The notes beneath the pieces are model-generated. The model worked only from the letters and a program-made list of their open reading frames with translations. It was not told where the DNA came from and made no database searches. From Thalassospira lucentensis (GTDB lineage: Bacteria; Pseudomonadota; Alphaproteobacteria; Rhodospirillales; Thalassospiraceae): a DNA stretch of 64,000 nt. Numbering within the stretch: position 1 is the first letter of the stretch; every line of letters begins with the position of its first letter. Both the position numbers and the translations under genes were made by a program. Of this stretch, positions 1-64,000 are shown piece after piece. The DNA lies in the NCBI RefSeq assembly GCF_011806425.1, contig NZ_JAATOV010000005.1:248001-312000 (forward strand), given 5' to 3'.

Positions 1-1
1 T

Positions 2-367
2 CATGCACTTTATACCGAACATGGATATTCTGCTGCGATCCAGTCCGGGGATCTTTTGTTCGTATCGGGGCAGGTCGGCAGCCGTGAAGATGGCAGTCCG
101 GAACCGGATTTTAAAAAACAGGTCGAACTTGCATTTGAAAACCTGAAATCGGTCTTGGCGGCAGCGGGATGCGGTTTGGCCGATATTATTGATGTCACCA
201 GTTTCCACACCGACCCGGAAAATCAGTTCGGCGATATCATGGCGGTCAAAAACACCGTGTTTGATCAGGAACCTTATCCAAACTGGACAGCGGTTGGCGT
301 GACCTGGTTGGCGGGCTTTGATTTCGAGATCAAGGTTGTGGCGCGTGTGCCAGCGCAAAGTGCGTAA
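2..367 (+). CDS. RidA family protein (5'-truncated by window edge)
   Basis: The reading frame is open from base 2, so the start lies outside the window; 121 residues are visible. RidA (YjgF/UK114) proteins are small trimers, many of which hydrolyse reactive enamine/imine intermediates from PLP enzymes. The visible part has the typical order: a GDLLFVSGQVG strand near the start, a conserved Asn/Leu helix (AFENLKSVLAAAG), the D-V-T-S-F strand, and a C-terminal P-N-W-T-A-VGVTWLA segment. The catalytic Arg of canonical RidA (usually in an R-x-x-V/A segment before the C-terminus) is present as VVARVPA. A strong stem-loop follows at 408-464. The exact subfamily is not resolved. Confidence 0.85.
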   Translation, partial: HALYTEHGYSAAIQSGDLLFVSGQVGSREDGSPEPDFKKQVELAFENLKSVLAAAGCGLADIIDVTSFHTDPENQFGDIMAVKNTVFDQEPYPNWTAVGVTWLAGFDFEIKVVARVPAQSA

Positions 368-407
368 GCCACGTTGATAACACCCGACAATAGATGATTT
401 TAAGTAG

Positions 408-464
408 AACCGGCCCTTAATCCCCTGCGTCCTCGGCAGGGATTTGCAGCAGGGCCGGTTTTTC
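408..464 (+). terminator. Rho-independent terminator after the RidA gene
   Basis: The ten bases at 408-417 (AACCGGCCCT) pair perfectly with 451-460 (AGGGCCGGTT), and TTT follows. The loop contains a second small hairpin (CCCTG/CAGGG). It separates the RidA gene from the regulator gene. Confidence 0.75.
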
Positions 465-495
465 TGTCTTGATCATTTCCCGAAAATGGAAAAAT

Positions 496-511
496 ATCCC
501 AATATTGGGAT
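496..511. promoter_or_regulatory. Perfect 16-bp palindrome, candidate operator
   Basis: ATCCCAATATTGGGAT is a perfect dyad that ends 12 bases before the ATG of the XRE/cupin regulator. Palindromes placed this way are commonly bound by the regulator itself. Autoregulation is inferred from position and symmetry only. Confidence 0.55.
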
Positions 512-523
512 TCGAGGTGAGTG

Positions 524-1078
524 ATGGACGATATCGAAAAACGATTGGCCGAACGGTTGGCGACTTTGCGCGCCGAACACGGGTGGTCGCTCGATGCGTT
601 GGCAACGCGAAGTCAGGTCAGTCGGGCGAGTTTGTCGCGCATTGAAAATGGCGAGGTCAGCCCGACGGCGGCTGTGCTGGGCAAGCTATGCGTTGCTTAT
701 GGCATGACATTGTCGCGTTTGATGCAGATGGTCGAAGAAGGATTTGATGCCTTTGTACCGCGCGCATCGCAAGATGTTTGGACCGATCCGGAAACCGGAT
801 ACCGCCGTCGCCGGGTCTCGCCAGGATCGCGCAACCTGTCGGGCGAGGTGCTTGAGGTCGAAATCGATCCGGGGCAATGCATTGAATATAGCGGCACCCC
901 GCGTGTCGGGCTGGAGCATCATCTGGTGATGCTTGATGGGCAGCTTTCGATGCAAATCGAAGATACGGTTCATGTGTTAAAGGCGGGCGATTGTCTGCGG
1001 TATCAATTGCGCAGCGGCAATGTGTTTCAAACATCGTCCGATCTTGGCGCGCGCTATCACCTTTTTATTATTGAATAG
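524..1078 (+). CDS. XRE-family transcriptional regulator with C-terminal cupin domain
   Basis: 184 residues. Residues about 10-63 form a lambda-repressor-like helix-turn-helix (SRASLSRIENGEVSPT is the recognition part). Residues about 110-184 form a cupin barrel (a GLEHHLVMLDGQL strand followed by LKAGDCLRY). Such HTH-cupin proteins (SutR/PuuR-like) usually regulate one adjacent metabolic operon, with the cupin sensing a small molecule. I chose ATG 524 over GTG 521 because GAGGTGA sits just upstream. A perfect palindrome lies at 496-511. The GNAT gene follows after 5 bases, so the two are probably co-transcribed. The effector is unknown. Confidence 0.85.
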   Translation: MDDIEKRLAERLATLRAEHGWSLDALATRSQVSRASLSRIENGEVSPTAAVLGKLCVAYGMTLSRLMQMVEEGFDAFVPRASQDVWTDPETGYRRRRVSPGSRNLSGEVLEVEIDPGQCIEYSGTPRVGLEHHLVMLDGQLSMQIEDTVHVLKAGDCLRYQLRSGNVFQTSSDLGARYHLFIIE

Positions 1079-1083
1079 TTGGG

Positions 1084-1632
1084 ATGACGGAAATGACGCC
1101 CGAAATTAGTCCGCCAAGCATCGTTATGATGGATGGCGATGAGGTCACCCGCCGGATCGATCAATTTGCCGCGATGCTGCATGAGTGTGTGTTTGAGGGC
1201 GCGAGTATCGGGTTTATCGAACCGTTTCCGATCACAGAGGCACGCGCGTTTTGGCGCGATCGGGTCATCCCGGCCTTAAATGGCGGCACGCGTAGCCTGT
1301 TTGCCGCGTTGGATGGGGACCGGGTCGTGGGGACGGTGCAGCTTGATATCGATACCATGCCCAATCAGCAGCACCGCGCAGACATCAGTAAATTGATGGT
1401 ACGGCCCGACTGCCGGCGGCGTGGTATCGCAAGATTGCTGATGGTGCAGGCAGAACGCAGCGCACATGAATTGGGACGGTCGTTGATCACCCTTGATACC
1501 CGGACCGGTGATGGTGCCGAGGTCCTGTATATTTCGCTTGGATTTAAGGTGGCGGGGATCATTCCCGATTATGCCCGAGATCCGTTTTCCGACCATCTCA
1601 GCGCAACCACGGTTATGTTCAAGATTTTATGA
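1084..1632 (+). CDS. GNAT family N-acetyltransferase
   Basis: 182 residues. The acetyl-CoA-binding motif A is visible at residues 106-120 (VRPDCRRRGIARLLM), preceded by the FAALDGDRVVGTVQLD strand pair and followed by the motif B region with LYISLGFKVAG. GNAT enzymes move an acetyl group from acetyl-CoA to an amine; the substrate cannot be told from sequence. It lies directly downstream of the XRE/cupin regulator, which suggests a two-gene unit of regulator plus modifying enzyme. Confidence 0.85.
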   Translation: MTEMTPEISPPSIVMMDGDEVTRRIDQFAAMLHECVFEGASIGFIEPFPITEARAFWRDRVIPALNGGTRSLFAALDGDRVVGTVQLDIDTMPNQQHRADISKLMVRPDCRRRGIARLLMVQAERSAHELGRSLITLDTRTGDGAEVLYISLGFKVAGIIPDYARDPFSDHLSATTVMFKIL

Positions 1633-1948
1633 ATATAGACCCTTGGTTTTGCGTCGTTTTGCCAAGCGATTCTGTCCATTTAGAGCACGAAAGAGCCTTT
1701 TGTCCCACTCGTTTGGACAGGGGAGCGATAAAACGGGATAAGCATTAATATGTTGCGGCGCGGCAATCGTAAAAGAGCAAAGCCTGTGGCCTTTGCTTTG
1801 TGGGGATTTTAATGCTTGTGCGGCGCACTAAGGGTTTCTTGCGGTGCTGTTTTGCACGGCAAAATAGGTTGAACCAAATCGAGAAATGAGCGCATCTTTC
1901 CCCAGAAGGTCGCAAAATTAAAATAAAAGTTCCTGGAGGACACCAAAT
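1633..1948. other. Intergenic region upstream of the TRAP operon
   Basis: These 316 bases hold no convincing gene. A perfect 7-bp hairpin, AGCAAAG/CTTTGCT, lies at 1776-1797. A ribosome binding site (CCTGGAGGACACC) stands just before the TRAP start at 1949. The operon promoter should be here, but I see no confident -35/-10 pair. Confidence 0.5.
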
Positions 1949-2938
1949 ATGAAGAAAATTGCCTTTGCAGCAGTGCTGATGGCGTCTGTTGGTTTTGCCG
2001 GTGCCGTTCAGGCCGCCGATGTAACCTTGCGTATTACCTCGCAACTGCCGCTTAAAAGCCATATCGGCCAGAACCTTTTGATGTTTAAAAAAGAGGTCGA
2101 GGAAAAGTCGAACGGCGATATCGCGGTTGAGATTTACGATTCAGCGCAGCTTTACAAAGACAAAGAAGTGCCCGCAGCCGTTGGTTCAGGATCAATCGAA
2201 ATGGGGTCGGTTTCGTTGACCCGTTATGTCGGTGACGTTCCGGCCGTTGATATTTTCTATCAGCCGTTCATGTTCGATAGCGAAGAAAAAGTCCGTAAAG
2301 CGGTTGTCAAAGGATCGCCTGTGCGCGACCCGCTTGATGCGGCGATTGCCGAAACCGGTTCCAAGGTTTTGTGGTGGCAGGCTTATGGCGGCGCGATCAT
2401 GCTGTCCAAAGATGAACCGCTGCATGGTCCAAAAGACCTTGAAGGCAAAAAAGTCCGTGTGTTTGGCAAAACGCTGGGTGATTTCGTCGCCGCTGCTGGT
2501 GGCGCGCCGACCCTTATTTCTGGGTCGGAACAGTATATTGCCTATCAGCGTGGCACAGTTGACGTTGGGATGACCGGTGTATCGGGCGTTAAATCCCGCC
2601 AGCTTTGGGAAGTGATGGACAACATCACCGTAACCAACAATGCCGATGTTGAGTTCATTGTTGTGGTGAATAACGATGTTTGGGACGGGCTGAGCGATGA
2701 TCAGCGCGCCATAGTCAACGAAGCCGCAATGAATGCCGAAAAGGATGTCCGTGACCGCATGGGCGCGATCGAGGCAGAGGCTTATGAAGCCTCCAAAGAA
2801 GCGGGCATGACGGTTTATTACCCGACCGACGAAGAACTTGCCGAGTGGCGTGCGGTTTCCCAGCCGGTCTATGATTCCTTCCTGGAAGAAACCGGTGATC
2901 TGGGCAAGCAGGTCTTTGAAGCGGCCAAGAAATTCTAA
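1949..2938 (+). CDS. TRAP transporter substrate-binding protein (DctP family)
   Basis: 329 residues with a cleavable signal peptide (residues 1-22, ending VQA before AD). This is the periplasmic ligand-binding subunit of a tripartite ATP-independent transporter. The family signature is visible around residues 160-210: GPKDLEGKKVRVFG with the conserved carboxylate-binding Arg at about 170, then GGAPTLI and the YIAYQRGTVDVGMTG segment. TRAP systems usually import organic acids. The membrane subunits follow at 3170 and 3658, after a hairpin at 2975 that could let this subunit be made in excess. The GGAGG ribosome site is strong. Confidence 0.93.
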   Translation: MKKIAFAAVLMASVGFAGAVQAADVTLRITSQLPLKSHIGQNLLMFKKEVEEKSNGDIAVEIYDSAQLYKDKEVPAAVGSGSIEMGSVSLTRYVGDVPAVDIFYQPFMFDSEEKVRKAVVKGSPVRDPLDAAIAETGSKVLWWQAYGGAIMLSKDEPLHGPKDLEGKKVRVFGKTLGDFVAAAGGAPTLISGSEQYIAYQRGTVDVGMTGVSGVKSRQLWEVMDNITVTNNADVEFIVVVNNDVWDGLSDDQRAIVNEAAMNAEKDVRDRMGAIEAEAYEASKEAGMTVYYPTDEELAEWRAVSQPVYDSFLEETGDLGKQVFEAAKKF

Positions 2939-2974
2939 GACGGTCGGAAGACATTCTTAGATAACAATAAAATA

Positions 2975-3002
2975 CCCCCGATCCGCCAAAACGGGTCGGG
3001 GG
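2975..3002 (+). terminator. Stem-loop between TRAP binding-protein and permease genes
   Basis: CCCCCGATCCG pairs with CGGGTCGGGGG around a CCAAAA loop (11 bp, one wobble). No U-run follows, so it is more likely an mRNA 3'-end stabiliser or partial attenuator than a full terminator. Confidence 0.55.
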
Positions 3003-3169
3003 ATATGACAGATGCAAAGTCATTCTCAAACGGGGTGTTGGATATGTCCCCGGGCGGGAATGGCTTTTCCCTCATTTAAATGAGGGATTTGGTCTTTTTG
3101 AGTGATCAGGAGAAAGCTGTGGATGCAGTGCGGCCAACTGGGGCCGTTTTGCGCAACAGCGTGAAGTAG

Positions 3170-3661
3170 ATGATGTTTGATCGATTAACGCTTTTGCTGG
3201 CGTGGGTGGCGGCGGTTTTGTTCGTCTTGGCGGGCTGTATGCTGACTTACGAAGTTATTGCCCGATATTTCTTTGTGCGCCCGACCATTTGGGCGGCGGA
3301 ACTTTCGCAGCTTTGCCTGATTTGGGGCGCGCTTGTCGGCATGCCTTGGGCCTTGGCTGCGCGTCGCCATATTGCGGTCGATGCGGTAACGCGCCTTTGC
3401 GCGCCGATTGTTCAGCGCGGCTTTGAAATCATTGCGATGCTGGTGGTTTTTGCGTTTTCGGTCACGGTAACGATCAAAGGATGGGACATCTTTTGGGAAA
3501 GCTTTGAGCGTGGACGCACAACGGGCACGATGCTTGATCTGCCGGCATGGATTGCCGAACTGCCGGTGGCCATCGGGTTTGCGCTGTTAGCCATTCAGGC
3601 CGTGGTTGAGGTCGTTGGCCTTCTGCGCGGGAAGGAAATTCCAAAAGGGGCGCACGAATGA
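3170..3661 (+). CDS. TRAP transporter small permease (DctQ family)
   Basis: 163 residues with four predicted membrane helices (about 8-30, 45-65, 88-108 and 128-150), the topology of the TRAP small subunit. The motif RPTIWAAELSQ after the first helix is typical of the family, as is the W-A/G-x-L-x-G-M-P-W segment. It pairs with the large permease, whose ATG overlaps this stop codon (3658-3661), implying translational coupling. Two ATG codons in tandem (3170, 3173) are possible starts. Confidence 0.9.
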   Translation: MMFDRLTLLLAWVAAVLFVLAGCMLTYEVIARYFFVRPTIWAAELSQLCLIWGALVGMPWALAARRHIAVDAVTRLCAPIVQRGFEIIAMLVVFAFSVTVTIKGWDIFWESFERGRTTGTMLDLPAWIAELPVAIGFALLAIQAVVEVVGLLRGKEIPKGAHE

Positions 3662-4926
3662 CCATCGTCTTGACCTTGGCGGCGTTGTTTGCGCTGCTGC
3701 TTATTCGTGTGCCTGTTGCCTTTGCGCTTGGTGGGCTTGGACTGGCGATGCTGATCTTTGGCGGGTTCTCACCGCTGATGGCGCCGCAGGCAATTTTGTC
3801 CACGCTTGATGGCTTTATCCTTTTGGCCGTGCCGCTGTTTTTGTTGATGTCCAATACGCTGTTGCGTGCGGGGGCAGGCAATGACCTTTTTGCCGCGGTC
3901 AGTGCCTGGGTCGGTCATTGGCCGGGCGGCCTTGCGGTGGCGACGATTTTATCCTGTGGTGTGTTTGCCGCGATTTCGGGCTCCTCTGTTGCGACGGCCG
4001 CGACCATCGGAACGGTTGCAATCCCGGAAATGGTTAACCGGGGGTACAATAAGCGTTTCGTGTATGGGCTTTTGGCCGCTGGTGGGACGCTTGGCATTTT
4101 GATTCCGCCGTCAATTCCGATGATCATTTACGGCTTTGTGACCGAAGAATCGGTAATTGCGCTGTTTTTGGCAGGCGTTGGGCCGGGGCTTGCGCTTTTG
4201 GTGCTGTTTATTGCGTTTTCGATGATCTATGCCCGGTTCGGTGGGCAGGAACGCGAAGCCAAACGCGATTGGGCCGAACGCAAACGCGCCACCCTTAAGG
4301 CATTGCCATCGGTCATTTTGGCGGTGCTGATCATTTCGGGCATCTATTCCGGGGCCTTTACCCCGACAGAGGCCGCTGCCATCGGCTTTGCCGCGGCGTT
4401 GGTGATTACGGTCGCCATGCGGATGCTGACTTGGGAAAAGTTCAAACTGGCGATTTTTGATTCGATGGCAACCACGGTTGCGATCATTTTGATCATTGCC
4501 GGGGCGAAGGTGTTTGGCAAAGCCATTACGCTTTATCGAATCCCACAAGACATCTCTGTGATGATCAGTCAGGGGGTTGATACCCAGCTTGGCTTTATCC
4601 TTGTGGTGACGGTGGTGCTGTTGATCATGGGGCTGGTGTTTGAGGCGCTTTCGATGGTGCTGATCATGACGCCGGTGCTGTTGCCTGCGGCCTTGTCGCT
4701 TGGCCTCGATCCGATCTGGTTTGGGGTCTATATGGTGATCATGGTCGAATGTGCGCTGATTACACCGCCGGTCGGGTTGAACCTTTATGTCATTCAGTCG
4801 GTGGCCAAAACGCGATTGGGCGAAGTGTCACGCGGTGTTTTGCCGTTCTTGATGCTGATGTTCGTCACCGCGGCCATTCTTTACGTCTGGCACGACCTTG
4901 CCTTGTATATTCCGTTTAAAATGTGA
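3658..4926 (+). CDS. TRAP transporter large permease (DctM family)
   Basis: 422 residues, very hydrophobic, with about 12 membrane segments. Family features include the RVPVAFALGG start, the FAAISGSSVATAATIGTVAIPEM block, GGTLGILIPPSIPMIIYG and the late ECALITPPVGLNLYVI block. This is the ion-coupled transport channel of the TRAP system. It overlaps the small permease by 4 bases, and its TGA stop overlaps the ATG of the lyase at 4926. That coupling links the imported compound to the lyase. Confidence 0.93.
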   Translation: MTIVLTLAALFALLLIRVPVAFALGGLGLAMLIFGGFSPLMAPQAILSTLDGFILLAVPLFLLMSNTLLRAGAGNDLFAAVSAWVGHWPGGLAVATILSCGVFAAISGSSVATAATIGTVAIPEMVNRGYNKRFVYGLLAAGGTLGILIPPSIPMIIYGFVTEESVIALFLAGVGPGLALLVLFIAFSMIYARFGGQEREAKRDWAERKRATLKALPSVILAVLIISGIYSGAFTPTEAAAIGFAAALVITVAMRMLTWEKFKLAIFDSMATTVAIILIIAGAKVFGKAITLYRIPQDISVMISQGVDTQLGFILVVTVVLLIMGLVFEALSMVLIMTPVLLPAALSLGLDPIWFGVYMVIMVECALITPPVGLNLYVIQSVAKTRLGEVSRGVLPFLMLMFVTAAILYVWHDLALYIPFKM

Positions 4927-5816
4927 TGCGTATGATCAAAATTCAGACCCCAGCAGACACGCTGCGCGACCTTTTGGCGCGGGGCGAGTTGATTACCATG
5001 CCGTGCTGCTTTGATGCGCTTTCGGCGAAATTGATCGAACAGGAAGGATTCGGGCTTACTTTTATGTCGGGCTTTGCCACGTCGGCGGCGCGAATCGGTG
5101 AACCTGATCTTGGCCTGATGTCCTATGGCGAGGTGCTCGATCAGGCGCGCAACATTACCGATGCGGTATCGATTCCCGTGATTGGTGATGGCGATACCGG
5201 GTATGGCAATGCGATGAATGTGCGTCGTACCGTGACCGGCTTTGCCAAGGCGGGCTGTGCAGCTGTCATGATCGAAGATCAGTTGGCGCCAAAACGCTGC
5301 GGCCATACCAAGGGCAAGGAAGTTGTCGGCCGGGACGAGGCATATGACCGTATTAAGGCCGCGGTCGATGCCCGTGAGGCCGGGGCAGACATCCTGATTT
5401 TGGCCCGCACCGATGCGCGTCATCAGCACGGCCTGGCTGAGGCGATTGACCGCGCGGCGAAGTTCAAGGAACTCGGTGCCGATATCCTGTTCGTCGAAGC
5501 GCCGAAATCGGTTGATGAAATGCGCACGGTTTGTGCCGAGCTTTCTGGTCCGAAAATGGCGAATATCGTTGAAGGTGGGGAAACGCCCGACCTGTCGCCC
5601 GAGGAACTTAAAGAAATCGGCTATCAAATTGCCGCTTATCCATTGTCGTTGATGGCAGCAGCCATGAAAGCGATGGTCGAAACTCTGCAAACCATGAAGG
5701 CAGGTGTTCCGCGCGGCGATAAATTGATGGACTGGGCCGATTTGCGCCAACGCATCGGCTTTGATGCCTATTACGAAGACTCGGAACGCTATGCGTCTTC
5801 GCGACGCGATGGCTAA
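4926..5816 (+). CDS. Isocitrate lyase/PEP mutase superfamily enzyme (oxaloacetate decarboxylase- or methylmalate lyase-like)
   Basis: 296 residues in one TIM-barrel domain. The metal site appears as IGDGDTGYGN (residues about 87-95). The catalytic loop is KRCGH (about 123-127), with the cysteine that marks true lyases of this superfamily rather than phosphonomutases. Family members cleave or decarboxylate 2-hydroxy dicarboxylates such as 2-methylisocitrate, 2,3-dimethylmalate or oxaloacetate; which one applies here is not decided by sequence. ATG 4926 is chosen because it overlaps the stop of the TRAP permease. The coupling suggests it acts on the imported acid or a product of it. Confidence 0.85.
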   Translation: MRMIKIQTPADTLRDLLARGELITMPCCFDALSAKLIEQEGFGLTFMSGFATSAARIGEPDLGLMSYGEVLDQARNITDAVSIPVIGDGDTGYGNAMNVRRTVTGFAKAGCAAVMIEDQLAPKRCGHTKGKEVVGRDEAYDRIKAAVDAREAGADILILARTDARHQHGLAEAIDRAAKFKELGADILFVEAPKSVDEMRTVCAELSGPKMANIVEGGETPDLSPEELKEIGYQIAAYPLSLMAAAMKAMVETLQTMKAGVPRGDKLMDWADLRQRIGFDAYYEDSERYASSRRDG

Positions 5817-5835
5817 GCCATTGGATGGTTGAACC

Positions 5836-5880
5836 AAAAGCCCCGCCAAGGTGTTGCGCCCTTGCGGGGCTTTTGTGTTT
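5836..5880 (+). terminator. Terminator of the TRAP-lyase operon
   Basis: AAAAGCCCCGC (5836-5846) pairs with GCGGGGCTTTT (5864-5874), with inner CAAGG/CCTTG pairing and a T-rich tail. Confidence 0.85.
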
Positions 5881-5921
5881 TAATCGGGGGACTCGAAAAT
5901 GAAATTACGTGGTGATCAGAC

Positions 5922-6329
5922 ATGACCGATCAATGTTCAGGCGGATGCCTTTGCGGCAACGTGCGCTACACGCTTGATGGCAGCTTTGATGCGTTCTTTT
6001 TGTGCCATTGCACCTATTGCCAAAAAGACACCGGCTCGGCCCATGCCGCCAATCTTTTTTCGCAGCACGCGACGCTTAGCTGGCAGACGGGGCAAGAGTA
6101 CGTCAAAACCTTCACATTGCCCGGCACACGCCACACAAAATCTTTCTGCACGGAATGTGGATCGGCATTGCCGCGCGTTGAAATGGACGGTGCGCTGGTG
6201 GTCGTTCCAGCGGGCAGCATCGATAAAGGGGCGGTTAAACAGCCCGACGCGCACATTATGATGGCCAGCAAGGCCGATTGGGACGATGAATTGGATCAAG
6301 TGGCCAAGTTGGATGGCATGCCGTCCTGA
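5922..6329 (+). CDS. GFA (CENP-V/GFA domain) family protein
   Basis: 135 residues, a full-length single-domain GFA protein. The zinc ligands are visible: C5-x3-C9-x-C11 at the start, C28-H-C30-x2-C33 and C76-x2-C79. The fold is that of glutathione-dependent formaldehyde-activating enzyme, but most family members have no proven activity. It has its own position after the lyase terminator, and an AAAATGAAATTACG leader with no strong Shine-Dalgarno. A link to the TRAP operon is not established. Confidence 0.88.
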   Translation: MTDQCSGGCLCGNVRYTLDGSFDAFFLCHCTYCQKDTGSAHAANLFSQHATLSWQTGQEYVKTFTLPGTRHTKSFCTECGSALPRVEMDGALVVVPAGSIDKGAVKQPDAHIMMASKADWDDELDQVAKLDGMPS

Positions 6330-6446
6330 CGAAGGATTGCCACCCCTGCGACGTTAATAAGCCCTGTAATAACGATTATAGGGGCAAGAACGCTGGGGGA
6401 GGGCGCGGCGTTGAGGTGCGCTTGGCTTCACCACGTGATTTCGACA

Positions 6447-6490
6447 AAAGAAAACCCCGCGGCCCAAAAGGCGTGCGGGGTTTTCTTTTT
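6447..6490. terminator. Bidirectional terminator between the GFA gene and tRNA-Thr
   Basis: GAAAACCCCGC pairs with GCGGGGTTTTC, with A-rich bases on the left and a T-run on the right. It can end transcripts of the GFA gene (plus) and tRNA-Thr (minus). Confidence 0.85.
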
Positions 6491-6492
6491 AG

Positions 6493-6569
6493 TGGTGCCG
6501 GCAGAGAGACTCGAACTCCCAACCTTCGAATTACAAATCCGCTGCTCTACCAATTAAAGCTATGCCGGC
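6493..6569 (-). tRNA. tRNA-Thr (anticodon TGT)
   Basis: The reverse strand reads a full cloverleaf: acceptor GCCGGCA/TGCCGGC, D arm GCTT...GAGC, anticodon loop TTTGTAA, T loop TTCGAGT, and an encoded CCA. The anticodon stem (GCGGA/TTCGA) has a G-A mismatch at its first pair. In E. coli a Thr tRNA sits in the same operon as tRNA-Tyr, tRNA-Gly and tuf; here it lies nearby but on the opposite strand. Confidence 0.93.
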
Positions 6570-6582
6570 TCAGGCGGCGCGA

Positions 6583-6611
6583 AACATAGTCCGGACCGTT
6601 CCTGAATGCAA
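6583..6611 (-). promoter_or_regulatory. Candidate promoter of tRNA-Thr
   Basis: On the minus strand TTGCAT (6611-6606) and TATGTT (6588-6583) are separated by 17 bases, ending 13 bases before the tRNA 5' end. Confidence 0.6.
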
Positions 6612-6667
6612 GAGGGTGAATCATAGAATTTTCGTTCTTTGATGTCCCTCTTAGAATCCCACATTTG

Positions 6668-7540
6668 TTACTTGCGGTACAGCTCGTAAAGCGCAACAGC
6701 CGCCGCGTTAGAAACATTCAGGCTTTCGATGCGATCAGACATCGGAAGCTTGACTAGAAAATCGCAGTTTTCACGAGTCAAACGTCGCAGGCCTTCACCC
6801 TCAGAACCCATCACGATTCCGACACGGCCTTTAAGTTCGGCCTCGGCCAGAGTTTTTTCGGCGTAGCCATCCATTCCGGCCAGCCAGAAATGCGCGCCCT
6901 TCAGCTTATCAATCGTCTGATTGAGGTTGCCGGCATGGATATAGGGGATGGTTTCAAGCGCGCCACTGGCCGATTTGGCCAAAACACCGGTTTCAGGCGG
7001 GGCGTGACGGTCGGGCACGATGACAGCCGACGCGCCAAAGGCCGCGGCACTGCGCAGAATAGCGCCGACATTGTGGGGATCAGTGACCTGATCAAGCACG
7101 ATCACAGTGCATTGGTCCGAATCCCGATGATCGGCGATGAATTCTTCGATGGAAAGCTGGGGCAGGGGGGCACAATGCATGGCCATGCCCTGATGAACGG
7201 TGCCCGGTGGCATCATTTCATCAAGATCGGTGCGACCGGCCGAATCTACGGCGATGTCGGTGCGCTCGGCATCGGCGAGGGCGGCGTTGACCTCGTCACG
7301 GACATTTTCAGTCGCCCAGATTCGGTGAATCGTGCGCTGCGGATTGGCAATTGCCATCATAACCGGGTGACGTCCGAAGAGAATCAGGCGCGAATTTCCG
7401 CCCGACGACGCAGCGTCGCGACCGCGTTTTCGTCCTCGGCGCGAATTACCTTCGCGGTTTTCGTCGTTTTGCGGGAGGCTGTCCTGCCCGACGCCATCCT
7501 GATGACGATTTCCTGAACGTGATTTATTGCGACGCGACAT
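6668..7540 (-). CDS. rlmB: 23S rRNA (guanosine-2'-O-)-methyltransferase, TrmH/RlmB type
   Basis: 290 residues from ATG 7540, chosen because GGAGG precedes it; a longer frame starts 13 codons upstream. Residues 1-50 are a low-complexity, Arg/Asn/Gly-rich tail. An L30e-like substrate-binding domain spans about 52-125, followed by the SPOUT methyltransferase domain with its three motifs: DPHNVGAILRSA (154-165), GSEGEGL (245-251) and ESLNVSNAA (272-280). RlmB methylates G2251 in the 23S P loop using S-adenosylmethionine. The assignment within the TrmH family is from overall layout. It is transcribed away from the tRNA-Tyr/tuf operon. Confidence 0.88.
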   Translation of the reverse strand: MSRRNKSRSGNRHQDGVGQDSLPQNDENREGNSRRGRKRGRDAASSGGNSRLILFGRHPVMMAIANPQRTIHRIWATENVRDEVNAALADAERTDIAVDSAGRTDLDEMMPPGTVHQGMAMHCAPLPQLSIEEFIADHRDSDQCTVIVLDQVTDPHNVGAILRSAAAFGASAVIVPDRHAPPETGVLAKSASGALETIPYIHAGNLNQTIDKLKGAHFWLAGMDGYAEKTLAEAELKGRVGIVMGSEGEGLRRLTRENCDFLVKLPMSDRIESLNVSNAAAVALYELYRK

Positions 7541-7651
7541 AATGGCGGAAACCTCCGGGCCGTAAGGAACTGAATGCACTTTGTTTCGCTCAATGAGCAG
7601 AGCTTGGGGAACATATAGGAAAGGAAATACGATTTCGTGTTTTTTTTGCTG

Positions 7652-7680
7652 TTGACAACAGAGGGGCCTCCGCCGTATTC
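7652..7680 (+). promoter_or_regulatory. Candidate promoter of the tRNA-Tyr/tRNA-Gly/tuf operon
   Basis: TTGACA (7652-7657) is a perfect -35 box; with a 17-base spacer the -10 is GTATTC (7675-7680), or TATTCC one base on. It lies about 50 bases before tRNA-Tyr, after a T-rich tract. Confidence 0.5.
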
Positions 7681-7733
7681 CCTCCCTCGCCGCAACGAAG
7701 ACGGGGTGACCCGAACAACGTTACGACCCTGAT

Positions 7734-7818
7734 GGAGGGGTGGCAGAGCGGTCAAATGCAGCGGACTGTAACTCCGCCGACTTAGTCTACGCAGGTTCGA
7801 ATCCTGCCCCCTCCACCA
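7734..7818 (+). tRNA. tRNA-Tyr (anticodon GTA)
   Basis: An 85-base class II tRNA with a long variable arm. Acceptor GGAGGGG/CCCCTCC, anticodon loop CTGTAAC, T loop TTCGAAT and an encoded CCA are all visible. Confidence 0.95.
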
Positions 7819-7854
7819 TTCTCTCGCCCTCGCGAGAGCTCGCACTAGAAATAT

Positions 7855-7928
7855 GCGGGTGTAGCTCAATGGTAGAGCAGAAGCCTTCCAAGCTTACGAC
7901 GAGGGTTCGATTCCCTTCACCCGCTCCA
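7855..7928 (+). tRNA. tRNA-Gly (anticodon TCC)
   Basis: Acceptor GCGGGTG/CACCCGC with discriminator T and encoded CCA; the anticodon loop CTTCCAA gives TCC; T loop TTCGATT. It lies 36 bases after tRNA-Tyr and 76 before tuf, as in the tyrU-glyT-(thrT)-tufB order of enterobacteria. Confidence 0.95.
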
Positions 7929-8004
7929 AAATTTTTGAATTGTACCCGTCGGCTCGTGCGGTGGGTTATACGTGTTTTTGGTTCGGACATAGGATCTGAG
8001 AATT

Positions 8005-9195
8005 ATGGCCAAGGAAAAGTTTGAGCGTACAAAACCGCACGTCAACATCGGCACTGTCGGCCACGTTGACCACGGTAAAACCACGCTGACCGCAGCGATC
8101 ACCAAAGTCCTCGCAGAGGCTGGCGGCGCATCGTTCCAAGATTACAGCATGATCGATAAAGCGCCGGAAGAGAAAGCTCGTGGTATCACGATCTCGACCG
8201 CGCACGTCGAATACGAAACCGAAAACCGTCACTATGCCCACGTCGATTGCCCGGGTCACGCCGATTATGTGAAAAACATGATCACCGGTGCGGCTCAGAT
8301 GGACGGTGGTATCCTGGTTGTTTCGGCTGCTGATGGCCCGATGCCGCAGACCCGTGAGCACATCCTGCTCGCCCGTCAGGTTGGTGTTCCGGCGCTTGTG
8401 GTCTTCATGAACAAAGTTGACCAGGTTGATGACGAAGAGCTCCTCGAGCTCGTCGAAATGGAAATCCGTGAGCTCCTGTCGTCTTACGACTTCCCGGGCG
8501 ACGATATTCCGATCATCAAAGGTTCGGCTCTTGCTGCCCTTGAAGGTCGTGATGACGAAATCGGCAAAAACGCTATCCTCGAACTGATGGCTGCTGTTGA
8601 TGACTACATCCCGGCTCCGGATCGTCCGAAAGACAAACCGTTCCTGATGCCGATCGAGGACGTATTCTCGATTTCCGGTCGTGGTACGGTTGTAACCGGT
8701 CGTGTTGAAACCGGTGTTGTTAAAGTTGGCGAAGAGATTGAAATCGTCGGCGTTAAAGACACCGTTAAAACCATCGTTACCGGCGTTGAAATGTTCCGTA
8801 AGCTGCTCGATCAGGGTGAAGCTGGCGACAACATTGGCGCGCTGCTGCGTGGTACCAAACGTGAAGACGTCGAACGTGGCCAGGTTCTGGCACATGTTGG
8901 CTCGATCACCCCGCACACCAAATTCGAAGCAGAAGCCTACATCCTGACCAAGGATGAAGGTGGCCGTCACACGCCGTTCTTCTCGAACTACCGTCCGCAG
9001 TTCTACTTCCGTACGACTGACGTTACCGGTTCGATCGAACTGCCTGCTGGCACCGAAATGGTTATGCCGGGCGACAACGTACAGATGACCGCAACCCTCA
9101 TTGCACCGATCGCAATGGACGAAGGTCTGCGTTTCGCAATCCGTGAAGGCGGTCGTACCGTCGGTGCGGGTGTTGTTGCTAAGATCATTGAATAA
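8005..9195 (+). CDS. tuf: Elongation factor Tu, copy 1
   Basis: 396 residues, full length. It delivers aminoacyl-tRNA to the ribosome in a GTP-dependent way. G motifs are GHVDHGKTT (P-loop), the RGITI switch I, DCPGH and NKVD; domains 2 and 3 follow to the typical [10 protein letters not shown] end. The nucleotide sequence is identical to copy 2 (24865-26055) except for four silent differences, two within the first 9 bases and two within the last 31, so the pair is kept uniform by gene conversion. It sits behind tRNA-Tyr and tRNA-Gly and before tRNA-Trp and secE. A hairpin follows at 9235. Confidence 0.98.
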
Positions 9196-9234
9196 TTTTT
9201 AAGATTTTGCACGATTGAGTGCTTGATCTTGGAT

Positions 9235-9261
9235 GTGCGGGCGGCTATAACCCGCCCGCAC
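9235..9261 (+). terminator. Hairpin after tuf copy 1
   Basis: GTGCGGGCGG pairs perfectly with CCGCCCGCAC around CTATAAC. There is no U-run. The related hairpin after copy 2 (26076-26106) shares the preceding TTGATCTT and the GCGGGCGGCTA arm. Confidence 0.55.
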
Positions 9262-9327
9262 ACCCTGCCGCCCGGGCAGGGATGAGCCAGAAAGAAGATA
9301 AGCTTTTCGACTTTCTGACGATCTTGT

Positions 9328-9403
9328 AGGAGTGTAGCTCAGTTGGTAGAGCATCGGTCTCCAAAACCGAGTGTCGGGGGTTCGAGTCCCTCCTCTCCTG
9401 CCA
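9328..9403 (+). tRNA. tRNA-Trp (anticodon CCA)
   Basis: The 76-base cloverleaf reads AGGAGTG acceptor, D arm, anticodon stem TCGGT/ACCGA with loop CTCCAAA, T loop TTCGAGT, 3' acceptor CTCTCCT, discriminator G and CCA. Pair 6-67 of the acceptor stem is a U-U mismatch, which is unusual. The location immediately before secE is conserved in alphaproteobacteria. Confidence 0.95.
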
Positions 9404-9453
9404 ATCTTTCCGGGTTGTGAAACAAAGCATTAGAAAGCGGTGTAACCCCAACA

Positions 9454-9651
9454 ATGGCTAAAACGTCGCCAGCACAATTCGTACAGCAGGTCCGCACCGA
9501 GGCAAAGAAAGTCTCGTGGCCGTCCCGTAAGGAAACGACCGTGTCAACCATTATGGTTTTCGTAATGGTTGCTCTTGCGTCTGTTTTCTTCTTTGTTGTC
9601 GATCAGCTCCTCGCATGGGGTGTTAAGCTGGTCTTTGGTGTTGGGGGTTAA
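9454..9651 (+). CDS. secE: Preprotein translocase subunit SecE
   Basis: 65 residues, the short single-helix form common outside enterobacteria. The amphipathic helix before the membrane carries the conserved FVQQVRTEAKKVSWPSRKET segment, and one membrane helix spans about 30-55. SecE clamps SecY (35537) in the Sec channel. NusG follows 4 bases after the stop, the conserved secE-nusG pair. Confidence 0.95.
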   Translation: MAKTSPAQFVQQVRTEAKKVSWPSRKETTVSTIMVFVMVALASVFFFVVDQLLAWGVKLVFGVGG

Positions 9652-9655
9652 GCTT

Positions 9656-10186
9656 ATGGCACATCGTTGGTACGTGCTTCACGTTCACTCTGGTTTTGAG
9701 AAAAAAGTCGCCGAATCCATTCGCGAACAGTCGATCAAGAAAGGTCTTGAAGGCGAAATCGCAGAGGTTCTGGTTCCGACTGAAGAAATTGTTGAGATGC
9801 GTCGCGGCGCAAAGGTCAATGCCGAGCGGAAGTTTTTCCCGGGCTACGTCCTGCTGAAGATGGATCTCACAGACGAAAGCTGGCATCTGGTTAAAAACAC
9901 CGCCAAGGTCACCGATTTCCTCGGTAGCCGTGGTAAGCCGATGCCGATTTCCGAAAAGGAAGCTCAGACCATTCTGCACCAAGTGCAGGAAGGTGTTGAT
10001 CGTCCGAAGCCAACCATTCTTTTCGAAGTTGGCGAGGAAGTCCGTGTTTCCGACGGTCCGTTTGCATCGTTTAACGGTGTCGTCGAAGGGGTTGATGAAG
10101 AGCGTGCGCGCCTTAAGGTGTCTGTTTCGATCTTCGGTCGTTCAACCCCGGTCGAGCTGGAATATACCCAGGTCGAAAAACTCTAA
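9656..10186 (+). CDS. nusG: Transcription termination/antitermination protein NusG
   Basis: 176 residues from ATG 9656; an upstream in-frame TTG would run through secE and is rejected. The N-terminal NGN domain begins RWYVLHVHSGFEKKV and holds the RKFFPGYVL motif. The C-terminal KOW domain (about 123-176) has GEEVRVSDGPFASFNG. NusG binds RNA polymerase to suppress pausing and links it to Rho or the ribosome. Confidence 0.97.
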   Translation: MAHRWYVLHVHSGFEKKVAESIREQSIKKGLEGEIAEVLVPTEEIVEMRRGAKVNAERKFFPGYVLLKMDLTDESWHLVKNTAKVTDFLGSRGKPMPISEKEAQTILHQVQEGVDRPKPTILFEVGEEVRVSDGPFASFNGVVEGVDEERARLKVSVSIFGRSTPVELEYTQVEKL

Positions 10187-10294
10187 GAAAAAACGATCTT
10201 GTAAATTGAAGTCGCTGCTTGTATACGCAGGCAGCTTTTAAAGCGCGGGAGGTCAGCCATGACCGGACCGCGCGCTTCTGTAAGAGGTACTCTA

Positions 10295-10723
10295 ATGGCG
10301 AAAAAAATCGACGGCTATCTTAAGCTGCAGATTCCCGCCGGCAAAGCCAATCCGTCACCGCCCGTCGGTCCGGCTCTTGGTCAGCGCGGCGTGAATATCA
10401 TGGAATTCTGCAAAGCGTTCAACGCAGCGACCCAGCAGATGGAACCAGGGATGCCGATTCCGGTCGTCATCACCGTTTATTCCGACCGTTCATTCAGCTT
10501 TGTCACCAAAACCCCGCCGGCATCCTACTTCCTGAAAAAGGCAGCAGGCATTGCCAAAGGTTCCGGTACGACCGGTAAAGGTTTTGTTGGTAAAGTAACC
10601 AAAGCACAGGTCAAAGAAATCGCAGAAGCCAAAATGGCTGACCTCAACGCATTTGACGTTGATGGCGCGATGGCAATGATCGAGGGCTCTGCCCGTGCGA
10701 TGGGTCTTGAGGTTGTGGAGTAA
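10295..10723 (+). CDS. rplK: 50S ribosomal protein L11
   Basis: 142 residues, start at the [12 protein letters not shown] of the family; the frame extends 12 codons further but with no conserved sequence. The N-terminal domain has the thiostrepton-binding proline-rich [18 protein letters not shown]11 organises the GTPase-associated centre with L10/L12. It lies about 110 bases after nusG. Confidence 0.97.
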
Positions 10724-10727
10724 GACG

Positions 10728-11426
10728 ATGGCCAAGACTGGTAAACGCCTTGCCCAGGCCTATGAGGGCATCGACCGTAACAAACAGTACGATCTGGCAG
10801 CTGCTGTCAAAATCGTAAAAGAAGGTGCAAAAGCCAAATTCGATGAAACCATCGAAATGGCAATGAACCTTGGTGTTGATCCGCGTCACGCTGACCAGAT
10901 GGTCCGTGGTGTTGTTTCCCTTCCGCATGGTACCGGTAAAACCATGCGTGTTGCCGTCTTCGCAAAAGACGCCAAAGCAGAAGAAGCCCAGAAAGCTGGT
11001 GCGGACGCTGTTGGTGCCGAAGACCTGATGGAAGCAATGCAGAAAGGCGATCTGAACTACGATCGCGTGATTGCAACTCCGGACATGATGGCTGTTGTCG
11101 GTCGTCTCGGTAAGGTACTTGGCCCGCGTGGCCTGATGCCGAACCCGAAACTCGGCACTGTTACCATGGATGTTGCGACTGCCGTTTCTGATGCAAAAGC
11201 TGGCCAGGTCCAGTTCCGTGCAGAGAAAACCGGTATCGTACATGCTGGTATCGGCAAAGCATCGTTCACCGAAGAACAGATCCTTGAGAATGCCCAGGCA
11301 TTCGTTGGTGCGATCGTAAAAGCAAAACCGGCTGGCGCAAAAGGTATCTACCTGCAGCGTGCGGCGATCAGCTCCACCATGGGTGCTGGCGTCAAATTGT
11401 CGATTGCTGATATCGCATCGAAATAA
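10728..11426 (+). CDS. rplA: 50S ribosomal protein L1
   Basis: 232 residues from ATG 10728, 4 bases after the rplK stop. The conserved block [12 protein letters not shown] is present in domain II. L1 forms the mobile stalk near the E site and in many bacteria represses the L11-L1 mRNA; a leader binding site was not resolved here. Confidence 0.97.
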
Positions 11427-11711
11427 GAAATTCTCGAATTCTGACCGATCCAATGGGTCGGTCAGAACCGGAGAGGGTGGTTATAGCCCTCTCTACCTGT
11501 CTGTCCCAGACTGCAGGTGAGTGACATTCGTTACTCTTAATGTCCTGCATAGGCAGAGGTTCCGGTTCTTACGTTTTCCCCGTATGGGGCATCACACAAG
11601 GCTTGGACATCTGGCAAACGGACGGGCGTCACAGACCGGTTCGAAAGGACTGGTCGCGTCTGTGAACCTCCTTGTGGGGTTCAGGGCAAAAAGCAACGTC
11701 GGAGACTAATA
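11427..11711 (+). promoter_or_regulatory. rplJ leader with L10-type hairpins
   Basis: This 285-base gap holds three hairpins: 11440-11466 (TCTGACCGATCC/GGGTCGGTCAGA, loop AAT), 11471-11493 (GAGAGGG/CCCTCTC), and 11630-11664 (CACAGA/TCTGTG enclosing CCGGT/ACTGG), which lies where the L10-L12 binding kink-turn is found in other bacteria. The first two, without U-runs, probably end or process the rplKA mRNA. L10 autoregulation is inferred from position. Confidence 0.55.
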
Positions 11712-12230
11712 GTGAACCGCGATGAAAAACAACAGTTCGTAGCAGAGATGCGCGAAGTGTTCGAAGGTGCGGAAGGTTTGGTCGTTACCCAGTATAAAGG
11801 GTTGACGGTCGCAGAAATCACCGCTCTTCGTGCGCAGATGCGTGAATCTGGTGCGGGCTTCAAGGTCACCAAAAACCGGCTTACGCGACTTGCTCTGGAA
11901 GGTACCAAATTTGCTGGTCTTGCAGATTACTTCACCGGCCCGACTGCGATTGGCTATTCAGCTGATCCGGCCGCCGTCGCCAAAGTAGCTGCTAAGTTCG
12001 CAAAAACCAACGACAAGCTTGTTCTTGTTGCTGGTGCTATCGGCGAACAGGTTCTCGATGAACAGGGCATCAAAGCCCTCGCAGAACTGCCGTCGCTGGA
12101 CGAACTTCGTGCGAAGTTGGTCGGTATGGTCCAGACCCCGGCACAGCGTATCGCTACGCTGACTTCCAAGCCGGCTGGCCAAATCGCCCAGGTACTGAAG
12201 GCATACGCCGACAAAGGCGAAGCCGCGTAA
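11712..12230 (+). CDS. rplJ: 50S ribosomal protein L10
   Basis: 172 residues. L10 anchors the L7/L12 dimers through its C-terminal helix and binds 23S rRNA with L11. The family start (MNRDEKQQFVAEM) and the KGLTVAEITALR block are clear. It is followed by rplL after 54 bases, as usual, and preceded by a structured leader. Confidence 0.97.
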   Translation: MNRDEKQQFVAEMREVFEGAEGLVVTQYKGLTVAEITALRAQMRESGAGFKVTKNRLTRLALEGTKFAGLADYFTGPTAIGYSADPAAVAKVAAKFAKTNDKLVLVAGAIGEQVLDEQGIKALAELPSLDELRAKLVGMVQTPAQRIATLTSKPAGQIAQVLKAYADKGEAA

Positions 12231-12284
12231 ACCAATTATCCAAGATATCCCAGATATCTAAGTTCAAGCCTAGGAGTATTACAC

Positions 12285-12656
12285 ATGGCCGATCTTAAGG
12301 CACTCGTTGAAGAGCTTTCCAAGCTCACCGTTATCGAAGCTGCAGAACTTTCCAAAATGCTCGAAGAAGAGTGGGGCGTTTCTGCTGCTGCTCCGGTTGC
12401 TGTAGCTGCTGCTGGCGGCGCTGCTGCTGAAGCTGCTGAAGAAAAAACCGAATTTGACGTCATTCTGACCTCTGCTGGTGACAAGAAAATCAACGTCATC
12501 AAAGAAGTCCGCGGCATCACCGGTCTTGGCCTCAAAGAAGCCAAAGAACTCGTTGAAGGCGCACCGAAAGCCGTCAAAGAAGGCGCTTCTAAAGACGAAG
12601 CCGAAGAAATCAAGAAGAAGCTTGAAGAAGCTGGCGCTTCCGTCGAACTTAAATAA
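12285..12656 (+). CDS. rplL: 50S ribosomal protein L7/L12
   Basis: 123 residues. The N-terminal dimerisation helix pair (1-35) is followed by an Ala/Gly/Val hinge (about 38-55) and the C-terminal factor-binding domain with the [16 protein letters not shown] motif. L12 recruits elongation factors and is the only multi-copy ribosomal protein. A GGAG ribosome site precedes it. Confidence 0.98.
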
Positions 12657-12679
12657 TCGACGGCTTCTTGCCAAGGTCT

Positions 12680-12706
12680 GGGTCGGCGTCCTTTGGGCGC
12701 CGACCC
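12680..12706 (+). terminator. Attenuator-like hairpin between rplL and rpoB
   Basis: GGGTCGGCGTC pairs with GGCGCCGACCC around CTTTG. No U-run follows. It is in the place of the partial terminator that lowers rpoB expression relative to rplL in E. coli. Confidence 0.6.
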
Positions 12707-12772
12707 ATCCGTCTCTGTAGTCCAAACAATTGTGTTTCGGGTGCCGCAGAGATGCGAACAGGAATTTAACGG

Positions 12773-12800
12773 TTGACGCTGCCAAAGGTAATCGTACATA
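12773..12800 (+). promoter_or_regulatory. Candidate internal promoter for rpoBC
   Basis: TTGACG (12773-12778), then a 16-base spacer, then TACATA (12795-12800). It would give a leader of about 225 bases before rpoB. Confidence 0.5.
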
Positions 12801-13034
12801 ACGTAAGGCTGTTTAGGTCAGAGGTTATCTTTGACGGCGTCGACAGCCGAGGGATCAGTGATCTCATTCAAGTTGGATGTCACATAACATCCACGGTCAT
12901 AATCAAGTGAACGCCCGCCCCGTACGGGGCTCGGGCGTCGTTGTGCTGTATGTGTTTTGCATAAGGTTAATGCGCTGCAACACAAAGACGAACGAGTTCG
13001 GTCGGTGTGGGGAGGCGCGATTAAAGGAACGATG

Positions 13035-16000
13035 ATGGATAAGTCCTTTACTGGTCGAAAGCGCATCCGCAAAAGCTTTGGACGGATCAGCGAAGTCGCT
13101 CCGCTCCCGAACCTTATTGAGGTTCAAAAGAATTCCTACGATAAGTTTTTGCAGACCGGAATTCCGCAGGAGCAGCGGAACGATGCAGGTCTTCAGGAAG
13201 TATTCAAGAGCGTCTTTCCGATTAAAGATTTTTCGGAACGCGCAACTCTTGAATTCGTTTCCTACGAGCTTGAGCAACCTAAATACGACACCGAAGAATG
13301 CCGCCAGCGCGGCATGACGTTTGCCGCGCCGTTGCGCGTGACGTTGCGTTTGGTTGTCTGGGATATCGACGAAGACACGGGTGCCCGTTCTATTCGCGAT
13401 ATTAAAGAACAAGACGTTTACATGGGCGACATGCCGCTCATGACCGAACACGGTACTTTCATCGTGAACGGTACCGAACGTGTGATCGTTTCTCAGATGC
13501 ACCGTTCGCCGGGCGTCTTCTTTGACCATGACAAAGGGAAGAGCCACAGCTCTGGCAAATATCTGTTTGCTGCGCGTGTCATTCCTTACCGTGGTTCGTG
13601 GCTCGATTTCGAATTCGACGCAAAAGACGTTCTTTACGTCCGTATCGACCGTCGCCGCAAACTGCCGGCGACCACGTTGCTTATGGCTCTTGAAAATGAA
13701 GAGTCCGAACAGCTCCGTGCACAGCGTGCCGAAGAAGGGCGCTCTGTCGATCCGTCGGAAATCGAAGGTCTCACCCCGGAAGAGATTCTCAACTACTACT
13801 ATGAGTCGGCAGAATACCGCCGTACCAAAGATGGTTGGGTAACCGATTTCAATGCCGAGCGTTATATCGGTCAGAAACTGGTCAACGATCTTGTTGATGC
13901 GAAAACCGGCGAAGTCGTTGCGGCTGCTGGTTCGAAAATCACCAAGCGTTCGTCAGCGAAAATCACCGAAACCGGCGTTAAAGAGATTATCGTCCCTGAA
14001 GCACAGCTTAACGGCTGGTTCATGGCTGAAGATCTTATTGACGGCGAAACCGGTGAAATTCTGGCAGAAGCCGGTCATGAGCTGACCGAAGAAGTGTTCG
14101 AGCAGCTTAAAGAATGGAATGTAAATTCTGTTCGTCTGCTGATGATCGATCACAGCAGTGTCGGTCCGTATCTGCGCAACACCGTTGCCCTTGATAAGAA
14201 CACCAACCGCGAAGAAGCTCTTGTGGACATCTACCGGGTTATGCGCCCGGGTGAGCCGCCGACGCTTGAGGGCGCGGAAGCGATGTTCAAGGGCCTGTTC
14301 TTTGATTCAGAACGCTATGATCTGTCGGCCGTTGGCCGTGTGAAGATGAATGCGCGTCTGAACCTGGAATGCGAAGATACCGTTCGTATCCTGCGCCGCG
14401 AAGACATCCTGGAAGTCGTCCGTGTTCTGATCGACCTGAAAGATGGTCGTGGCGAGATTGACGATATCGATCACCTTGGTAACCGTCGTCTGCGTTCGGT
14501 TGGCGAGCTGATGGAAAACCAGTTCCGTGTTGGCCTTCTGCGTATGGAACGTGCGATCCGCGAGCGTATGAGCTCGGTCGAGATCGACAACGTGATGCCG
14601 CATGACCTGATCAATGCGAAACCGGTTGCAGCGGCTGTTCGTGAATTCTTCGGCTCCTCGCAGCTGTCGCAGTTCATGGATCAGACCAACCCGCTTTCGG
14701 AAATTACCCACAAACGTCGTCTTTCGGCGCTTGGCCCGGGTGGTTTGACCCGTGAGCGTGCTGGCTTTGAAGTGCGTGACGTGCATCCGACCCACTATGG
14801 TCGTATCTGCCCGGTTGAAACGCCGGAAGGTCCGAACATTGGTCTGATCAACTCGTTGGCAACTTTTGCCCGCGTCAACCAGTACGGCTTCATCGAAAGC
14901 CCGTATCGTAAGGTTGTCGATGGCAACGTGACGGCAGAGGTTATTTACCTCTCGGCGATCGAAGAAGGTCGTTATGTCATTGCGCAGGCCAACGAACCGC
15001 TGAACAAAGACTTTACGTTCACCAACGAACTGATCAACACCCGTAAAGCCGGTGACCACTATATGGCCCGCTCCGAAGAGATCGACCTTATGGACGTCTC
15101 GCCGAAGCAGCTGGTATCGGTGGCATCCGCGCTCATTCCGTTCCTTGAGAACGATGACGCGAACCGCGCACTGATGGGCTCGAACATGCAGCGTCAGGCG
15201 GTTCCGTTGATCCGCTCTGAAGCACCGTATGTCGGGACCGGTATGGAAGTTCCGGTGGCACGTGATTCGGGTGCAACCCTGATCGCACGCCGTGATGGTG
15301 TTGTTGAATCTGTTGATGCGACCCGTATGGTTATTCGCGCAACCGGTGACATTGCGGCATCGGAATCGGGCGTTGATATCTATACGCTTCTGAAATACCA
15401 GCGTTCGAACCAAGGCAGCTGCATTAACCAGCGTCCTTTGGTGAAAGTTGGCGATGTTGTTGAAAAAGGCGACATCATTTCGGATGGTCCGTGTACCGAT
15501 ATGGGTGAACTTGCCCTTGGCCGTAACGTGCTGGTCGCGTTTATGCCTTGGAATGGTTACAACTTTGAGGATTCCATCCTTCTGTCCGAACGTATTGCAC
15601 GTGATGACGTTTATACCTCGATCCATATCGAGGAATTCGAAGTCATGGCGCGTGATACCAAACTTGGTCAGGAAGAAATCACCCGTGATATTCCGAACGT
15701 CGGTGAAGAAGCCCTTAAAAACCTCGATGAGGCGGGCATTGTTTACATCGGTGCGGAAATCAAACCGGGCGATATCCTTGTCGGTAAGGTAACGCCAAAA
15801 GGCGAAAGCCCGATGACGCCGGAAGAAAAACTTCTGCGTGCCATCTTTGGTGAAAAAGCATCCGACGTTCGCGATACGTCGCTGCGCGTCCCGCCGGGAC
15901 AGTTCGGTACCATTGTTGAAGTCCGCGTGTTCTCACGTCGTGGCGTTGACAAGGACGAACGTGCCTTGGCAATCGAACGTTCGGAAATCGAACGTCTCGC

Positions 16001-17201
16001 ACAGGACCGTGATGACGAGCGCGCCATTCTTGAACGCAACTTCTATGGCCGTTTGAAAAATCTTCTGCTTGGTCAGACGATTGTCGATGGTCCGAAGGCG
16101 CTGACAGGTGAAATCACCGAAGACAGCCTTTCGGGTGTTGCACGTGGTTTGTGGCGTCAGATCGCAGTTGCTGATGATGCAGTGATGTCTGACATCGAAG
16201 CCCTGAAAAAACAGTTCGAAGAATCGATTGCTGTTCTTCAGGCCCGTTTCGATGACAAAGTTGACAAACTGCAGGCAGGTGACGAATTGCCGCCGGGCGT
16301 GATGAAGATGGTTAAAGTCTTTGTCGCTGTTAAACGTAAAATGCAGCCGGGCGATAAAATGGCCGGCCGTCACGGGAACAAGGGTGTCGTATCGCGCATT
16401 ATGCCGGTTGAAGACATGCCGCACCTCGAAGACGGTACGCCTGTTGATATCGTTCTGAACCCGCTTGGTGTTCCGTCGCGTATGAACGTTGGGCAGATCC
16501 TTGAAACCCACCTTGGTTGGGCGTCACGTGGTCTGGGTGAGCAGATCGGCGAACTCGTCGATGCTGTTGCTGACGGTCGTGGCGAAATGGATGCATTGCG
16601 TGACAAGCTTAATGATGTCTACGAAGGCGATGAATATATCGCTGGCATCAAAGAGCTGTCGGATGGCGATGTCATCGAGCTTGGCAACAATCTGCGTCGC
16701 GGCGTCCCGATGGCCACCCCGGTCTTCGACGGTGCCCGTGAACCTGATGTTGTTCGTATGCTTGAAAAAGCCGGCCTTGATGGTTCTGGCCAGGTTGACC
16801 TTTATGATGGTCGTACTGGTGAGAAGTTCCATCGCAAGGTGACTGTTGGGTATATTTATATGCTCAAACTGCACCACTTGGTCGACGACAAGATCCACGC
16901 ACGTTCGATTGGTCCGTACTCACTTGTTACTCAGCAGCCGCTGGGTGGTAAGGCGCAGTTCGGTGGCCAGCGTTTCGGCGAGATGGAAGTTTGGGCACTC
17001 GAAGCTTACGGTGCCGCTTACACCCTTCAAGAAATGCTTACGGTCAAGTCGGATGACGTTTCGGGCCGTACCAAGGTTTACGAAGCCATCGTTCGTGGTG
17101 AAGACACCTTTGAGGCCGGTATTCCGGAGTCATTTAACGTTCTCGTTAAAGAACTCCGTTCGCTTGGTCTCAATGTCGAGCTTGAGCAGAACGACTTTTA
17201 A
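13035..17201 (+). CDS. rpoB: DNA-directed RNA polymerase subunit beta
   Basis: 1388 residues from ATG 13035 ([18 protein letters not shown]); ATG 13032 is directly adjacent, and AAAGGA is upstream. It carries the catalytic-centre half of RNA polymerase with the rifampicin pocket: [22 protein letters not shown] is intact, with the residues usual in sensitive strains at the D, H and S positions. An alphaproteobacterial insertion with TGE-V/I repeats is visible at about residues 285-370. The end ([16 protein letters not shown]) is complete. rpoC follows after 109 bases. Confidence 0.98.
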
Positions 17202-17214
17202 GTGTTTGGCGGTC

Positions 17215-17242
17215 CGGGTTGTCCAGAAGGGCAACCCGGTCG
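17215..17242 (+). terminator. Hairpin between rpoB and rpoC
   Basis: CCGGGTTG and CAACCCGG form an 8-bp stem around a short purine-rich loop, 13 bases after the rpoB stop. There is no U-run; it may be a processing or stabilising structure. Confidence 0.45.
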
Positions 17243-17310
17243 CCATTACGCATCTTTCGGCCTGAAATTGGCGAAACCCGGCGAGACCGGGCATAGCGGG
17301 AGAGCCTTTT

Positions 17311-21504
<4,194 letters not shown>

Positions 21505-21534
21505 CACCGTCGCGCCAGATCGTTAAAGAATCAG

Positions 21535-21572
21535 AGACGAACCGGAAATCTTATCGACGCACCGGTTCGTCT
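21535..21572 (+). terminator. Stem-loop after rpoC
   Basis: AGACGAACCGG pairs perfectly with CCGGTTCGTCT around a 16-base loop, 31 bases after the rpoC stop. The tail is not U-rich, so termination strength is uncertain. Confidence 0.6.
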
Positions 21573-21613
21573 CGGCGTTTGAAGCGCCAACTCGAAGGCC
21601 TTGAGGGTTTTGC

Positions 21614-21642
21614 TTGACGCAAAAGGGGGCCGTCACTAGTAT
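21614..21642 (+). promoter_or_regulatory. Candidate str operon promoter (rpsL)
   Basis: TTGACG (21614-21619) and TAGTAT (21637-21642) with an ideal 17-base spacer, about 230 bases before rpsL. This is the best promoter match in the window. Confidence 0.7.
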
Positions 21643-21874
21643 GCGCCCACCAAATCACGGGGGGTGTAGCTGTGTCGGTGCCGTTTTGTGCGGTAGCGGG
21701 CGGTTTTGCCCCCCATCGCTTGAGTGCGACTCTGACGGCCGTCGAGGCAGGAATTCCTGCTTTTATGGGCGTTCGCGCGTGTTTTTGTACTCTGTACAAA
21801 GGCGCGCGGTCGCTCGTCGTGCGTCGATAAGAGCAACGCCCTAGTGGCGTCCGTTGTAGTAAAAGGGAAAGTTA
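21643..21874 (+). promoter_or_regulatory. Long structured leader of rpsL
   Basis: The stretch holds no gene. It contains a perfect palindrome GCAGGAATTCCTGC (21747-21760) followed by TTTTA, and a hairpin at 21775-21807 in which TTTGTAC/GTACAAA (loop TCT) is extended past a bulge by GCGCG/CGCGC. It may be an autoregulatory or attenuation leader; the binding protein is not known. Confidence 0.45.
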
Positions 21875-22246
21875 ATGCCCACTATTAACCAGTTGATCCG
21901 CAAAAAGCGGACACCGCGCACCCAGCGCGATATGGTTCCAGCACTGGAAGCATGCCCGCAGAAACGCGGCGTTTGCACCCGTGTATACACCACCACCCCG
22001 AAGAAGCCGAACTCGGCACTTCGTAAGGTTGCCCGTGTTCGTTTGACCAACGGCTACGAAGTAACGTCTTACATTCCGGGTGAAGGCCATAACCTTCAAG
22101 AGCACTCTGTCGTGATGATCCGCGGCGGCCGTGTGAAGGATTTGCCGGGTGTTCGTTACCACATTATTCGCGGTACCCTCGATACGCAGGGTGTCAAAGA
22201 CCGTAAACAGCGTCGTTCGAAATACGGCGCGAAGCGTCCGAAATAA
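21875..22246 (+). CDS. rpsL: 30S ribosomal protein S12
   Basis: 123 residues. S12 sits at the decoding centre. The streptomycin-relevant lysines are intact ([16 protein letters not shown] and the later [11 protein letters not shown] region). The start [12 protein letters not shown] is typical. First gene of the str operon with rpsG, fusA and tuf. Confidence 0.98.
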
Positions 22247-22726
<480 letters not shown>

Positions 22727-22753
22727 TCTAGACCTTAGGATCAAGAGTCGATT

Positions 22754-24835
22754 ATGGTAAAACGCACTCCGATCTCTCGGTATCGTAACATCGGCATCAT
22801 GGCACACATTGATGCAGGTAAAACGACGACCACCGAGCGGATCCTCTTCTATACCGGAAAATCCTACAAGATCGGCGAAGTCCACGACGGCGCCGCGACC
22901 ATGGATTGGATGGAACAGGAACAGGAACGTGGCATTACGATTACGTCTGCTGCGACGACCTGCTTCTGGAATGACCACCGTGTTAACATCATTGACACCC
23001 CGGGCCACGTTGACTTCACGATTGAAGTTGAACGTTCGCTTCGTGTTCTCGATGGTGCTTGCGCGGTATTTGACGCCGTTTCCGGCGTTGAACCGCAAAC
23101 TGAAACCGTTTGGCGCCAGGCTGACAAATACCACGTACCGCGTATGTGCTTTGTCAACAAAATGGACCGTACCGGTGCAGATTTCTTCCGTTGCGTTGAA
23201 ATGATGAAAGAGCGCCTCGGTGCCAATGTTGCTGTTATGCAGCTTCCGATTGGTTCTGAGGGTGAATTCGAAGGTGTTGTCGATCTCGTTCGCATGAAGG
23301 AAATCGTCTGGAAAGACGAGAGCCTCGGTGCAGAATTCGAATATCGTGACATCCGCGATTCGCTTAAAGATCAGGCTGACGAATATCGTGAAGCCCTGGT
23401 CGAACAGGCGATCGATTTCGATGAAGCAGCGATGGAAGCATACCTTGAAGGTGAAGCCCCGACCGAGGAACTTCTTAAGAAGTGCCTGCGTAAAGGGACC
23501 CTTAAAGGTGAGCTGGTTCCGGTCCTTCTCGGTACTGCGTTCAAGAACAAAGGCGTTCAGCCGCTTCTTGATGCCGTTATCGATTACATGCCTGCACCAG
23601 ATGACATCGACGATGTTCGTGGCGTTAAGCCGAACACCGAAGACGAGCCTGATTCACGTCCTTTGACCGACGAAGCGCCGTTCTCGGCTCTCGCGTTCAA
23701 AATCATGAGTGATCCGTTTGTTGGTTCGCTGACATTTATTCGTATCTATTCGGGCGTTCTTGACGCCGGTTCTTACGTTCTTAACTCTGTTAAAGAGAAA
23801 AAAGAACGTATCGGCCGTATGCTGTTGATGCATTCGAACAACCGCGAAGAAATCAAATACGCTTGCTCGGGCGACATCGTTGCTTTGGTCGGCATGAAGG
23901 ACACCACCACTGGTGATACCCTTTGTGATCCGGCTAAGCCGATCATCCTTGAGCGCATGGAATTCCCGGATCCGGTTATCGAGATCGCTGTAGAGCCGAA
24001 ATCGAAAGCCGACCAGGAGAAAATGGGTCTCGCCCTTGCACGTCTTGCACAGGAAGATCCGTCGTTCCGTGTTAAATCCGACCACGAATCCGGCCAGACC
24101 ATCATTTCCGGTATGGGCGAGCTTCACCTCGACATTCTTGTCGATCGTATGAAGCGTGAATTCAAAGTCGAAGCGAACATCGGTGCGCCGCAGGTTGCTT
24201 ACCGCGAAACGATCTCCAAAGAGATCGAAGTTGACTACACCCACAAGAAACAGTCGGGTGGTTCTGGTCAGTTCGCGCGTATCAAACTTACGTTTACACC
24301 GGGCGAACCGGGAACGGGCTTCTCCTTCACCGATACGGTTGTTGGCGGTAACGTTCCTAAAGAATACATCCCGGGTGTTGCCAAAGGTCTCGAAAGCTCG
24401 CTTCAGAGCGGTGTGATCGCAGGCTTCCCGGTTACCGACTTGTCGATCAAGCTGACCGACGGTGCCTACCACGACGTTGACTCGAGCGTCATGGCCTTCG
24501 AAATCGCAGCTCGCGCTGCGTTCAAAGAAGGTCTGCAGAAAGCTTCGCCGAAGCTGCTTGAGCCGATCATGAAAGTCGAGGTAGTGACCCCTGAAGAGTA
24601 CATGGGTGACATCATTGGCGATTTGAACAGCCGTCGCGGCCAGGTCCGCGATATGGACTCCCGTGGTATCGCACGCGTTGTTAACGCGTTTGTACCGCTG
24701 GCGAACATGTTCGGTTACGTCAACACGCTGCGCTCCATGTCTCAGGGCCGTGCCCAGTTCGTGATGCAGTTCGATCACTATGCTGACGTTCCGCAAGCAG
24801 TTGCGGATGAAGTCAAAGCAAAATCGGCCGGCTAA
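22754..24835 (+). CDS. fusA: Elongation factor G
   Basis: 693 residues, single full-length translocase. G motifs: [28 protein letters not shown] and [10 protein letters not shown]. Domain IV with the GGSGQFA loop and domain V follow. EF-G catalyses GTP-dependent translocation and ribosome recycling. Start GTG/ATG choice is not an issue: ATG 22754 follows AGGATCAAGAG. Confidence 0.98.
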
Positions 24836-24864
24836 GGCCCAAGCCAGAATAAACGGAGTTAGTA

Positions 24865-26055
24865 ATGGCTAAAGAAAAGTTTGAGCGTACAAAACCGCAC
24901 GTCAACATCGGCACTGTCGGCCACGTTGACCACGGTAAAACCACGCTGACCGCAGCGATCACCAAAGTCCTCGCAGAGGCTGGCGGCGCATCGTTCCAAG
25001 ATTACAGCATGATCGATAAAGCGCCGGAAGAGAAAGCTCGTGGTATCACGATCTCGACCGCGCACGTCGAATACGAAACCGAAAACCGTCACTATGCCCA
25101 CGTCGATTGCCCGGGTCACGCCGATTATGTGAAAAACATGATCACCGGTGCGGCTCAGATGGACGGTGGTATCCTGGTTGTTTCGGCTGCTGATGGCCCG
25201 ATGCCGCAGACCCGTGAGCACATCCTGCTCGCCCGTCAGGTTGGTGTTCCGGCGCTTGTGGTCTTCATGAACAAAGTTGACCAGGTTGATGACGAAGAGC
25301 TCCTCGAGCTCGTCGAAATGGAAATCCGTGAGCTCCTGTCGTCTTACGACTTCCCGGGCGACGATATTCCGATCATCAAAGGTTCGGCTCTTGCTGCCCT
25401 TGAAGGTCGTGATGACGAAATCGGCAAAAACGCTATCCTCGAACTGATGGCTGCTGTTGATGACTACATCCCGGCTCCGGATCGTCCGAAAGACAAACCG
25501 TTCCTGATGCCGATCGAGGACGTATTCTCGATTTCCGGTCGTGGTACGGTTGTAACCGGTCGTGTTGAAACCGGTGTTGTTAAAGTTGGCGAAGAGATTG
25601 AAATCGTCGGCGTTAAAGACACCGTTAAAACCATCGTTACCGGCGTTGAAATGTTCCGTAAGCTGCTCGATCAGGGTGAAGCTGGCGACAACATTGGCGC
25701 GCTGCTGCGTGGTACCAAACGTGAAGACGTCGAACGTGGCCAGGTTCTGGCACATGTTGGCTCGATCACCCCGCACACCAAATTCGAAGCAGAAGCCTAC
25801 ATCCTGACCAAGGATGAAGGTGGCCGTCACACGCCGTTCTTCTCGAACTACCGTCCGCAGTTCTACTTCCGTACGACTGACGTTACCGGTTCGATCGAAC
25901 TGCCTGCTGGCACCGAAATGGTTATGCCGGGCGACAACGTACAGATGACCGCAACCCTCATTGCACCGATCGCAATGGACGAAGGTCTGCGTTTCGCAAT
26001 CCGTGAAGGCGGTCGTACCGTCGGCGCGGGCGTTGTTGCTAAGATCATTGAATAA
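24865..26055 (+). CDS. tuf: Elongation factor Tu, copy 2
   Basis: 396 residues, same protein as copy 1 (8005-9195). This is the str-operon copy, 29 bases after fusA with CGGAG upstream. By eye the two genes are identical from the tenth base to the last 32 bases; the four differences (8010, 8013, 9165 and 9171 in copy 1) are silent. The copies are direct repeats 16,860 bases apart. Confidence 0.98.
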
Positions 26056-26075
26056 ATTTTTCTCTTGATCTTTGG

Positions 26076-26106
26076 GTTGCGGGCGGCTACATAAGCCGCC
26101 CGCAAC
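26076..26106 (+). terminator. Hairpin between tuf copy 2 and rpsJ
   Basis: A perfect 13-bp stem, GTTGCGGGCGGCT/AGCCGCCCGCAAC, with loop ACATA. Only a short T-run (ACTTTT) follows. It marks the boundary of the str and S10 groups and resembles the hairpin after copy 1. Confidence 0.65.
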
Positions 26107-26175
26107 ACTTTTGCGGCAATCGTCAACTCCAGTTGAGGGGCCGGTGTCCTTTTGAGGGCTCCGGTACATAATTAC

Positions 26176-26484
26176 ATGGATAGTCAGAACATTCGCATTC
26201 GCCTTAAGGCGTTTGACCATCGCGTGCTGGATCAGTCCACGCGCGAGATCGTCAATACGGCGAAGCGCACTGGCGCAGAGGTCCGCGGCCCAATTCCGCT
26301 GCCGACCCGCATCGAAAAATACACTGTTCTGCGGTCTCCGCACATCGATAAGAAATCGCGTGAACAGTTTGAAATCCGCACTCACAAGCGTCTTCTCGAC
26401 ATTGTCGACCCGACTCCGCAGACCGTTGATGCTCTTATGAAGCTCGACCTTGCTGCCGGCGTCGACGTCGAGATTAAGCTTTAA
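26176..26484 (+). CDS. rpsJ: 30S ribosomal protein S10
   Basis: 102 residues from ATG 26176 ([16 protein letters not shown]); an upstream in-frame start adds 8 non-conserved residues. S10 is part of the 30S head and also pairs with NusB/NusG in antitermination. The [21 protein letters not shown] end is typical. First gene of the S10 group. Confidence 0.97.
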
Positions 26485-26500
26485 TCGGGAGTAAGCCGCA

Positions 26501-27217
26501 ATGCGTAGTGGACTTATTACCCAGAAGGTCGGCATGACCCGCGTCTTTAACGACGATGGTTCCCACCTTCCTGTAACCGTTCTGAAGGTCGAAGATCTTC
26601 AGGTTGTCGCCAACCGTACCAACGACATCGACGGCTACGTCGCTGTTCAGCTTGGTTATGGCAAAGCGAAAGTGAAAAACGTATCGAAGCCGATGCGTGG
26701 TCACTTCGCCAAAGCCAAGGTTGAGCCGAAAGCCAAACTTGCTGAATTCCGCGTTAGCGAAGATGGCCTGATCGAAGTTGGTGCAGAACTTTCTGCTACT
26801 CACTTTGTTGAAGGTCAGTACGTTGACGTCATCGGCACCTCCATCGGTAAAGGTTTTGCCGGTGCGATGAAGCGTCACAACTTCGGTGGTCTTCGTGCGT
26901 CGCACGGTGTGTCTGTATCTCACCGTTCGCATGGTTCCACTGGTCAGTGTCAGGATCCAGGTCGCGTCTTCAAAGGTAAGAAGATGGCAGGTCACATGGG
27001 TGCGGCACGTGTTACCGTTCAGTCCCTGAAAATCGTCACCTCTGACGAAGATAAAGGTCTGATCCTGGTTCACGGTGCAGTCCCGGGTCACAAGGGCGCA
27101 TATGTCCTTGTTAAGGATTCTGTGAAACGTGCTGCGCCGGAAGGTCTTCCGTTCCCAGCCGCGCTTAAGGGTGCTGCCCCGGCTGCTGAAGAAGCTGTCG
27201 CCGAGGATAAGGAATAA
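26501..27217 (+). CDS. rplC: 50S ribosomal protein L3
   Basis: 238 residues, about 25 longer than in E. coli because of an acidic/Ala-rich C-terminal tail ([12 protein letters not shown]) seen in alphaproteobacteria. The extended loop near the peptidyl-transferase centre with [20 protein letters not shown] is present. Confidence 0.97.
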
Positions 27218-27222
27218 GCATC

Positions 27223-27843
27223 ATGAAGCTCGACATTCTTAAACTTGACGCTTCCAAGGCAGGCAACATCGATCTTGCAGAAGAGATCTTTGGTCTGGAA
27301 GTACGTCGCGACGTCCTCCACCGTATGGTGAACTGGCAGTTGGCTAAACGCCGTGCCGGTACCCATAAAGTGAAGGAAAAGTCGGAAATCTCCGCAACCA
27401 CGAAAAAGTTCGTGCGTCAGAAAGGTAGTGGCGGTGCTCGTCACGGTTCCCGTAAGGCTGCTCAGTTCCGTGGTGGTGGGGTTGTGCATGGTCCGCGTGT
27501 TCGCGATCACGCACATGATCTGACCAAGAAGTTCCGTAAACTCGCGCTTAAAACCGCTCTGTCGGCTAAAGCAAAAGACGGTAAGCTTATCGTTCTTGAT
27601 AATGCGGAATTCTCGGATGCCAAAACGAAGAGTCTGGTTGCAGTTTTCGACAAACTCGGCTGGAAGTCTGCACTGATCATCGACGGTACTCAGGTCAATG
27701 AGGGCTTTGCTCGCGCTGCGCGCAACATCCCGCAAATTGATGTGTTGCCTGAGATTGGTGCTAACGTCTATGACATCCTTCGCCGTGACACCTTGGTGCT
27801 CACCAAGGGTGCGGTCGAAGCGTTGGAGGCACGTCTCAAATGA
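27223..27843 (+). CDS. rplD: 50S ribosomal protein L4
   Basis: 206 residues. The loop reaching the exit tunnel is visible as [22 protein letters not shown]. In enterobacteria L4 represses the S10 operon; no L4 leader was identified here. Its stop overlaps the rplW start (ATGA at 27840). Confidence 0.97.
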
Positions 27844-28142
27844 CGATCATCAGCAAAGAGCGGATGTACGAAGTCATCCGCGCCCCGCATATTACTGAAA
27901 AGTCGACTCTGATTTCTGAACACAACGCTGTTGCGTTCAAAGTCGCGATCGACGCCACCAAGCCGGAGATTAAGGCTGCTGTGGAAGGTCTGTTCGGGGT
28001 GAAGGTCAAGGCGGTCAATACCTCTGTGGTAAAAGGAAAAACCAAGCGTTTTCGCGGTATTTCCGGTCGTCGGAGCGATTTCAAGAAAGCGATGGTTACC
28101 CTCGAAGAGGGTCATTCCGTCGATGTGACTACGGGAATCTAA
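27840..28142 (+). CDS. rplW: 50S ribosomal protein L23
   Basis: 100 residues. L23 lies at the tunnel exit and docks trigger factor and [24 protein letters not shown] and the [12 protein letters not shown] end are typical. Overlaps rplD by 4 bases. Confidence 0.97.
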
Positions 28143-28146
28143 GACA

Positions 28147-28974
28147 ATGGCTTTGAAGAAGTTTAAACCAACCTCTCCTGGTCGCCGTCAGCTGGTTCTT
28201 GTCGATCGTTCCGATCTCCACAAGGGCAAGCCGATTAAAGCGTTGACCGAAGGTCTTCGCAAGAAAGGTGGCCGTAACAACACTGGTCGTATCACCGCCC
28301 GCCGTATTGGTGGTGGTCACAAACGTCGTTACCGTATGATCGACTTCAAACGTACCAAGTTTGATGTTGTCGGTACCGTCGAGCGTTTGGAATATGATCC
28401 GAACCGCACCGCGTTTATCGCGTTGGTTCGTTATTCTGACGACGAATTGGCCTACATCCTCGCACCACAGCGTCTCGCTGTTGGCGACAAAGTTATTGCC
28501 GCTGAACGCGTAGATATTAAGCCGGGTAACGCCGCACCGCTGAAGAATATTCCGGTCGGTACCATTGTCCATAACGTCGAACTGAAAGCCGGTAAAGGTG
28601 GTCAGGTCGCACGTTCAGCAGGTGCATACGTGCAGCTCGTTGGTAAGGACCAAGGTTACGCCCAGCTTAAGCTGTCCTCCGGTGAAGTACGTTTGGTTCG
28701 TGGTGAATGCATGGCTACCATTGGTGCCGTGTCTAACCAGGACCATCAGAACATCAACCTTGGTAAAGCCGGCCGTAATCGCTGGCTTGGCAAACGTCCT
28801 TCGGTTCGTGGTGTTGCCATGAACCCGATCGATCACCCGCATGGTGGTGGTGAAGGTCGTACATCGGGTGGTCGTCATCCGGTTACGCCGTGGGGTAAGC
28901 CTACCAAGGGCAAACGTACCCGCTCGAACAAAAAGACCGACGCGCTCATCATGCGCCGTCGTCACAAGAGCTAA
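28147..28974 (+). CDS. rplB: 50S ribosomal protein L2
   Basis: 275 residues. L2 bridges the subunits and supports peptidyl transfer; the conserved C-terminal [21 protein letters not shown] with the key His is intact. Confidence 0.98.
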
Positions 28975-28990
28975 CGGAGGAGGCTAGACT

Positions 28991-29269
28991 ATGGCGCGTT
29001 CCGTTTGGAAGGGTCCGTTTGTTGACGGATACCTTCTTAAGAAAGCCGATACTGTCCGTGCCTCAGGCCGGAATGAGGTAATTAAGACCTGGTCGCGGCG
29101 CTCGACGATTTTGCCGCAATTCGTAGGCCTCACCTTTGGGGTTTACAATGGCCAGAAGTTTCTGCCGGTACTCGTGAACGAAGATATGATCGGTCACAAG
29201 TTCGGTGAATTCTCGCCGACCCGTACCTATTATGGTCACGCGGCCGACAAAAAGGCGAAGAGGAAGTAA
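28991..29269 (+). CDS. rpsS: 30S ribosomal protein S19
   Basis: 92 residues. S19 pairs with S13 in the 30S head. [14 protein letters not shown] and [13 protein letters not shown] are typical. A GGAGGAGGC ribosome site precedes it. Confidence 0.97.
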
Positions 29270-29271
29270 CG

Positions 29272-29652
29272 ATGGGTAAGAAAGCTGACATCCGTCGGCT
29301 GGCGGATAACGAGGCTGCTGCTTCGCTCCGGGCTTTACGCATTTCCCCGCGTAAGCTCAACCTCGTCGCCGAGTCGATCCGTGGTATGAAGGCAGAAGCT
29401 GCTTTGGCAGAACTGACCTTCTCCAACAAACGTATTTCGCAGGACGTCAAAAAGCTGCTGGAATCGGCAATTGCTAATGCCGAGAACAACCATCAGCTTG
29501 ATGTCGATCGTCTCTTTGTTAAAGAGGCGTCTGTTGGTAAGGCCTTCGTGATGAAACGTTGGCGCGCCCGTGCACGCGGTCGTGTTGGCAAGATCATTAA
29601 GCCGTTCTCCAACATCCGTATCGTCGTTTGCGAACGTGAGGAGACCGAGTAA
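29272..29652 (+). CDS. rplV: 50S ribosomal protein L22
   Basis: 126 residues, with a short non-conserved N-terminus before [17 protein letters not shown]. The beta hairpin that lines the exit tunnel ([16 protein letters not shown]) is intact. The stop overlaps the rpsC ATG by one base. Confidence 0.97.
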
Positions 29653-30338
29653 TGGGTCAGAAAGTAAATCCGATCGGTCTACGCGTTGGGATTAACCGTA
29701 CCTGGGATTCCCGCTGGTACGCCAACAAGGCCGATTTCGCAGATCTTCTTCACGAAGATCTCGCGATCCGCAAATACATCTTCGATCGGCTTAAGCAGGC
29801 CGGTGTATCGAAGGTGGTAATCGAACGTCCGGCGAAAAAAGCCCGCATTTCGATTCACTCCGCCCGTCCGGGTGTTGTGATTGGGAAAAAAGGCCAGGAC
29901 ATCGAGAAGCTCAAGAACGATCTGCAGAAACTGACCAAGTCAGAAGTGCAGGTTAACATCATCGAAATCCGTAAACCGGAAATCGATGCCAAGCTGGTCG
30001 CTGACAACATCGCCCAGCAGCTTGAGCGCCGTGTTTCGTTCCGTCGCGCTATGAAGCGCTCGGTTCAGAACGCAATGCGTCTCGGTGCTGGTGGCATTCG
30101 TATTAATGCTGCTGGTCGTCTTGGTGGCGCTGAAATCGCTCGTACCGAATGGTATCGTGAAGGTCGCGTTCCGCTGCACACGCTGCGTGCGGACGTTGAT
30201 TATGGCACTTCAGAAGCACACACCACCTATGGTGTTTGTGGTTTGAAGGTCTGGATCTTCAAGGGCGAAATCATGGCACATGATCCGCTGGCTTCTGAGC
30301 GTAAAGCGCTCGAGTCGGCTGGTTCCGGTCGTAAGTAA
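29652..30338 (+). CDS. rpsC: 30S ribosomal protein S3
   Basis: 228 residues. The N-terminal KH domain contains the [21 protein letters not shown] loop; the C-terminal domain lines the mRNA entry channel. Translationally coupled to rplV. Confidence 0.98.
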
Positions 30339-30350
30339 GGAGATCACGAT

Positions 30351-30770
30351 ATGCTTTCTCCGAAACGTACAAAGTTCCGTAAAGCCTTCAAAGGTCGCCT
30401 GAAAGGGCAGGCCAAAGGTGGTACCGAACTTAATTTCGGCGCTTATGGCTTGAAAGCCATGGAGCCGGAGCGTATAACGGCGCGTCAGATCGAAGCGGCT
30501 CGCCGCGCGATCACTCGCCACATGCGCCGTCAAGGTCGCGTGTGGATTCGCGTTTTCCCGGATCTACCGGTTTCGCAGAAGCCTGCCGAAGTCCGTCAGG
30601 GTAAAGGTAAAGGCTCGATCGAATATTGGTCGGCACGCGTTAAACCGGGTCGGATTATGTTTGAACTCGACGGTGTTCCGTTGGATCTTGCACGCCGAGC
30701 TTTCGAGCTGGCATCGGCTAAGTTGCCGATCAAGACCAAGTTTGTCACACGTCTTGGTGAAGGGGAGTAA
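30351..30770 (+). CDS. rplP: 50S ribosomal protein L16
   Basis: 139 residues. L16 contacts the A-site t[20 protein letters not shown] and [23 protein letters not shown] blocks are present. GGAG ribosome site at the rpsC stop. Confidence 0.97.
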
Positions 30771-30776
30771 TTAGTA

Positions 30777-30977
30777 ATGAAAGTTGCTGATCTCCGCGCT
30801 AAAAGCGCTGACGAACTAAAACAGATGCTGCTGGACCTGCGTAAGGAGTCGTTCAATATGCGATTCCAGCAGGCTTCTGGTCAGTTTGAGAACACTGCGC
30901 GGGTCCGCCAGGTCCGTCGTGATATCGCCCGCATCAAAACCCTTCTCGGTAACGAGAAGGGTGCGACCGCGGCCTAA
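30777..30977 (+). CDS. rpmC: 50S ribosomal protein L29
   Basis: 66 residues, two-helix protein at the tunnel exit. [16 protein letters not shown] and the [16 protein letters not shown] helix are typical. It starts 6 bases after rplP. Confidence 0.96.
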
Positions 30978-31003
30978 CAGGACACGCAGAGGAGTAAACA
31001 CAC

Positions 31004-31237
31004 ATGCCGAGGCGTGTATTGCAGGGGACAGTCGTTTCTACGAAAAACGACAAGACTGTGGTGGTCCGTGTGGAACGCCAGGTCATGCACCCGCTGTATA
31101 AAAAGTACGTGCGCAAGTCGAAGAAATTCCACGCGCATGATGAAGAGAACCGCTTCAAAACGGGTGACGTTGTTCGCATTCGCGAATGCAAACCGATCTC
31201 GAAGTTGAAGTCTTGGGAAGTAGTGGTCGAGGAGTGA
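31004..31237 (+). CDS. rpsQ: 30S ribosomal protein S17
   Basis: 77 residues, OB fold that binds 16S rRNA in the 30S body. [22 protein letters not shown] and the [20 protein letters not shown] block are clear. GAGGAG precedes the start. Confidence 0.97.
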
Positions 31238-31271
31238 GTCCTCAGCCCAATCATAGTCAAGGGGTAAACCC

Positions 31272-31640
31272 ATGATCCAGATGCAGTCCAATCTGGACGT
31301 CGCCGACAATAGTGGCGCTCGCCGTGTCCAGTGCATCAAGGTGCTGGGCGGCTCGAAGCGCAAAACCGCTCACGTTGGTGATGTTATCGTGGTTTCCGTT
31401 AAGGAAGCCATTCCGCGCGGCCGTGTAAAGAAGGGTGCAGTCCACAAGGCTGTTATCGTTCGCACCGCAAAGGAAATTCGTCGTGCCGATGGCTCGGCGA
31501 TCCGTTTTGACCGTAACGCTGCCGTTCTCATTAATGCGAATGGCGAGCCGATCGGTACGCGTATTTTCGGCCCGGTAACCCGTGAACTTCGTTCTAAAGG
31601 TTACATGAAGATCATTTCGCTCGCTCCGGAGGTGCTGTAA
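31272..31640 (+). CDS. rplN: 50S ribosomal protein L14
   Basis: 122 residues, universal length. [21 protein letters not shown] and the closing [16 protein letters not shown] are typical. The stop overlaps the rplX ATG (TAATG at 31638-31642). Confidence 0.98.
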
Positions 31641-31957
31641 TGGCTGCCAAGATTAAAAAGGGCGACCGCGTCATTGTTCTGACGGGTAAAGACAAAGGGA
31701 AAACCGGCGAAGTTCTCGCCGCTTTCCCGACCGAGAACAAAGCTCTGGTTTCGGGCATCAACCTGGTGAAACGTCATCAGCGCCCGACCGGTGCGGATGC
31801 CGGTGGCATTGTCGAGAAGGAAGCGAAAATTGACGTTTCCAATCTCTCGATTGTTGACCCGAAAGAAAATAAGCCGACCCGCGTCGGTTTTAAGACCCTT
31901 GATGACGGTCGCAAGGTTCGCTTCGCGAAGCTTAGCGGCGAAGTCATCGACAAGTGA
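31640..31957 (+). CDS. rplX: 50S ribosomal protein L24
   Basis: 105 residues. The N-terminal KOW domain reads [21 protein letters not shown]24 initiates 50S assembly. It is coupled to rplN. Confidence 0.97.
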
Positions 31958-31968
31958 GGGACGGAAAA

Positions 31969-32508
31969 ATGACGCGCCTGCGCGAACATTATAAAGAAGT
32001 GGTGCGTGACGCACTCCAGAAGGAGTTCTCTTACGAGAATTCCATGGAGATTCCGCGCCTCGAAAAGATCGTGATCAACATGGGTGTCGGCGACGCCACC
32101 CAAGATCGCAAAAAACTGGATGGTGCCGTTGCGGATCTCGCAGCGATCACCGGTCAGAAGCCTATCTTTACGAAAGCGAAAAAGTCGGTAGCGGCTTTCA
32201 AACTTCGTGAAGGCATGAACATCGGTTGTAAAGTGACCTTGCGTCGCGACCGTATGTTTGAGTTCCTGGACCGTTTGGTCACAATCGCGCTTCCGCGCGT
32301 TCGTGACTTCCGCGGCCTGAACAAAAAATCCTTCGATGGTCGTGGCAACTTTGCCATGGGCTTGAAGGAACAGTTTGTTTTTCCTGAGGTTGAGTACGAC
32401 AAAGTCGACTCTGTCCGCGGGATGGACATTATCATTTGTACCACGGCTAAGTCTGACGATGAAGCTCTTGCCCTTCTTAAGGGCTTTGATCTTCCGTTCG
32501 GAAACTAA
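31969..32508 (+). CDS. rplE: 50S ribosomal protein L5
   Basis: 179 residues from ATG 31969 ([10 protein letters not shown]), after GACGGAAAA; an in-frame upstream GTG adds 5 codons. L5 binds 5S rRNA and contacts S13. [14 protein letters not shown] is typical. Confidence 0.97.
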
Positions 32509-32522
32509 CTGGAGGTTGGCCC

Positions 32523-32828
32523 ATGGCCAAGAAGAGCGCTGTAGAGCGTGAACTCAAACGTGAACGCCTGGCGAAGCAATATGCTGCCAAGCGTGCCGCC
32601 CTTAAAGCGGTTATCGGTAACCGCGAGACGTCCCCTGAGGATCGTATCGTGGCTGTGATTAAACTTGCCCAGCTGCCGCGTAACTCGGCCCCGATCCGTC
32701 AGCGTATTCGCTGCCAGTTGACCGGTCGTCCGCGCGGTGTCTATCGCAAATTCCGCCTGTCCCGTATCGCGCTTCGTGAACTTGCTTCACGTGGTCAGAT
32801 CCCGGGCATGGTGAAATCCAGCTGGTAA
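32523..32828 (+). CDS. rpsN: 30S ribosomal protein S14 (zinc-free form)
   Basis: 101 residues, the long C- form; the CxxC pairs of the short zinc-binding form are absent. The [20 protein letters not shown] end is conserved. GGAGG lies upstream. Confidence 0.97.
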
Positions 32829-32840
32829 GGAGGACATCAT

Positions 32841-33239
32841 ATGTCGATGACCGATCCCGTAAGTGATATGCTCACGCGTATCCGTAACGGTCAGCGCGTT
32901 GGGAAATCCAGCGTTGTCTCGCCGGCTTCGAAACTGCGTACCAGCGTGTTGGACGTTCTCCAGCGCGAAGGTTACATCCGCGGTTATAGTGTAAGTGAAG
33001 TTCGCAAGGGCATCAGTGAAATCAGCATCGAACTCAAGTACTTTGAGGGCGAAGGCGTGATTAAGCAGATCGACCGCGTTTCGACCCCGGGTCGTCGTGT
33101 ATATTCGAAGATCAAAGATCTTCCGAAGGTATATAACGGCTTGGGCATCGCAGTCCTGTCCACTCCGCGAGGAGTTCTTTCGGATCAGGAGGCTCGCGAA
33201 CAGAATGTCGGCGGCGAAATCCTCTGCAAGGTATTCTAA
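32841..33239 (+). CDS. rpsH: 30S ribosomal protein S8
   Basis: 132 residues. S8 binds helix 21 of 16S rRNA and in E. coli represses the spc operon. [14 protein letters not shown] and the [20 protein letters not shown] end are typical. AGGAGG precedes the start. Confidence 0.97.
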
Positions 33240-33251
33240 GGAGGGCCAAAG

Positions 33252-33785
33252 ATGTCGCGAGTAGGTAAAAATCCGGTGGTCGTGCCTAACGGCGTTACCA
33301 TCACCCTGAACGAAGAGCAGATCAGTGCAAAAGGTAAGCTCGGTGAGCTTAACCTTCCTCTGACCTCGGACGTAACCGTTACCCAGGAAGACAACCAGAT
33401 CTGGGTGAAACCGAACAATGATAGTAAGCGCGCTCGTGCCCTTTGGGGTACCACCCGTGCGAACATCTCGAACCTCGTTTCTGGGGTTTCAGAAGGTTTC
33501 ACCAAGAAATTGGAAATCACTGGTGTTGGTTACCGTGCGCAGGTTCAAGGCAACAAACTTGTTCTGCAACTTGGCTTCTCACACGACGTAGAAATGGAGA
33601 TCCCTCAGGGTCTTAACGTCGTGGCTGAAAAGCCGACCCTTGTCGCCATCTCTGGCGCAGATAAACAGCTCGTTGGTCAGTTCGCTGCGAATGCACGCGG
33701 CTGGCGCGGTCCGGAGCCTTACAAAGGCAAAGGTGTCCGTTACGAAGGCGAGTATATCTTGCGCAAAGAAGGCAAGAAGAAGTAA
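33252..33785 (+). CDS. rplF: 50S ribosomal protein L6
   Basis: 177 residues, two similar domains. [20 protein letters not shown] and the [18 protein letters not shown] end are conserved. L6 is near the factor-binding site. Confidence 0.97.
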
Positions 33786-33796
33786 GGACTGGCACG

Positions 33797-34150
33797 ATGA
33801 AAAACGCGAGAAGCCTTTTCGAACGCCGCAAACGTCGCGTTCGTTTTGCGATCCGCCAAAAAGCGGCCGGTCGCCCGCGCCTTTGCGTGCACCGTTCGAA
33901 CGCTCACATCTATGCACAGGTTATCGACGACCTCGCAGGTACCACCTTGGTGGCTGCCTCGACGGCGGAGAAAGACCTTGCAGGCAAAGGCAGCAATGCC
34001 GAAGCCGCTGCGCTGGTTGGCAAAGCCATTGCTGAACGTGCAGTTAAAGCTGGTGTGAAAACGGTCGTTTTCGATCGTGGCGGGTATTTGTTCCATGGCC
34101 GAGTGAAAGCTCTGGCCGATGCCGCCCGTGAGGGCGGTCTGGACTTCTAA
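33797..34150 (+). CDS. rplR: 50S ribosomal protein L18
   Basis: 117 residues. L18 binds 5S rRNA with L5 and L25. [20 protein letters not shown] and the [24 protein letters not shown] end are typical. Confidence 0.97.
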
Positions 34151-34161
34151 GGAGCACGACC

Positions 34162-34737
34162 ATGGCACGTAACCAGAATCAACAGCAGCAGGCGCCGAAA
34201 GCCCGTGAAGAAAACGAACTTGTCGACAAGCTGGTTGGTATCAACCGCGTCGCAAAAGTCGTTAAGGGCGGTCGTCGTTTTGCTTTCTCCGCAATGGTAG
34301 TTGTCGGTGACCAGCGCGGTCGCGTCGGGTACGGCACGGGTAAAGCCCGTGAGGTTCCAGAAGCGATTCGCAAAGCAACCGAAGCTGCTAAACGCAACAT
34401 GATCCGCGTTCCGCTTCGTGAAGGGCGTACCCTTCACCATGATACCAAAGGCCACTTCGGCGCAGGCAAGGTTATCCTTCGCTCGGCTCCGGCTGGTACC
34501 GGTATCATTGCTGGCGGTGCGATGCGTGCGGTCTTCGAAACTATGGGCGTTCAGGACGTTGTGTCCAAATGTACCGGTTCGAACAACCCGCACAACGTGA
34601 TCCGCGCAACCCTTGACGCTCTGGTCAACGGTGCATCACCTCGTCAGGTCGCTGCTAAGCGTGGCCTGAAAGTTGGTGACGTCGTTGCCCGTCGCGATAG
34701 CGGTTCGGCTGCGGCCGCCGTTCTCGAAAAGGAGTAA
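34162..34737 (+). CDS. rpsE: 30S ribosomal protein S5
   Basis: 191 residues, about 25 longer than E. coli S5 because of a Gln-rich N-terminus and a C-terminal tail. The core with [18 protein letters not shown] and the [15 protein letters not shown] block is complete. S5 affects decoding accuracy. Confidence 0.97.
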
Positions 34738-34743
34738 TTCGAT

Positions 34744-34938
34744 ATGGCTGCTAAGAAAAAAGCGACCGTACGCGTTACCCAGACGGGTTCGCCGATCGGA
34801 CGTCCGGCTGATCAGCGCCAGACCCTTGTGGGTCTTGGCCTGAACAAAATGCACCGGACTCGTGAGCTGGAAGATACCCCAGCTGTTCGCGGTATGATCG
34901 CAAAGGTCAAACACCTCGTCCGTGTGGACGAGGCTTGA
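34744..34938 (+). CDS. rpmD: 50S ribosomal protein L30
   Basis: 64 residues. The [22 protein letters not shown] and the [17 protein letters not shown] blocks identify it. It sits between rpsE and rplO as usual. Confidence 0.96.
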
Positions 34939-34967
34939 TTGACCCCAGATCGAAAAGGTGTTGAACT

Positions 34968-35453
34968 ATGAAACTCAACGAACTTGCCGATAACCCGGGT
35001 GCGCGTAAAGCGCGTACCCGCGTCGGTCGCGGTATTGGTTCGGGCAAAGGCAAAACTTCTGGCGCAGGTCAGAAGGGTCAGAAGTCCCGTTCCGGTGTAG
35101 CCATTAATGGCTTCGAAGGTGGGCAGATGCCTATCTATCGCCGTCTTCCGAAACGCGGCTTTAATAACCTGTTCAAGAAACAGTACGGTGTTGTAAACCT
35201 TGGTACCCTTCAGACCGCCGTTGATAACGGTGTTCTTGAAGAAGGTGCAAATGTTACCGTTGCTGTCCTTGCAGAAAAAGGCCTTGCCCGTCCGCAGAAA
35301 GACGGTCTGCGCCTTCTTGCTAAAGGCGAACTGAAAGCGAAACTGAACATCGAAATTACCGGTGCTTCCAAAGCGGCTGTTGAAGCTGTTGAGAAAGCTG
35401 GTGGTTCGGTTAAGGTTCTTGCTCCGGTCGCTGCAGCAGAAACCGCAGAATAA
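34968..35453 (+). CDS. rplO: 50S ribosomal protein L15
   Basis: 161 residues. The Gly/Lys/Arg-rich N-terminus ([20 protein letters not shown]) is typical. The C-terminus has an extra Ala-rich tail compared with the 144-residue E. coli protein. Confidence 0.97.
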
Positions 35454-35470
35454 GCCTATAATGACTTCGT

Positions 35471-35508
35471 GAGGGTCCGGTTCCATTAGTTTGCGGGACC
35501 GGACCCTC
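35471..35508 (+). terminator. Strong hairpin between rplO and secY
   Basis: GAGGGTCCGGT pairs perfectly with ACCGGACCCTC (11 bp, extended by further pairing into the loop) and is followed by CAGTTTT. It could attenuate transcription into secY-adk-alpha genes, since no separate promoter is obvious. Confidence 0.65.
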
Positions 35509-35536
35509 CAGTTTTAGTGTATTGGGAGATGAGTGC

Positions 35537-36883
35537 ATGGCATCGGCCGCCGAGCAGCTTGCCGCGAACCTGAACTGGTCGTCTTTTACTAAGTCGACCG
35601 AGCTTAAAAAGCGTATCTGGTTCACGTTGGGCGCGCTTATTGTATACCGTCTGGGGACTTATATTCCGGTTCCTGGTGTTGACCCGTCCATTCTTGCTGA
35701 CATTTTCCGTCAGAATGCAGGCGGCGTTCTGGGCATGTTTGACATGTTCGCCGGTGGTGCGCTGGGTCGTATGACGATCTTTGCGCTTAATATCATGCCA
35801 TATATCTCGGCCTCGATTATCATCCAGTTGATGACGACCGTTTCGCCCTCTCTTGAGGCTCTCAAGAAAGAAGGCGAGCAGGGCCGCAAAAAAATTAATC
35901 AATATACCCGCTATCTGACAGTTGTGATTGCAACGGTACAGGCATGGGGGATTGCTGTTGGTCTTGAAAGCATGACCGGTTCAACCGGTGCTGCTGTTCA
36001 TGATCCGGGCATGTTCTTCCGCTTTACCGCTGTTGTGACCCTTGTCGGTGGCACCATGTTCCTGATGTGGCTTGGTGAACAGATCACCCAGCGTGGCATT
36101 GGTAACGGTATTTCGCTGATCATCTTCACCGGTATTGTTGCCGGTCTGCCCAGCGCGATTGCCGGTACTTTGGAACTTGGCCGTACGGGTGCGATTTCCG
36201 CCCCGGCGATCATCTCGATCATCGTTGTTGCGATCGCGGTTATTGCTTTCATCGTCTTTGTTGAACGTGCGCAGCGCCGCGTTCTGATCCAGTACCCCAA
36301 ACGCCAAGTTGGCATGAAGGTTATGGAGGGTCAGAGCTCGCACCTGCCGCTTAAGATCAACACTGCCGGTGTGATCCCGCCGATCTTTGCTAGCTCGTTG
36401 CTTCTGATGCCGCTTTCGGTGGCACAGTTCACCACCGGTGCTGATGCACCCGCGTGGCTGACAACGGCAACCGCATTGCTTGGTCGTGGACAGCCGCTTT
36501 ATATCGCGCTTTACATCGGCCTGATTGTCTTCTTTGCCTTCTTCTATACTGCGGTTGTTTTCAACCCGGAAGAAACGGCAGATAACCTGAAAAAACACGG
36601 TGGCTTTATTCCGGGGATCCGTCCGGGTAAAAATACCGCGAACTATCTGGATTTCATTCTGACCCGTTTGACGGTTATCGGTGCGGCTTATCTGGCATTT
36701 GTCTGTATCTTGCCAGAGATTCTCATCGCAGAATGGTCTGTGCCCTTCTACTTTGGTGGGACTAGCTTGCTGATCGTTGTCACGGTTACGATGGATACCG
36801 TTGCACAGGTTCAGTCTCATATGCTGGCGCACCAGTATGAAGGCCTGATCAAGAAATCCAAACTACGTGGTCGCCGCCGTTAA
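35537..36883 (+). CDS. secY: Preprotein translocase subunit SecY
   Basis: 448 residues with ten membrane helices. ATG 35537 is chosen over the in-frame TTG 35522 because GGGAGATGAG stands just before it. The conserved start region (LKKRIWFTLGALIVYRLGTYIPVPG) and the second-helix plug region GGALGRMTIFALNIMPYISASII are clear. SecY is the protein-conducting pore, partnered by SecE (9454). Confidence 0.98.
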   Translation: MASAAEQLAANLNWSSFTKSTELKKRIWFTLGALIVYRLGTYIPVPGVDPSILADIFRQNAGGVLGMFDMFAGGALGRMTIFALNIMPYISASIIIQLMTTVSPSLEALKKEGEQGRKKINQYTRYLTVVIATVQAWGIAVGLESMTGSTGAAVHDPGMFFRFTAVVTLVGGTMFLMWLGEQITQRGIGNGISLIIFTGIVAGLPSAIAGTLELGRTGAISAPAIISIIVVAIAVIAFIVFVERAQRRVLIQYPKRQVGMKVMEGQSSHLPLKINTAGVIPPIFASSLLLMPLSVAQFTTGADAPAWLTTATALLGRGQPLYIALYIGLIVFFAFFYTAVVFNPEETADNLKKHGGFIPGIRPGKNTANYLDFILTRLTVIGAAYLAFVCILPEILIAEWSVPFYFGGTSLLIVVTVTMDTVAQVQSHMLAHQYEGLIKKSKLRGRRR

Positions 36884-36915
36884 CGAGCGGCCACGGACTT
36901 CAGGGGGACACGAAT

Positions 36916-37560
36916 ATGAATATTATCCTTCTTGGCCCTCCCGGTGCGGGCAAGGGTACCCAGGCAAAGCGTCTTGAAACAGGACGCGGCATGATCCAGC
37001 TCTCAACGGGTGACATGCTCCGTGCGGCGGTTGCTGCTGGTACGCCACTGGGGCTGAAGGCAAAGGAAGTCATGGATAAGGGGCAACTCGTATCCGACGA
37101 TCTGATGATCGGCTTGATTTCCGAAAGACTTGATCAGGATGACACCAAAAATGGTTTCATCCTGGACGGGTTCCCACGCACAACCGCCCAGGCAGAAGCC
37201 CTGGACATTATGCTGGAAACCAAAGGATTGGCACTTGATTATGTGATTGAACTGCGTGTGGATGATGCAGCGTTGGTGGCCCGTGTTGTCGGTCGCTACA
37301 CCTGTGCTAAATGCGGGCAGGGATACCACGATCAGTTCCAGAAACCGGTTGAAGAAGGTGTCTGCGACGTTTGTCAAAGCACCGAATTCAAACGTCGTGC
37401 AGACGACAACGCCGAGACTGTCACATCGCGACTGGAAGCTTATCACAAGCAAACAGCACCGATCATTCCTTACTATGAAAAGGTCGGTAAGCTGAAAACA
37501 GTTGACGGGATGGCAGAAATCGACGAAGTTACGCGCGAGATTGAAGCCATCCTGGGGTAA
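36916..37560 (+). CDS. adk: Adenylate kinase
   Basis: 214 residues. It interconverts ATP + AMP and 2 ADP. P-loop GPPGAGKGTQ (7-16), DGFPRT AMP-binding motif, and a long LID with a four-Cys zinc site (CAKC ... CDVC), unlike the zinc-free enterobacterial enzyme. The position between secY and rpsM is the usual alphaproteobacterial arrangement. AGGGGGACACG is its ribosome site. Confidence 0.98.
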   Translation: MNIILLGPPGAGKGTQAKRLETGRGMIQLSTGDMLRAAVAAGTPLGLKAKEVMDKGQLVSDDLMIGLISERLDQDDTKNGFILDGFPRTTAQAEALDIMLETKGLALDYVIELRVDDAALVARVVGRYTCAKCGQGYHDQFQKPVEEGVCDVCQSTEFKRRADDNAETVTSRLEAYHKQTAPIIPYYEKVGKLKTVDGMAEIDEVTREIEAILG

Positions 37561-37587
37561 TTTCCCGGGCAGGGCGTTTTTTTGCTG

Positions 37588-37617
37588 GCGGGTTGGCAGT
37601 AATGCTGGCCCGCTTTT
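37588..37617 (+). terminator. Terminator-like hairpin between adk and rpsM
   Basis: GCGGGTTGGCA pairs with TGCTGGCCCGC (11 bp with wobbles, loop GTAA) followed by TTTT. A partial terminator within the operon is likely. Confidence 0.6.
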
Positions 37618-37680
37618 GCGACGCTCTACCCAACCGGATCTGCCGCAGGGTTTGTTAACAGGAAACAGGAGTCTCACACA

Positions 37681-38049
37681 GTGGCTCGTATTGCTGGCGT
37701 GAACATCCCGACTGCTAAACGCGTCGTGATTGCGCTTACCTACATCACCGGCATTGGCCCGGCGAAAGCTAAAGAAATTTGCGCTAAGGTTGGAATCGAA
37801 GCAGCAACCCGTGTTCATCAGTTGTCTGATGACCAGGTTCTCAAGGTTCGTGAAGTCATCGACGCTGATTACACCGTCGAAGGCGACCTTCGTCGTGAAA
37901 CCGCAATGAACATTAAACGTCTGATGGACCTGGGCAGCTATCGCGGCCTGCGTCATCGTCGCGGTCTCCCGGTACGCGGTCAGCGTACCCACACCAACGC
38001 TCGCACCCGTAAGGGACCGGCTAAGCCGATCGCAGGCAAGAAGAAGTAA
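37681..38049 (+). CDS. rpsM: 30S ribosomal protein S13
   Basis: 122 residues starting with GTG 37681 ([15 protein letters not shown]), preceded by AACAGGAGTC. S13 contacts the P-site tRNA and L5. The [18 protein letters not shown] tail is typical. L36 (rpmJ), often just upstream, is not present. Confidence 0.97.
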
Positions 38050-38066
38050 GGTAGGGGACAGAGACA

Positions 38067-38462
38067 ATGGCGAAAGCTCCTCAGCAGACTCGTGTACGTC
38101 GTCGCGAGCGCAAGAATATTACGAATGGTATCGCGCACGTAAACGCGACCTTCAACAACACGATGATTACCATCTCCGACGTTCAGGGAAATACCATTTC
38201 CTGGTCGACCGCTGGTGGTATGGGTTTCCGCGGTTCGCGTAAATCAACTCCGTATGCCGCACAGATGGCTGCCGAAGATGCAGGTAAAAAAGCTGCTGAA
38301 CACGGCATGAAAACTCTTGAAGTACAGGTTAAAGGCCCGGGTTCGGGACGTGAATCTGCACTGCGTGCGCTTCAGGCTGTTGGTTTCACGATTACGTCTA
38401 TCAAAGACGTAACGCCGATTCCGCACAACGGTTGCCGTCCGCGTAAGCGTCGTCGCGTTTAA
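38067..38462 (+). CDS. rpsK: 30S ribosomal protein S11
   Basis: 131 residues. S11 forms part of the platform near the E site. [10 protein letters not shown]-like [15 protein letters not shown] and the [18 protein letters not shown] end are typical. Confidence 0.98.
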
Positions 38463-38492
38463 TCGCGTCGATCTGCGGACGACCCCGCGTTT

Positions 38493-38513
38493 GGGCCCGG
38501 TGCAGCCGGGCCC
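38493..38513 (+). terminator. Hairpin between rpsK and rpoA
   Basis: GGGCCCGG pairs perfectly with CCGGGCCC around TGCAG. No U-run. It may regulate or process the mRNA ahead of rpoA. Confidence 0.5.
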
Positions 38514-38580
38514 CTTCGCGTTTCTCATGAGGGCAAAACTTGCTCTCCTTATATAGGCTCCAGTTGCGAAGGTGGGTCTC

Positions 38581-39597
38581 GTGATTCAAAAGAACTGGCA
38601 GGAACTGATTAAGCCGACCAAGCTTGATGTTACTCCGGGTACAGACGCCAGCCGCGTTGGTACGATCGTGGCGGAACCGCTGGAGCGCGGTTTTGGTCAG
38701 ACTCTGGGTAACGCGCTGCGTCGCATTCTTCTGTCGTCGCTCCAGGGTTCGGCGGTTACCGCGATCCAGATCGACGGCGTATTGCACGAATTTTCGTCGA
38801 TCCCGGGTGTCCGTGAAGATGTCACCGACATCATCTTGAACATCAAGACCATGGGTGTGCGTATGCATGCCGAAGGTCCGAAAAAAATGACCCTGAAGGC
38901 GACCGGCCCTGGTGCCGTCACCGCAGGTCAGATTCAGACCGGTGCAGACATCGAAATCCTTAACCCGGATCTCGAACTTTGCCATCTTGATGATGGTGCA
39001 ACGCTGAACATCGAATTTACCGTCGATAACGGTAAAGGTTATGTCGCAGCAAGCGGTCATGCGTCTTCTGATGCGCCGATTGGTCTTATTCCGATCGATG
39101 CAATCTTCAGCCCGATCCGTAAAGTGGCCTACAAGGTGGAAAACACCCGTGTTGGTCAGGATACCGATTTTGACAAGCTGTCACTCACCGTTGAAACCAA
39201 CGGCGCGTTGACCCCGGAAGATTCGGTTGCCTTGGCAGCCCGTATCCTTCAGGACCAGCTGTCGTTGTTCGTTAACTTCGAAGAACCAGAAGCGGTTGTC
39301 GAAGAGAAAAAAGAAGACGAACTTCCGTTCAACCGTAACCTTCTTCGTAAGGTTGACGAGCTTGAACTTTCGGTCCGCTCGGCAAATTGCCTGAAGAACG
39401 ACAACATCATCTATATCGGTGATCTTGTTCAGAAATCCGAAGCAGAAATGCTTCGCACGCCGAACTTCGGCCGTAAATCTCTGAACGAAATCAAAGATGT
39501 TCTGGCTCAGATGGGCTTGCATCTCGGTATGGAAGTCGGCGGTTGGCCGCCGGAAAATATCGAAGAACTCGCTCGTAAGTTCGAAGATCCGTTTTAA
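38581..39597 (+). CDS. rpoA: DNA-directed RNA polymerase subunit alpha
   Basis: 338 residues from GTG 38581 ([15 protein letters not shown], the family start); an in-frame GTG 9 bases upstream is less likely. The N-terminal dimerisation domain (1-235) and C-terminal DNA/activator-binding domain (about 250-325, [19 protein letters not shown] and [14 protein letters not shown]) are joined by a flexible acidic linker. Confidence 0.98.
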
Positions 39598-39785
39598 TAA
39601 CGGGTCTTCGGCCTTCGGGTCGTGATCGAAGCATTTATGCTTCAAACCGGAAAATCCGAATTGTTTGGCGTTTCCGGCGGGCTAGTTGCCCACACCGCAC
39701 GTACATGACCTGACTTTGTTCAGGGTGGCGGCGCGGTTTTACAATCGGTTTCGTGAGCGAAGCCAGGTTATTAAGGAGAGTTACC

Positions 39786-40214
39786 ATGCGTCACGGTATG
39801 CACGGCCGTAAACTTAATCGTACGTCGTCTCATCGTAAGGCGATGTTTGCCAATATGGCAGTTTCGCTGCTCACCCACGAGCAGATCAAAACCACTCTTC
39901 CGAAGGCCAAAGATCTTCGCCCGTACGTCGAAAAACTGATTACGCTGGGCAAGCGGGGCGACCTGCATGCACGCCGTCAGGCCATTTCGATCCTGCGTGA
40001 TGACAAAATCGTAGCTAAACTGTTCGGCGAAATCGCTGACCGTTACAAAGAGCGTTCTGGTGGTTACACCCGCGTTCTTAAAGCTGGCTTCCGTTACGGC
40101 GATGCCGCACCGGTTGCTGTGATCGAGCTTGTTGATCGCAATGCGGATGCAAAGGGTGCGGAAGACCGCGCTCGTGTAGAAGCAGAGGGCGAAGGTGACG
40201 AAGCTGCTGAATAA
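39786..40214 (+). CDS. rplQ: 50S ribosomal protein L17
   Basis: 142 residues from ATG 39786 ([20 protein letters not shown]); an upstream in-frame GTG adds 11 non-conserved codons. AAGGAGAG is the ribosome site. The C-terminal acidic tail is non-conserved. Last gene of the superoperon. Confidence 0.97.
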
Positions 40215-40238
40215 GCACGCTTCTGCCTTTCAGAAATA

Positions 40239-40277
40239 GAAACGGGCGGCGCCACACGGTGTCGCCCGTTTTCTTTT
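40239..40277 (+). terminator. Terminator of the ribosomal superoperon
   Basis: AAACGGGCGGCGCC pairs with GTGTCGCCCGTTTT (wobbles near the loop) and a T-rich tail follows. First full terminator seen after rpsL. Confidence 0.88.
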
Positions 40278-40475
40278 GGCGCTATCCTTGGCCATTTGTC
40301 ACGGTACGCGCCGTAATTTAGTATTTCGCAACTTTGTTCATATTTCTGCCAAGGTTGCGCGGCAGTTCTGAATTCCCTAATTGATGATGCGCCCTGTTGC
40401 GATGTTCCAAACCGCGCCAGGACGTGCTGTTGGCCATTCCGCCAAATGCAGTTCAAATCAGATAACCTGACAGCG

Positions 40476-41936
40476 ATGAGAGTAACCGACGTGCAAGCAA
40501 GATGGATCCCGACCATTTTCACGATTGCGGCAACCTGCCTGATGGCAATTGCGGGCCCTAGTGGTGTGGCCCATGCGCAAAGTGATGACAGACGCCTTCC
40601 GACAAGCAACACTGAAATTAAAATGTCGCTGTCGCCGTTGGTCAAACAAACTGCGCCGGCGGTTGTGAACATCTATACCAAAAAGGTCGTGTCCGAACGC
40701 GCGCGGTCGCCATTTTTCAACGATCCGTTCTTTAATCAGTTTTTTGGGGATCGCTTCGGCGGGGCGTTTGGCGCACCGCGCCAACGTGTTGAACGTTCGC
40801 TTGGTTCCGGGGTGATTGTTTCGAGTGACGGAACAATCGTCACCAACCATCACGTTGTGAACGGCGCCAGCGAAATTCGCGTTGTCTTGCATGATAACCG
40901 CGAATTTGATGCCGATTTGGTCGGTTCGGACGAGCGTACTGACCTTGCCGTTTTAAAACTGCGCGATGTCGATAGCGAACTTCCCGCTGTTAAGTTTGGC
41001 GATTCGGACGCGGTCGAAGTCGGCGACTTCGTTCTGGCCATTGGTAACCCGTTTGGGGTTGGTCAAACCGTGACCAGCGGCATTGTATCGGGCTTGGCCC
41101 GTGCCGGTGTTACCGGGCAAGATTATCAATCCTTTATCCAAACCGATGCGGCGATTAACCCCGGTAACTCTGGCGGGGCGTTGATTGATATCGAAGGAAA
41201 GCTGATCGGTGTGAACTCGGCGATCTTTACAAAATCAGGCGGGTCGAACGGCATTGGTTTTGCCGTGCCGGTCAATATGGTCAAGGTGGTGATGCGCGGC
41301 CTCATTAGCGGTGATTTGCGTCGTCCATGGCTTGGTGCCGCCGGGCAGGGGGTTACCGCCGATCTTGCGTCCTCGCTTGATCTTGATCGTCCGCATGGTG
41401 TGTTGATCAGTGAAATCCGCGACGGCAGCCCAGCCGACCGCGGCGGGCTTCATCCCGGTGACGTGGTTGTGGCGGTTAATGGCCTTGCGGTCGATAATCC
41501 CAATGAACTTAAATTCCGCGTTGCCACGCTTGAGCTTACCGGCGAGGCAAAGCTTTCAGTGCTGCGTCGGGGCAAGGCGTTGGAGCTGAGCTTGCCGCTT
41601 GAAGTGGCGCCCGAAACGCCCGCACGCGAAGAAACCATCATTAACGGCGAAAACCCGTTCAGTGGTGCAAAGGTCGCTAATATGAACCCGGCCTTGGCCG
41701 ATGAGGTGGGCGTTCCAACCTTGTCCGAAGGCGTGGTTGTGTTGGGGGTTGCGCGTGACAGTCTTGCACGACGTGCACGTTTGCAGCCAGGTGACTATAT
41801 TATTGAGGTCAATGGCGAAACAATTGACTCGGTCGCACGCCTGAACGAAGTTGTCAAAGCAGGCGCGCGCAGAAAGAACTGGAAGATTACCGTCAAACGC
41901 GATGGCAAAGTTTTGACTGGCGAGTTCACCCTTTAA
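40476..41936 (+). CDS. Periplasmic serine protease, Deg/Do (HtrA) family
   Basis: About 486 residues. A signal peptide ends VAHA before QSDD. The trypsin-like domain has the triad (numbered from ATG 40476) His126 in VTNHHVV, Asp156 in TDLAVL and Ser232 in NPGNSGGAL. Two PDZ domains follow (about 265-355 and 390-485). DegP/DegQ proteins degrade or refold damaged envelope proteins. ATG 40446 would extend it by ten residues; ATG 40476 gives a more normal signal peptide, but no clear Shine-Dalgarno decides. rarA follows after 18 bases. Confidence 0.92.
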   Translation: MRVTDVQARWIPTIFTIAATCLMAIAGPSGVAHAQSDDRRLPTSNTEIKMSLSPLVKQTAPAVVNIYTKKVVSERARSPFFNDPFFNQFFGDRFGGAFGAPRQRVERSLGSGVIVSSDGTIVTNHHVVNGASEIRVVLHDNREFDADLVGSDERTDLAVLKLRDVDSELPAVKFGDSDAVEVGDFVLAIGNPFGVGQTVTSGIVSGLARAGVTGQDYQSFIQTDAAINPGNSGGALIDIEGKLIGVNSAIFTKSGGSNGIGFAVPVNMVKVVMRGLISGDLRRPWLGAAGQGVTADLASSLDLDRPHGVLISEIRDGSPADRGGLHPGDVVVAVNGLAVDNPNELKFRVATLELTGEAKLSVLRRGKALELSLPLEVAPETPAREETIINGENPFSGAKVANMNPALADEVGVPTLSEGVVVLGVARDSLARRARLQPGDYIIEVNGETIDSVARLNEVVKAGARRKNWKITVKRDGKVLTGEFTL

Positions 41937-41954
41937 CCAACAGCAAGGCCCCCT

Positions 41955-43271
41955 ATGGTTTCCCTGTTTGAAAGTCAGGTATCGCGCCCTTTGGCCGACA
42001 GATTACGCCCGGCGAAACTCGACGAAGTGGTCGGGCAGGGACATCTGTTTGGTGACGATGGTCCGATCACCCGGATGATTAAAACCGGGCGCGTCCCATC
42101 GGTCGTGCTGTGGGGGCCGCCTGGCTGTGGCAAAACAACATTGGCCCGCTTGATGGCGGATGTAGCCGACATGGCGTTTGAACCTTTGTCGGCGATCTTT
42201 TCCGGGGTGGCGGACCTGCGCAAGGTGTTTGATCGTGCGCGGGGGCGCCGGTCGACCGGTGGGGCAACCTTGTTGTTCATCGATGAAATCCACCGTTTCA
42301 ACAAGGCACAGCAAGATAGCTTTTTGCCCTATGTCGAAGACGGCACCATCACCCTGATCGGCGCGACCACCGAAAACCCATCCTTTGAGCTGAATGCAGC
42401 CCTTTTATCGCGCTGTCAGGTGCTGGTGCTTAAGCGCCTTGACGATCAGGGCCTTGAAGAGCTTCTGGTGCGTGCGGAAAAGGAAATGGGGTTTGAGCTG
42501 CCAGTCACGCAAGAAGCACGTGAAACCCTGCGCGCCATGGCCGATGGCGATGGGCGTTACTGCCTGAACATGGCGGAAGAACTGTTTTCGATGCCGCCCA
42601 GTGACGAAGACGGTCCATTGGGCGTTGCCGAATTGGCGCGTACTGTACAAAAGCGCATGCCGATTTATGATAAGGGCGATGACAGTCATTACAACCTGAT
42701 CAGTGCGCTGCATAAATCCATTCGTGGGTCTGACCCGGATGCGGCCCTTTATTGGTTTAACCGCATGTTGGCCGGGGGCGAGGACCCCAAATTCCTGGCC
42801 CGTCGCCTGACCCGTATGGCGGTTGAGGATATCGGCCTTGCCGATCCGCAAGCCCAGCAGTTTTGTATTGGTGCCTGGGAATCCTATGAACGCCTTGGCA
42901 GCCCCGAAGGTGAGCTGGCCTTGGCACAGGCGGTAATTTATCTGGCACTCGCCCCGAAATCGAATGCGGGTTACGCGGCTTATAAAAAGTCGCTCAAGAT
43001 TGCGCGTGAAACTGGATCACTGATGCCGCCGGCTCATATCCTGAATGCGCCAACCAAACTGATGGCCGATATTGGCTATGGCACCGGATATGCCTATGAC
43101 CATGACCAAAAAGACGGATTTTCCGGACAGAACTATTTCCCCGAAGGCATGCGCCGTCAGAATTTCTATGAACCGGTTGAACGCGGTTTTGAGCGCGATC
43201 TAAAAAAGCGTGTCGATTATTTCGATCGGTTGCGCAAGGAACGGCAAAAAGCCCGCGGCGAGAAGGGCTAA
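41955..43271 (+). CDS. rarA: Replication-associated recombination protein A
   Basis: 438 residues, AAA+ ATPase of the RarA/MgsA/WRNIP1 family, related to clamp-loader subunits. Walker A WGPPGCGKTT (53-62), Walker B LLFIDEIH (106-113), sensor 1 GATTENPSFELN, and a C-terminal tetramerisation region with NAPTKLMADIGYGTGYAYDHD. It acts at stalled replication forks with SSB. The deg protease-rarA pair is common in alphaproteobacteria. Confidence 0.96.
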   Translation: MVSLFESQVSRPLADRLRPAKLDEVVGQGHLFGDDGPITRMIKTGRVPSVVLWGPPGCGKTTLARLMADVADMAFEPLSAIFSGVADLRKVFDRARGRRSTGGATLLFIDEIHRFNKAQQDSFLPYVEDGTITLIGATTENPSFELNAALLSRCQVLVLKRLDDQGLEELLVRAEKEMGFELPVTQEARETLRAMADGDGRYCLNMAEELFSMPPSDEDGPLGVAELARTVQKRMPIYDKGDDSHYNLISALHKSIRGSDPDAALYWFNRMLAGGEDPKFLARRLTRMAVEDIGLADPQAQQFCIGAWESYERLGSPEGELALAQAVIYLALAPKSNAGYAAYKKSLKIARETGSLMPPAHILNAPTKLMADIGYGTGYAYDHDQKDGFSGQNYFPEGMRRQNFYEPVERGFERDLKKRVDYFDRLRKERQKARGEKG

Positions 43272-43386
43272 CCCGCGGTTCGTTGTCGAAATGGAAACAA
43301 TGTGGTGAAAATTCGCAGGATAATCATTTCAATTGAACCCAAGTAATGTCAGGGCAACAAATTGACCCCGGACTTGGAGATTGAAA

Positions 43387-43995
43387 ATGACGCATATTCT
43401 GCACGTGAATTCCTCGGTAAATGGTGAGAATTCAAATTCCCGTCAGATCGCATCGAAACTGATCGAACGTATTGCTGCTGCAAGCGACACAACCAATGTT
43501 GTTGAACGCAATCTGAGCGGCGACGGCCAGATCCCGGCCCTGACCGGTGAAATCGTTGGTGCGTTTTACACCCCGGCAGAGTCCCGCTCCGAAGATCAGA
43601 AACAGGTTATCAAAACCTCTGACGCATTGGTTGACGAAGTAAAAGCTGCCGACGTTCTGGTTATCGGCGCGCCGATGTACAACTTTGCAGTTCCGTCCAC
43701 GCTTAAAGCATGGGTCGACATGATTGCCCGTGTTGGTGTGACCTTCCAGTACACCGACAACGGCCCTGTTGGTCTTTTGACCGGCAAAAAGGCCTATGTC
43801 GTTGTCTCAACTGGCGGTGTTCCGGTTCACAGCCAGGCTGATTTCGCATCCCCTTACATGAAGCAGGTTCTTGCCTTTATCGGCATTACCGACGTTGAAA
43901 TCATCGACGCATCTGGCTTTGCGGTAAATCCGAAAGAAGCCATGGAACGCGCGATGGCCAATGTCGAAGCCGCGTCGCTTCCGGCTGCTGCCTAA
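43387..43995 (+). CDS. azoR: FMN-dependent NADH-azoreductase
   Basis: 202 residues from ATG 43387, which follows CTTGGAG; an in-frame TTG at 43381 is less likely. Flavodoxin-like fold: the phosphate loop HVNSSVNGENSNSRQ (about 7-20), then PMYNFAVPSTLKAWVDMI and the STGGVP flavin loop. AzoR reduces quinones and azo dyes with NADH. Its codon use is closer to the highly expressed genes than that of its neighbours. Confidence 0.93.
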   Translation: MTHILHVNSSVNGENSNSRQIASKLIERIAAASDTTNVVERNLSGDGQIPALTGEIVGAFYTPAESRSEDQKQVIKTSDALVDEVKAADVLVIGAPMYNFAVPSTLKAWVDMIARVGVTFQYTDNGPVGLLTGKKAYVVVSTGGVPVHSQADFASPYMKQVLAFIGITDVEIIDASGFAVNPKEAMERAMANVEAASLPAAA

Positions 43996-44040
43996 AGACA
44001 CAAGCCAAGACCGGCCTTTTGCATAGGGCCTGTTAAGGTT

Positions 44041-44095
44041 AACCGGCGACTGACGGCTTCGCGTCCCCCCGACATCGTCGTTGGTTGCCGGTTTT
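44041..44095 (+). terminator. First stem-loop after azoR
   Basis: AACCGGC (44041-44047) pairs with GCCGGTT and TTTT follows. The loop is long and C-rich. Confidence 0.55.
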
Positions 44096-44097
44096 TA

Positions 44098-44136
44098 ATA
44101 AAATGCCCAACTGTTTTTTGCAGTTGGGCATTTTGA
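44098..44136. terminator. Second, strong terminator after azoR
   Basis: A perfect 14-bp stem: AAAATGCCCAACTG (44100-44113) with CAGTTGGGCATTTT (44121-44134). Works in both directions by base content. Confidence 0.85.
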
Positions 44137-44224
44137 TTCAAGACGTTTCGCGCTAGGCTGCTGTCATGCGGCGGATCACATGTTTGGATGCGCCGTTTGG
44201 TGTTTCAATCAGGTGAGAAAACGG

Positions 44225-44791
44225 GTGAAACGTTTGACGGCAATTTTGATTTGGGTGTGTCTTGTGTTGGCCGGAATATATGCCGTTCTGCGGTTTTCCG
44301 GGATGCTGGCAATGATGCTTGATGCGGGCCAGCCACCACAGTTTCAGTTTGGCGCTGATGCGACATTGCCCGAAGCACCCAACTATTTCATATCCTGCCC
44401 CAAACAAATGCTGCCCGGAAGCGATCGGCAGATGGAAAGCCCGCAGTTTAACGCGTCGATTGATGACCTAAGCGATGCCCTGATCGAAACCGCACCCAAA
44501 CATGACATGAAACTGGTCAGCGGCAGTGCAGAAGCACAACATTTACGGTTTCTTGCGCGCAGCCCGGTTCTTCAGTTTCCTGATTGGGTCGAGGTCAAGC
44601 TGATGGCGGTCCCCACCCAAACGCAACAAACGTCGTCTGATGGGCCAGAAACGACATTCTGTTTGTTTGCCCAATCGGTGTACGGCATGGGGGATTTCAA
44701 CAAAAATGAAAACCGCACGCGGGCGTGGTTGGCCGATGTGACTAAATCCCTTGATGCGACGCATGCAAAGTCCGCAGCGTCCAAAGGCTAA
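44225..44791 (+). CDS. DUF1499 family protein
   Basis: About 188 residues, with a hydrophobic N-terminal helix (AILIWVCLVLAGIYAVL) that would anchor it to the membrane. The core around TAPKHDMKLVSG and VLQFPDWVEVKLM, with a late Arg/Asp pair, matches the DUF1499 pattern. The function is unknown. GTG 44225 is chosen to start at the charged VKR before the helix; ATG 44180 is an alternative. Confidence 0.7.
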   Translation: MKRLTAILIWVCLVLAGIYAVLRFSGMLAMMLDAGQPPQFQFGADATLPEAPNYFISCPKQMLPGSDRQMESPQFNASIDDLSDALIETAPKHDMKLVSGSAEAQHLRFLARSPVLQFPDWVEVKLMAVPTQTQQTSSDGPETTFCLFAQSVYGMGDFNKNENRTRAWLADVTKSLDATHAKSAASKG

Positions 44792-44947
44792 TTCGGTGTT
44801 GATTGAAAAATTGACCGTACTGATGTCTGATAACGGCACCAAATGTGCCCAGATATCGTGAGTAGGGGCTTTAAACCCTGATATTGCCTTGGGCCTATGA
44901 TGTTTTCACACGTGACTTTTGATCTTTGAGCGAATAGGTTCCGCGCC

Positions 44948-45340
44948 ATGCATTTTTCACCGTTGTTAATCGCTTCGATTGCCTTGGGCGGGGCCATTGG
45001 TGCTGTCGCACGTCATAGTGTGTCGGTTATGATGGGCTCGATCATGGGCAGTGGCTTTCCTTGGGGAACTTTGACCGTCAATATTGTCGGGTCGTTCCTG
45101 ATGGGGGCACTTATTGAGCTGTCAGCGCTTAAACTATCGCTGACGCCAGAAGTGCGCGCACTGCTTGTCACCGGGTTCTTGGGGGCATTTACAACCTTTT
45201 CGACTTTTTCGCTGGATGTTGCGACCCTATATGAACGCGGCAGTTTAGGGCTTTCGGCCCTTTATGTCATGGTTTCCGTTGTGGTCGGCATTTCCGCACT
45301 GTTTGGCGCAATCGCGCTGGTAAGGGGTATTCTGCAATGA
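44948..45340 (+). CDS. crcB: Fluoride efflux channel CrcB/Fluc
   Basis: 130 residues, four membrane helices. The family motif GFLGAFTTFSTFS (residues 76-88) and the conserved Asn in TVNIVGSF (Asn45) are present. CrcB proteins are fluoride channels acting as antiparallel dimers. I looked upstream for a fluoride riboswitch and did not see its pattern. Its stop overlaps the start of the pseudouridine synthase by 4 bases. Confidence 0.95.
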   Translation: MHFSPLLIASIALGGAIGAVARHSVSVMMGSIMGSGFPWGTLTVNIVGSFLMGALIELSALKLSLTPEVRALLVTGFLGAFTTFSTFSLDVATLYERGSLGLSALYVMVSVVVGISALFGAIALVRGILQ

Positions 45341-46437
45341 GTGGTGTCACTCTGCGCAAGGTCAAGGCTGACGACGCCGACATTCGGCTTGATCGTTGGT
45401 TTAAGCGCAACTGTCCTGAGTTTACATTCGGGCAGGTCCAAAAGTTTCTGCGCGGCGGCCAGATCCGTGTCGATGGCAAACGTGCCAAGGCCAACCAGCG
45501 GGTTGAGCCAGGCCAGGAAATTCGTGTGCCCCCCATCCCTGTGATGTCTGGCGGCGGGGCGGAGCCATGGACCAAAGACGGCGATTATAGTGGTGGTGAC
45601 AATTCATCCCACAAACAATCGGGGCCAGCAAAATCCAATGCCAGCGAAGAAGAACTTCAGGCATTGCGCGATTCTGTCTTGTTCTATGACGAAGTTGTCA
45701 TGGCGATCAATAAGCCCGCCGGTCTGGCCGTGCAGGGCGGGACCAATACGTCCGTTCACGTTGATGGCATGCTTGATGCGCTGAAACTTGATAGTAAAGA
45801 ACGCCCGAAACTGGTGCATCGTCTTGATAAGGATACCAGTGGTGTTCTTTTGTTGGCGCGCTCGTCCTCGGCGGCACATGCACTGACCAAGGCGTTTAAG
45901 GATAAATCGACCCGCAAATTATATTGGGCGATTGTCACTGGCGCACCGGATGAACGCGAAGGCCTGATTGATGCGCCGCTGGCAAAGCTTGCTGGCAAGG
46001 GCGGGGAAAAGATGGTCATCGACGAAAAGCAGGGTAAATCAGCCCAGACGGTTTATCGTCAGCTACACCGTGCCGGACGTCGCGCCGCGTGGTTGGCCTT
46101 GTCACCATTGACCGGCCGTACCCACCAATTGCGCGCTCACTGCGAAGCCATGGAATGCCCTATCTTGGGCGATGGCAAATATGGTGGGGCAAAGGCCTTT
46201 ATCGATGGGATGTCGAACCGCATGCATCTGCATGCCCGTGCGATTGATTTCCCCCATCCGGTCACCGGCCATCGCGTGGTGATCGAAGCCCCGGTGCCAG
46301 AGCATTTCGCCGATAGCTTAAAGGCGTTGAATTTCGATCCTAAAACGCCGACCAAATTCCTGACCCCGGAAATTCACCGGGAAAAGGAAGAAAAGCCAAA
46401 ACCAAAGGCGAAACCGTCGCGTTTGCGAAAAAGATAA
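45337..46437 (+). CDS. rluC: RluA-family 23S rRNA pseudouridine synthase (RluC type)
   Basis: 366 residues. N-terminal S4 RNA-binding domain (about 15-65), a Gly/Ser-rich linker (about 70-105), then the catalytic domain with HRLDKDTSGVLLLARS; Asp164 is the nucleophile. The LTGRTHQLRAH and PILGDGKYGG motifs follow. The C-terminus is Lys/Pro-rich. RluC makes three pseudouridines in 23S rRNA (955, 2504 and 2580 in E. coli). It overlaps crcB by 4 bases. The RluC versus RluD choice is by overall layout. Confidence 0.88.
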   Translation: MSGVTLRKVKADDADIRLDRWFKRNCPEFTFGQVQKFLRGGQIRVDGKRAKANQRVEPGQEIRVPPIPVMSGGGAEPWTKDGDYSGGDNSSHKQSGPAKSNASEEELQALRDSVLFYDEVVMAINKPAGLAVQGGTNTSVHVDGMLDALKLDSKERPKLVHRLDKDTSGVLLLARSSSAAHALTKAFKDKSTRKLYWAIVTGAPDEREGLIDAPLAKLAGKGGEKMVIDEKQGKSAQTVYRQLHRAGRRAAWLALSPLTGRTHQLRAHCEAMECPILGDGKYGGAKAFIDGMSNRMHLHARAIDFPHPVTGHRVVIEAPVPEHFADSLKALNFDPKTPTKFLTPEIHREKEEKPKPKAKPSRLRKR

Positions 46438-46465
46438 GTCGGAACGTCATTCTGGTGAGACCATC

Positions 46466-46499
46466 AAAAAGTCGGCGCAACGTGCGCCGGCTTTTTACG
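46466..46499. terminator. Terminator after rluC
   Basis: AAAAAGTCGGCGCA pairs with TGCGCCGGCTTTTT (14 bp with one wobble, loop ACG). Can act on both strands. Confidence 0.88.
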
Positions 46500-46565
46500 T
46501 TTCGGCAGGTTGCCAATCGCATGCGGCCCCATGCGCGTCTTAGAGCGCACAGGTGGGGAGCACGG

Positions 46566-46835
46566 CTATCGGCGTTGGGGTGATCGGAAACGGCTGATAA
46601 AGGCATCATGAACGCGGCGCAGATGTCTGGCGTGGATGGTATTGCCCGTCAGTTCGCACATCTCGGCCTGACTTTTGATCATTACGGCAATGCGTTTGCG
46701 CCCACTTGGCGAATGCACCATGCTTTCGCCTTCTTCAAGGGCGGATAAAACCGGCATATGTTCGCATTCGGCAATCGCAAGGATTTCTTCCTCGCGCAGG
46801 TCGCTAAAATCGATACAGTCGCGCAGGGTAAGCAT
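46566..46835 (-). CDS. Conserved hypothetical small protein
   Basis: 89 residues. It begins MLTLRDCIDFSDLREEEILAIAECEH, a pattern (CID-x-SDL-x-E-E-x-LAIAE-x-EH) I know from small unannotated alphaproteobacterial proteins; no function is assigned. The middle carries a Lys/Arg helix and the end ARHLRRVHDAF. It is soluble, mostly helical by composition. It is convergent with rluC and divergent from the phosphatase at 47036. Its rarity of stops on the opposite strand is not a competing explanation, since no good gene overlaps it. Confidence 0.65.
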   Translation of the reverse strand: MLTLRDCIDFSDLREEEILAIAECEHMPVLSALEEGESMVHSPSGRKRIAVMIKSQAEMCELTGNTIHARHLRRVHDAFISRFRSPQRR

Positions 46836-47035
46836 GATCTGTCTCCGCGGTTATGCGCTGGAGCTTTAGTATACTGCACGTCAAGGGTGTGCGGAATGGG
46901 TTTGTAGTTAACCATTGGTTTCTAGTGCTTTGGGCAAAGCAACAAATGCCTCTGATATGCAGGCGCACAAGACTCGATCTTTGATGTGGTTTCGACTAGT
47001 CTGCGCGACGCATAAAACAGAATGAAAGAATGCTA

Positions 47036-47734
47036 ATGGCCACTGAACCGCTCAGACTTGTCGTATTTGATTGTGATGGAACCTTGGTCGATAGCCAGCA
47101 TGCGATTGCGCATTGCATGGATAACGCCTTTGCCGAGTACGGCCTTGATTGCCCTGGGCTGGAAAAAACCCGCACAATCATTGGTCTGAGCCTGCCAGAG
47201 GCGATTGCAAAATTGGCTGCACCGCGCCGGGTTACCGATGACGTGATTGAGGGGGTTACCGCCGCCTATAAAAACGCGTTCTTTAACCTGCGTCAGCGCC
47301 CCGATTTTCACGAGCCGTTGTTTCCTGGGGTGCGCGAAGTTCTTGATGAACTTGATCGCCGCCAATGGTTGCTTGGTGTGGCAACGGGTAAAGCCCGCCG
47401 TGGTCTTGATGCGGTTTTGGCGCGCAATGAACTTGATGGTCGGTTTGTCACCTTGCAGACCTGCGATAATCACCCGTCAAAGCCCCATCCATCCATGTTG
47501 ATGCAGGCACTTGACGAAACGGGCGCTGATGCGCCGAATGCTGTTATTGTTGGCGATACCAGCTATGATATCGAAATGGGCCGTGCTGCTGGCATGATCG
47601 CCATTGGTGTGGCATGGGGATATCATGATGTTGAAACCCTGACCGCATCGGGCGCGCATGCGGTGATCCGCCATTTTGATGAACTGCCATCTGTACTAGA
47701 TCGTATTTGGGAAGTTGACTGTGACGCCGCTTAA
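47036..47734 (+). CDS. HAD-superfamily phosphatase, phosphoglycolate phosphatase-like
   Basis: About 232 residues. Motif I FDCDGTLVDS with nucleophile Asp12, helical cap of the subclass IA type, motif II VATGKARRGLD, motif III Lys in HPSKPHPSM and motif IV VGDTSYDIEMGRAAG. The substrate is not certain; phosphoglycolate or another small phosphate ester. It overlaps the SRPBCC gene by 14 bases, so they are co-transcribed. Confidence 0.88.
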   Translation: MATEPLRLVVFDCDGTLVDSQHAIAHCMDNAFAEYGLDCPGLEKTRTIIGLSLPEAIAKLAAPRRVTDDVIEGVTAAYKNAFFNLRQRPDFHEPLFPGVREVLDELDRRQWLLGVATGKARRGLDAVLARNELDGRFVTLQTCDNHPSKPHPSMLMQALDETGADAPNAVIVGDTSYDIEMGRAAGMIAIGVAWGYHDVETLTASGAHAVIRHFDELPSVLDRIWEVDCDAA

Positions 47735-48197
47735 GAACCCGGAACTTGCACCGATAACATTTGAACTGACCGTGGCGATTGATCCCGATCACGCGTTTGA
47801 CGCCTTTGCCAATGAATTTGGACAGTGGTGGCCGACCGATACCCATACCCTGTCAAAAAAGGACTGCATTTCGGTTGATATGCATCCGGGCCTTGGCGGC
47901 GAGATCGTCGAACGTGCGCGTGGGCGTGATAACGTTTTATGGGGCCGTATCGAAATTTGGCAACCGGGTGAACATCTTGCCTTTACCTGGCATCCGGGTT
48001 GGGACGAAGGCGATTATACCCGTGTGGCTGTTTCATTTGATATGAATGCCTTTGGCCGCTGCCAAATCCGGCTGGAGCATAAGGATTGGCAAAATGTCGG
48101 CGATATCGCCCCGGCCTTGCGTGAGGGCTACCTCAAAGGGTGGGAACGTGCCTTTGGCGAATGCTTTGCCAATCATCTGTGTGAAAAGCGCCGCTGA
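47721..48197 (+). CDS. SRPBCC/AHSA1-domain protein
   Basis: 158 residues from GTG 47721, 7 bases after GGGAAG; a TTG at 47715 is in frame. The START-like fold with FELTVAIDPDHAFDAFANEFGQWWP at the front and the AFTWHPGW strand is typical of AHSA1/SRPBCC proteins, which bind hydrophobic ligands. No specific ligand can be inferred. Confidence 0.82.
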   Translation: MTPLKNPELAPITFELTVAIDPDHAFDAFANEFGQWWPTDTHTLSKKDCISVDMHPGLGGEIVERARGRDNVLWGRIEIWQPGEHLAFTWHPGWDEGDYTRVAVSFDMNAFGRCQIRLEHKDWQNVGDIAPALREGYLKGWERAFGECFANHLCEKRR

Positions 48198-48225
48198 CCG
48201 ACTTTGGTTTCAGATGGCAAATCGT

Positions 48226-48256
48226 AAAAAGGGCACCTTAAAAGGTGCCCTTTGTT
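48226..48256. terminator. Terminator between convergent genes
   Basis: AAAGGGCACCTT pairs with AAGGTGCCCTTT, with A-rich and T-rich flanks. It serves the SRPBCC gene (plus) and the HAD gene (minus). Confidence 0.85.
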
Positions 48257-48281
48257 ATTGGTGCCTCTAACGCGGGGTGAC

Positions 48282-48896
48282 TTAAATCACGCGATCTTCG
48301 ATCAATTGACGGCGCAGTTTGACCGGGTCGCTAAACCAGTGGGTCATAAAGCCCAGTTCGCGCGCCTGTTGGATGTTTTTTTCGACGTCATCAATGAACA
48401 GGGTTTCCCGCGGGTTCAAATTAAACCGCGCACAGGCCAGTTCAAAAATACGTGGGTCCGGTTTTGCGAGTTTTTCTTCGCCCGACACCAAAATGTCTTC
48501 GAAGAGATTAAGGAACTCAAACCGTTCGGTGGCGAATTTCCATGTTTCTGCCGACCAGTTGGTCAGGGCAAACAGGCGCACATTGCCACCTTTTTTTAGG
48601 TCCTCAAGCACGTGAACCGTGCGATCAATCTGCCCATTAAGCATTTCGGGCCAACGGCCCCACCAGGCCGCGATTTGATCGCTATATTCCGGGTGGCGGT
48701 GTTGCAAATCAGGGATCGATTTGGCAAAGCTCAGTGCGCCCTTGTCATGCAGGAAGTTCCAATGCGGGTGGCAGACCTCGCTTAGGAAATGTTCCATTTC
48801 ATCCTGATCATCGAACAATTTGCGATACAGATATCGCGGGTTCCAATCGATCAGGACACCACCAAGGTCAAACAGAACGGTTTCGATTTCGCGCAT
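48282..48896 (-). CDS. HAD-superfamily hydrolase, YihX-like
   Basis: 204 residues from ATG 48896 (MREIETVLFDLGGVLIDW); the open frame reaches 80 codons upstream without conserved sequence and is rejected. Motif I FDLGGVL with Asp9 (the usual second Asp is Gly, as in YihX and haloacid dehalogenase-like members), motif II ALTNWS, motif III KLAKPDPRIF and motif IV FIDDVEKNIQQAR. YihX hydrolyses alpha-glucose-1-phosphate; the substrate here is not proven. Confidence 0.87.
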   Translation of the reverse strand: MREIETVLFDLGGVLIDWNPRYLYRKLFDDQDEMEHFLSEVCHPHWNFLHDKGALSFAKSIPDLQHRHPEYSDQIAAWWGRWPEMLNGQIDRTVHVLEDLKKGGNVRLFALTNWSAETWKFATERFEFLNLFEDILVSGEEKLAKPDPRIFELACARFNLNPRETLFIDDVEKNIQQARELGFMTHWFSDPVKLRRQLIEDRVI

Positions 48897-49165
48897 GGGG
48901 TCTCCTGCTTCGGCAAAGGGCGATGGGTAAGGGTGATGTGTCGATATGCTTGATGTGTTAAAACAGGTGACGTGGCCAATCGCAAGCGGCAGTTTTGTGC
49001 AAAACCGTCCGATTGATCGGCTGGGGTGATTTTGTGCGTATAGAAAACCATGCACGCACCGATCCCCCGATGACAGGCGTGTGATTTGCCAATCAATCCC
49101 GCCATCGCGAATAATGATGGCGAAGGCACGATCCAAAAGAAACGATCATCACAGGAGGCTTGAAT

Positions 49166-49999
49166 ATGTGTACGCTCGATGGATGTGGTTCAAATGATCA
49201 TCTCGGCCCACCACCCAAGGCAACCGATGAACAGCGTCGTTTGTTTTTAAAAGGGGCGGTTGCCCTGCCACTTGCTGTTATTCTTGCAGACCCGGTCTTG
49301 GCCCATGCGCAAGGATCGATGCTCGATAAAGTCACCATCACCACCCCCGAAGGCGTTGATATGGTGGCCGAAATCGCCATGCCCGCCACGCTGCCTGCGC
49401 CAACCGTGATACTGATCCATGAATGGTGGGGCTTAAATGACCAAATTCGCGCCGTTGCCGCGGAATATGCCAAACAGGGCTATATCGCGCTTGCGGTTGA
49501 TCTGTATGGCGAACCGCCCGCAACCACATCCGAAGGTGCGCGCGCATTGATGTCATCGGTTGATCCGGTGGTAGCGACCCGCAAGCTACAGTCCTCGGTC
49601 GAGTTCTTGAAAAATCATAAGGACTCAACAGGCAAGGTTGGTTCGGTCGGTTGGTGCTTTGGGGGCGGATGGTCGCTTAATACTGCCCTTGCCACCGATG
49701 TTGATGCGGCTGTGATCTATTATGGCAATGTCGATAAAACCCCGGAACAGGTCGCGACCTTAACAGCCCCCTTGATGGGGCATTTCGGCACCCTTGATAA
49801 AAACATCAACATGGAAATGGTCGAAGGGTTTGAAGAATCCCTGAAAACCGCGGGCAAGTCACTTTATAAATTCTATTGGTATGACGCTGACCATGCCTTT
49901 GCCAATCCAACTGGCGGGCGCTATGACGCCGAGGATGCCAAACTGGCATGGGATCGCACGATGGCGTTCTTTAAATACCATCTCAAAAAGCCTGCATAA
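49166..49999 (+). CDS. Dienelactone hydrolase family protein with Tat-like signal
   Basis: 277 residues from ATG 49166, after AGGAGG. Residues 24-29 (RRLFLK) form a twin-arginine motif before a hydrophobic stretch ending AHA, so export by Tat is likely. The alpha/beta-hydrolase core carries Glu86 (IHEWWG), the nucleophile Cys164 in GWCFGG, Asp211 (GTLDKN) and His243 (DADHAF), the triad of dienelactone hydrolases. Those enzymes are usually cytoplasmic and open chloroaromatic lactones; an exported form may act on another ester. Confidence 0.85.
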   Translation: MCTLDGCGSNDHLGPPPKATDEQRRLFLKGAVALPLAVILADPVLAHAQGSMLDKVTITTPEGVDMVAEIAMPATLPAPTVILIHEWWGLNDQIRAVAAEYAKQGYIALAVDLYGEPPATTSEGARALMSSVDPVVATRKLQSSVEFLKNHKDSTGKVGSVGWCFGGGWSLNTALATDVDAAVIYYGNVDKTPEQVATLTAPLMGHFGTLDKNINMEMVEGFEESLKTAGKSLYKFYWYDADHAFANPTGGRYDAEDAKLAWDRTMAFFKYHLKKPA

Positions 50000-50024
50000 G
50001 GCCCTAAGCCATGCTTAGAATCAC

Positions 50025-50058
50025 AAAGGCCGAGCAATGCGCCCGGCCTTTTTTCTTT
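50025..50058. terminator. Terminator between convergent DLH and ABC permease genes
   Basis: AAAGGCCG pairs with CGGCCTTT and six T follow. Flanked by A/T on both sides. Confidence 0.8.
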
Positions 50059-50078
50059 AAGTGCGAAATTCTTTGGGG

Positions 50079-50849
50079 TTACGTGCTTTGATTGGCGCGG
50101 TTGGCCCATTTGGTGGATCGGCGTTCGATGATGTTAAACACTTCGTACATCACGATCCCCATCACCGCGATCACCAAAAGCCCGGCAAACACCAGCGGCA
50201 TGTTGAATTTCGATGATGCCGACAGCATCAAATACCCAACACCAACGTTTGACGCGACGGTTTCGGAAATCACCGACCCTACAAAGGCCAGCGTGATCGC
50301 AACCTTAAGGGATGCAAAGAAATAGGGCATGGCACGTGGGAAGCCGACCTTGATCAGAATGTCTTTTCGGGTCGCACCAAGGGAGCGCAGAACATCGCGC
50401 AATTCCGGCTCAAGCGTTGCAAGCCCGGTCGCGACATTGACCACAATCGGAAAGAACGAAATCAGGAATGCGGTGATGATGGCCGGTACGGTGCCAATGC
50501 CAAACCACATGACCAAAACCGGCACCAGGGCGACTTTGGGCACTGAGTTAAAGCCAACCAAAAGCGGGTTGGCTGCATCGTAAATAGCCCGGCTGGACCC
50601 GACTAAGGCGCCGAGAACCACGCCAAACACCACGGCAATGGCAAAGCCCGCCAGCGTTGTATAAAGCGTATGGATCGCATGCATCCAGATCGCATCATGG
50701 AATTGCCAGCCGACCATAATGCTTTCGGACGGGGTCGGCAGTACATAGGGCGGAATATTGAAAATCCGAACGATCAGTTCCCAAATGACAAAAAGCCCAA
50801 TGGCACTGATCCAAGGGGTGGCTTTGCGCAGGTTAAGTTTCTTGTTCAT
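50079..50849 (-). CDS. ABC transporter permease (SsuC/TauC/ThiX type)
   Basis: 256 residues, six membrane helices. The permease domain contains the EAA loop with the coupling helix (ELRDVLRSLGATRKDILIKVGFPRAMPYFFASLKVAI). The family carries nitrate, sulfonate, taurine or thiamine-precursor importers. It is the last gene of the minus-strand operon and lies 17 bases after the ATPase gene. Confidence 0.92.
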   Translation of the reverse strand: MNKKLNLRKATPWISAIGLFVIWELIVRIFNIPPYVLPTPSESIMVGWQFHDAIWMHAIHTLYTTLAGFAIAVVFGVVLGALVGSSRAIYDAANPLLVGFNSVPKVALVPVLVMWFGIGTVPAIITAFLISFFPIVVNVATGLATLEPELRDVLRSLGATRKDILIKVGFPRAMPYFFASLKVAITLAFVGSVISETVASNVGVGYLMLSASSKFNMPLVFAGLLVIAVMGIVMYEVFNIIERRSTKWANRANQST

Positions 50850-50866
50850 GATATCTGCCCGCCTTT

Positions 50867-51652
50867 CTATGCTGCGCGCACGTCACGGATGTGACTGCGC
50901 AATTCGTGGACAAGATCGGTGAAAGGCTGGGTAAATGTCACTTCCTGATCGCGCGGGCGCGGCAGGGTGTTTTCGCGTGCAACGATGATTTTACCCGGAC
51001 GTTTGGACATTACATAAATGGTATCAGCCAAATAGGCGGCCTCGCGCAGGTCATGGGTCACCAAAATGACCGTAAAGGGCCGCACCATCCAAAGATTTTG
51101 CAAAATGTCCCACAGTTCTTCGCGGGTGAATGCATCAAGTGCGCCAAACGGTTCATCAAGCATCAAAAGATCCGGCTCATGAATGAGCGACCGGCACAAG
51201 GATGCGCGCTGTTGCATGCCACCGGATAATTCCCAGGGATATTTGTCTTCGTGCCCTTCAAGACCAACCGTCGCCAAAAGCTTACGTGCGCGTTCTTCGT
51301 ATTCCGCGCGGTGTTTGCGCAGCCGGTTGCGATGCGGTTTTACGATTTCCATGGGCAGCAACACGTTATCAAGGGTCGTGCGCCACGGCAAAAGGGTCGG
51401 GTTCTGAAACGCCATGCCGACAATCTTAAGCGGACCATTGACTTCCGTGTTATCGACAAGAACCGTGCCCTCGGACGGTGGCATCAGGCCAGAAACAAGT
51501 TTCAGCAAGGATGATTTGCCACACCCTGACGGACCAACAACGGCGACAAACTCGCCCTTCTTGATCTTCATATTGGTGGTTTCAAGTGCCAAATCGTCGC
51601 CTTCGCTATAGCGCAGTTTGACATCATTGAGTTCGACAAAGCTTTTAGACAC
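50867..51652 (-). CDS. ABC transporter ATP-binding protein (SsuB/TauB type)
   Basis: 261 residues. Walker A GPSGCGKSS (40-48), Q-loop FQNPTLLPW, signature LSGGMQQR (142-149), Walker B LLMLDE (162-167) and the switch His in LVTHDLREA. It powers the importer with the permease downstream and the binding protein upstream. Confidence 0.95.
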   Translation of the reverse strand: MSKSFVELNDVKLRYSEGDDLALETTNMKIKKGEFVAVVGPSGCGKSSLLKLVSGLMPPSEGTVLVDNTEVNGPLKIVGMAFQNPTLLPWRTTLDNVLLPMEIVKPHRNRLRKHRAEYEERARKLLATVGLEGHEDKYPWELSGGMQQRASLCRSLIHEPDLLMLDEPFGALDAFTREELWDILQNLWMVRPFTVILVTHDLREAAYLADTIYVMSKRPGKIIVARENTLPRPRDQEVTFTQPFTDLVHELRSHIRDVRAA

Positions 51653-51778
51653 GGCAGTAATTCCCCCTGCTTGTCCGGGTTGTTTTTATTGTGATCAAAA
51701 ATCTGGTTTTGGTGTTTGGGTCATAAACGACCGGGGCAGGAACATGGCCCGCCCCGGTTTCACGACATTATCGGCGTC

Positions 51779-52801
51779 TTATTTGATCTGGCGGTCTTTT
51801 TCGCCCGGCAAAAAGACGCTGGTATAAACATCGCCAACGCTTGGTTTGTTTTCAAAACCAAATGCCAGCGCAACCTGATCGATGGCCTTGGCCATACGGT
51901 CGGTTTTCACAAGGCCCATACCGTCTTTGATGGTTGCCGGGGTGACGACATTTTCATCAATCGCCATCTGAAGACGCTGCAGTTCAAGCGATGGGTCAAT
52001 CAGCGGATCGACTTCCTTAAGGGCGGCAATCGCTGATGCCGGATCGGCAATGGCCGCGCGCCAGCCCTTTACAACTGCGCGTAAGAAGCCGCGCAGTTCT
52101 TCGGGGTGGTTTTCCATCATGTCAGGGGATGCCAGAATGCCATTGCCGTAAAAGTCCATGCCGTAATCCTTATATTGGAAAACGGTCAGGTCCTCTTTGC
52201 CAATGCCCTGCGCCTGAAGGTTCAGGATCGATGTGAAATAGTGGCCGGAAATCGCATCAACATCGCCGCGCACCAACATCGGTTCACGCAGCGGCGGGTC
52301 CATGCTTTCCCATTTGACGTCGTCAAGTTTCAGACCGGTTGCCTCGGCAAATGCCGGATACAGTTTGCGCGATGCATCAAATACCGGCGCACCCAGGGTT
52401 TTGCCCACCAAATCTTCGGGTTTGGTGATCCCCGATTTTTTCAACATAAACAGCGCAAAGGGTGGGCGATCATAGACCATAAAGATCGACTTCATGGCGC
52501 GGTCCGGGTTTGATGCATTAAACTCGACCAACGAGTTAATGTCGGCAAGCGACACGTCATAGGCGCCACTGGCCACCCGGGTGATCGCGCCAACAGATCC
52601 GTTGCCCGAATCAATCGTGACATCAAGACCTTCGTCTGCGTAATAGCCGTTCTTTTTCGCCAGAATATAAGGTGCCGCTGGCCCTTCATATTTCCAATCG
52701 AGCGAAAATTTCAGTTCCGTGTCGGCCATTGCCGACGTCGCGCCAAATGCAAAAGCCACACCCAGTGCAGCGCTTAAAAATCGGTTGGTGAATTTGGTCA
52801 T
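51779..52801 (-). CDS. ABC transporter substrate-binding protein (NMT1/THI5-like)
   Basis: 340 residues from ATG 52801, with GGAGAGG upstream; a longer frame adds 16 non-conserved codons. Signal peptide to about residue 26 (ATSAMA before DTE). The NMT1-type fold is seen in LKFSLDWKYEGPAAPYILAKKNGYYADEGLDV and the later SISGHY-like binding region. Candidates include thiamine-pyrimidine precursor, riboflavin, sulfonate or taurine ligands. No thiamine riboswitch was seen upstream, which weakens the thiamine option. Confidence 0.9.
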   Translation of the reverse strand: MTKFTNRFLSAALGVAFAFGATSAMADTELKFSLDWKYEGPAAPYILAKKNGYYADEGLDVTIDSGNGSVGAITRVASGAYDVSLADINSLVEFNASNPDRAMKSIFMVYDRPPFALFMLKKSGITKPEDLVGKTLGAPVFDASRKLYPAFAEATGLKLDDVKWESMDPPLREPMLVRGDVDAISGHYFTSILNLQAQGIGKEDLTVFQYKDYGMDFYGNGILASPDMMENHPEELRGFLRAVVKGWRAAIADPASAIAALKEVDPLIDPSLELQRLQMAIDENVVTPATIKDGMGLVKTDRMAKAIDQVALAFGFENKPSVGDVYTSVFLPGEKDRQIK

Positions 52802-52956
52802 ACGCGTGAAGCCTCTCCTGTTTCGGACCGTTATTGGCAGCCCTGCCACCGAATTAAATCCCCTGACGACACAGCAAAGCCCATGCCATATCGATGATCG
52901 TCCCGCAGTTTCGCGGTTTTGTTATCTTTCCCTGTCACAGTAGGGATGTTTAATAT

Positions 52957-52981
52957 TTGGTCAATGGGGTAAAATGACCAA
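52957..52981. promoter_or_regulatory. Inverted repeat upstream of the ABC importer
   Basis: TTGGTCA (52957-52963) and TGACCAA (52975-52981) are perfect inverted arms with an 11-base spacer, in an AT-rich setting about 155 bases before the binding-protein start. Candidate operator, possibly also serving the ATP12 gene on the other side. Confidence 0.4.
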
Positions 52982-53075
52982 TAATTATACAGAAAATTTT
53001 GATAATCGCCTAAATGGCGTTCGAACCGCCTTTGTTTTCCCAAAACCACTTGCGCCGCGCGCCGGTTTTAGGCAT

Positions 53076-53804
53076 ATGGCGATCATGGTTACACAAACAA
53101 TCAAACGCTTTTATAAAAAGGCCGATGCTGCTTTCGATGACGGCGGTGCTGGCTGGCGCGTGCAGCTTGACGGCCGCGCGGTAAAAACCCCGGCCAAGGC
53201 CGATTTCGTGCTGCCATCCGAAGTGCTGGCGCGTGAAATTGCTGCGGAATGGGATGCACAGGGCGAAAAAATTCTGCCCCATACCATGCCCATCATGCAG
53301 CGCGCCGCGACCGCCATTGACCGTGTTCGACCCAACCGCACAACCGTGGTCGCAGAACTGACCGGTTACGGCCGATCCGATTTGCTGTGCTATCGCGCGG
53401 CCTTTCCGACCGACCTTGTCGAGCGCCAAGCCAAGGCATGGCAGCCACTTCTTGATTGGGCAGCACAGGAACTTGGTGTTGAATTGACCGTGACCGAGGG
53501 TGTCATGCCGGTCAGCCAACGCGAAGATGCCCTGATGCGCATTCAGGACCTGATCAATGGCTTTGATGATTATTACCTGACCGCATTGCATAACCTGACC
53601 ACCGTGTCGGGGTCGGTGATTGTCGCACTGGCCGTGATCCATGGTCGCATCAATGCCCAAGAAGCATCCGAATGCGCGTTGCTGGATGAAGAATACTCGA
53701 TCGAGCAATGGGGCGACGACGCCGAAGCCGTCGAACGCCGCGACCGCCACCGCGCCGAAATCCTCGCCACGGGTCGGTATCTTGAATTGCTGATGGCGCG
53801 TTAG
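53076..53804 (+). CDS. ATP12 family chaperone (F1-ATPase assembly factor)
   Basis: About 242 residues from ATG 53076; ATG 53085 and an upstream ATG at 52974 are also in frame, and the start is uncertain. Residues FYKKADAAFDDGGAGWRVQLDGRAVKTPAKADFVLP and the later GYGRSDLLCYRA block are the ATP12 pattern. ATP12 binds F1-alpha during ATP synthase assembly and is found in alphaproteobacteria and mitochondria. Confidence 0.9.
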   Translation: MAIMVTQTIKRFYKKADAAFDDGGAGWRVQLDGRAVKTPAKADFVLPSEVLAREIAAEWDAQGEKILPHTMPIMQRAATAIDRVRPNRTTVVAELTGYGRSDLLCYRAAFPTDLVERQAKAWQPLLDWAAQELGVELTVTEGVMPVSQREDALMRIQDLINGFDDYYLTALHNLTTVSGSVIVALAVIHGRINAQEASECALLDEEYSIEQWGDDAEAVERRDRHRAEILATGRYLELLMAR

Positions 53805-53855
53805 GGCTTTCTATGAACTGCCTAATTGGGCGGCGCAATGCATGAGATTTGAGAT

Positions 53856-53886
53856 AAAAAGGAGCAGCCGGGGCTGCTCCTTTTTT
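53856..53886. terminator. Strong bidirectional terminator
   Basis: AAAAAGGAGCAGCC pairs perfectly with GGCTGCTCCTTTTT around GG; both flanks carry A- or T-runs. It separates the ATP12 gene from the convergent ABC membrane-domain gene. Confidence 0.92.
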
Positions 53887-53922
53887 AGTACGTAAACGGA
53901 TGTGCTAGATGTGCTGTTGGGC

Positions 53923-54909
53923 TCAGTTCATCCAATTGGCAATCATCTTATGCTGAACAGCGGCTTGTGATGCCACGCGGTAATAAGACAGCAATTCGCG
54001 CATAGGCGATGACATCCGATCAAAGCCGGAAATAAAGGCAACGATGACACCAATCGATGTTTGGCCCTGAATGACCAAATAGCCGCCTGCGACCAGAACG
54101 CAGATCGGTGCCAGCGCGTTTAGAAAGTTGATCAGCGCCTTCATGCCGAATTTCAGCAAAAACAGCTTCATGCGGTTATCAAACAGCATGCTAATGCCGC
54201 TATTGATGGTTTCGACCTGTTCATCGTTTTTCTCACCGGGGGATAGTTCGGACAGCTCGTCGCTCATGTCGCGCATTTTATTAACGCGCTTTTCGATCAG
54301 GGCGTTGATCTGCTTTTGAATGACCGGGACAAGGGCAACTTGCGGGATCAGGGCAATCACCCCGATCAGGCCAACCATTGGCTCAACGCTAAGCATATAG
54401 CCAAGCCCAAAGATCAGCATGCCGCTATTGACCACCGGCTGCGACAGCCCATCGCCCACAAACCCGCCCAGCTTTTCAATCTCCCCGCCGATGATCGATA
54501 CCGCACGGCCGTTGCTGGCATTGCTGTTTTTGCTGTTGTCGTCACCGGTATGGTTTTCGGCATGCAGGCGGGTCAGGTGCTTTCGGTTATGGGCAATGGC
54601 ACTTTCGCTCAGCCAGCCTTCATAAACCCGCAACAGGTATTTCAGGGCCCCTTGGCAAACCACCACGGCGACATAAATCACCGCCAATGTCGTCAGCAGT
54701 TCCAAATTCTGTGGTTTGATCGCGTCATCGACAAGGCGGCGCTGCAATTCAATTGGCGCAATGCTGAGCAACGCGACGATGATCGCAATCACACAAACCG
54801 CGACCTGATGCCAACCACTCATGCGCCAGACATACCGCCAAAGCGAGATGGCCGGGGTATCGTCGCCGGTGGGCTCGATGGTGCGCGGTTTGATTTTTAA
54901 TTTTGCCAT
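53923..54909 (-). CDS. Stand-alone ABC exporter transmembrane domain (no ATPase domain)
   Basis: 328 residues that match only the type-1 exporter membrane domain: a first helix at about 35-55, further helices near 75-95, 160-185, 190-210, 260-285 and 285-305, with long cytoplasmic arms between. It ends at QHKMIANWMN, the place where an ABC exporter would pass into its ATPase domain, but a stop and then a strong terminator follow. No Walker or LSGGQ motif exists in or next to it. Either its ATPase lies elsewhere or it has a non-transport role. Confidence 0.75.
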   Translation of the reverse strand: MAKLKIKPRTIEPTGDDTPAISLWRYVWRMSGWHQVAVCVIAIIVALLSIAPIELQRRLVDDAIKPQNLELLTTLAVIYVAVVVCQGALKYLLRVYEGWLSESAIAHNRKHLTRLHAENHTGDDNSKNSNASNGRAVSIIGGEIEKLGGFVGDGLSQPVVNSGMLIFGLGYMLSVEPMVGLIGVIALIPQVALVPVIQKQINALIEKRVNKMRDMSDELSELSPGEKNDEQVETINSGISMLFDNRMKLFLLKFGMKALINFLNALAPICVLVAGGYLVIQGQTSIGVIVAFISGFDRMSSPMRELLSYYRVASQAAVQHKMIANWMN

Positions 54910-55343
54910 GTCCGTTATCTCTTAAAAGCCAGCCAACCTGTTGCGCCCGATTACGGGTTTTTCTGTTTTATCGATGGGATGTTGTCTTTACGTTATTGAT
55001 AACACCGTTGGATTGGGAAACTACCCATCAATTACCCAAAATCGCGATTTTGCGTAGCCGGGCCGCACGCTGCGCGATGATGGCAAAGGTCGCCATTTCA
55101 CGTTTGTTATGACAAATGGCCGATTGGGCGCTGCGCCTAGACTTTAGTTCATCGCGACATCATGCCCAGGTCACTGATACCATTAACGTTAGGGAAAGCA
55201 GGGTTTTACGTCGGTTTTTAACATCACTTTGATCAGAGAAAAATAATTGGCATTCCAGTACCGAATAATGGTATTTGATGTTCTGGAACAGGTTCTTTGG
55301 GCGAAATGTGCGTAGCGCCATTCACAGCAGGGAAAAATGCAAC
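54910..55343. promoter_or_regulatory. Divergent control region between the ABC-domain gene and pccB
   Basis: This 434-base gap holds no gene. It contains a perfect 16-bp palindrome at 55037-55052 and the overlapping repeats ATGGC/GCCAT (55080-55096) and GCCATTT/AAATGGC (55092-55120). Promoters for both directions should lie here. Confidence 0.45.
55037..55052. promoter_or_regulatory. Perfect 16-bp palindrome, candidate operator upstream of pccB
   Basis: CAAAATCGCGATTTTG is fully symmetric, about 290 bases before pccB and about 130 from the ABC-domain gene. Which protein binds is unknown. Confidence 0.45.
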
Positions 55344-56876
55344 ATGCAAGATATTGTCGCCAAACTCGAAGCCAAGCGGGCCGAGGCCGCCATGGGCGGT
55401 GGGCAGCGCCGGATCGATAATCAGCACGCCAAAGGCAAACTCACCGCGCGTGAGCGGATTGACGTGCTGCTTGATCCCGGCTCTTTCGAAGAATGGGACA
55501 TGTTTGTCGAACATGATTGCGTTGATTTCGGCATGTCCGAAAACCGCATTCCCGGCGACGGTGTTGTGACCGGCCATGGCACGATCAATGGCCGATTGGT
55601 CTTTGTCTTCTCGCAGGATTTCACCGTGTTTGGTGGCGCGCTTTCGGGGGCGCATGCGCGCAAGATCGGCAAAATCATGGATCAGGCGATGAAGGTCGGC
55701 GCACCGGTGATTGGCATCAATGATTCCGGCGGTGCGCGCATCCAGGAAGGTGTCGAAAGCCTTGCCGGTTATGCTGATGTGTTCCAACGCAATGTCGAGG
55801 CATCCGGTGTGATCCCGCAGATTTCCCTGATCATGGGGCCATGCGCGGGTGGGGCGGTTTATAGCCCGGCCATGACCGACTTTATTTTCATGGTCAAGGA
55901 CAGCTCCTATATGTTCGTGACCGGGCCGGATGTTGTGAAAACCGTCACCCACGAAGAAGTCACCCATGAACAGCTTGGCGGGGCGACAACGCACACAAGT
56001 GTATCGGGTGTGGCTGATCTGGCGTTTGACAATGATGTGGATTTGCTGCTGCAAACGCGGCGTTTCATGGACTTCCTGCCGCTTTCAAACAAAGAAGATC
56101 CGCCCGCACGGCTGTGTGAAGACCCGATCAAACGCGATGATTTCTCGCTTGATACGCTGGTCCCTGAAAATCCCAACATGCCCTATGACATGAAGGAACT
56201 GATCACAAAGGTCGTCGACGAAGGCGATTTCTTTGAAATTCAGGAAGATTACGCCAAAAACATCATTATCGGCATGGCGCGCATGGATGGTCGCACGGTT
56301 GGCATCGTCGCCAATCAGCCGATGGTGCTGGCCGGCTGCCTTGATATCGATAGTTCAAAAAAGGCTGCCCGGTTTGTTCGGTTCTGCGATGCCTATAACA
56401 TTCCGATTGTCACCTTTGTGGATGTGCCGGGCTTTATGCCGGGTACCGCACAGGAATATGGCGGCATCATCAAACATGGTGCGAAACTGCTTTATGCCTA
56501 TGCCGAGGCCACCGTGCCGAAAGTCACTGTCATTACCCGCAAGGCATATGGCGGGGCGTATGACGTTATGGCATCCAAGCATCTGCGCGGTGATGTGAAC
56601 TATGCTTGGCCGACCGCCGAAATTGCCGTAATGGGCCCAAAAGGCGCGGTGGAAATTATCTTCCGTGCGGATATGGATGACCCGGCCAAAATCGAAGCGC
56701 GCACCGAAGAATATCGCGAAAAATTCGCCAACCCGTTTGTCGCGGGCCGCAAAGGGTTCATTGACGATGTCATCATGCCCCATGGTACGCGCCGCCGTGT
56801 ATGCAAATCACTGGCGATGCTGCGTAATAAAGACATCCAGAACCCGGAAAAGAAACACGGCAACATTCCGTTGTAA
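55344..56876 (+). CDS. pccB: Propionyl-CoA carboxylase beta subunit (carboxyltransferase)
   Basis: 510 residues from ATG 55344 ([15 protein letters not shown]); the frame opens 23 codons earlier. The crotonase-fold carboxyltransferase moves CO2 from biotin to the acyl-Co[22 protein letters not shown]-like start, the two oxyanion Gly pairs ([27 protein letters not shown] and [12 protein letters not shown]) and the later [11 protein letters not shown] block are clear. The second Asp-rich end ([17 protein letters not shown]) is complete. The alpha subunit follows after 29 bases. Confidence 0.93.
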
Positions 56877-56905
56877 GCCGCCTCGTCATATTGGGAGACA
56901 GAATA

Positions 56906-58906
56906 ATGTTTAAGAAAATCCTGATTGCCAACCGCGGTGAAATTGCCTGCCGTGTGATCAAATCAGCCCGCAAAATGGGCATTAAAACCGTCGCAGTCTA
57001 TTCCGACGCCGATAAAAATGCCCTGCATGTTCAGATGGCCGACGAGGCGGTTCATATTGGACCGGCCCCGTCCAATCAGTCCTATCTGGTCATGGAAAAA
57101 ATCATCGATGCCTGCAAATCCACCGGGGCAGAGGCGGTCCATCCCGGCTATGGCTTCTTGTCGGAAAATCAGGCCTTTGCCAAGGAGCTGGACGCGGCAA
57201 ACATCGCCTTTATCGGCCCGCCAAATGGCGCGATTGCTGCCATGGGCGATAAAATTACCTCCAAAAAAATTGCGGCTGAAGCCGGTGTTTCGACCGTGCC
57301 GGGCTATATGGGGGTGATCAAGGACACCGACGAGGCGGTTAAAATCGCCAATGATGTCGGTTATCCGGTGATGCTTAAGGCCTCTGCTGGTGGTGGCGGC
57401 AAGGGCATGCGCATTGCGCATAATGATGACGAATGCCGCGAAGGCTTCGAACGTGCCACCTCTGAGGCCGCCAGTTCCTTTGGCGATGACCGTGTGTTTA
57501 TCGAGAAATTCGTCGTCGAACCGCGCCATATCGAAATTCAGGTGCTGGCCGATAAGCACGGCCATGCGATTTACCTTGGCGAACGCGAATGCTCCATCCA
57601 GCGTCGCCACCAAAAGGTCGTCGAAGAAGCCCCATCACCCTTTATCGATCCCGCCACGCGCAAAGCCATGGGCGAACAGGCCGTCGCGTTGGCACGTGCT
57701 GTCGAATATTGCTCGGCCGGGACGGTGGAATTCATCGTCGACAAGGACAAAAATTTCTACTTCTTGGAAATGAATACCCGGCTTCAGGTCGAACACCCGG
57801 TGACCGAACTTATCACCGGTCAGGACCTTGTCGAATGGATGATCAAGATCGCCGACGGCCAGGAACTGACACTTAAGCAAGATGACGTGACATTGACCGG
57901 CTGGGCGATGGAAACCCGCATCTATGCCGAAGATCCGTTTCGCGAATTCCTGCCCTCCACCGGGCGCTTGGTCCGTTATCAGCCACCGAGTGAAAGCACC
58001 TCTGTCCGTGTGGATACCGGCGTGTTTGAAGGCGGCGAAATTTCTATGTTTTACGACCCAATGGTCGCAAAGCTGGTGACATACGGCGAAACCCGTGATG
58101 ATGCCATTGGCGAAATGCGCGCCGCCTTGGATGCCTATTACATCCGCGGTATTTCACACAACATTCCGTTCTTGGCCGCTGTTATGGCCAACAAACGGTT
58201 CCAAGATGGTAACATCACCACCAACTTCATCGCCGAAGAATACCCCAATGGCTTCTCGGCCGATGATTTGCCCAACGATGATCCGGCAACCCTGATTGTG
58301 GTTGCTGCCTATATCAATCAGCGGATCGCCGAGCGTAATGCGGGCATTACCGGCCAAATCAGCGACCATCCGCTTGATGTTGCCGAAAGTTGGGTGGCGG
58401 TTTCGGGTGATGATCACACCGCCTTTGATATCGAGTTTGATGGTGTTAACGGCGATTACATTGTCGCGATCAATGATCGCAGCTACGGCGTGACATCGGA
58501 TTGGAAGATCGGTGATCCAATGTTTGCCGGTGAAATCGACGGCACACCGGTCTGTGTGCAGATCGACCACGAAGGGGTGGGTTATCGCCTGTCGGCCAAT
58601 GGCATTCAACGCAGTTTCAAGGTGCTGCTGCCCCGTGTGGCCGCCTTGCAAAAACTGATGCCGTTCAAGGCCCCGCCAGACATGTCCAACTTCCTGCAAT
58701 CACCTATGCCGGGCCTTTTGGTCAAGGTATCGGTCGAGGAAGGCCAAACCGTCCAGCCGGGCACAGAGCTTTGCATCCTTGAAGCCATGAAAATGGAAAA
58801 CGTACTCAAAGCCGAAAGCAAAGGTGTGGTCAAAAAAATCCACGCAGAGCAGGGTGCCAACCTGTCGGTCGATGCGATTATTATCGAGTTTGAAAAAGAA
58901 GAATAA
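56906..58906 (+). CDS. pccA: Propionyl-CoA carboxylase alpha subunit (biotin carboxylase + biotin carrier)
   Basis: 666 residues from ATG 56906, after GGGAGACAG. ATP-grasp biotin carboxylase (1-450): ILIANRGEIACRVI, the Gly-rich ATP loop ASAGGGGKGMR, ERECSIQRRHQKVVEEAPSP and the FLEMNTRLQVEHPVTE region. A BT linker domain (about 490-585) and the biotin carrier domain follow, with Lys629 in EAMKMEN as the biotinylated residue. With PccB it makes methylmalonyl-CoA from propionyl-CoA. Confidence 0.95.
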   Translation: MFKKILIANRGEIACRVIKSARKMGIKTVAVYSDADKNALHVQMADEAVHIGPAPSNQSYLVMEKIIDACKSTGAEAVHPGYGFLSENQAFAKELDAANIAFIGPPNGAIAAMGDKITSKKIAAEAGVSTVPGYMGVIKDTDEAVKIANDVGYPVMLKASAGGGGKGMRIAHNDDECREGFERATSEAASSFGDDRVFIEKFVVEPRHIEIQVLADKHGHAIYLGERECSIQRRHQKVVEEAPSPFIDPATRKAMGEQAVALARAVEYCSAGTVEFIVDKDKNFYFLEMNTRLQVEHPVTELITGQDLVEWMIKIADGQELTLKQDDVTLTGWAMETRIYAEDPFREFLPSTGRLVRYQPPSESTSVRVDTGVFEGGEISMFYDPMVAKLVTYGETRDDAIGEMRAALDAYYIRGISHNIPFLAAVMANKRFQDGNITTNFIAEEYPNGFSADDLPNDDPATLIVVAAYINQRIAERNAGITGQISDHPLDVAESWVAVSGDDHTAFDIEFDGVNGDYIVAINDRSYGVTSDWKIGDPMFAGEIDGTPVCVQIDHEGVGYRLSANGIQRSFKVLLPRVAALQKLMPFKAPPDMSNFLQSPMPGLLVKVSVEEGQTVQPGTELCILEAMKMENVLKAESKGVVKKIHAEQGANLSVDAIIIEFEKEE

Positions 58907-58938
58907 GCCAAACGATTGCGTAAACGGCTTGGTTTGAT

Positions 58939-58970
58939 AAAGGCGCTGGTTGTCATCAACCGGCGCCTTT
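58939..58970 (+). terminator. Terminator after pccA
   Basis: AAAGGCGCTGGTTG pairs with CAACCGGCGCCTTT (one U-G pair, loop TCAT), followed by AATTTT. Confidence 0.85.
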
Positions 58971-59142
58971 AATTTTCAACCAGTGCACATCGCCTGCGTT
59001 TCAACCCCTTTCACTCAGACCGGCGGCAACTTAAATACAAAAAACGGGTCTTTACCCGCGATTGGACGTGCCATATGGTCGCTGATCGAGGCTGTAGAGC
59101 TGTTATGTTCGGCCATCCAAGAACAAGAAACGAGGCGTATCT

Positions 59143-59892
59143 ATGTATAAACTGATTGCTTTTGACGGTGACGATACCCTTTGGCATAACGAGCCGCTTT
59201 TCCGTGAAGCCCATATTCAGTTGCGTGAACTTCTCAGCCACTATGTCGATGCCGATCAGGTGAATGATCGTCTTTATCAGGCGGAATTGGCCAATCTTTC
59301 GATCTATGGCTATGGGGTGACGGGCTTTACCCTGTCGATGATCGAAACCGCGATTGAGCTTTCTGATCGTAAAATCAGCGCCGAAGACATTCACAAACTT
59401 GCCGAAACCGGTAAGGCGATGTTGCGCGCGCCAACCCGGATTATTGAAGGGGCGGATAGCGTATTGCGACATTTCGCCAAACGAAATGATGCCAAGCTTG
59501 TGCTGATCACCAAGGGTGACTTGATTGCCCAGCAGCTTAAAATCGACCGGTCCGGGTTTGAGGATTTGTTTGATGGCATTGAGATTGTCTCAGAAAAAGA
59601 TCCGCTGACCTATCGCAACATCTTTGCGCGCTATGGCGTTGAACCCGAAGAAGCCGTAATGATCGGCAATTCGATGAAATCCGATATTCTGCCGGTCCTT
59701 GCGTGCGGTGGTTCTGCGATCCACATTCCCTATGAAATCACGTGGGTGCATGAAATGGTCGATCAGACCGAAATTGATAATGATGCCATTGTCACGGTCG
59801 AAACAATTGCCGATGTGCCCGATACGATCGCAAAACTTGAACAAGATGGCACCGTCAAAATCGGTGCGACCGGGAGCATGGAAAATGTCTGA
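59143..59892 (+). CDS. HAD family hydrolase
   Basis: 249 residues. Motif I FDGDDTLWHN with Asp8 and Asp10, motif II VLITKGD, motif III Lys in VSEKDPLTYR and motif IV IGNSMKSDILPVLACG. The VLITKGDLIAQQ and WHNEP features resemble a YjjG/5'-nucleotidase-like branch; the substrate is unknown. It overlaps the DUF1244 gene by 8 bases. Confidence 0.87.
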   Translation: MYKLIAFDGDDTLWHNEPLFREAHIQLRELLSHYVDADQVNDRLYQAELANLSIYGYGVTGFTLSMIETAIELSDRKISAEDIHKLAETGKAMLRAPTRIIEGADSVLRHFAKRNDAKLVLITKGDLIAQQLKIDRSGFEDLFDGIEIVSEKDPLTYRNIFARYGVEPEEAVMIGNSMKSDILPVLACGGSAIHIPYEITWVHEMVDQTEIDNDAIVTVETIADVPDTIAKLEQDGTVKIGATGSMENV

Positions 59893-60268
59893 TTGCGCGG
59901 GCTCTGAAATGTCGACAGCGGCATCCTTGGCCAATGGGCCTGCCGTCGACCTTGATCCGCAGACCAAGCTGGAACTCGAAGCTGCAGCCTTTCGCGGACT
60001 GGTTGGCCATCTTCAGGACCGCAAAGATGTGCAAAACATCGATTTGATGAACTTGGCCGGTTTTTGCCGTAACTGTCTGGCAAAATGGTATCTGGCTGCT
60101 GCCCGTGAAAAGGGTGTGGCAATGGATTATGATGGCGTACGCGAAGTCGTCTATGGCATGACCTATGATGCGTGGAAAGACAATCATCAGGCCCCAGCAT
60201 CCGAAGAACAGAAACAAAAGTTTCAGGACACCGCCCATCTGCACGCCAAAATTCCGGGTGCCAAGTAA
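59885..60268 (+). CDS. DUF1244 family protein
   Basis: 127 residues from ATG 59885; ATG 59909 is an alternative. The core is AAAFRGLVGHLQDRKDVQNIDLMNLAGFCRNCLAKWY, a strongly conserved DUF1244 signature with two Cys (FCRNC). The family is small, helical and widespread in alphaproteobacteria, with no defined function. It is translationally coupled to the HAD gene. Confidence 0.88.
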   Translation: MSDCAGSEMSTAASLANGPAVDLDPQTKLELEAAAFRGLVGHLQDRKDVQNIDLMNLAGFCRNCLAKWYLAAAREKGVAMDYDGVREVVYGMTYDAWKDNHQAPASEEQKQKFQDTAHLHAKIPGAK

Positions 60269-60358
60269 CGTTAAGGAACGCCCAATAACGCCAAGTAACA
60301 TTGCCGTCTAGAATAGCGGCATGAGGCCAGCCACATCTGCAAGCAGGAAGGTATTCCC

Positions 60359-60673
60359 ATGACCGACACACGCCCAGATCCGGCAACGGGATCAGGAAAC
60401 ATTGCCGTTCATGCCCGGATCGAAGGCCGGGTGCAGGGTGTTTGGTACCGTGCCTGGACGGTCGAGCAAGCGACCAAGCGCGGTTTGACCGGCTGGGTGC
60501 GCAACCGCAATGACGGCACGGTCGAAGCCGTGTTTTGCGGCCCGGTGGAGGCCGTGACCTCCATGATTACCGCCTGCCATGACGGCCCGACGCATGCCCG
60601 CGTTGATCGCATTCACGAAGAACCCGCCCTTGAAGACGGGTTTTCTGTGTTTGAAAAACGCCCAACGGCGTAG
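60359..60673 (+). CDS. acyP: Acylphosphatase
   Basis: 104 residues; ferredoxin-like fold. The catalytic Arg31 (GRVQGVWYRAW) and Asn49 (GWVRNRNDGTVEA) are in place. It hydrolyses acyl phosphates such as carbamoyl phosphate. Residues 1-15 are a short extension before the core. Confidence 0.93.
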   Translation: MTDTRPDPATGSGNIAVHARIEGRVQGVWYRAWTVEQATKRGLTGWVRNRNDGTVEAVFCGPVEAVTSMITACHDGPTHARVDRIHEEPALEDGFSVFEKRPTA

Positions 60674-61139
60674 GCACAGCACATCTAAACAAGCCTTGCG
60701 AAACGGGCCGCTTTATCTACCTTTGGCGTTATTATCACACCTGTCACAAAAGCATTTTTCGACATGTTTGTTGAAAAATGCTTTCTCTTTGCCGCAGTGC
60801 AATGGCATGCTGAAATACCAGACGATGATGACAAATACCCATAGAGATTATCTCAGCGATTTTTCGGGCAGGAAGAATGCCGCAGGCGATATGGTGTATC
60901 GTCAAGGCGTTCTGACGCCCTCCGATAAATCGCCGAGATAACCGGAACGGCGTCTTCCCAAGGTTTTCGGGGGGGGGGCATCGTAATCGCCTTCCGATGC
61001 CCTGCATCGCTGCGTCGATTGCTCTTAACCGAAAAGCTTGGGAAGACGTCTCTATGGGTATTTGTCATCATCGTCTGGTATCATCCTGTCTGTGTGGTCA
61101 GCATGCCATCAAACGGGAAATCAACAGGGAGACTAAAAA
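60674..61139. other. Intergenic region holding a nested inverted-repeat element
   Basis: These 466 bases separate acyP from the acid phosphatase. About 308 of them (60802-61109) form the repeat element described separately. The rest shows no gene. Open frames that cross the repeat are explained by its symmetry. Confidence 0.7.
60802..61109. repeat. 308-bp MITE-like or structured element with nested inverted repeats
   Basis: Outer arms ATGGCATGCTGA (60802-60813) and its exact complement (61098-61109); next, an exact 33-bp inverted repeat, 60815-60847 and 61049-61081. Inside are two more near-palindromic arms: 60848-60867 with 60922-60941 (18/20 pairs) and 60949-60970 with 61029-61050 (20/22 pairs). 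Each has its own inner hairpin (GGCGT/ACGCC at 60906-60919; GGGCATCG/CGATGCCC at 60976-61002). A run of ten G is at 60969-60978. The whole could fold as a three-way junction in DNA or RNA. Both 33-bp arms start an open frame MMTNTHRD. No transposase and no clear target duplication were seen. Confidence 0.7.
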
Positions 61140-61991
61140 ATGACATTTATCGCAAGATCATTTGGTGTGGCTGCCATCATGGCGACCAGCGCACTGTGTG
61201 CCTTTGGGGCGAATGCACAGGAACCCGCACAAAATGATGGCCTGAACGGCACGTTGTGGCTTCAAACTTCGGTGGAATACAAGGCAACCGCAATGTCGGT
61301 CTATGCCGGTGCGACCCGTTTGTTGCCTGCCGCCATTGGTGATCACAGCTGGACCGCAGCACTTGAGCAGGGCGGCAATTACAGCGCAAAGCCGCCAGCG
61401 GTTATTTTGGATGTCGATGAGACGGTTCTTGATAACTCTGCCTATCAGGCATGGGTTGTCGCCGAAAACACCCATTACAGTTCCAAAACCTGGGCGGCTT
61501 TCGTCCATGACACGGTTTCAACCCCGACCCCGGGGGCACTTGAATTCACCAAGGCCGCTGCCGAAAAGGGTGTTGAAGTGTTTTACGTGTCAAACCGCAA
61601 AGCACCAGAAGAAGAATCGACCATCGAAAACCTGAAAAAATTCGGCTTCCCTTACGCAGATGACAAGCACGTTATGCTGCGCGGCGAAGTCGAAGAATGG
61701 GGCTCAAACAAAACCCCGCGCCGTCAGGCGGTGTCCGATAATTACCGCGTTATCATGCAGTTTGGTGACAACCTTGGTGACTTCACTGACGAAGACGGCA
61801 CCCTCGCAGAACGTCTTGATGTCATGAACAAATACAACACCTACTGGGGTGAACGTTGGTTCATGCTGCCGAACCCAAGCTATGGCTCATGGGAAGCATC
61901 GGCCTTTGGCGGTGATTGGGGTAAATCGGGCGGCGAACGCCGTCAGGATAAGATCAACAGCATGGCACCATGGGCTGGCCCGGCTGAATAA
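61140..61991 (+). CDS. Exported HAD acid phosphatase / 5'-nucleotidase (e(P4)-like)
   Basis: 283 residues with a signal peptide (1-26, ANA before QEP) but no good lipobox, so probably soluble in the periplasm, unlike lipoprotein e(P4). Motif I is VILDVDETVLDNS with Asp91 and Asp93, motif II YVSNRK, and the later region GDNLGDFTDEDGTL carries the motif IV acidic residues. It probably releases phosphate from nucleotides or other esters outside the membrane. GGAGAC precedes the start. Confidence 0.9.
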   Translation: MTFIARSFGVAAIMATSALCAFGANAQEPAQNDGLNGTLWLQTSVEYKATAMSVYAGATRLLPAAIGDHSWTAALEQGGNYSAKPPAVILDVDETVLDNSAYQAWVVAENTHYSSKTWAAFVHDTVSTPTPGALEFTKAAAEKGVEVFYVSNRKAPEEESTIENLKKFGFPYADDKHVMLRGEVEEWGSNKTPRRQAVSDNYRVIMQFGDNLGDFTDEDGTLAERLDVMNKYNTYWGERWFMLPNPSYGSWEASAFGGDWGKSGGERRQDKINSMAPWAGPAE

Positions 61992-62018
61992 GCGATCTTT
62001 TAAAACACACTGATTTAT

Positions 62019-62050
62019 GGGGCGTCCGAGTTTTCGGGCGCCTCTTTTTT
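62019..62050 (+). terminator. Terminator after the acid phosphatase
   Basis: GGGGCGTCCGA pairs with TCGGGCGCCTC with wobbles around GTTT, followed by TTTTTT. Confidence 0.75.
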
Positions 62051-62199
62051 ATGGCGATATAGAGGGTTCATTTTCTGATTGAAAGGGTGCTAGGGTTTTA
62101 TCACCCCCACCCCCGTGCTGCTTTACGTCCCCCCGCGATTAAGCAAGGATGTTATGAAACAGACCGTCTCCACCAAACATCGCGATCAAATTCCGCCGC

Positions 62200-62949
62200 C
62201 TATTTCAAAACCCACGAAAAGGCGCGTTTAAGCTCGTTCACCGCATTTTGCGCATAACACTTCCCATGGGCCAGAACGACATATTCCGGGGTCCAGGCAA
62301 TCATGGTTTCAACCGCCTTGCGCAGCCCATCCTTATGCCCGGCAAAGGTCAGGCGCATGTCACGCGGGGTGCTGCCGTGTGGGGCCATGGTGCCAACCAT
62401 TTTCACCATAAATCGCCAGATGGGGCTTTTGATTTTCGGCGCTTCGAAATTTTCAATCAGATCGGTCAGGATCAGGGTTTTCGATGCTGTGTGGAAAAAC
62501 ACCGCTTCGTTCAAATAGCTGCCGCGTACCATAACCTGTTCGATTTCTGACGCCCATTCGGTTTCGGCTGTATCGGCAAGCTCCGCATCAAAGGAAACGG
62601 CAATACCAACCGATTTTGCGCGTTTGATCACACCCGGTGCACAGAAAGCCTTGGCATTTGGATATGCCTTTTGCCAGTCAGGTACGCTGGCGTAATGGAT
62701 GGTGTTGGGCGCAATCAAATAGGCAACCTCACCCAGTGCATCAATTTCGGCCTTAAGCACCTCATTTAGGCGAATGGGCGAATGCACAAACAGCTTGCCA
62801 TCTGCAAGGCGGATGACAGTCATGCGGGTTGGAAACGGCAATTTAAGCCCGGCATATTTAAAGCCGATCACCGGACCATCAAAGATCCAGATATCCTTGC
62901 CAATTGGTTTTGCCTGATCAAGCGGGGTGTAAGTATCAACTGTGAACAT
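62200..62949 (-). CDS. DUF4336 family protein
   Basis: 249 residues from ATG 62949 (MFTVDTYTPLDQAKPIGKDIW); no good Shine-Dalgarno. The order of segments (IWIFDGPVIGFKYAGLKLPFPTRMTVIRL, YLIAPNTIHYASVPDW, and AWTPEYVVLAHG) is that of DUF4336, a metallo-beta-lactamase-like fold in which several metal ligands are often missing. No HxHxDH motif is visible here, so hydrolase activity is not assured. Confidence 0.78.
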   Translation of the reverse strand: MFTVDTYTPLDQAKPIGKDIWIFDGPVIGFKYAGLKLPFPTRMTVIRLADGKLFVHSPIRLNEVLKAEIDALGEVAYLIAPNTIHYASVPDWQKAYPNAKAFCAPGVIKRAKSVGIAVSFDAELADTAETEWASEIEQVMVRGSYLNEAVFFHTASKTLILTDLIENFEAPKIKSPIWRFMVKMVGTMAPHGSTPRDMRLTFAGHKDGLRKAVETMIAWTPEYVVLAHGKCYAQNAVNELKRAFSWVLK

Positions 62950-63040
62950 GGGACGGTCTTTGATTTGGAAAGATGAGCCGGTGAGGAAGTGGCGAAGTGA
63001 CAAAAGTAGGTGGGCGGCAAAAGAAATGCGTCTGGCGACG

Positions 63041-64000
63041 TTAGATCACTTTACCGGGATTAAGCCTATCATCTGGATCGATGGCTGTCTTGATCGCGCG
63101 CAATAATTTCATTTTTTCCGCACTGGCATAATGGGCCAGTTCATCGCGTTTAAGGCGGCCAATCCCGTGCTCTGCACTGATGGATCCGCCAAGATCGGTG
63201 ACAATGTCATGGATGACCCGGTTAAGGTCTTCCCAGCGCGCCAGATAATCGGGTTTGGCCATATCGGTCGGTTGGCTGAAATTAAAATGTATGTTGCCGT
63301 CCCCGACATGCCCAAACGGGCAGGGGCGTATCCCGGGGATAAGGTCCGTCGCCGCCGTCATGCCGCTTGTCAAAAGATCGGGCACCTTTGACACTGGCAC
63401 CGACACATCATGCTTGATGCTGGCCCCTTCAAATCCTTGTGCTTCGGGAATGCCTTCACGGATGGCCCACAGGTTTTTGCGCTGCGCATCCGATTGGGCA
63501 ACAGTGGCGTCCGTCGCAAAACCAGCGGTCATGGCGGTGTCTAAAATGTCGATCAAAAGCGTGTTTAAATCATCACCGGGGCGCGATGATGTCAGTTCGA
63601 TCAAAACATGCCAGTCGGTGTTGCTGGCAAGGGGGCGGGTGATGTTGGGCAAATGCGTGACGGATGTATCATGGGCAAAGCTGCTCATCAGCTCAAACGC
63701 GGAAATCGCATCGCCACTGTCGCGCCGGGCAAGGGCCAGCAGATCAAGTGCGGCATCGGGCGTTGGAACCGCGACCCATGCGGTGGCGATATGTTTTGGC
63801 TGTGGAAACAGCTTTAAGGTCGCCTTGGTGATAATCCCAAGTGTGCCTTCGGCCCCGATAAACAAATGCCGCAGGTCATAACCAGTATTGTCCTTGCGCA
63901 GTTTTGAAAGCCCGTTCCAAATGCTGCCATCGGGTAAAACAACCTCAAGCCCCAGCACCAAATCACGCGTATTGCCATAACGAATGACATTCAAACCACC
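63041..64000 (-). CDS. FAD-binding oxidoreductase, D-2-hydroxyacid dehydrogenase/GlcD type (N-terminus beyond window)
   Basis: 319 residues are visible; the start lies off the right edge, and the frame is open at the last base. It begins inside the FAD-binding PCMH domain (GGLNVIRYGNTRDLVLGLEVVLPDG), then shows GAEGTLGIITKATLKL. The C-terminal cap domain has HVGDGNIHFN, AEHGIGRLKRDELAHY and IKTAIDPDDRLNPGKV, typical of glycolate oxidase GlcD, D-lactate dehydrogenase or D-2-hydroxyglutarate dehydrogenase. These oxidise D-2-hydroxy acids with FAD; which one is not decided. Confidence 0.88.
   Translation of the reverse strand, partial: GGLNVIRYGNTRDLVLGLEVVLPDGSIWNGLSKLRKDNTGYDLRHLFIGAEGTLGIITKATLKLFPQPKHIATAWVAVPTPDAALDLLALARRDSGDAISAFELMSSFAHDTSVTHLPNITRPLASNTDWHVLIELTSSRPGDDLNTLLIDILDTAMTAGFATDATVAQSDAQRKNLWAIREGIPEAQGFEGASIKHDVSVPVSKVPDLLTSGMTAATDLIPGIRPCPFGHVGDGNIHFNFSQPTDMAKPDYLARWEDLNRVIHDIVTDLGGSISAEHGIGRLKRDELAHYASAEKMKLLRAIKTAIDPDDRLNPGKVI

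Follow-up and report, generated by a model that had tools for sequence, protein, structure and literature searches.

What occupies the intergenic region between acyP and the acid phosphatase gene on this Thalassospira lucentensis contig: a mobile element, a structured RNA or a local regulatory region? An initial annotation of the window (the whole 64-kb stretch of DNA analyzed here) had described a nested, 308-bp inverted-repeat segment at this position and read it as a MITE or structured RNA element. The segment is a real, mobile and structured element and not an artefact, and its relatives indicate which of its parts have been preserved.

Extent and predicted fold of the element

The exact 33-bp inverted repeat noted initially (60815-60847 and 61049-61081) was recovered, and the outer 12-bp arms, an exact inverted repeat (60802-60813 and 61098-61109), and the inner hairpins were found at the positions claimed. 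Approximately 4e-13 exact 33-bp repeats are expected by chance in the window, where the only other exact inverted repeat of at least 16 bp with arms starting no more than 400 nt apart lies at 3068 (17 bp). RNA folding, one of the checks proposed with the annotation, gave -180.7 kcal/mol for the segment compared with -98.8 +/- 4.7 kcal/mol for 100 shuffles (z = -17.4). Taken together, the chance expectation and a fold 17 standard deviations below the shuffles exclude chance. The 308-bp segment is thus real, although its outer 12-bp arms were wrongly included, as they are host sequence and the element itself spans 60816-61080. The predicted fold also differs from the proposed three-way junction, having four ways: the terminal stem, arm A, a 3-bp mini-hairpin and arm B. 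The features are as follows.

60816-61080, no strand assigned: whole element, TACC...GGTA, 265 bp, ends set by alignment to dispersed copies with unrelated flanks
60816-60847, plus strand: left terminal inverted repeat, exact complement of the right one
61049-61080, minus strand: right terminal inverted repeat, exact complement of the left one
60849-60940, plus strand: arm A hairpin, matching arm model R1 at 98.3 bits, with covariation in relatives
60870-60874, plus strand: conserved AGGAA, which forms the 5' half of the tandem-GA internal loop in arm A, near-invariant in 78 arms
60913-60917, plus strand: conserved TGACG, which forms the 3' half of the same loop, near-invariant in 78 arms
60942-60950, plus strand: central mini-hairpin CCG-GAA-CGG, predicted to fold as 3 bp with a 3-nt loop
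60951-61048, minus strand: arm B hairpin, running inward from the right end, matching R1 at 46.8 bits, type B by comparison
60969-60978, plus strand: ten-G run, absent from the other copies aligned
60802-60813, plus strand: host sequence outside the element, left half of the 12-bp stem bracketing the insertion
61098-61109, minus strand: host sequence outside the element, right half of the 12-bp stem bracketing the insertion

Arm A consists of stem 1, the AGGAA/TGACG internal loop (coordinates counted on the window sequence), stem 2, a GCAGG/TCAAG loop and stem 3; its high R1 score includes a circularity, as this arm belonged to training set A1 of the model. The loops of arm B are worn (AAGAG/CGATG), and this arm bears the ten-G run that the initial annotation had pointed out. 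The MMTNTHRD frame does open from both 33-bp arms, as had been stated, and merely follows from the terminal repeat. The overlapping ORFs here, 72-120 aa in length, are unlikely to be genes because stem letters turn over freely in relatives.

Insertion site and gene context

All 29 genomes of the genus carry sequence from the genes flanking the site. The empty site was read as uninterrupted TGGCAT-ATCCTG in 24 of the 28 other genomes, which answers the search for empty sites suggested at the outset; the searched motif was not found in the remaining four. When the element is removed from the window, nine bases separate TGGCAT from ATCCTG, exactly as in the sister genomes, so the insertion shows no added bases. 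In agreement with the annotation, no target duplication is visible at this copy, whose flanking triplets differ (AAA left, TCA right). The outer 12-bp host arms pair with each other as a fold of the host strand once the element is taken out, and they are partly found at the empty sites of sister genomes.

Two further observations concern the surrounding host sequence. A block conserved in 24 sister genomes upstream of the acid phosphatase (60803-60808 and 61083-61100; TGGCAT, nine bases, ATCCTG, then GGTCA) is interrupted by the element and may be an operator or promoter. A 16-bp inverted repeat (94 percent; 60749-60784) immediately downstream of acyP has a similar A/T-rich hairpin as its counterpart in sister species, and is perhaps the acyP terminator, though it was not listed by the terminator scan; the promoter and terminator scan of the region found none.

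The end of the element lies within a host hairpin and only 59 bp upstream of the phosphatase start at 61140, a position that would suit a structured regulatory region of that gene which never moved. As the origin of the segment, such a region is refuted by the empty sites in 24 of 28 sister genomes and by the dispersal of copies elsewhere, and we regard it as barely conceivable, while a regulatory side effect of the insertion remains possible. Elsewhere, by crude ORF calls, 58 copies lay between tandem (27), divergent (18) or convergent (13) genes, and eight were apparently inside long ORFs. No orientation bias was detected among the tandem genes (13 A-first, 14 B-first; crude gene calls).

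Dispersal, terminal repeats and target duplication

The window's own genome holds one copy and no second. Searching related genomes for other copies, as the annotation had advised, identified related sequence in at least 12 of 100 genomes in a first scan and, with a better query, in at least 49 of 297 genomes from the order (at least 31 of 111 genera), own genome included in each case; all presence and copy counts are lower bounds. Copies can be numerous, with at least 91 and at least 80 match places in two genomes, G120 and G112 (pieces and both strands counted; best 40 candidates each), and 102 terminal-repeat matches in a third, G061, compared with none for the reversed pattern. Many contigs of these three assemblies start or stop inside a copy; the element thus seems to break assemblies, making copy numbers underestimates. 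By name, carriers of the arm motif (78 stretches) included Kiloniellaceae, Marivibrio halodurans with six stretches, Pelagibius and Rhodospirillaceae records. Arm matches also occurred in records labelled Mesoflavibacter or Bacteroidetes (L283, L293, L302 and L289), which are perhaps mislabelled alphaproteobacterial assemblies.

In alignments, the dispersed copies had unrelated flanks and sharp ends, and 89 of 109 complete copies (all distinct places) were exactly 261 bp long. After two copies with weak ends, including the window's own, had been dropped, 60 of 107 copies had identical left and right flanking triplets, compared with a mean of 28.3 and a maximum of 43 in 2000 shuffles. The triplets are mostly TNA, which shows that the family duplicates a 3-bp TNA target. 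Small size, the lack of a gene of its own, exact 32-bp ends, dispersed copies, the family target duplication and empty sites together satisfy all the defining features of a MITE that could be tested. The element is almost certainly mobile, and what lies in the window is one worn copy of a MITE, a transposable element that is non-autonomous; MITE was one of the two readings offered as inference by the initial annotation.

Variants of the family were also encountered. Mini-copies of 31-33 bp (L154, near 1052; L156, near 1309) resemble two fused terminal repeats and are perhaps hairpin-deletion products. One 949-aa ORF, judged helicase-like by eye, takes its start codon and opening residues (MIMTHRD) from a terminal repeat in L135 (2743-2780).

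Search for an autonomous partner

No transposase gene with window-family ends was found. An end pattern that excluded MITE interiors, applied to 317 genomes with 0 mismatches, returned seven end matches, no two of them on one contig. Among the matches listed, facing end pairs 0.8-3 kb apart proved to be only neighbouring complete copies, both for the terminal-repeat pattern (three genomes) and for another end family (three genomes) and the second end kind of the genus. Likewise, no pair of window-family ends flanked any of 15 DUF4096 loci in 12 genomes, seven of which were also checked for any inverted repeats. Searching the terminal repeats against plasmids found no autonomous partner, the window element had no match to plasmids and phages at E 1e-5, and the arm pattern was without an exact match in viral contigs. 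A lost, diverged or unassembled partner remains possible.

In L149 and L150, transposase-like sequence follows a terminal repeat at contig ends. These loci were considered as an autonomous element and rejected, as L177 shows a separate CTAG-ended insertion sequence, which we take to be IS427-like. This IS5-type sequence directly adjoins or sits inside copies in L149, L150, L104 and L177 (genomes G065 and G045), and MITE copies may be preferred landing sites for it. A TNA target presumably marks the IS1031-like group of IS5. Of the two expectations for membership of this superfamily, the TNA duplication was met and ends shared with an IS5-family transposon were not.

Two unlike arms with covarying stems and a conserved loop

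The element profile matched both strands about equally, which indicates that the two halves are inverted relatives; the arms measure 99 nt. They are nevertheless distinct: when arms were typed by their best score to two reference arms, all 109 copies combined one type-A with one type-B arm, and A+A or B+B combinations were never observed. The foot bases were GAT in one arm and GAC in the other in 24 of 32 relatives with other ends. All 33 adjacent arm pairs faced inward (the window's pair counted twice). We infer that A and B would have to differ for each to fold on itself, given that equal arms would produce one long perfect palindrome.

For each arm, RNAalifold predicted a long three-stem hairpin; compensatory changes were present at 31 of 36 pairs in A and at 26 of 33 in B. 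On the stated structures, 29 of 33 (A) and 26 of 33 (B) pairs covaried, and none of 500 shuffles reached any of five measures. Near-identical arms had been removed from the underlying alignments (A1 and A2), followed by three of 45 A and four of 45 B arms (four loci with irregular arms). Among class-wide loci, all 34 arm stem pairs covaried; a change on both sides was the one measure reached by shuffles (3 of 500), the other four being reached by none. Cells were paired in 93.4 percent of cases, falling to 34-46 percent when partners were slid by 1-3 columns; this alignment had been fitted to the structure and included some opposite-strand rows. The initial annotation had stated that a sequence confined to one place in all relatives and without covariation in its arms would speak against a mobile or structured element. 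Dispersed copies and massive covariation show the opposite on both counts, and the conserved folded core bears out the structured part of the reading.

The most conserved letters of the arms are unpaired and form the AGGA/GACG loop between stems 1 and 2. In the model alignment, 49 chosen loci yielded 95 matches, of which 78 arms were kept after removal of overlapping opposite-strand matches and the window duplicate (the count of pair orientations retained the duplicate, giving 80). Conservation among these 78 arms was A 78, G 73, G 75 and A 68 on one side and G 69, A 77, C 75 and G 72 on the other. The fourth loop base is C in six arms, and in all six the facing base is A instead of G, which is covariation of a non-Watson-Crick pair. 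Two criteria for a structured RNA, covariation and conserved loops, were therefore met. The Rfam 15 search of the window returned only four tRNAs at the gathering score, and that of one family copy (L014) only sub-threshold matches at E 10.

Stems paired as well as these (93.4 percent of cells) could also arise in an ordinary MITE if template switching in quasi-palindromes perfected them, producing covariation without selection; short deletion derivatives of the element exist, as palindromes predict. This process should, however, erase internal loops, yet AGGA/GACG remains unpaired and near-invariant in 78 arms, one non-Watson-Crick pair of the loop covaries and equal arms are absent from 109 of 109 copies. 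Template switching alone is already disfavoured by these observations, and we consider it improbable. The fold is very probably under selection.

The same core behind different ends

The core is not confined to the window family. A covariance model of arm A matched at least 33 of 385 genomes of Alphaproteobacteria, own included. At the level of the phylum, at least five of 398 genomes were matched, namely the window's own, two congeners, another alphaproteobacterium and, beyond the class, G914, whose element resembles those of Vibrio campbellii and V. tritonius (71 and 68 percent).

The ends around this core differ. Clear terminal repeats were present in 37 of 51 loci with the core and fell into more than a dozen different sequences, including TACCAAGG, TACCACC, CTAGTGTGGTG, CTAGTGTCCTGG, CTAGCCCGCATTTC, GGTCAGGCCCC and CTAGAGCC; the other 14 loci had no long terminal repeat. 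Two genomes (G594 and G317) have two end kinds each, and the window's genus also carries a second kind. Some end kinds are alike, which leaves room for gradual change as well as for replacement. Because the hairpins persist despite differing ends, evolution seems to preserve the fold itself. MITEs are usually viewed as decayed transposons sustained by their ends; here the ends vary between lineages and it is the interior fold that persists, turning this view around. On the best reading of the data, these elements form a MITE superfamily with a selected single-stranded fold, probably RNA, of unproven function.

Strand preference and proposed mechanism

Read inward from the nearest end, G.U pairs outnumbered A.C pairs by 91 to 19 in A arms and by 113 to 27 in B arms, the arms in question coming from sequence-only searches. 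Among model-found arms, 54 leaned towards G.U, 10 towards A.C and 16 were tied. Related copies share descent in these counts, and the bias was weak when distinct pair types were counted instead of cells (46 vs 32). Together with the inward-facing arms, the bias suggests that each arm functions on one strand, as RNA or single-stranded DNA.

Between these two, hairpins of one DNA strand formed during replication or transposition might bring the ends together or recruit a host DNA factor. Inward orientation of all 33 adjacent pairs gives the dyad symmetry that a pair of transposon ends should show, a G.U over A.C bias would equally arise as G.T over A.C on one DNA strand, and no promoter was found by the promoter scan. 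Against this stands the persistence of the arms behind differing ends, so that they seem not to track a transposase, and tolerance of G.T is usually weaker in DNA. Single-stranded DNA consequently remains a possibility, though a less favoured one, and a modest preference for RNA appears justified.

Overall, we find it probable that the element is a MITE moved in trans whose core is retained for its single-stranded fold, most likely in RNA; transcription, function and host factor are all inferred. Under this proposal, the DDE transposase of another element, IS5-like as judged by the 3-bp TNA target, would act in trans on the ends. The core would owe its retention to a function in folded, single-stranded form, most likely as RNA arising from read-through transcription. 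RNA would be read inward from each end, and a conserved host factor, for example a nuclease, the ribosome or an RNA-binding protein, may bind the AGGA/GACG loop. That the arms act in transcripts is proposed by analogy: according to the parts of the source available to us, MITE transcripts form stable stem-loops, RNase III cleaves Correia-containing mRNAs and ERIC affects transcript decay (PMC10969869).

Comparison with known repeat families

No description of the window repeat family was found in open-licence literature. As far as this search extends, three features are new: the pairing of A with B arms, the conservation of these arms throughout the class and the variety of ends that surround them. 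The covariance model is ready for annotating this repeat family, copies of which lie at many contig ends in the genomes examined.

The small size, terminal inverted repeats, 3-bp TNA duplication and absence of a gene are shared with IS5-superfamily MITEs, for which we take the TNA target to be IS1031-like. The window family differs from these in that no insertion sequence with its ends was found and in that its core is common to different end families.

REP/BIME and CGTC-tagged repeats are likewise palindromic units, often arranged as dimers of opposite orientation and common in proteobacteria, and heterodimers are frequent in several GTAG/CGTC families, at least in the accessible portion of the source (PMC3733652). 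Those units measure 20-40 bp and have an unpaired tag, GTAG or CGTC, at one end (PMC3733652, same portion), whereas the window family has 99-nt arms within terminal repeats and a TNA duplication. The arms contain GTAG and GACG, and identity with GTAG/CGTC repeats was rejected on size and because those repeats, as described there, lack terminal repeats. Coxiella QMITE1/2 are also MITEs with stable folds, some yielding small RNAs, but have direct repeats of 2-4 or 7-9 bp, and a two-arm core is not mentioned in the sections consulted (PMC5896051, PMC10969869). Serratia and Pantoea plasmids (L373 and L374) carry TATACCCAAGTAACTTCAAGATGC ends around approximately 103-105 bp without two arms, and a Cronobacter match (L372) has one TATACCCAAGTAACTTCAAGATGC end only.

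The closest likeness is to ERIC and YPAL. ERIC (IRU, RU-1) of enterobacteria is a non-coding MITE with an AGGAG...TGAC tandem-GA hairpin on its better-folding strand, as far as the available text shows (PMC2759123). This hairpin (AGGAR...YGAC) reads AGGAA/TGACG in window arm A and AGGAG/TGAC in ERIC. YPAL (RU-2) of Yersinia has an AGGAG...CGAT tandem-GA hairpin on one strand but is 168 bp long with one long main arm in its fold. In a tandem-GA scan, ERIC and YPAL each matched on a single strand only, as did 16 and 15 of 5000 mononucleotide-shuffle draws, respectively; the likeness to ERIC had been spotted before testing, so these odds are generous.

The window element might belong to the ERIC family or be a parallel case. 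Besides the shared hairpin on one strand, membership is supported by V. campbellii copies, similar in fold, whose ends agree with ERIC at up to 20 of 26 positions (maximum 17 in 20000 shuffles), and by the Vibrio-like element of G914, which lies outside the class and still matches the arm model. Conversely, agreement at the ends drops to 15-17 of 26 in G914 and 8 of 26 in the window, and neither of two named Vibrio records matched the arm model at E 1. Length, arm number and target all differ as well: ERIC has one arm, 127 bp, TATACCC ends and a TA duplication (PMC2759123, in its available part), compared with two arms, approximately 261-275 bp, ends of the TACC..., CTAG... or other kinds and a TNA duplication in the TACCAAGG family for the window superfamily. 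The window element thus has the key hairpin of ERIC and fails its defining ends, length and duplication, leaving true membership doubtful though not dismissed.

More speculatively, a folded RNA module, the tandem-GA hairpin usually in an A/B pair, may have persisted across Proteobacteria on successive different transposon ends, with ERIC, YPAL and the window family as carriers; the module would then be the lasting unit, read by one conserved host factor. For the question of why ERIC-type repeats retain a central hairpin, the comparison offers a testable answer, namely that the hairpin presents a defined loop to which some cellular component has to bind.
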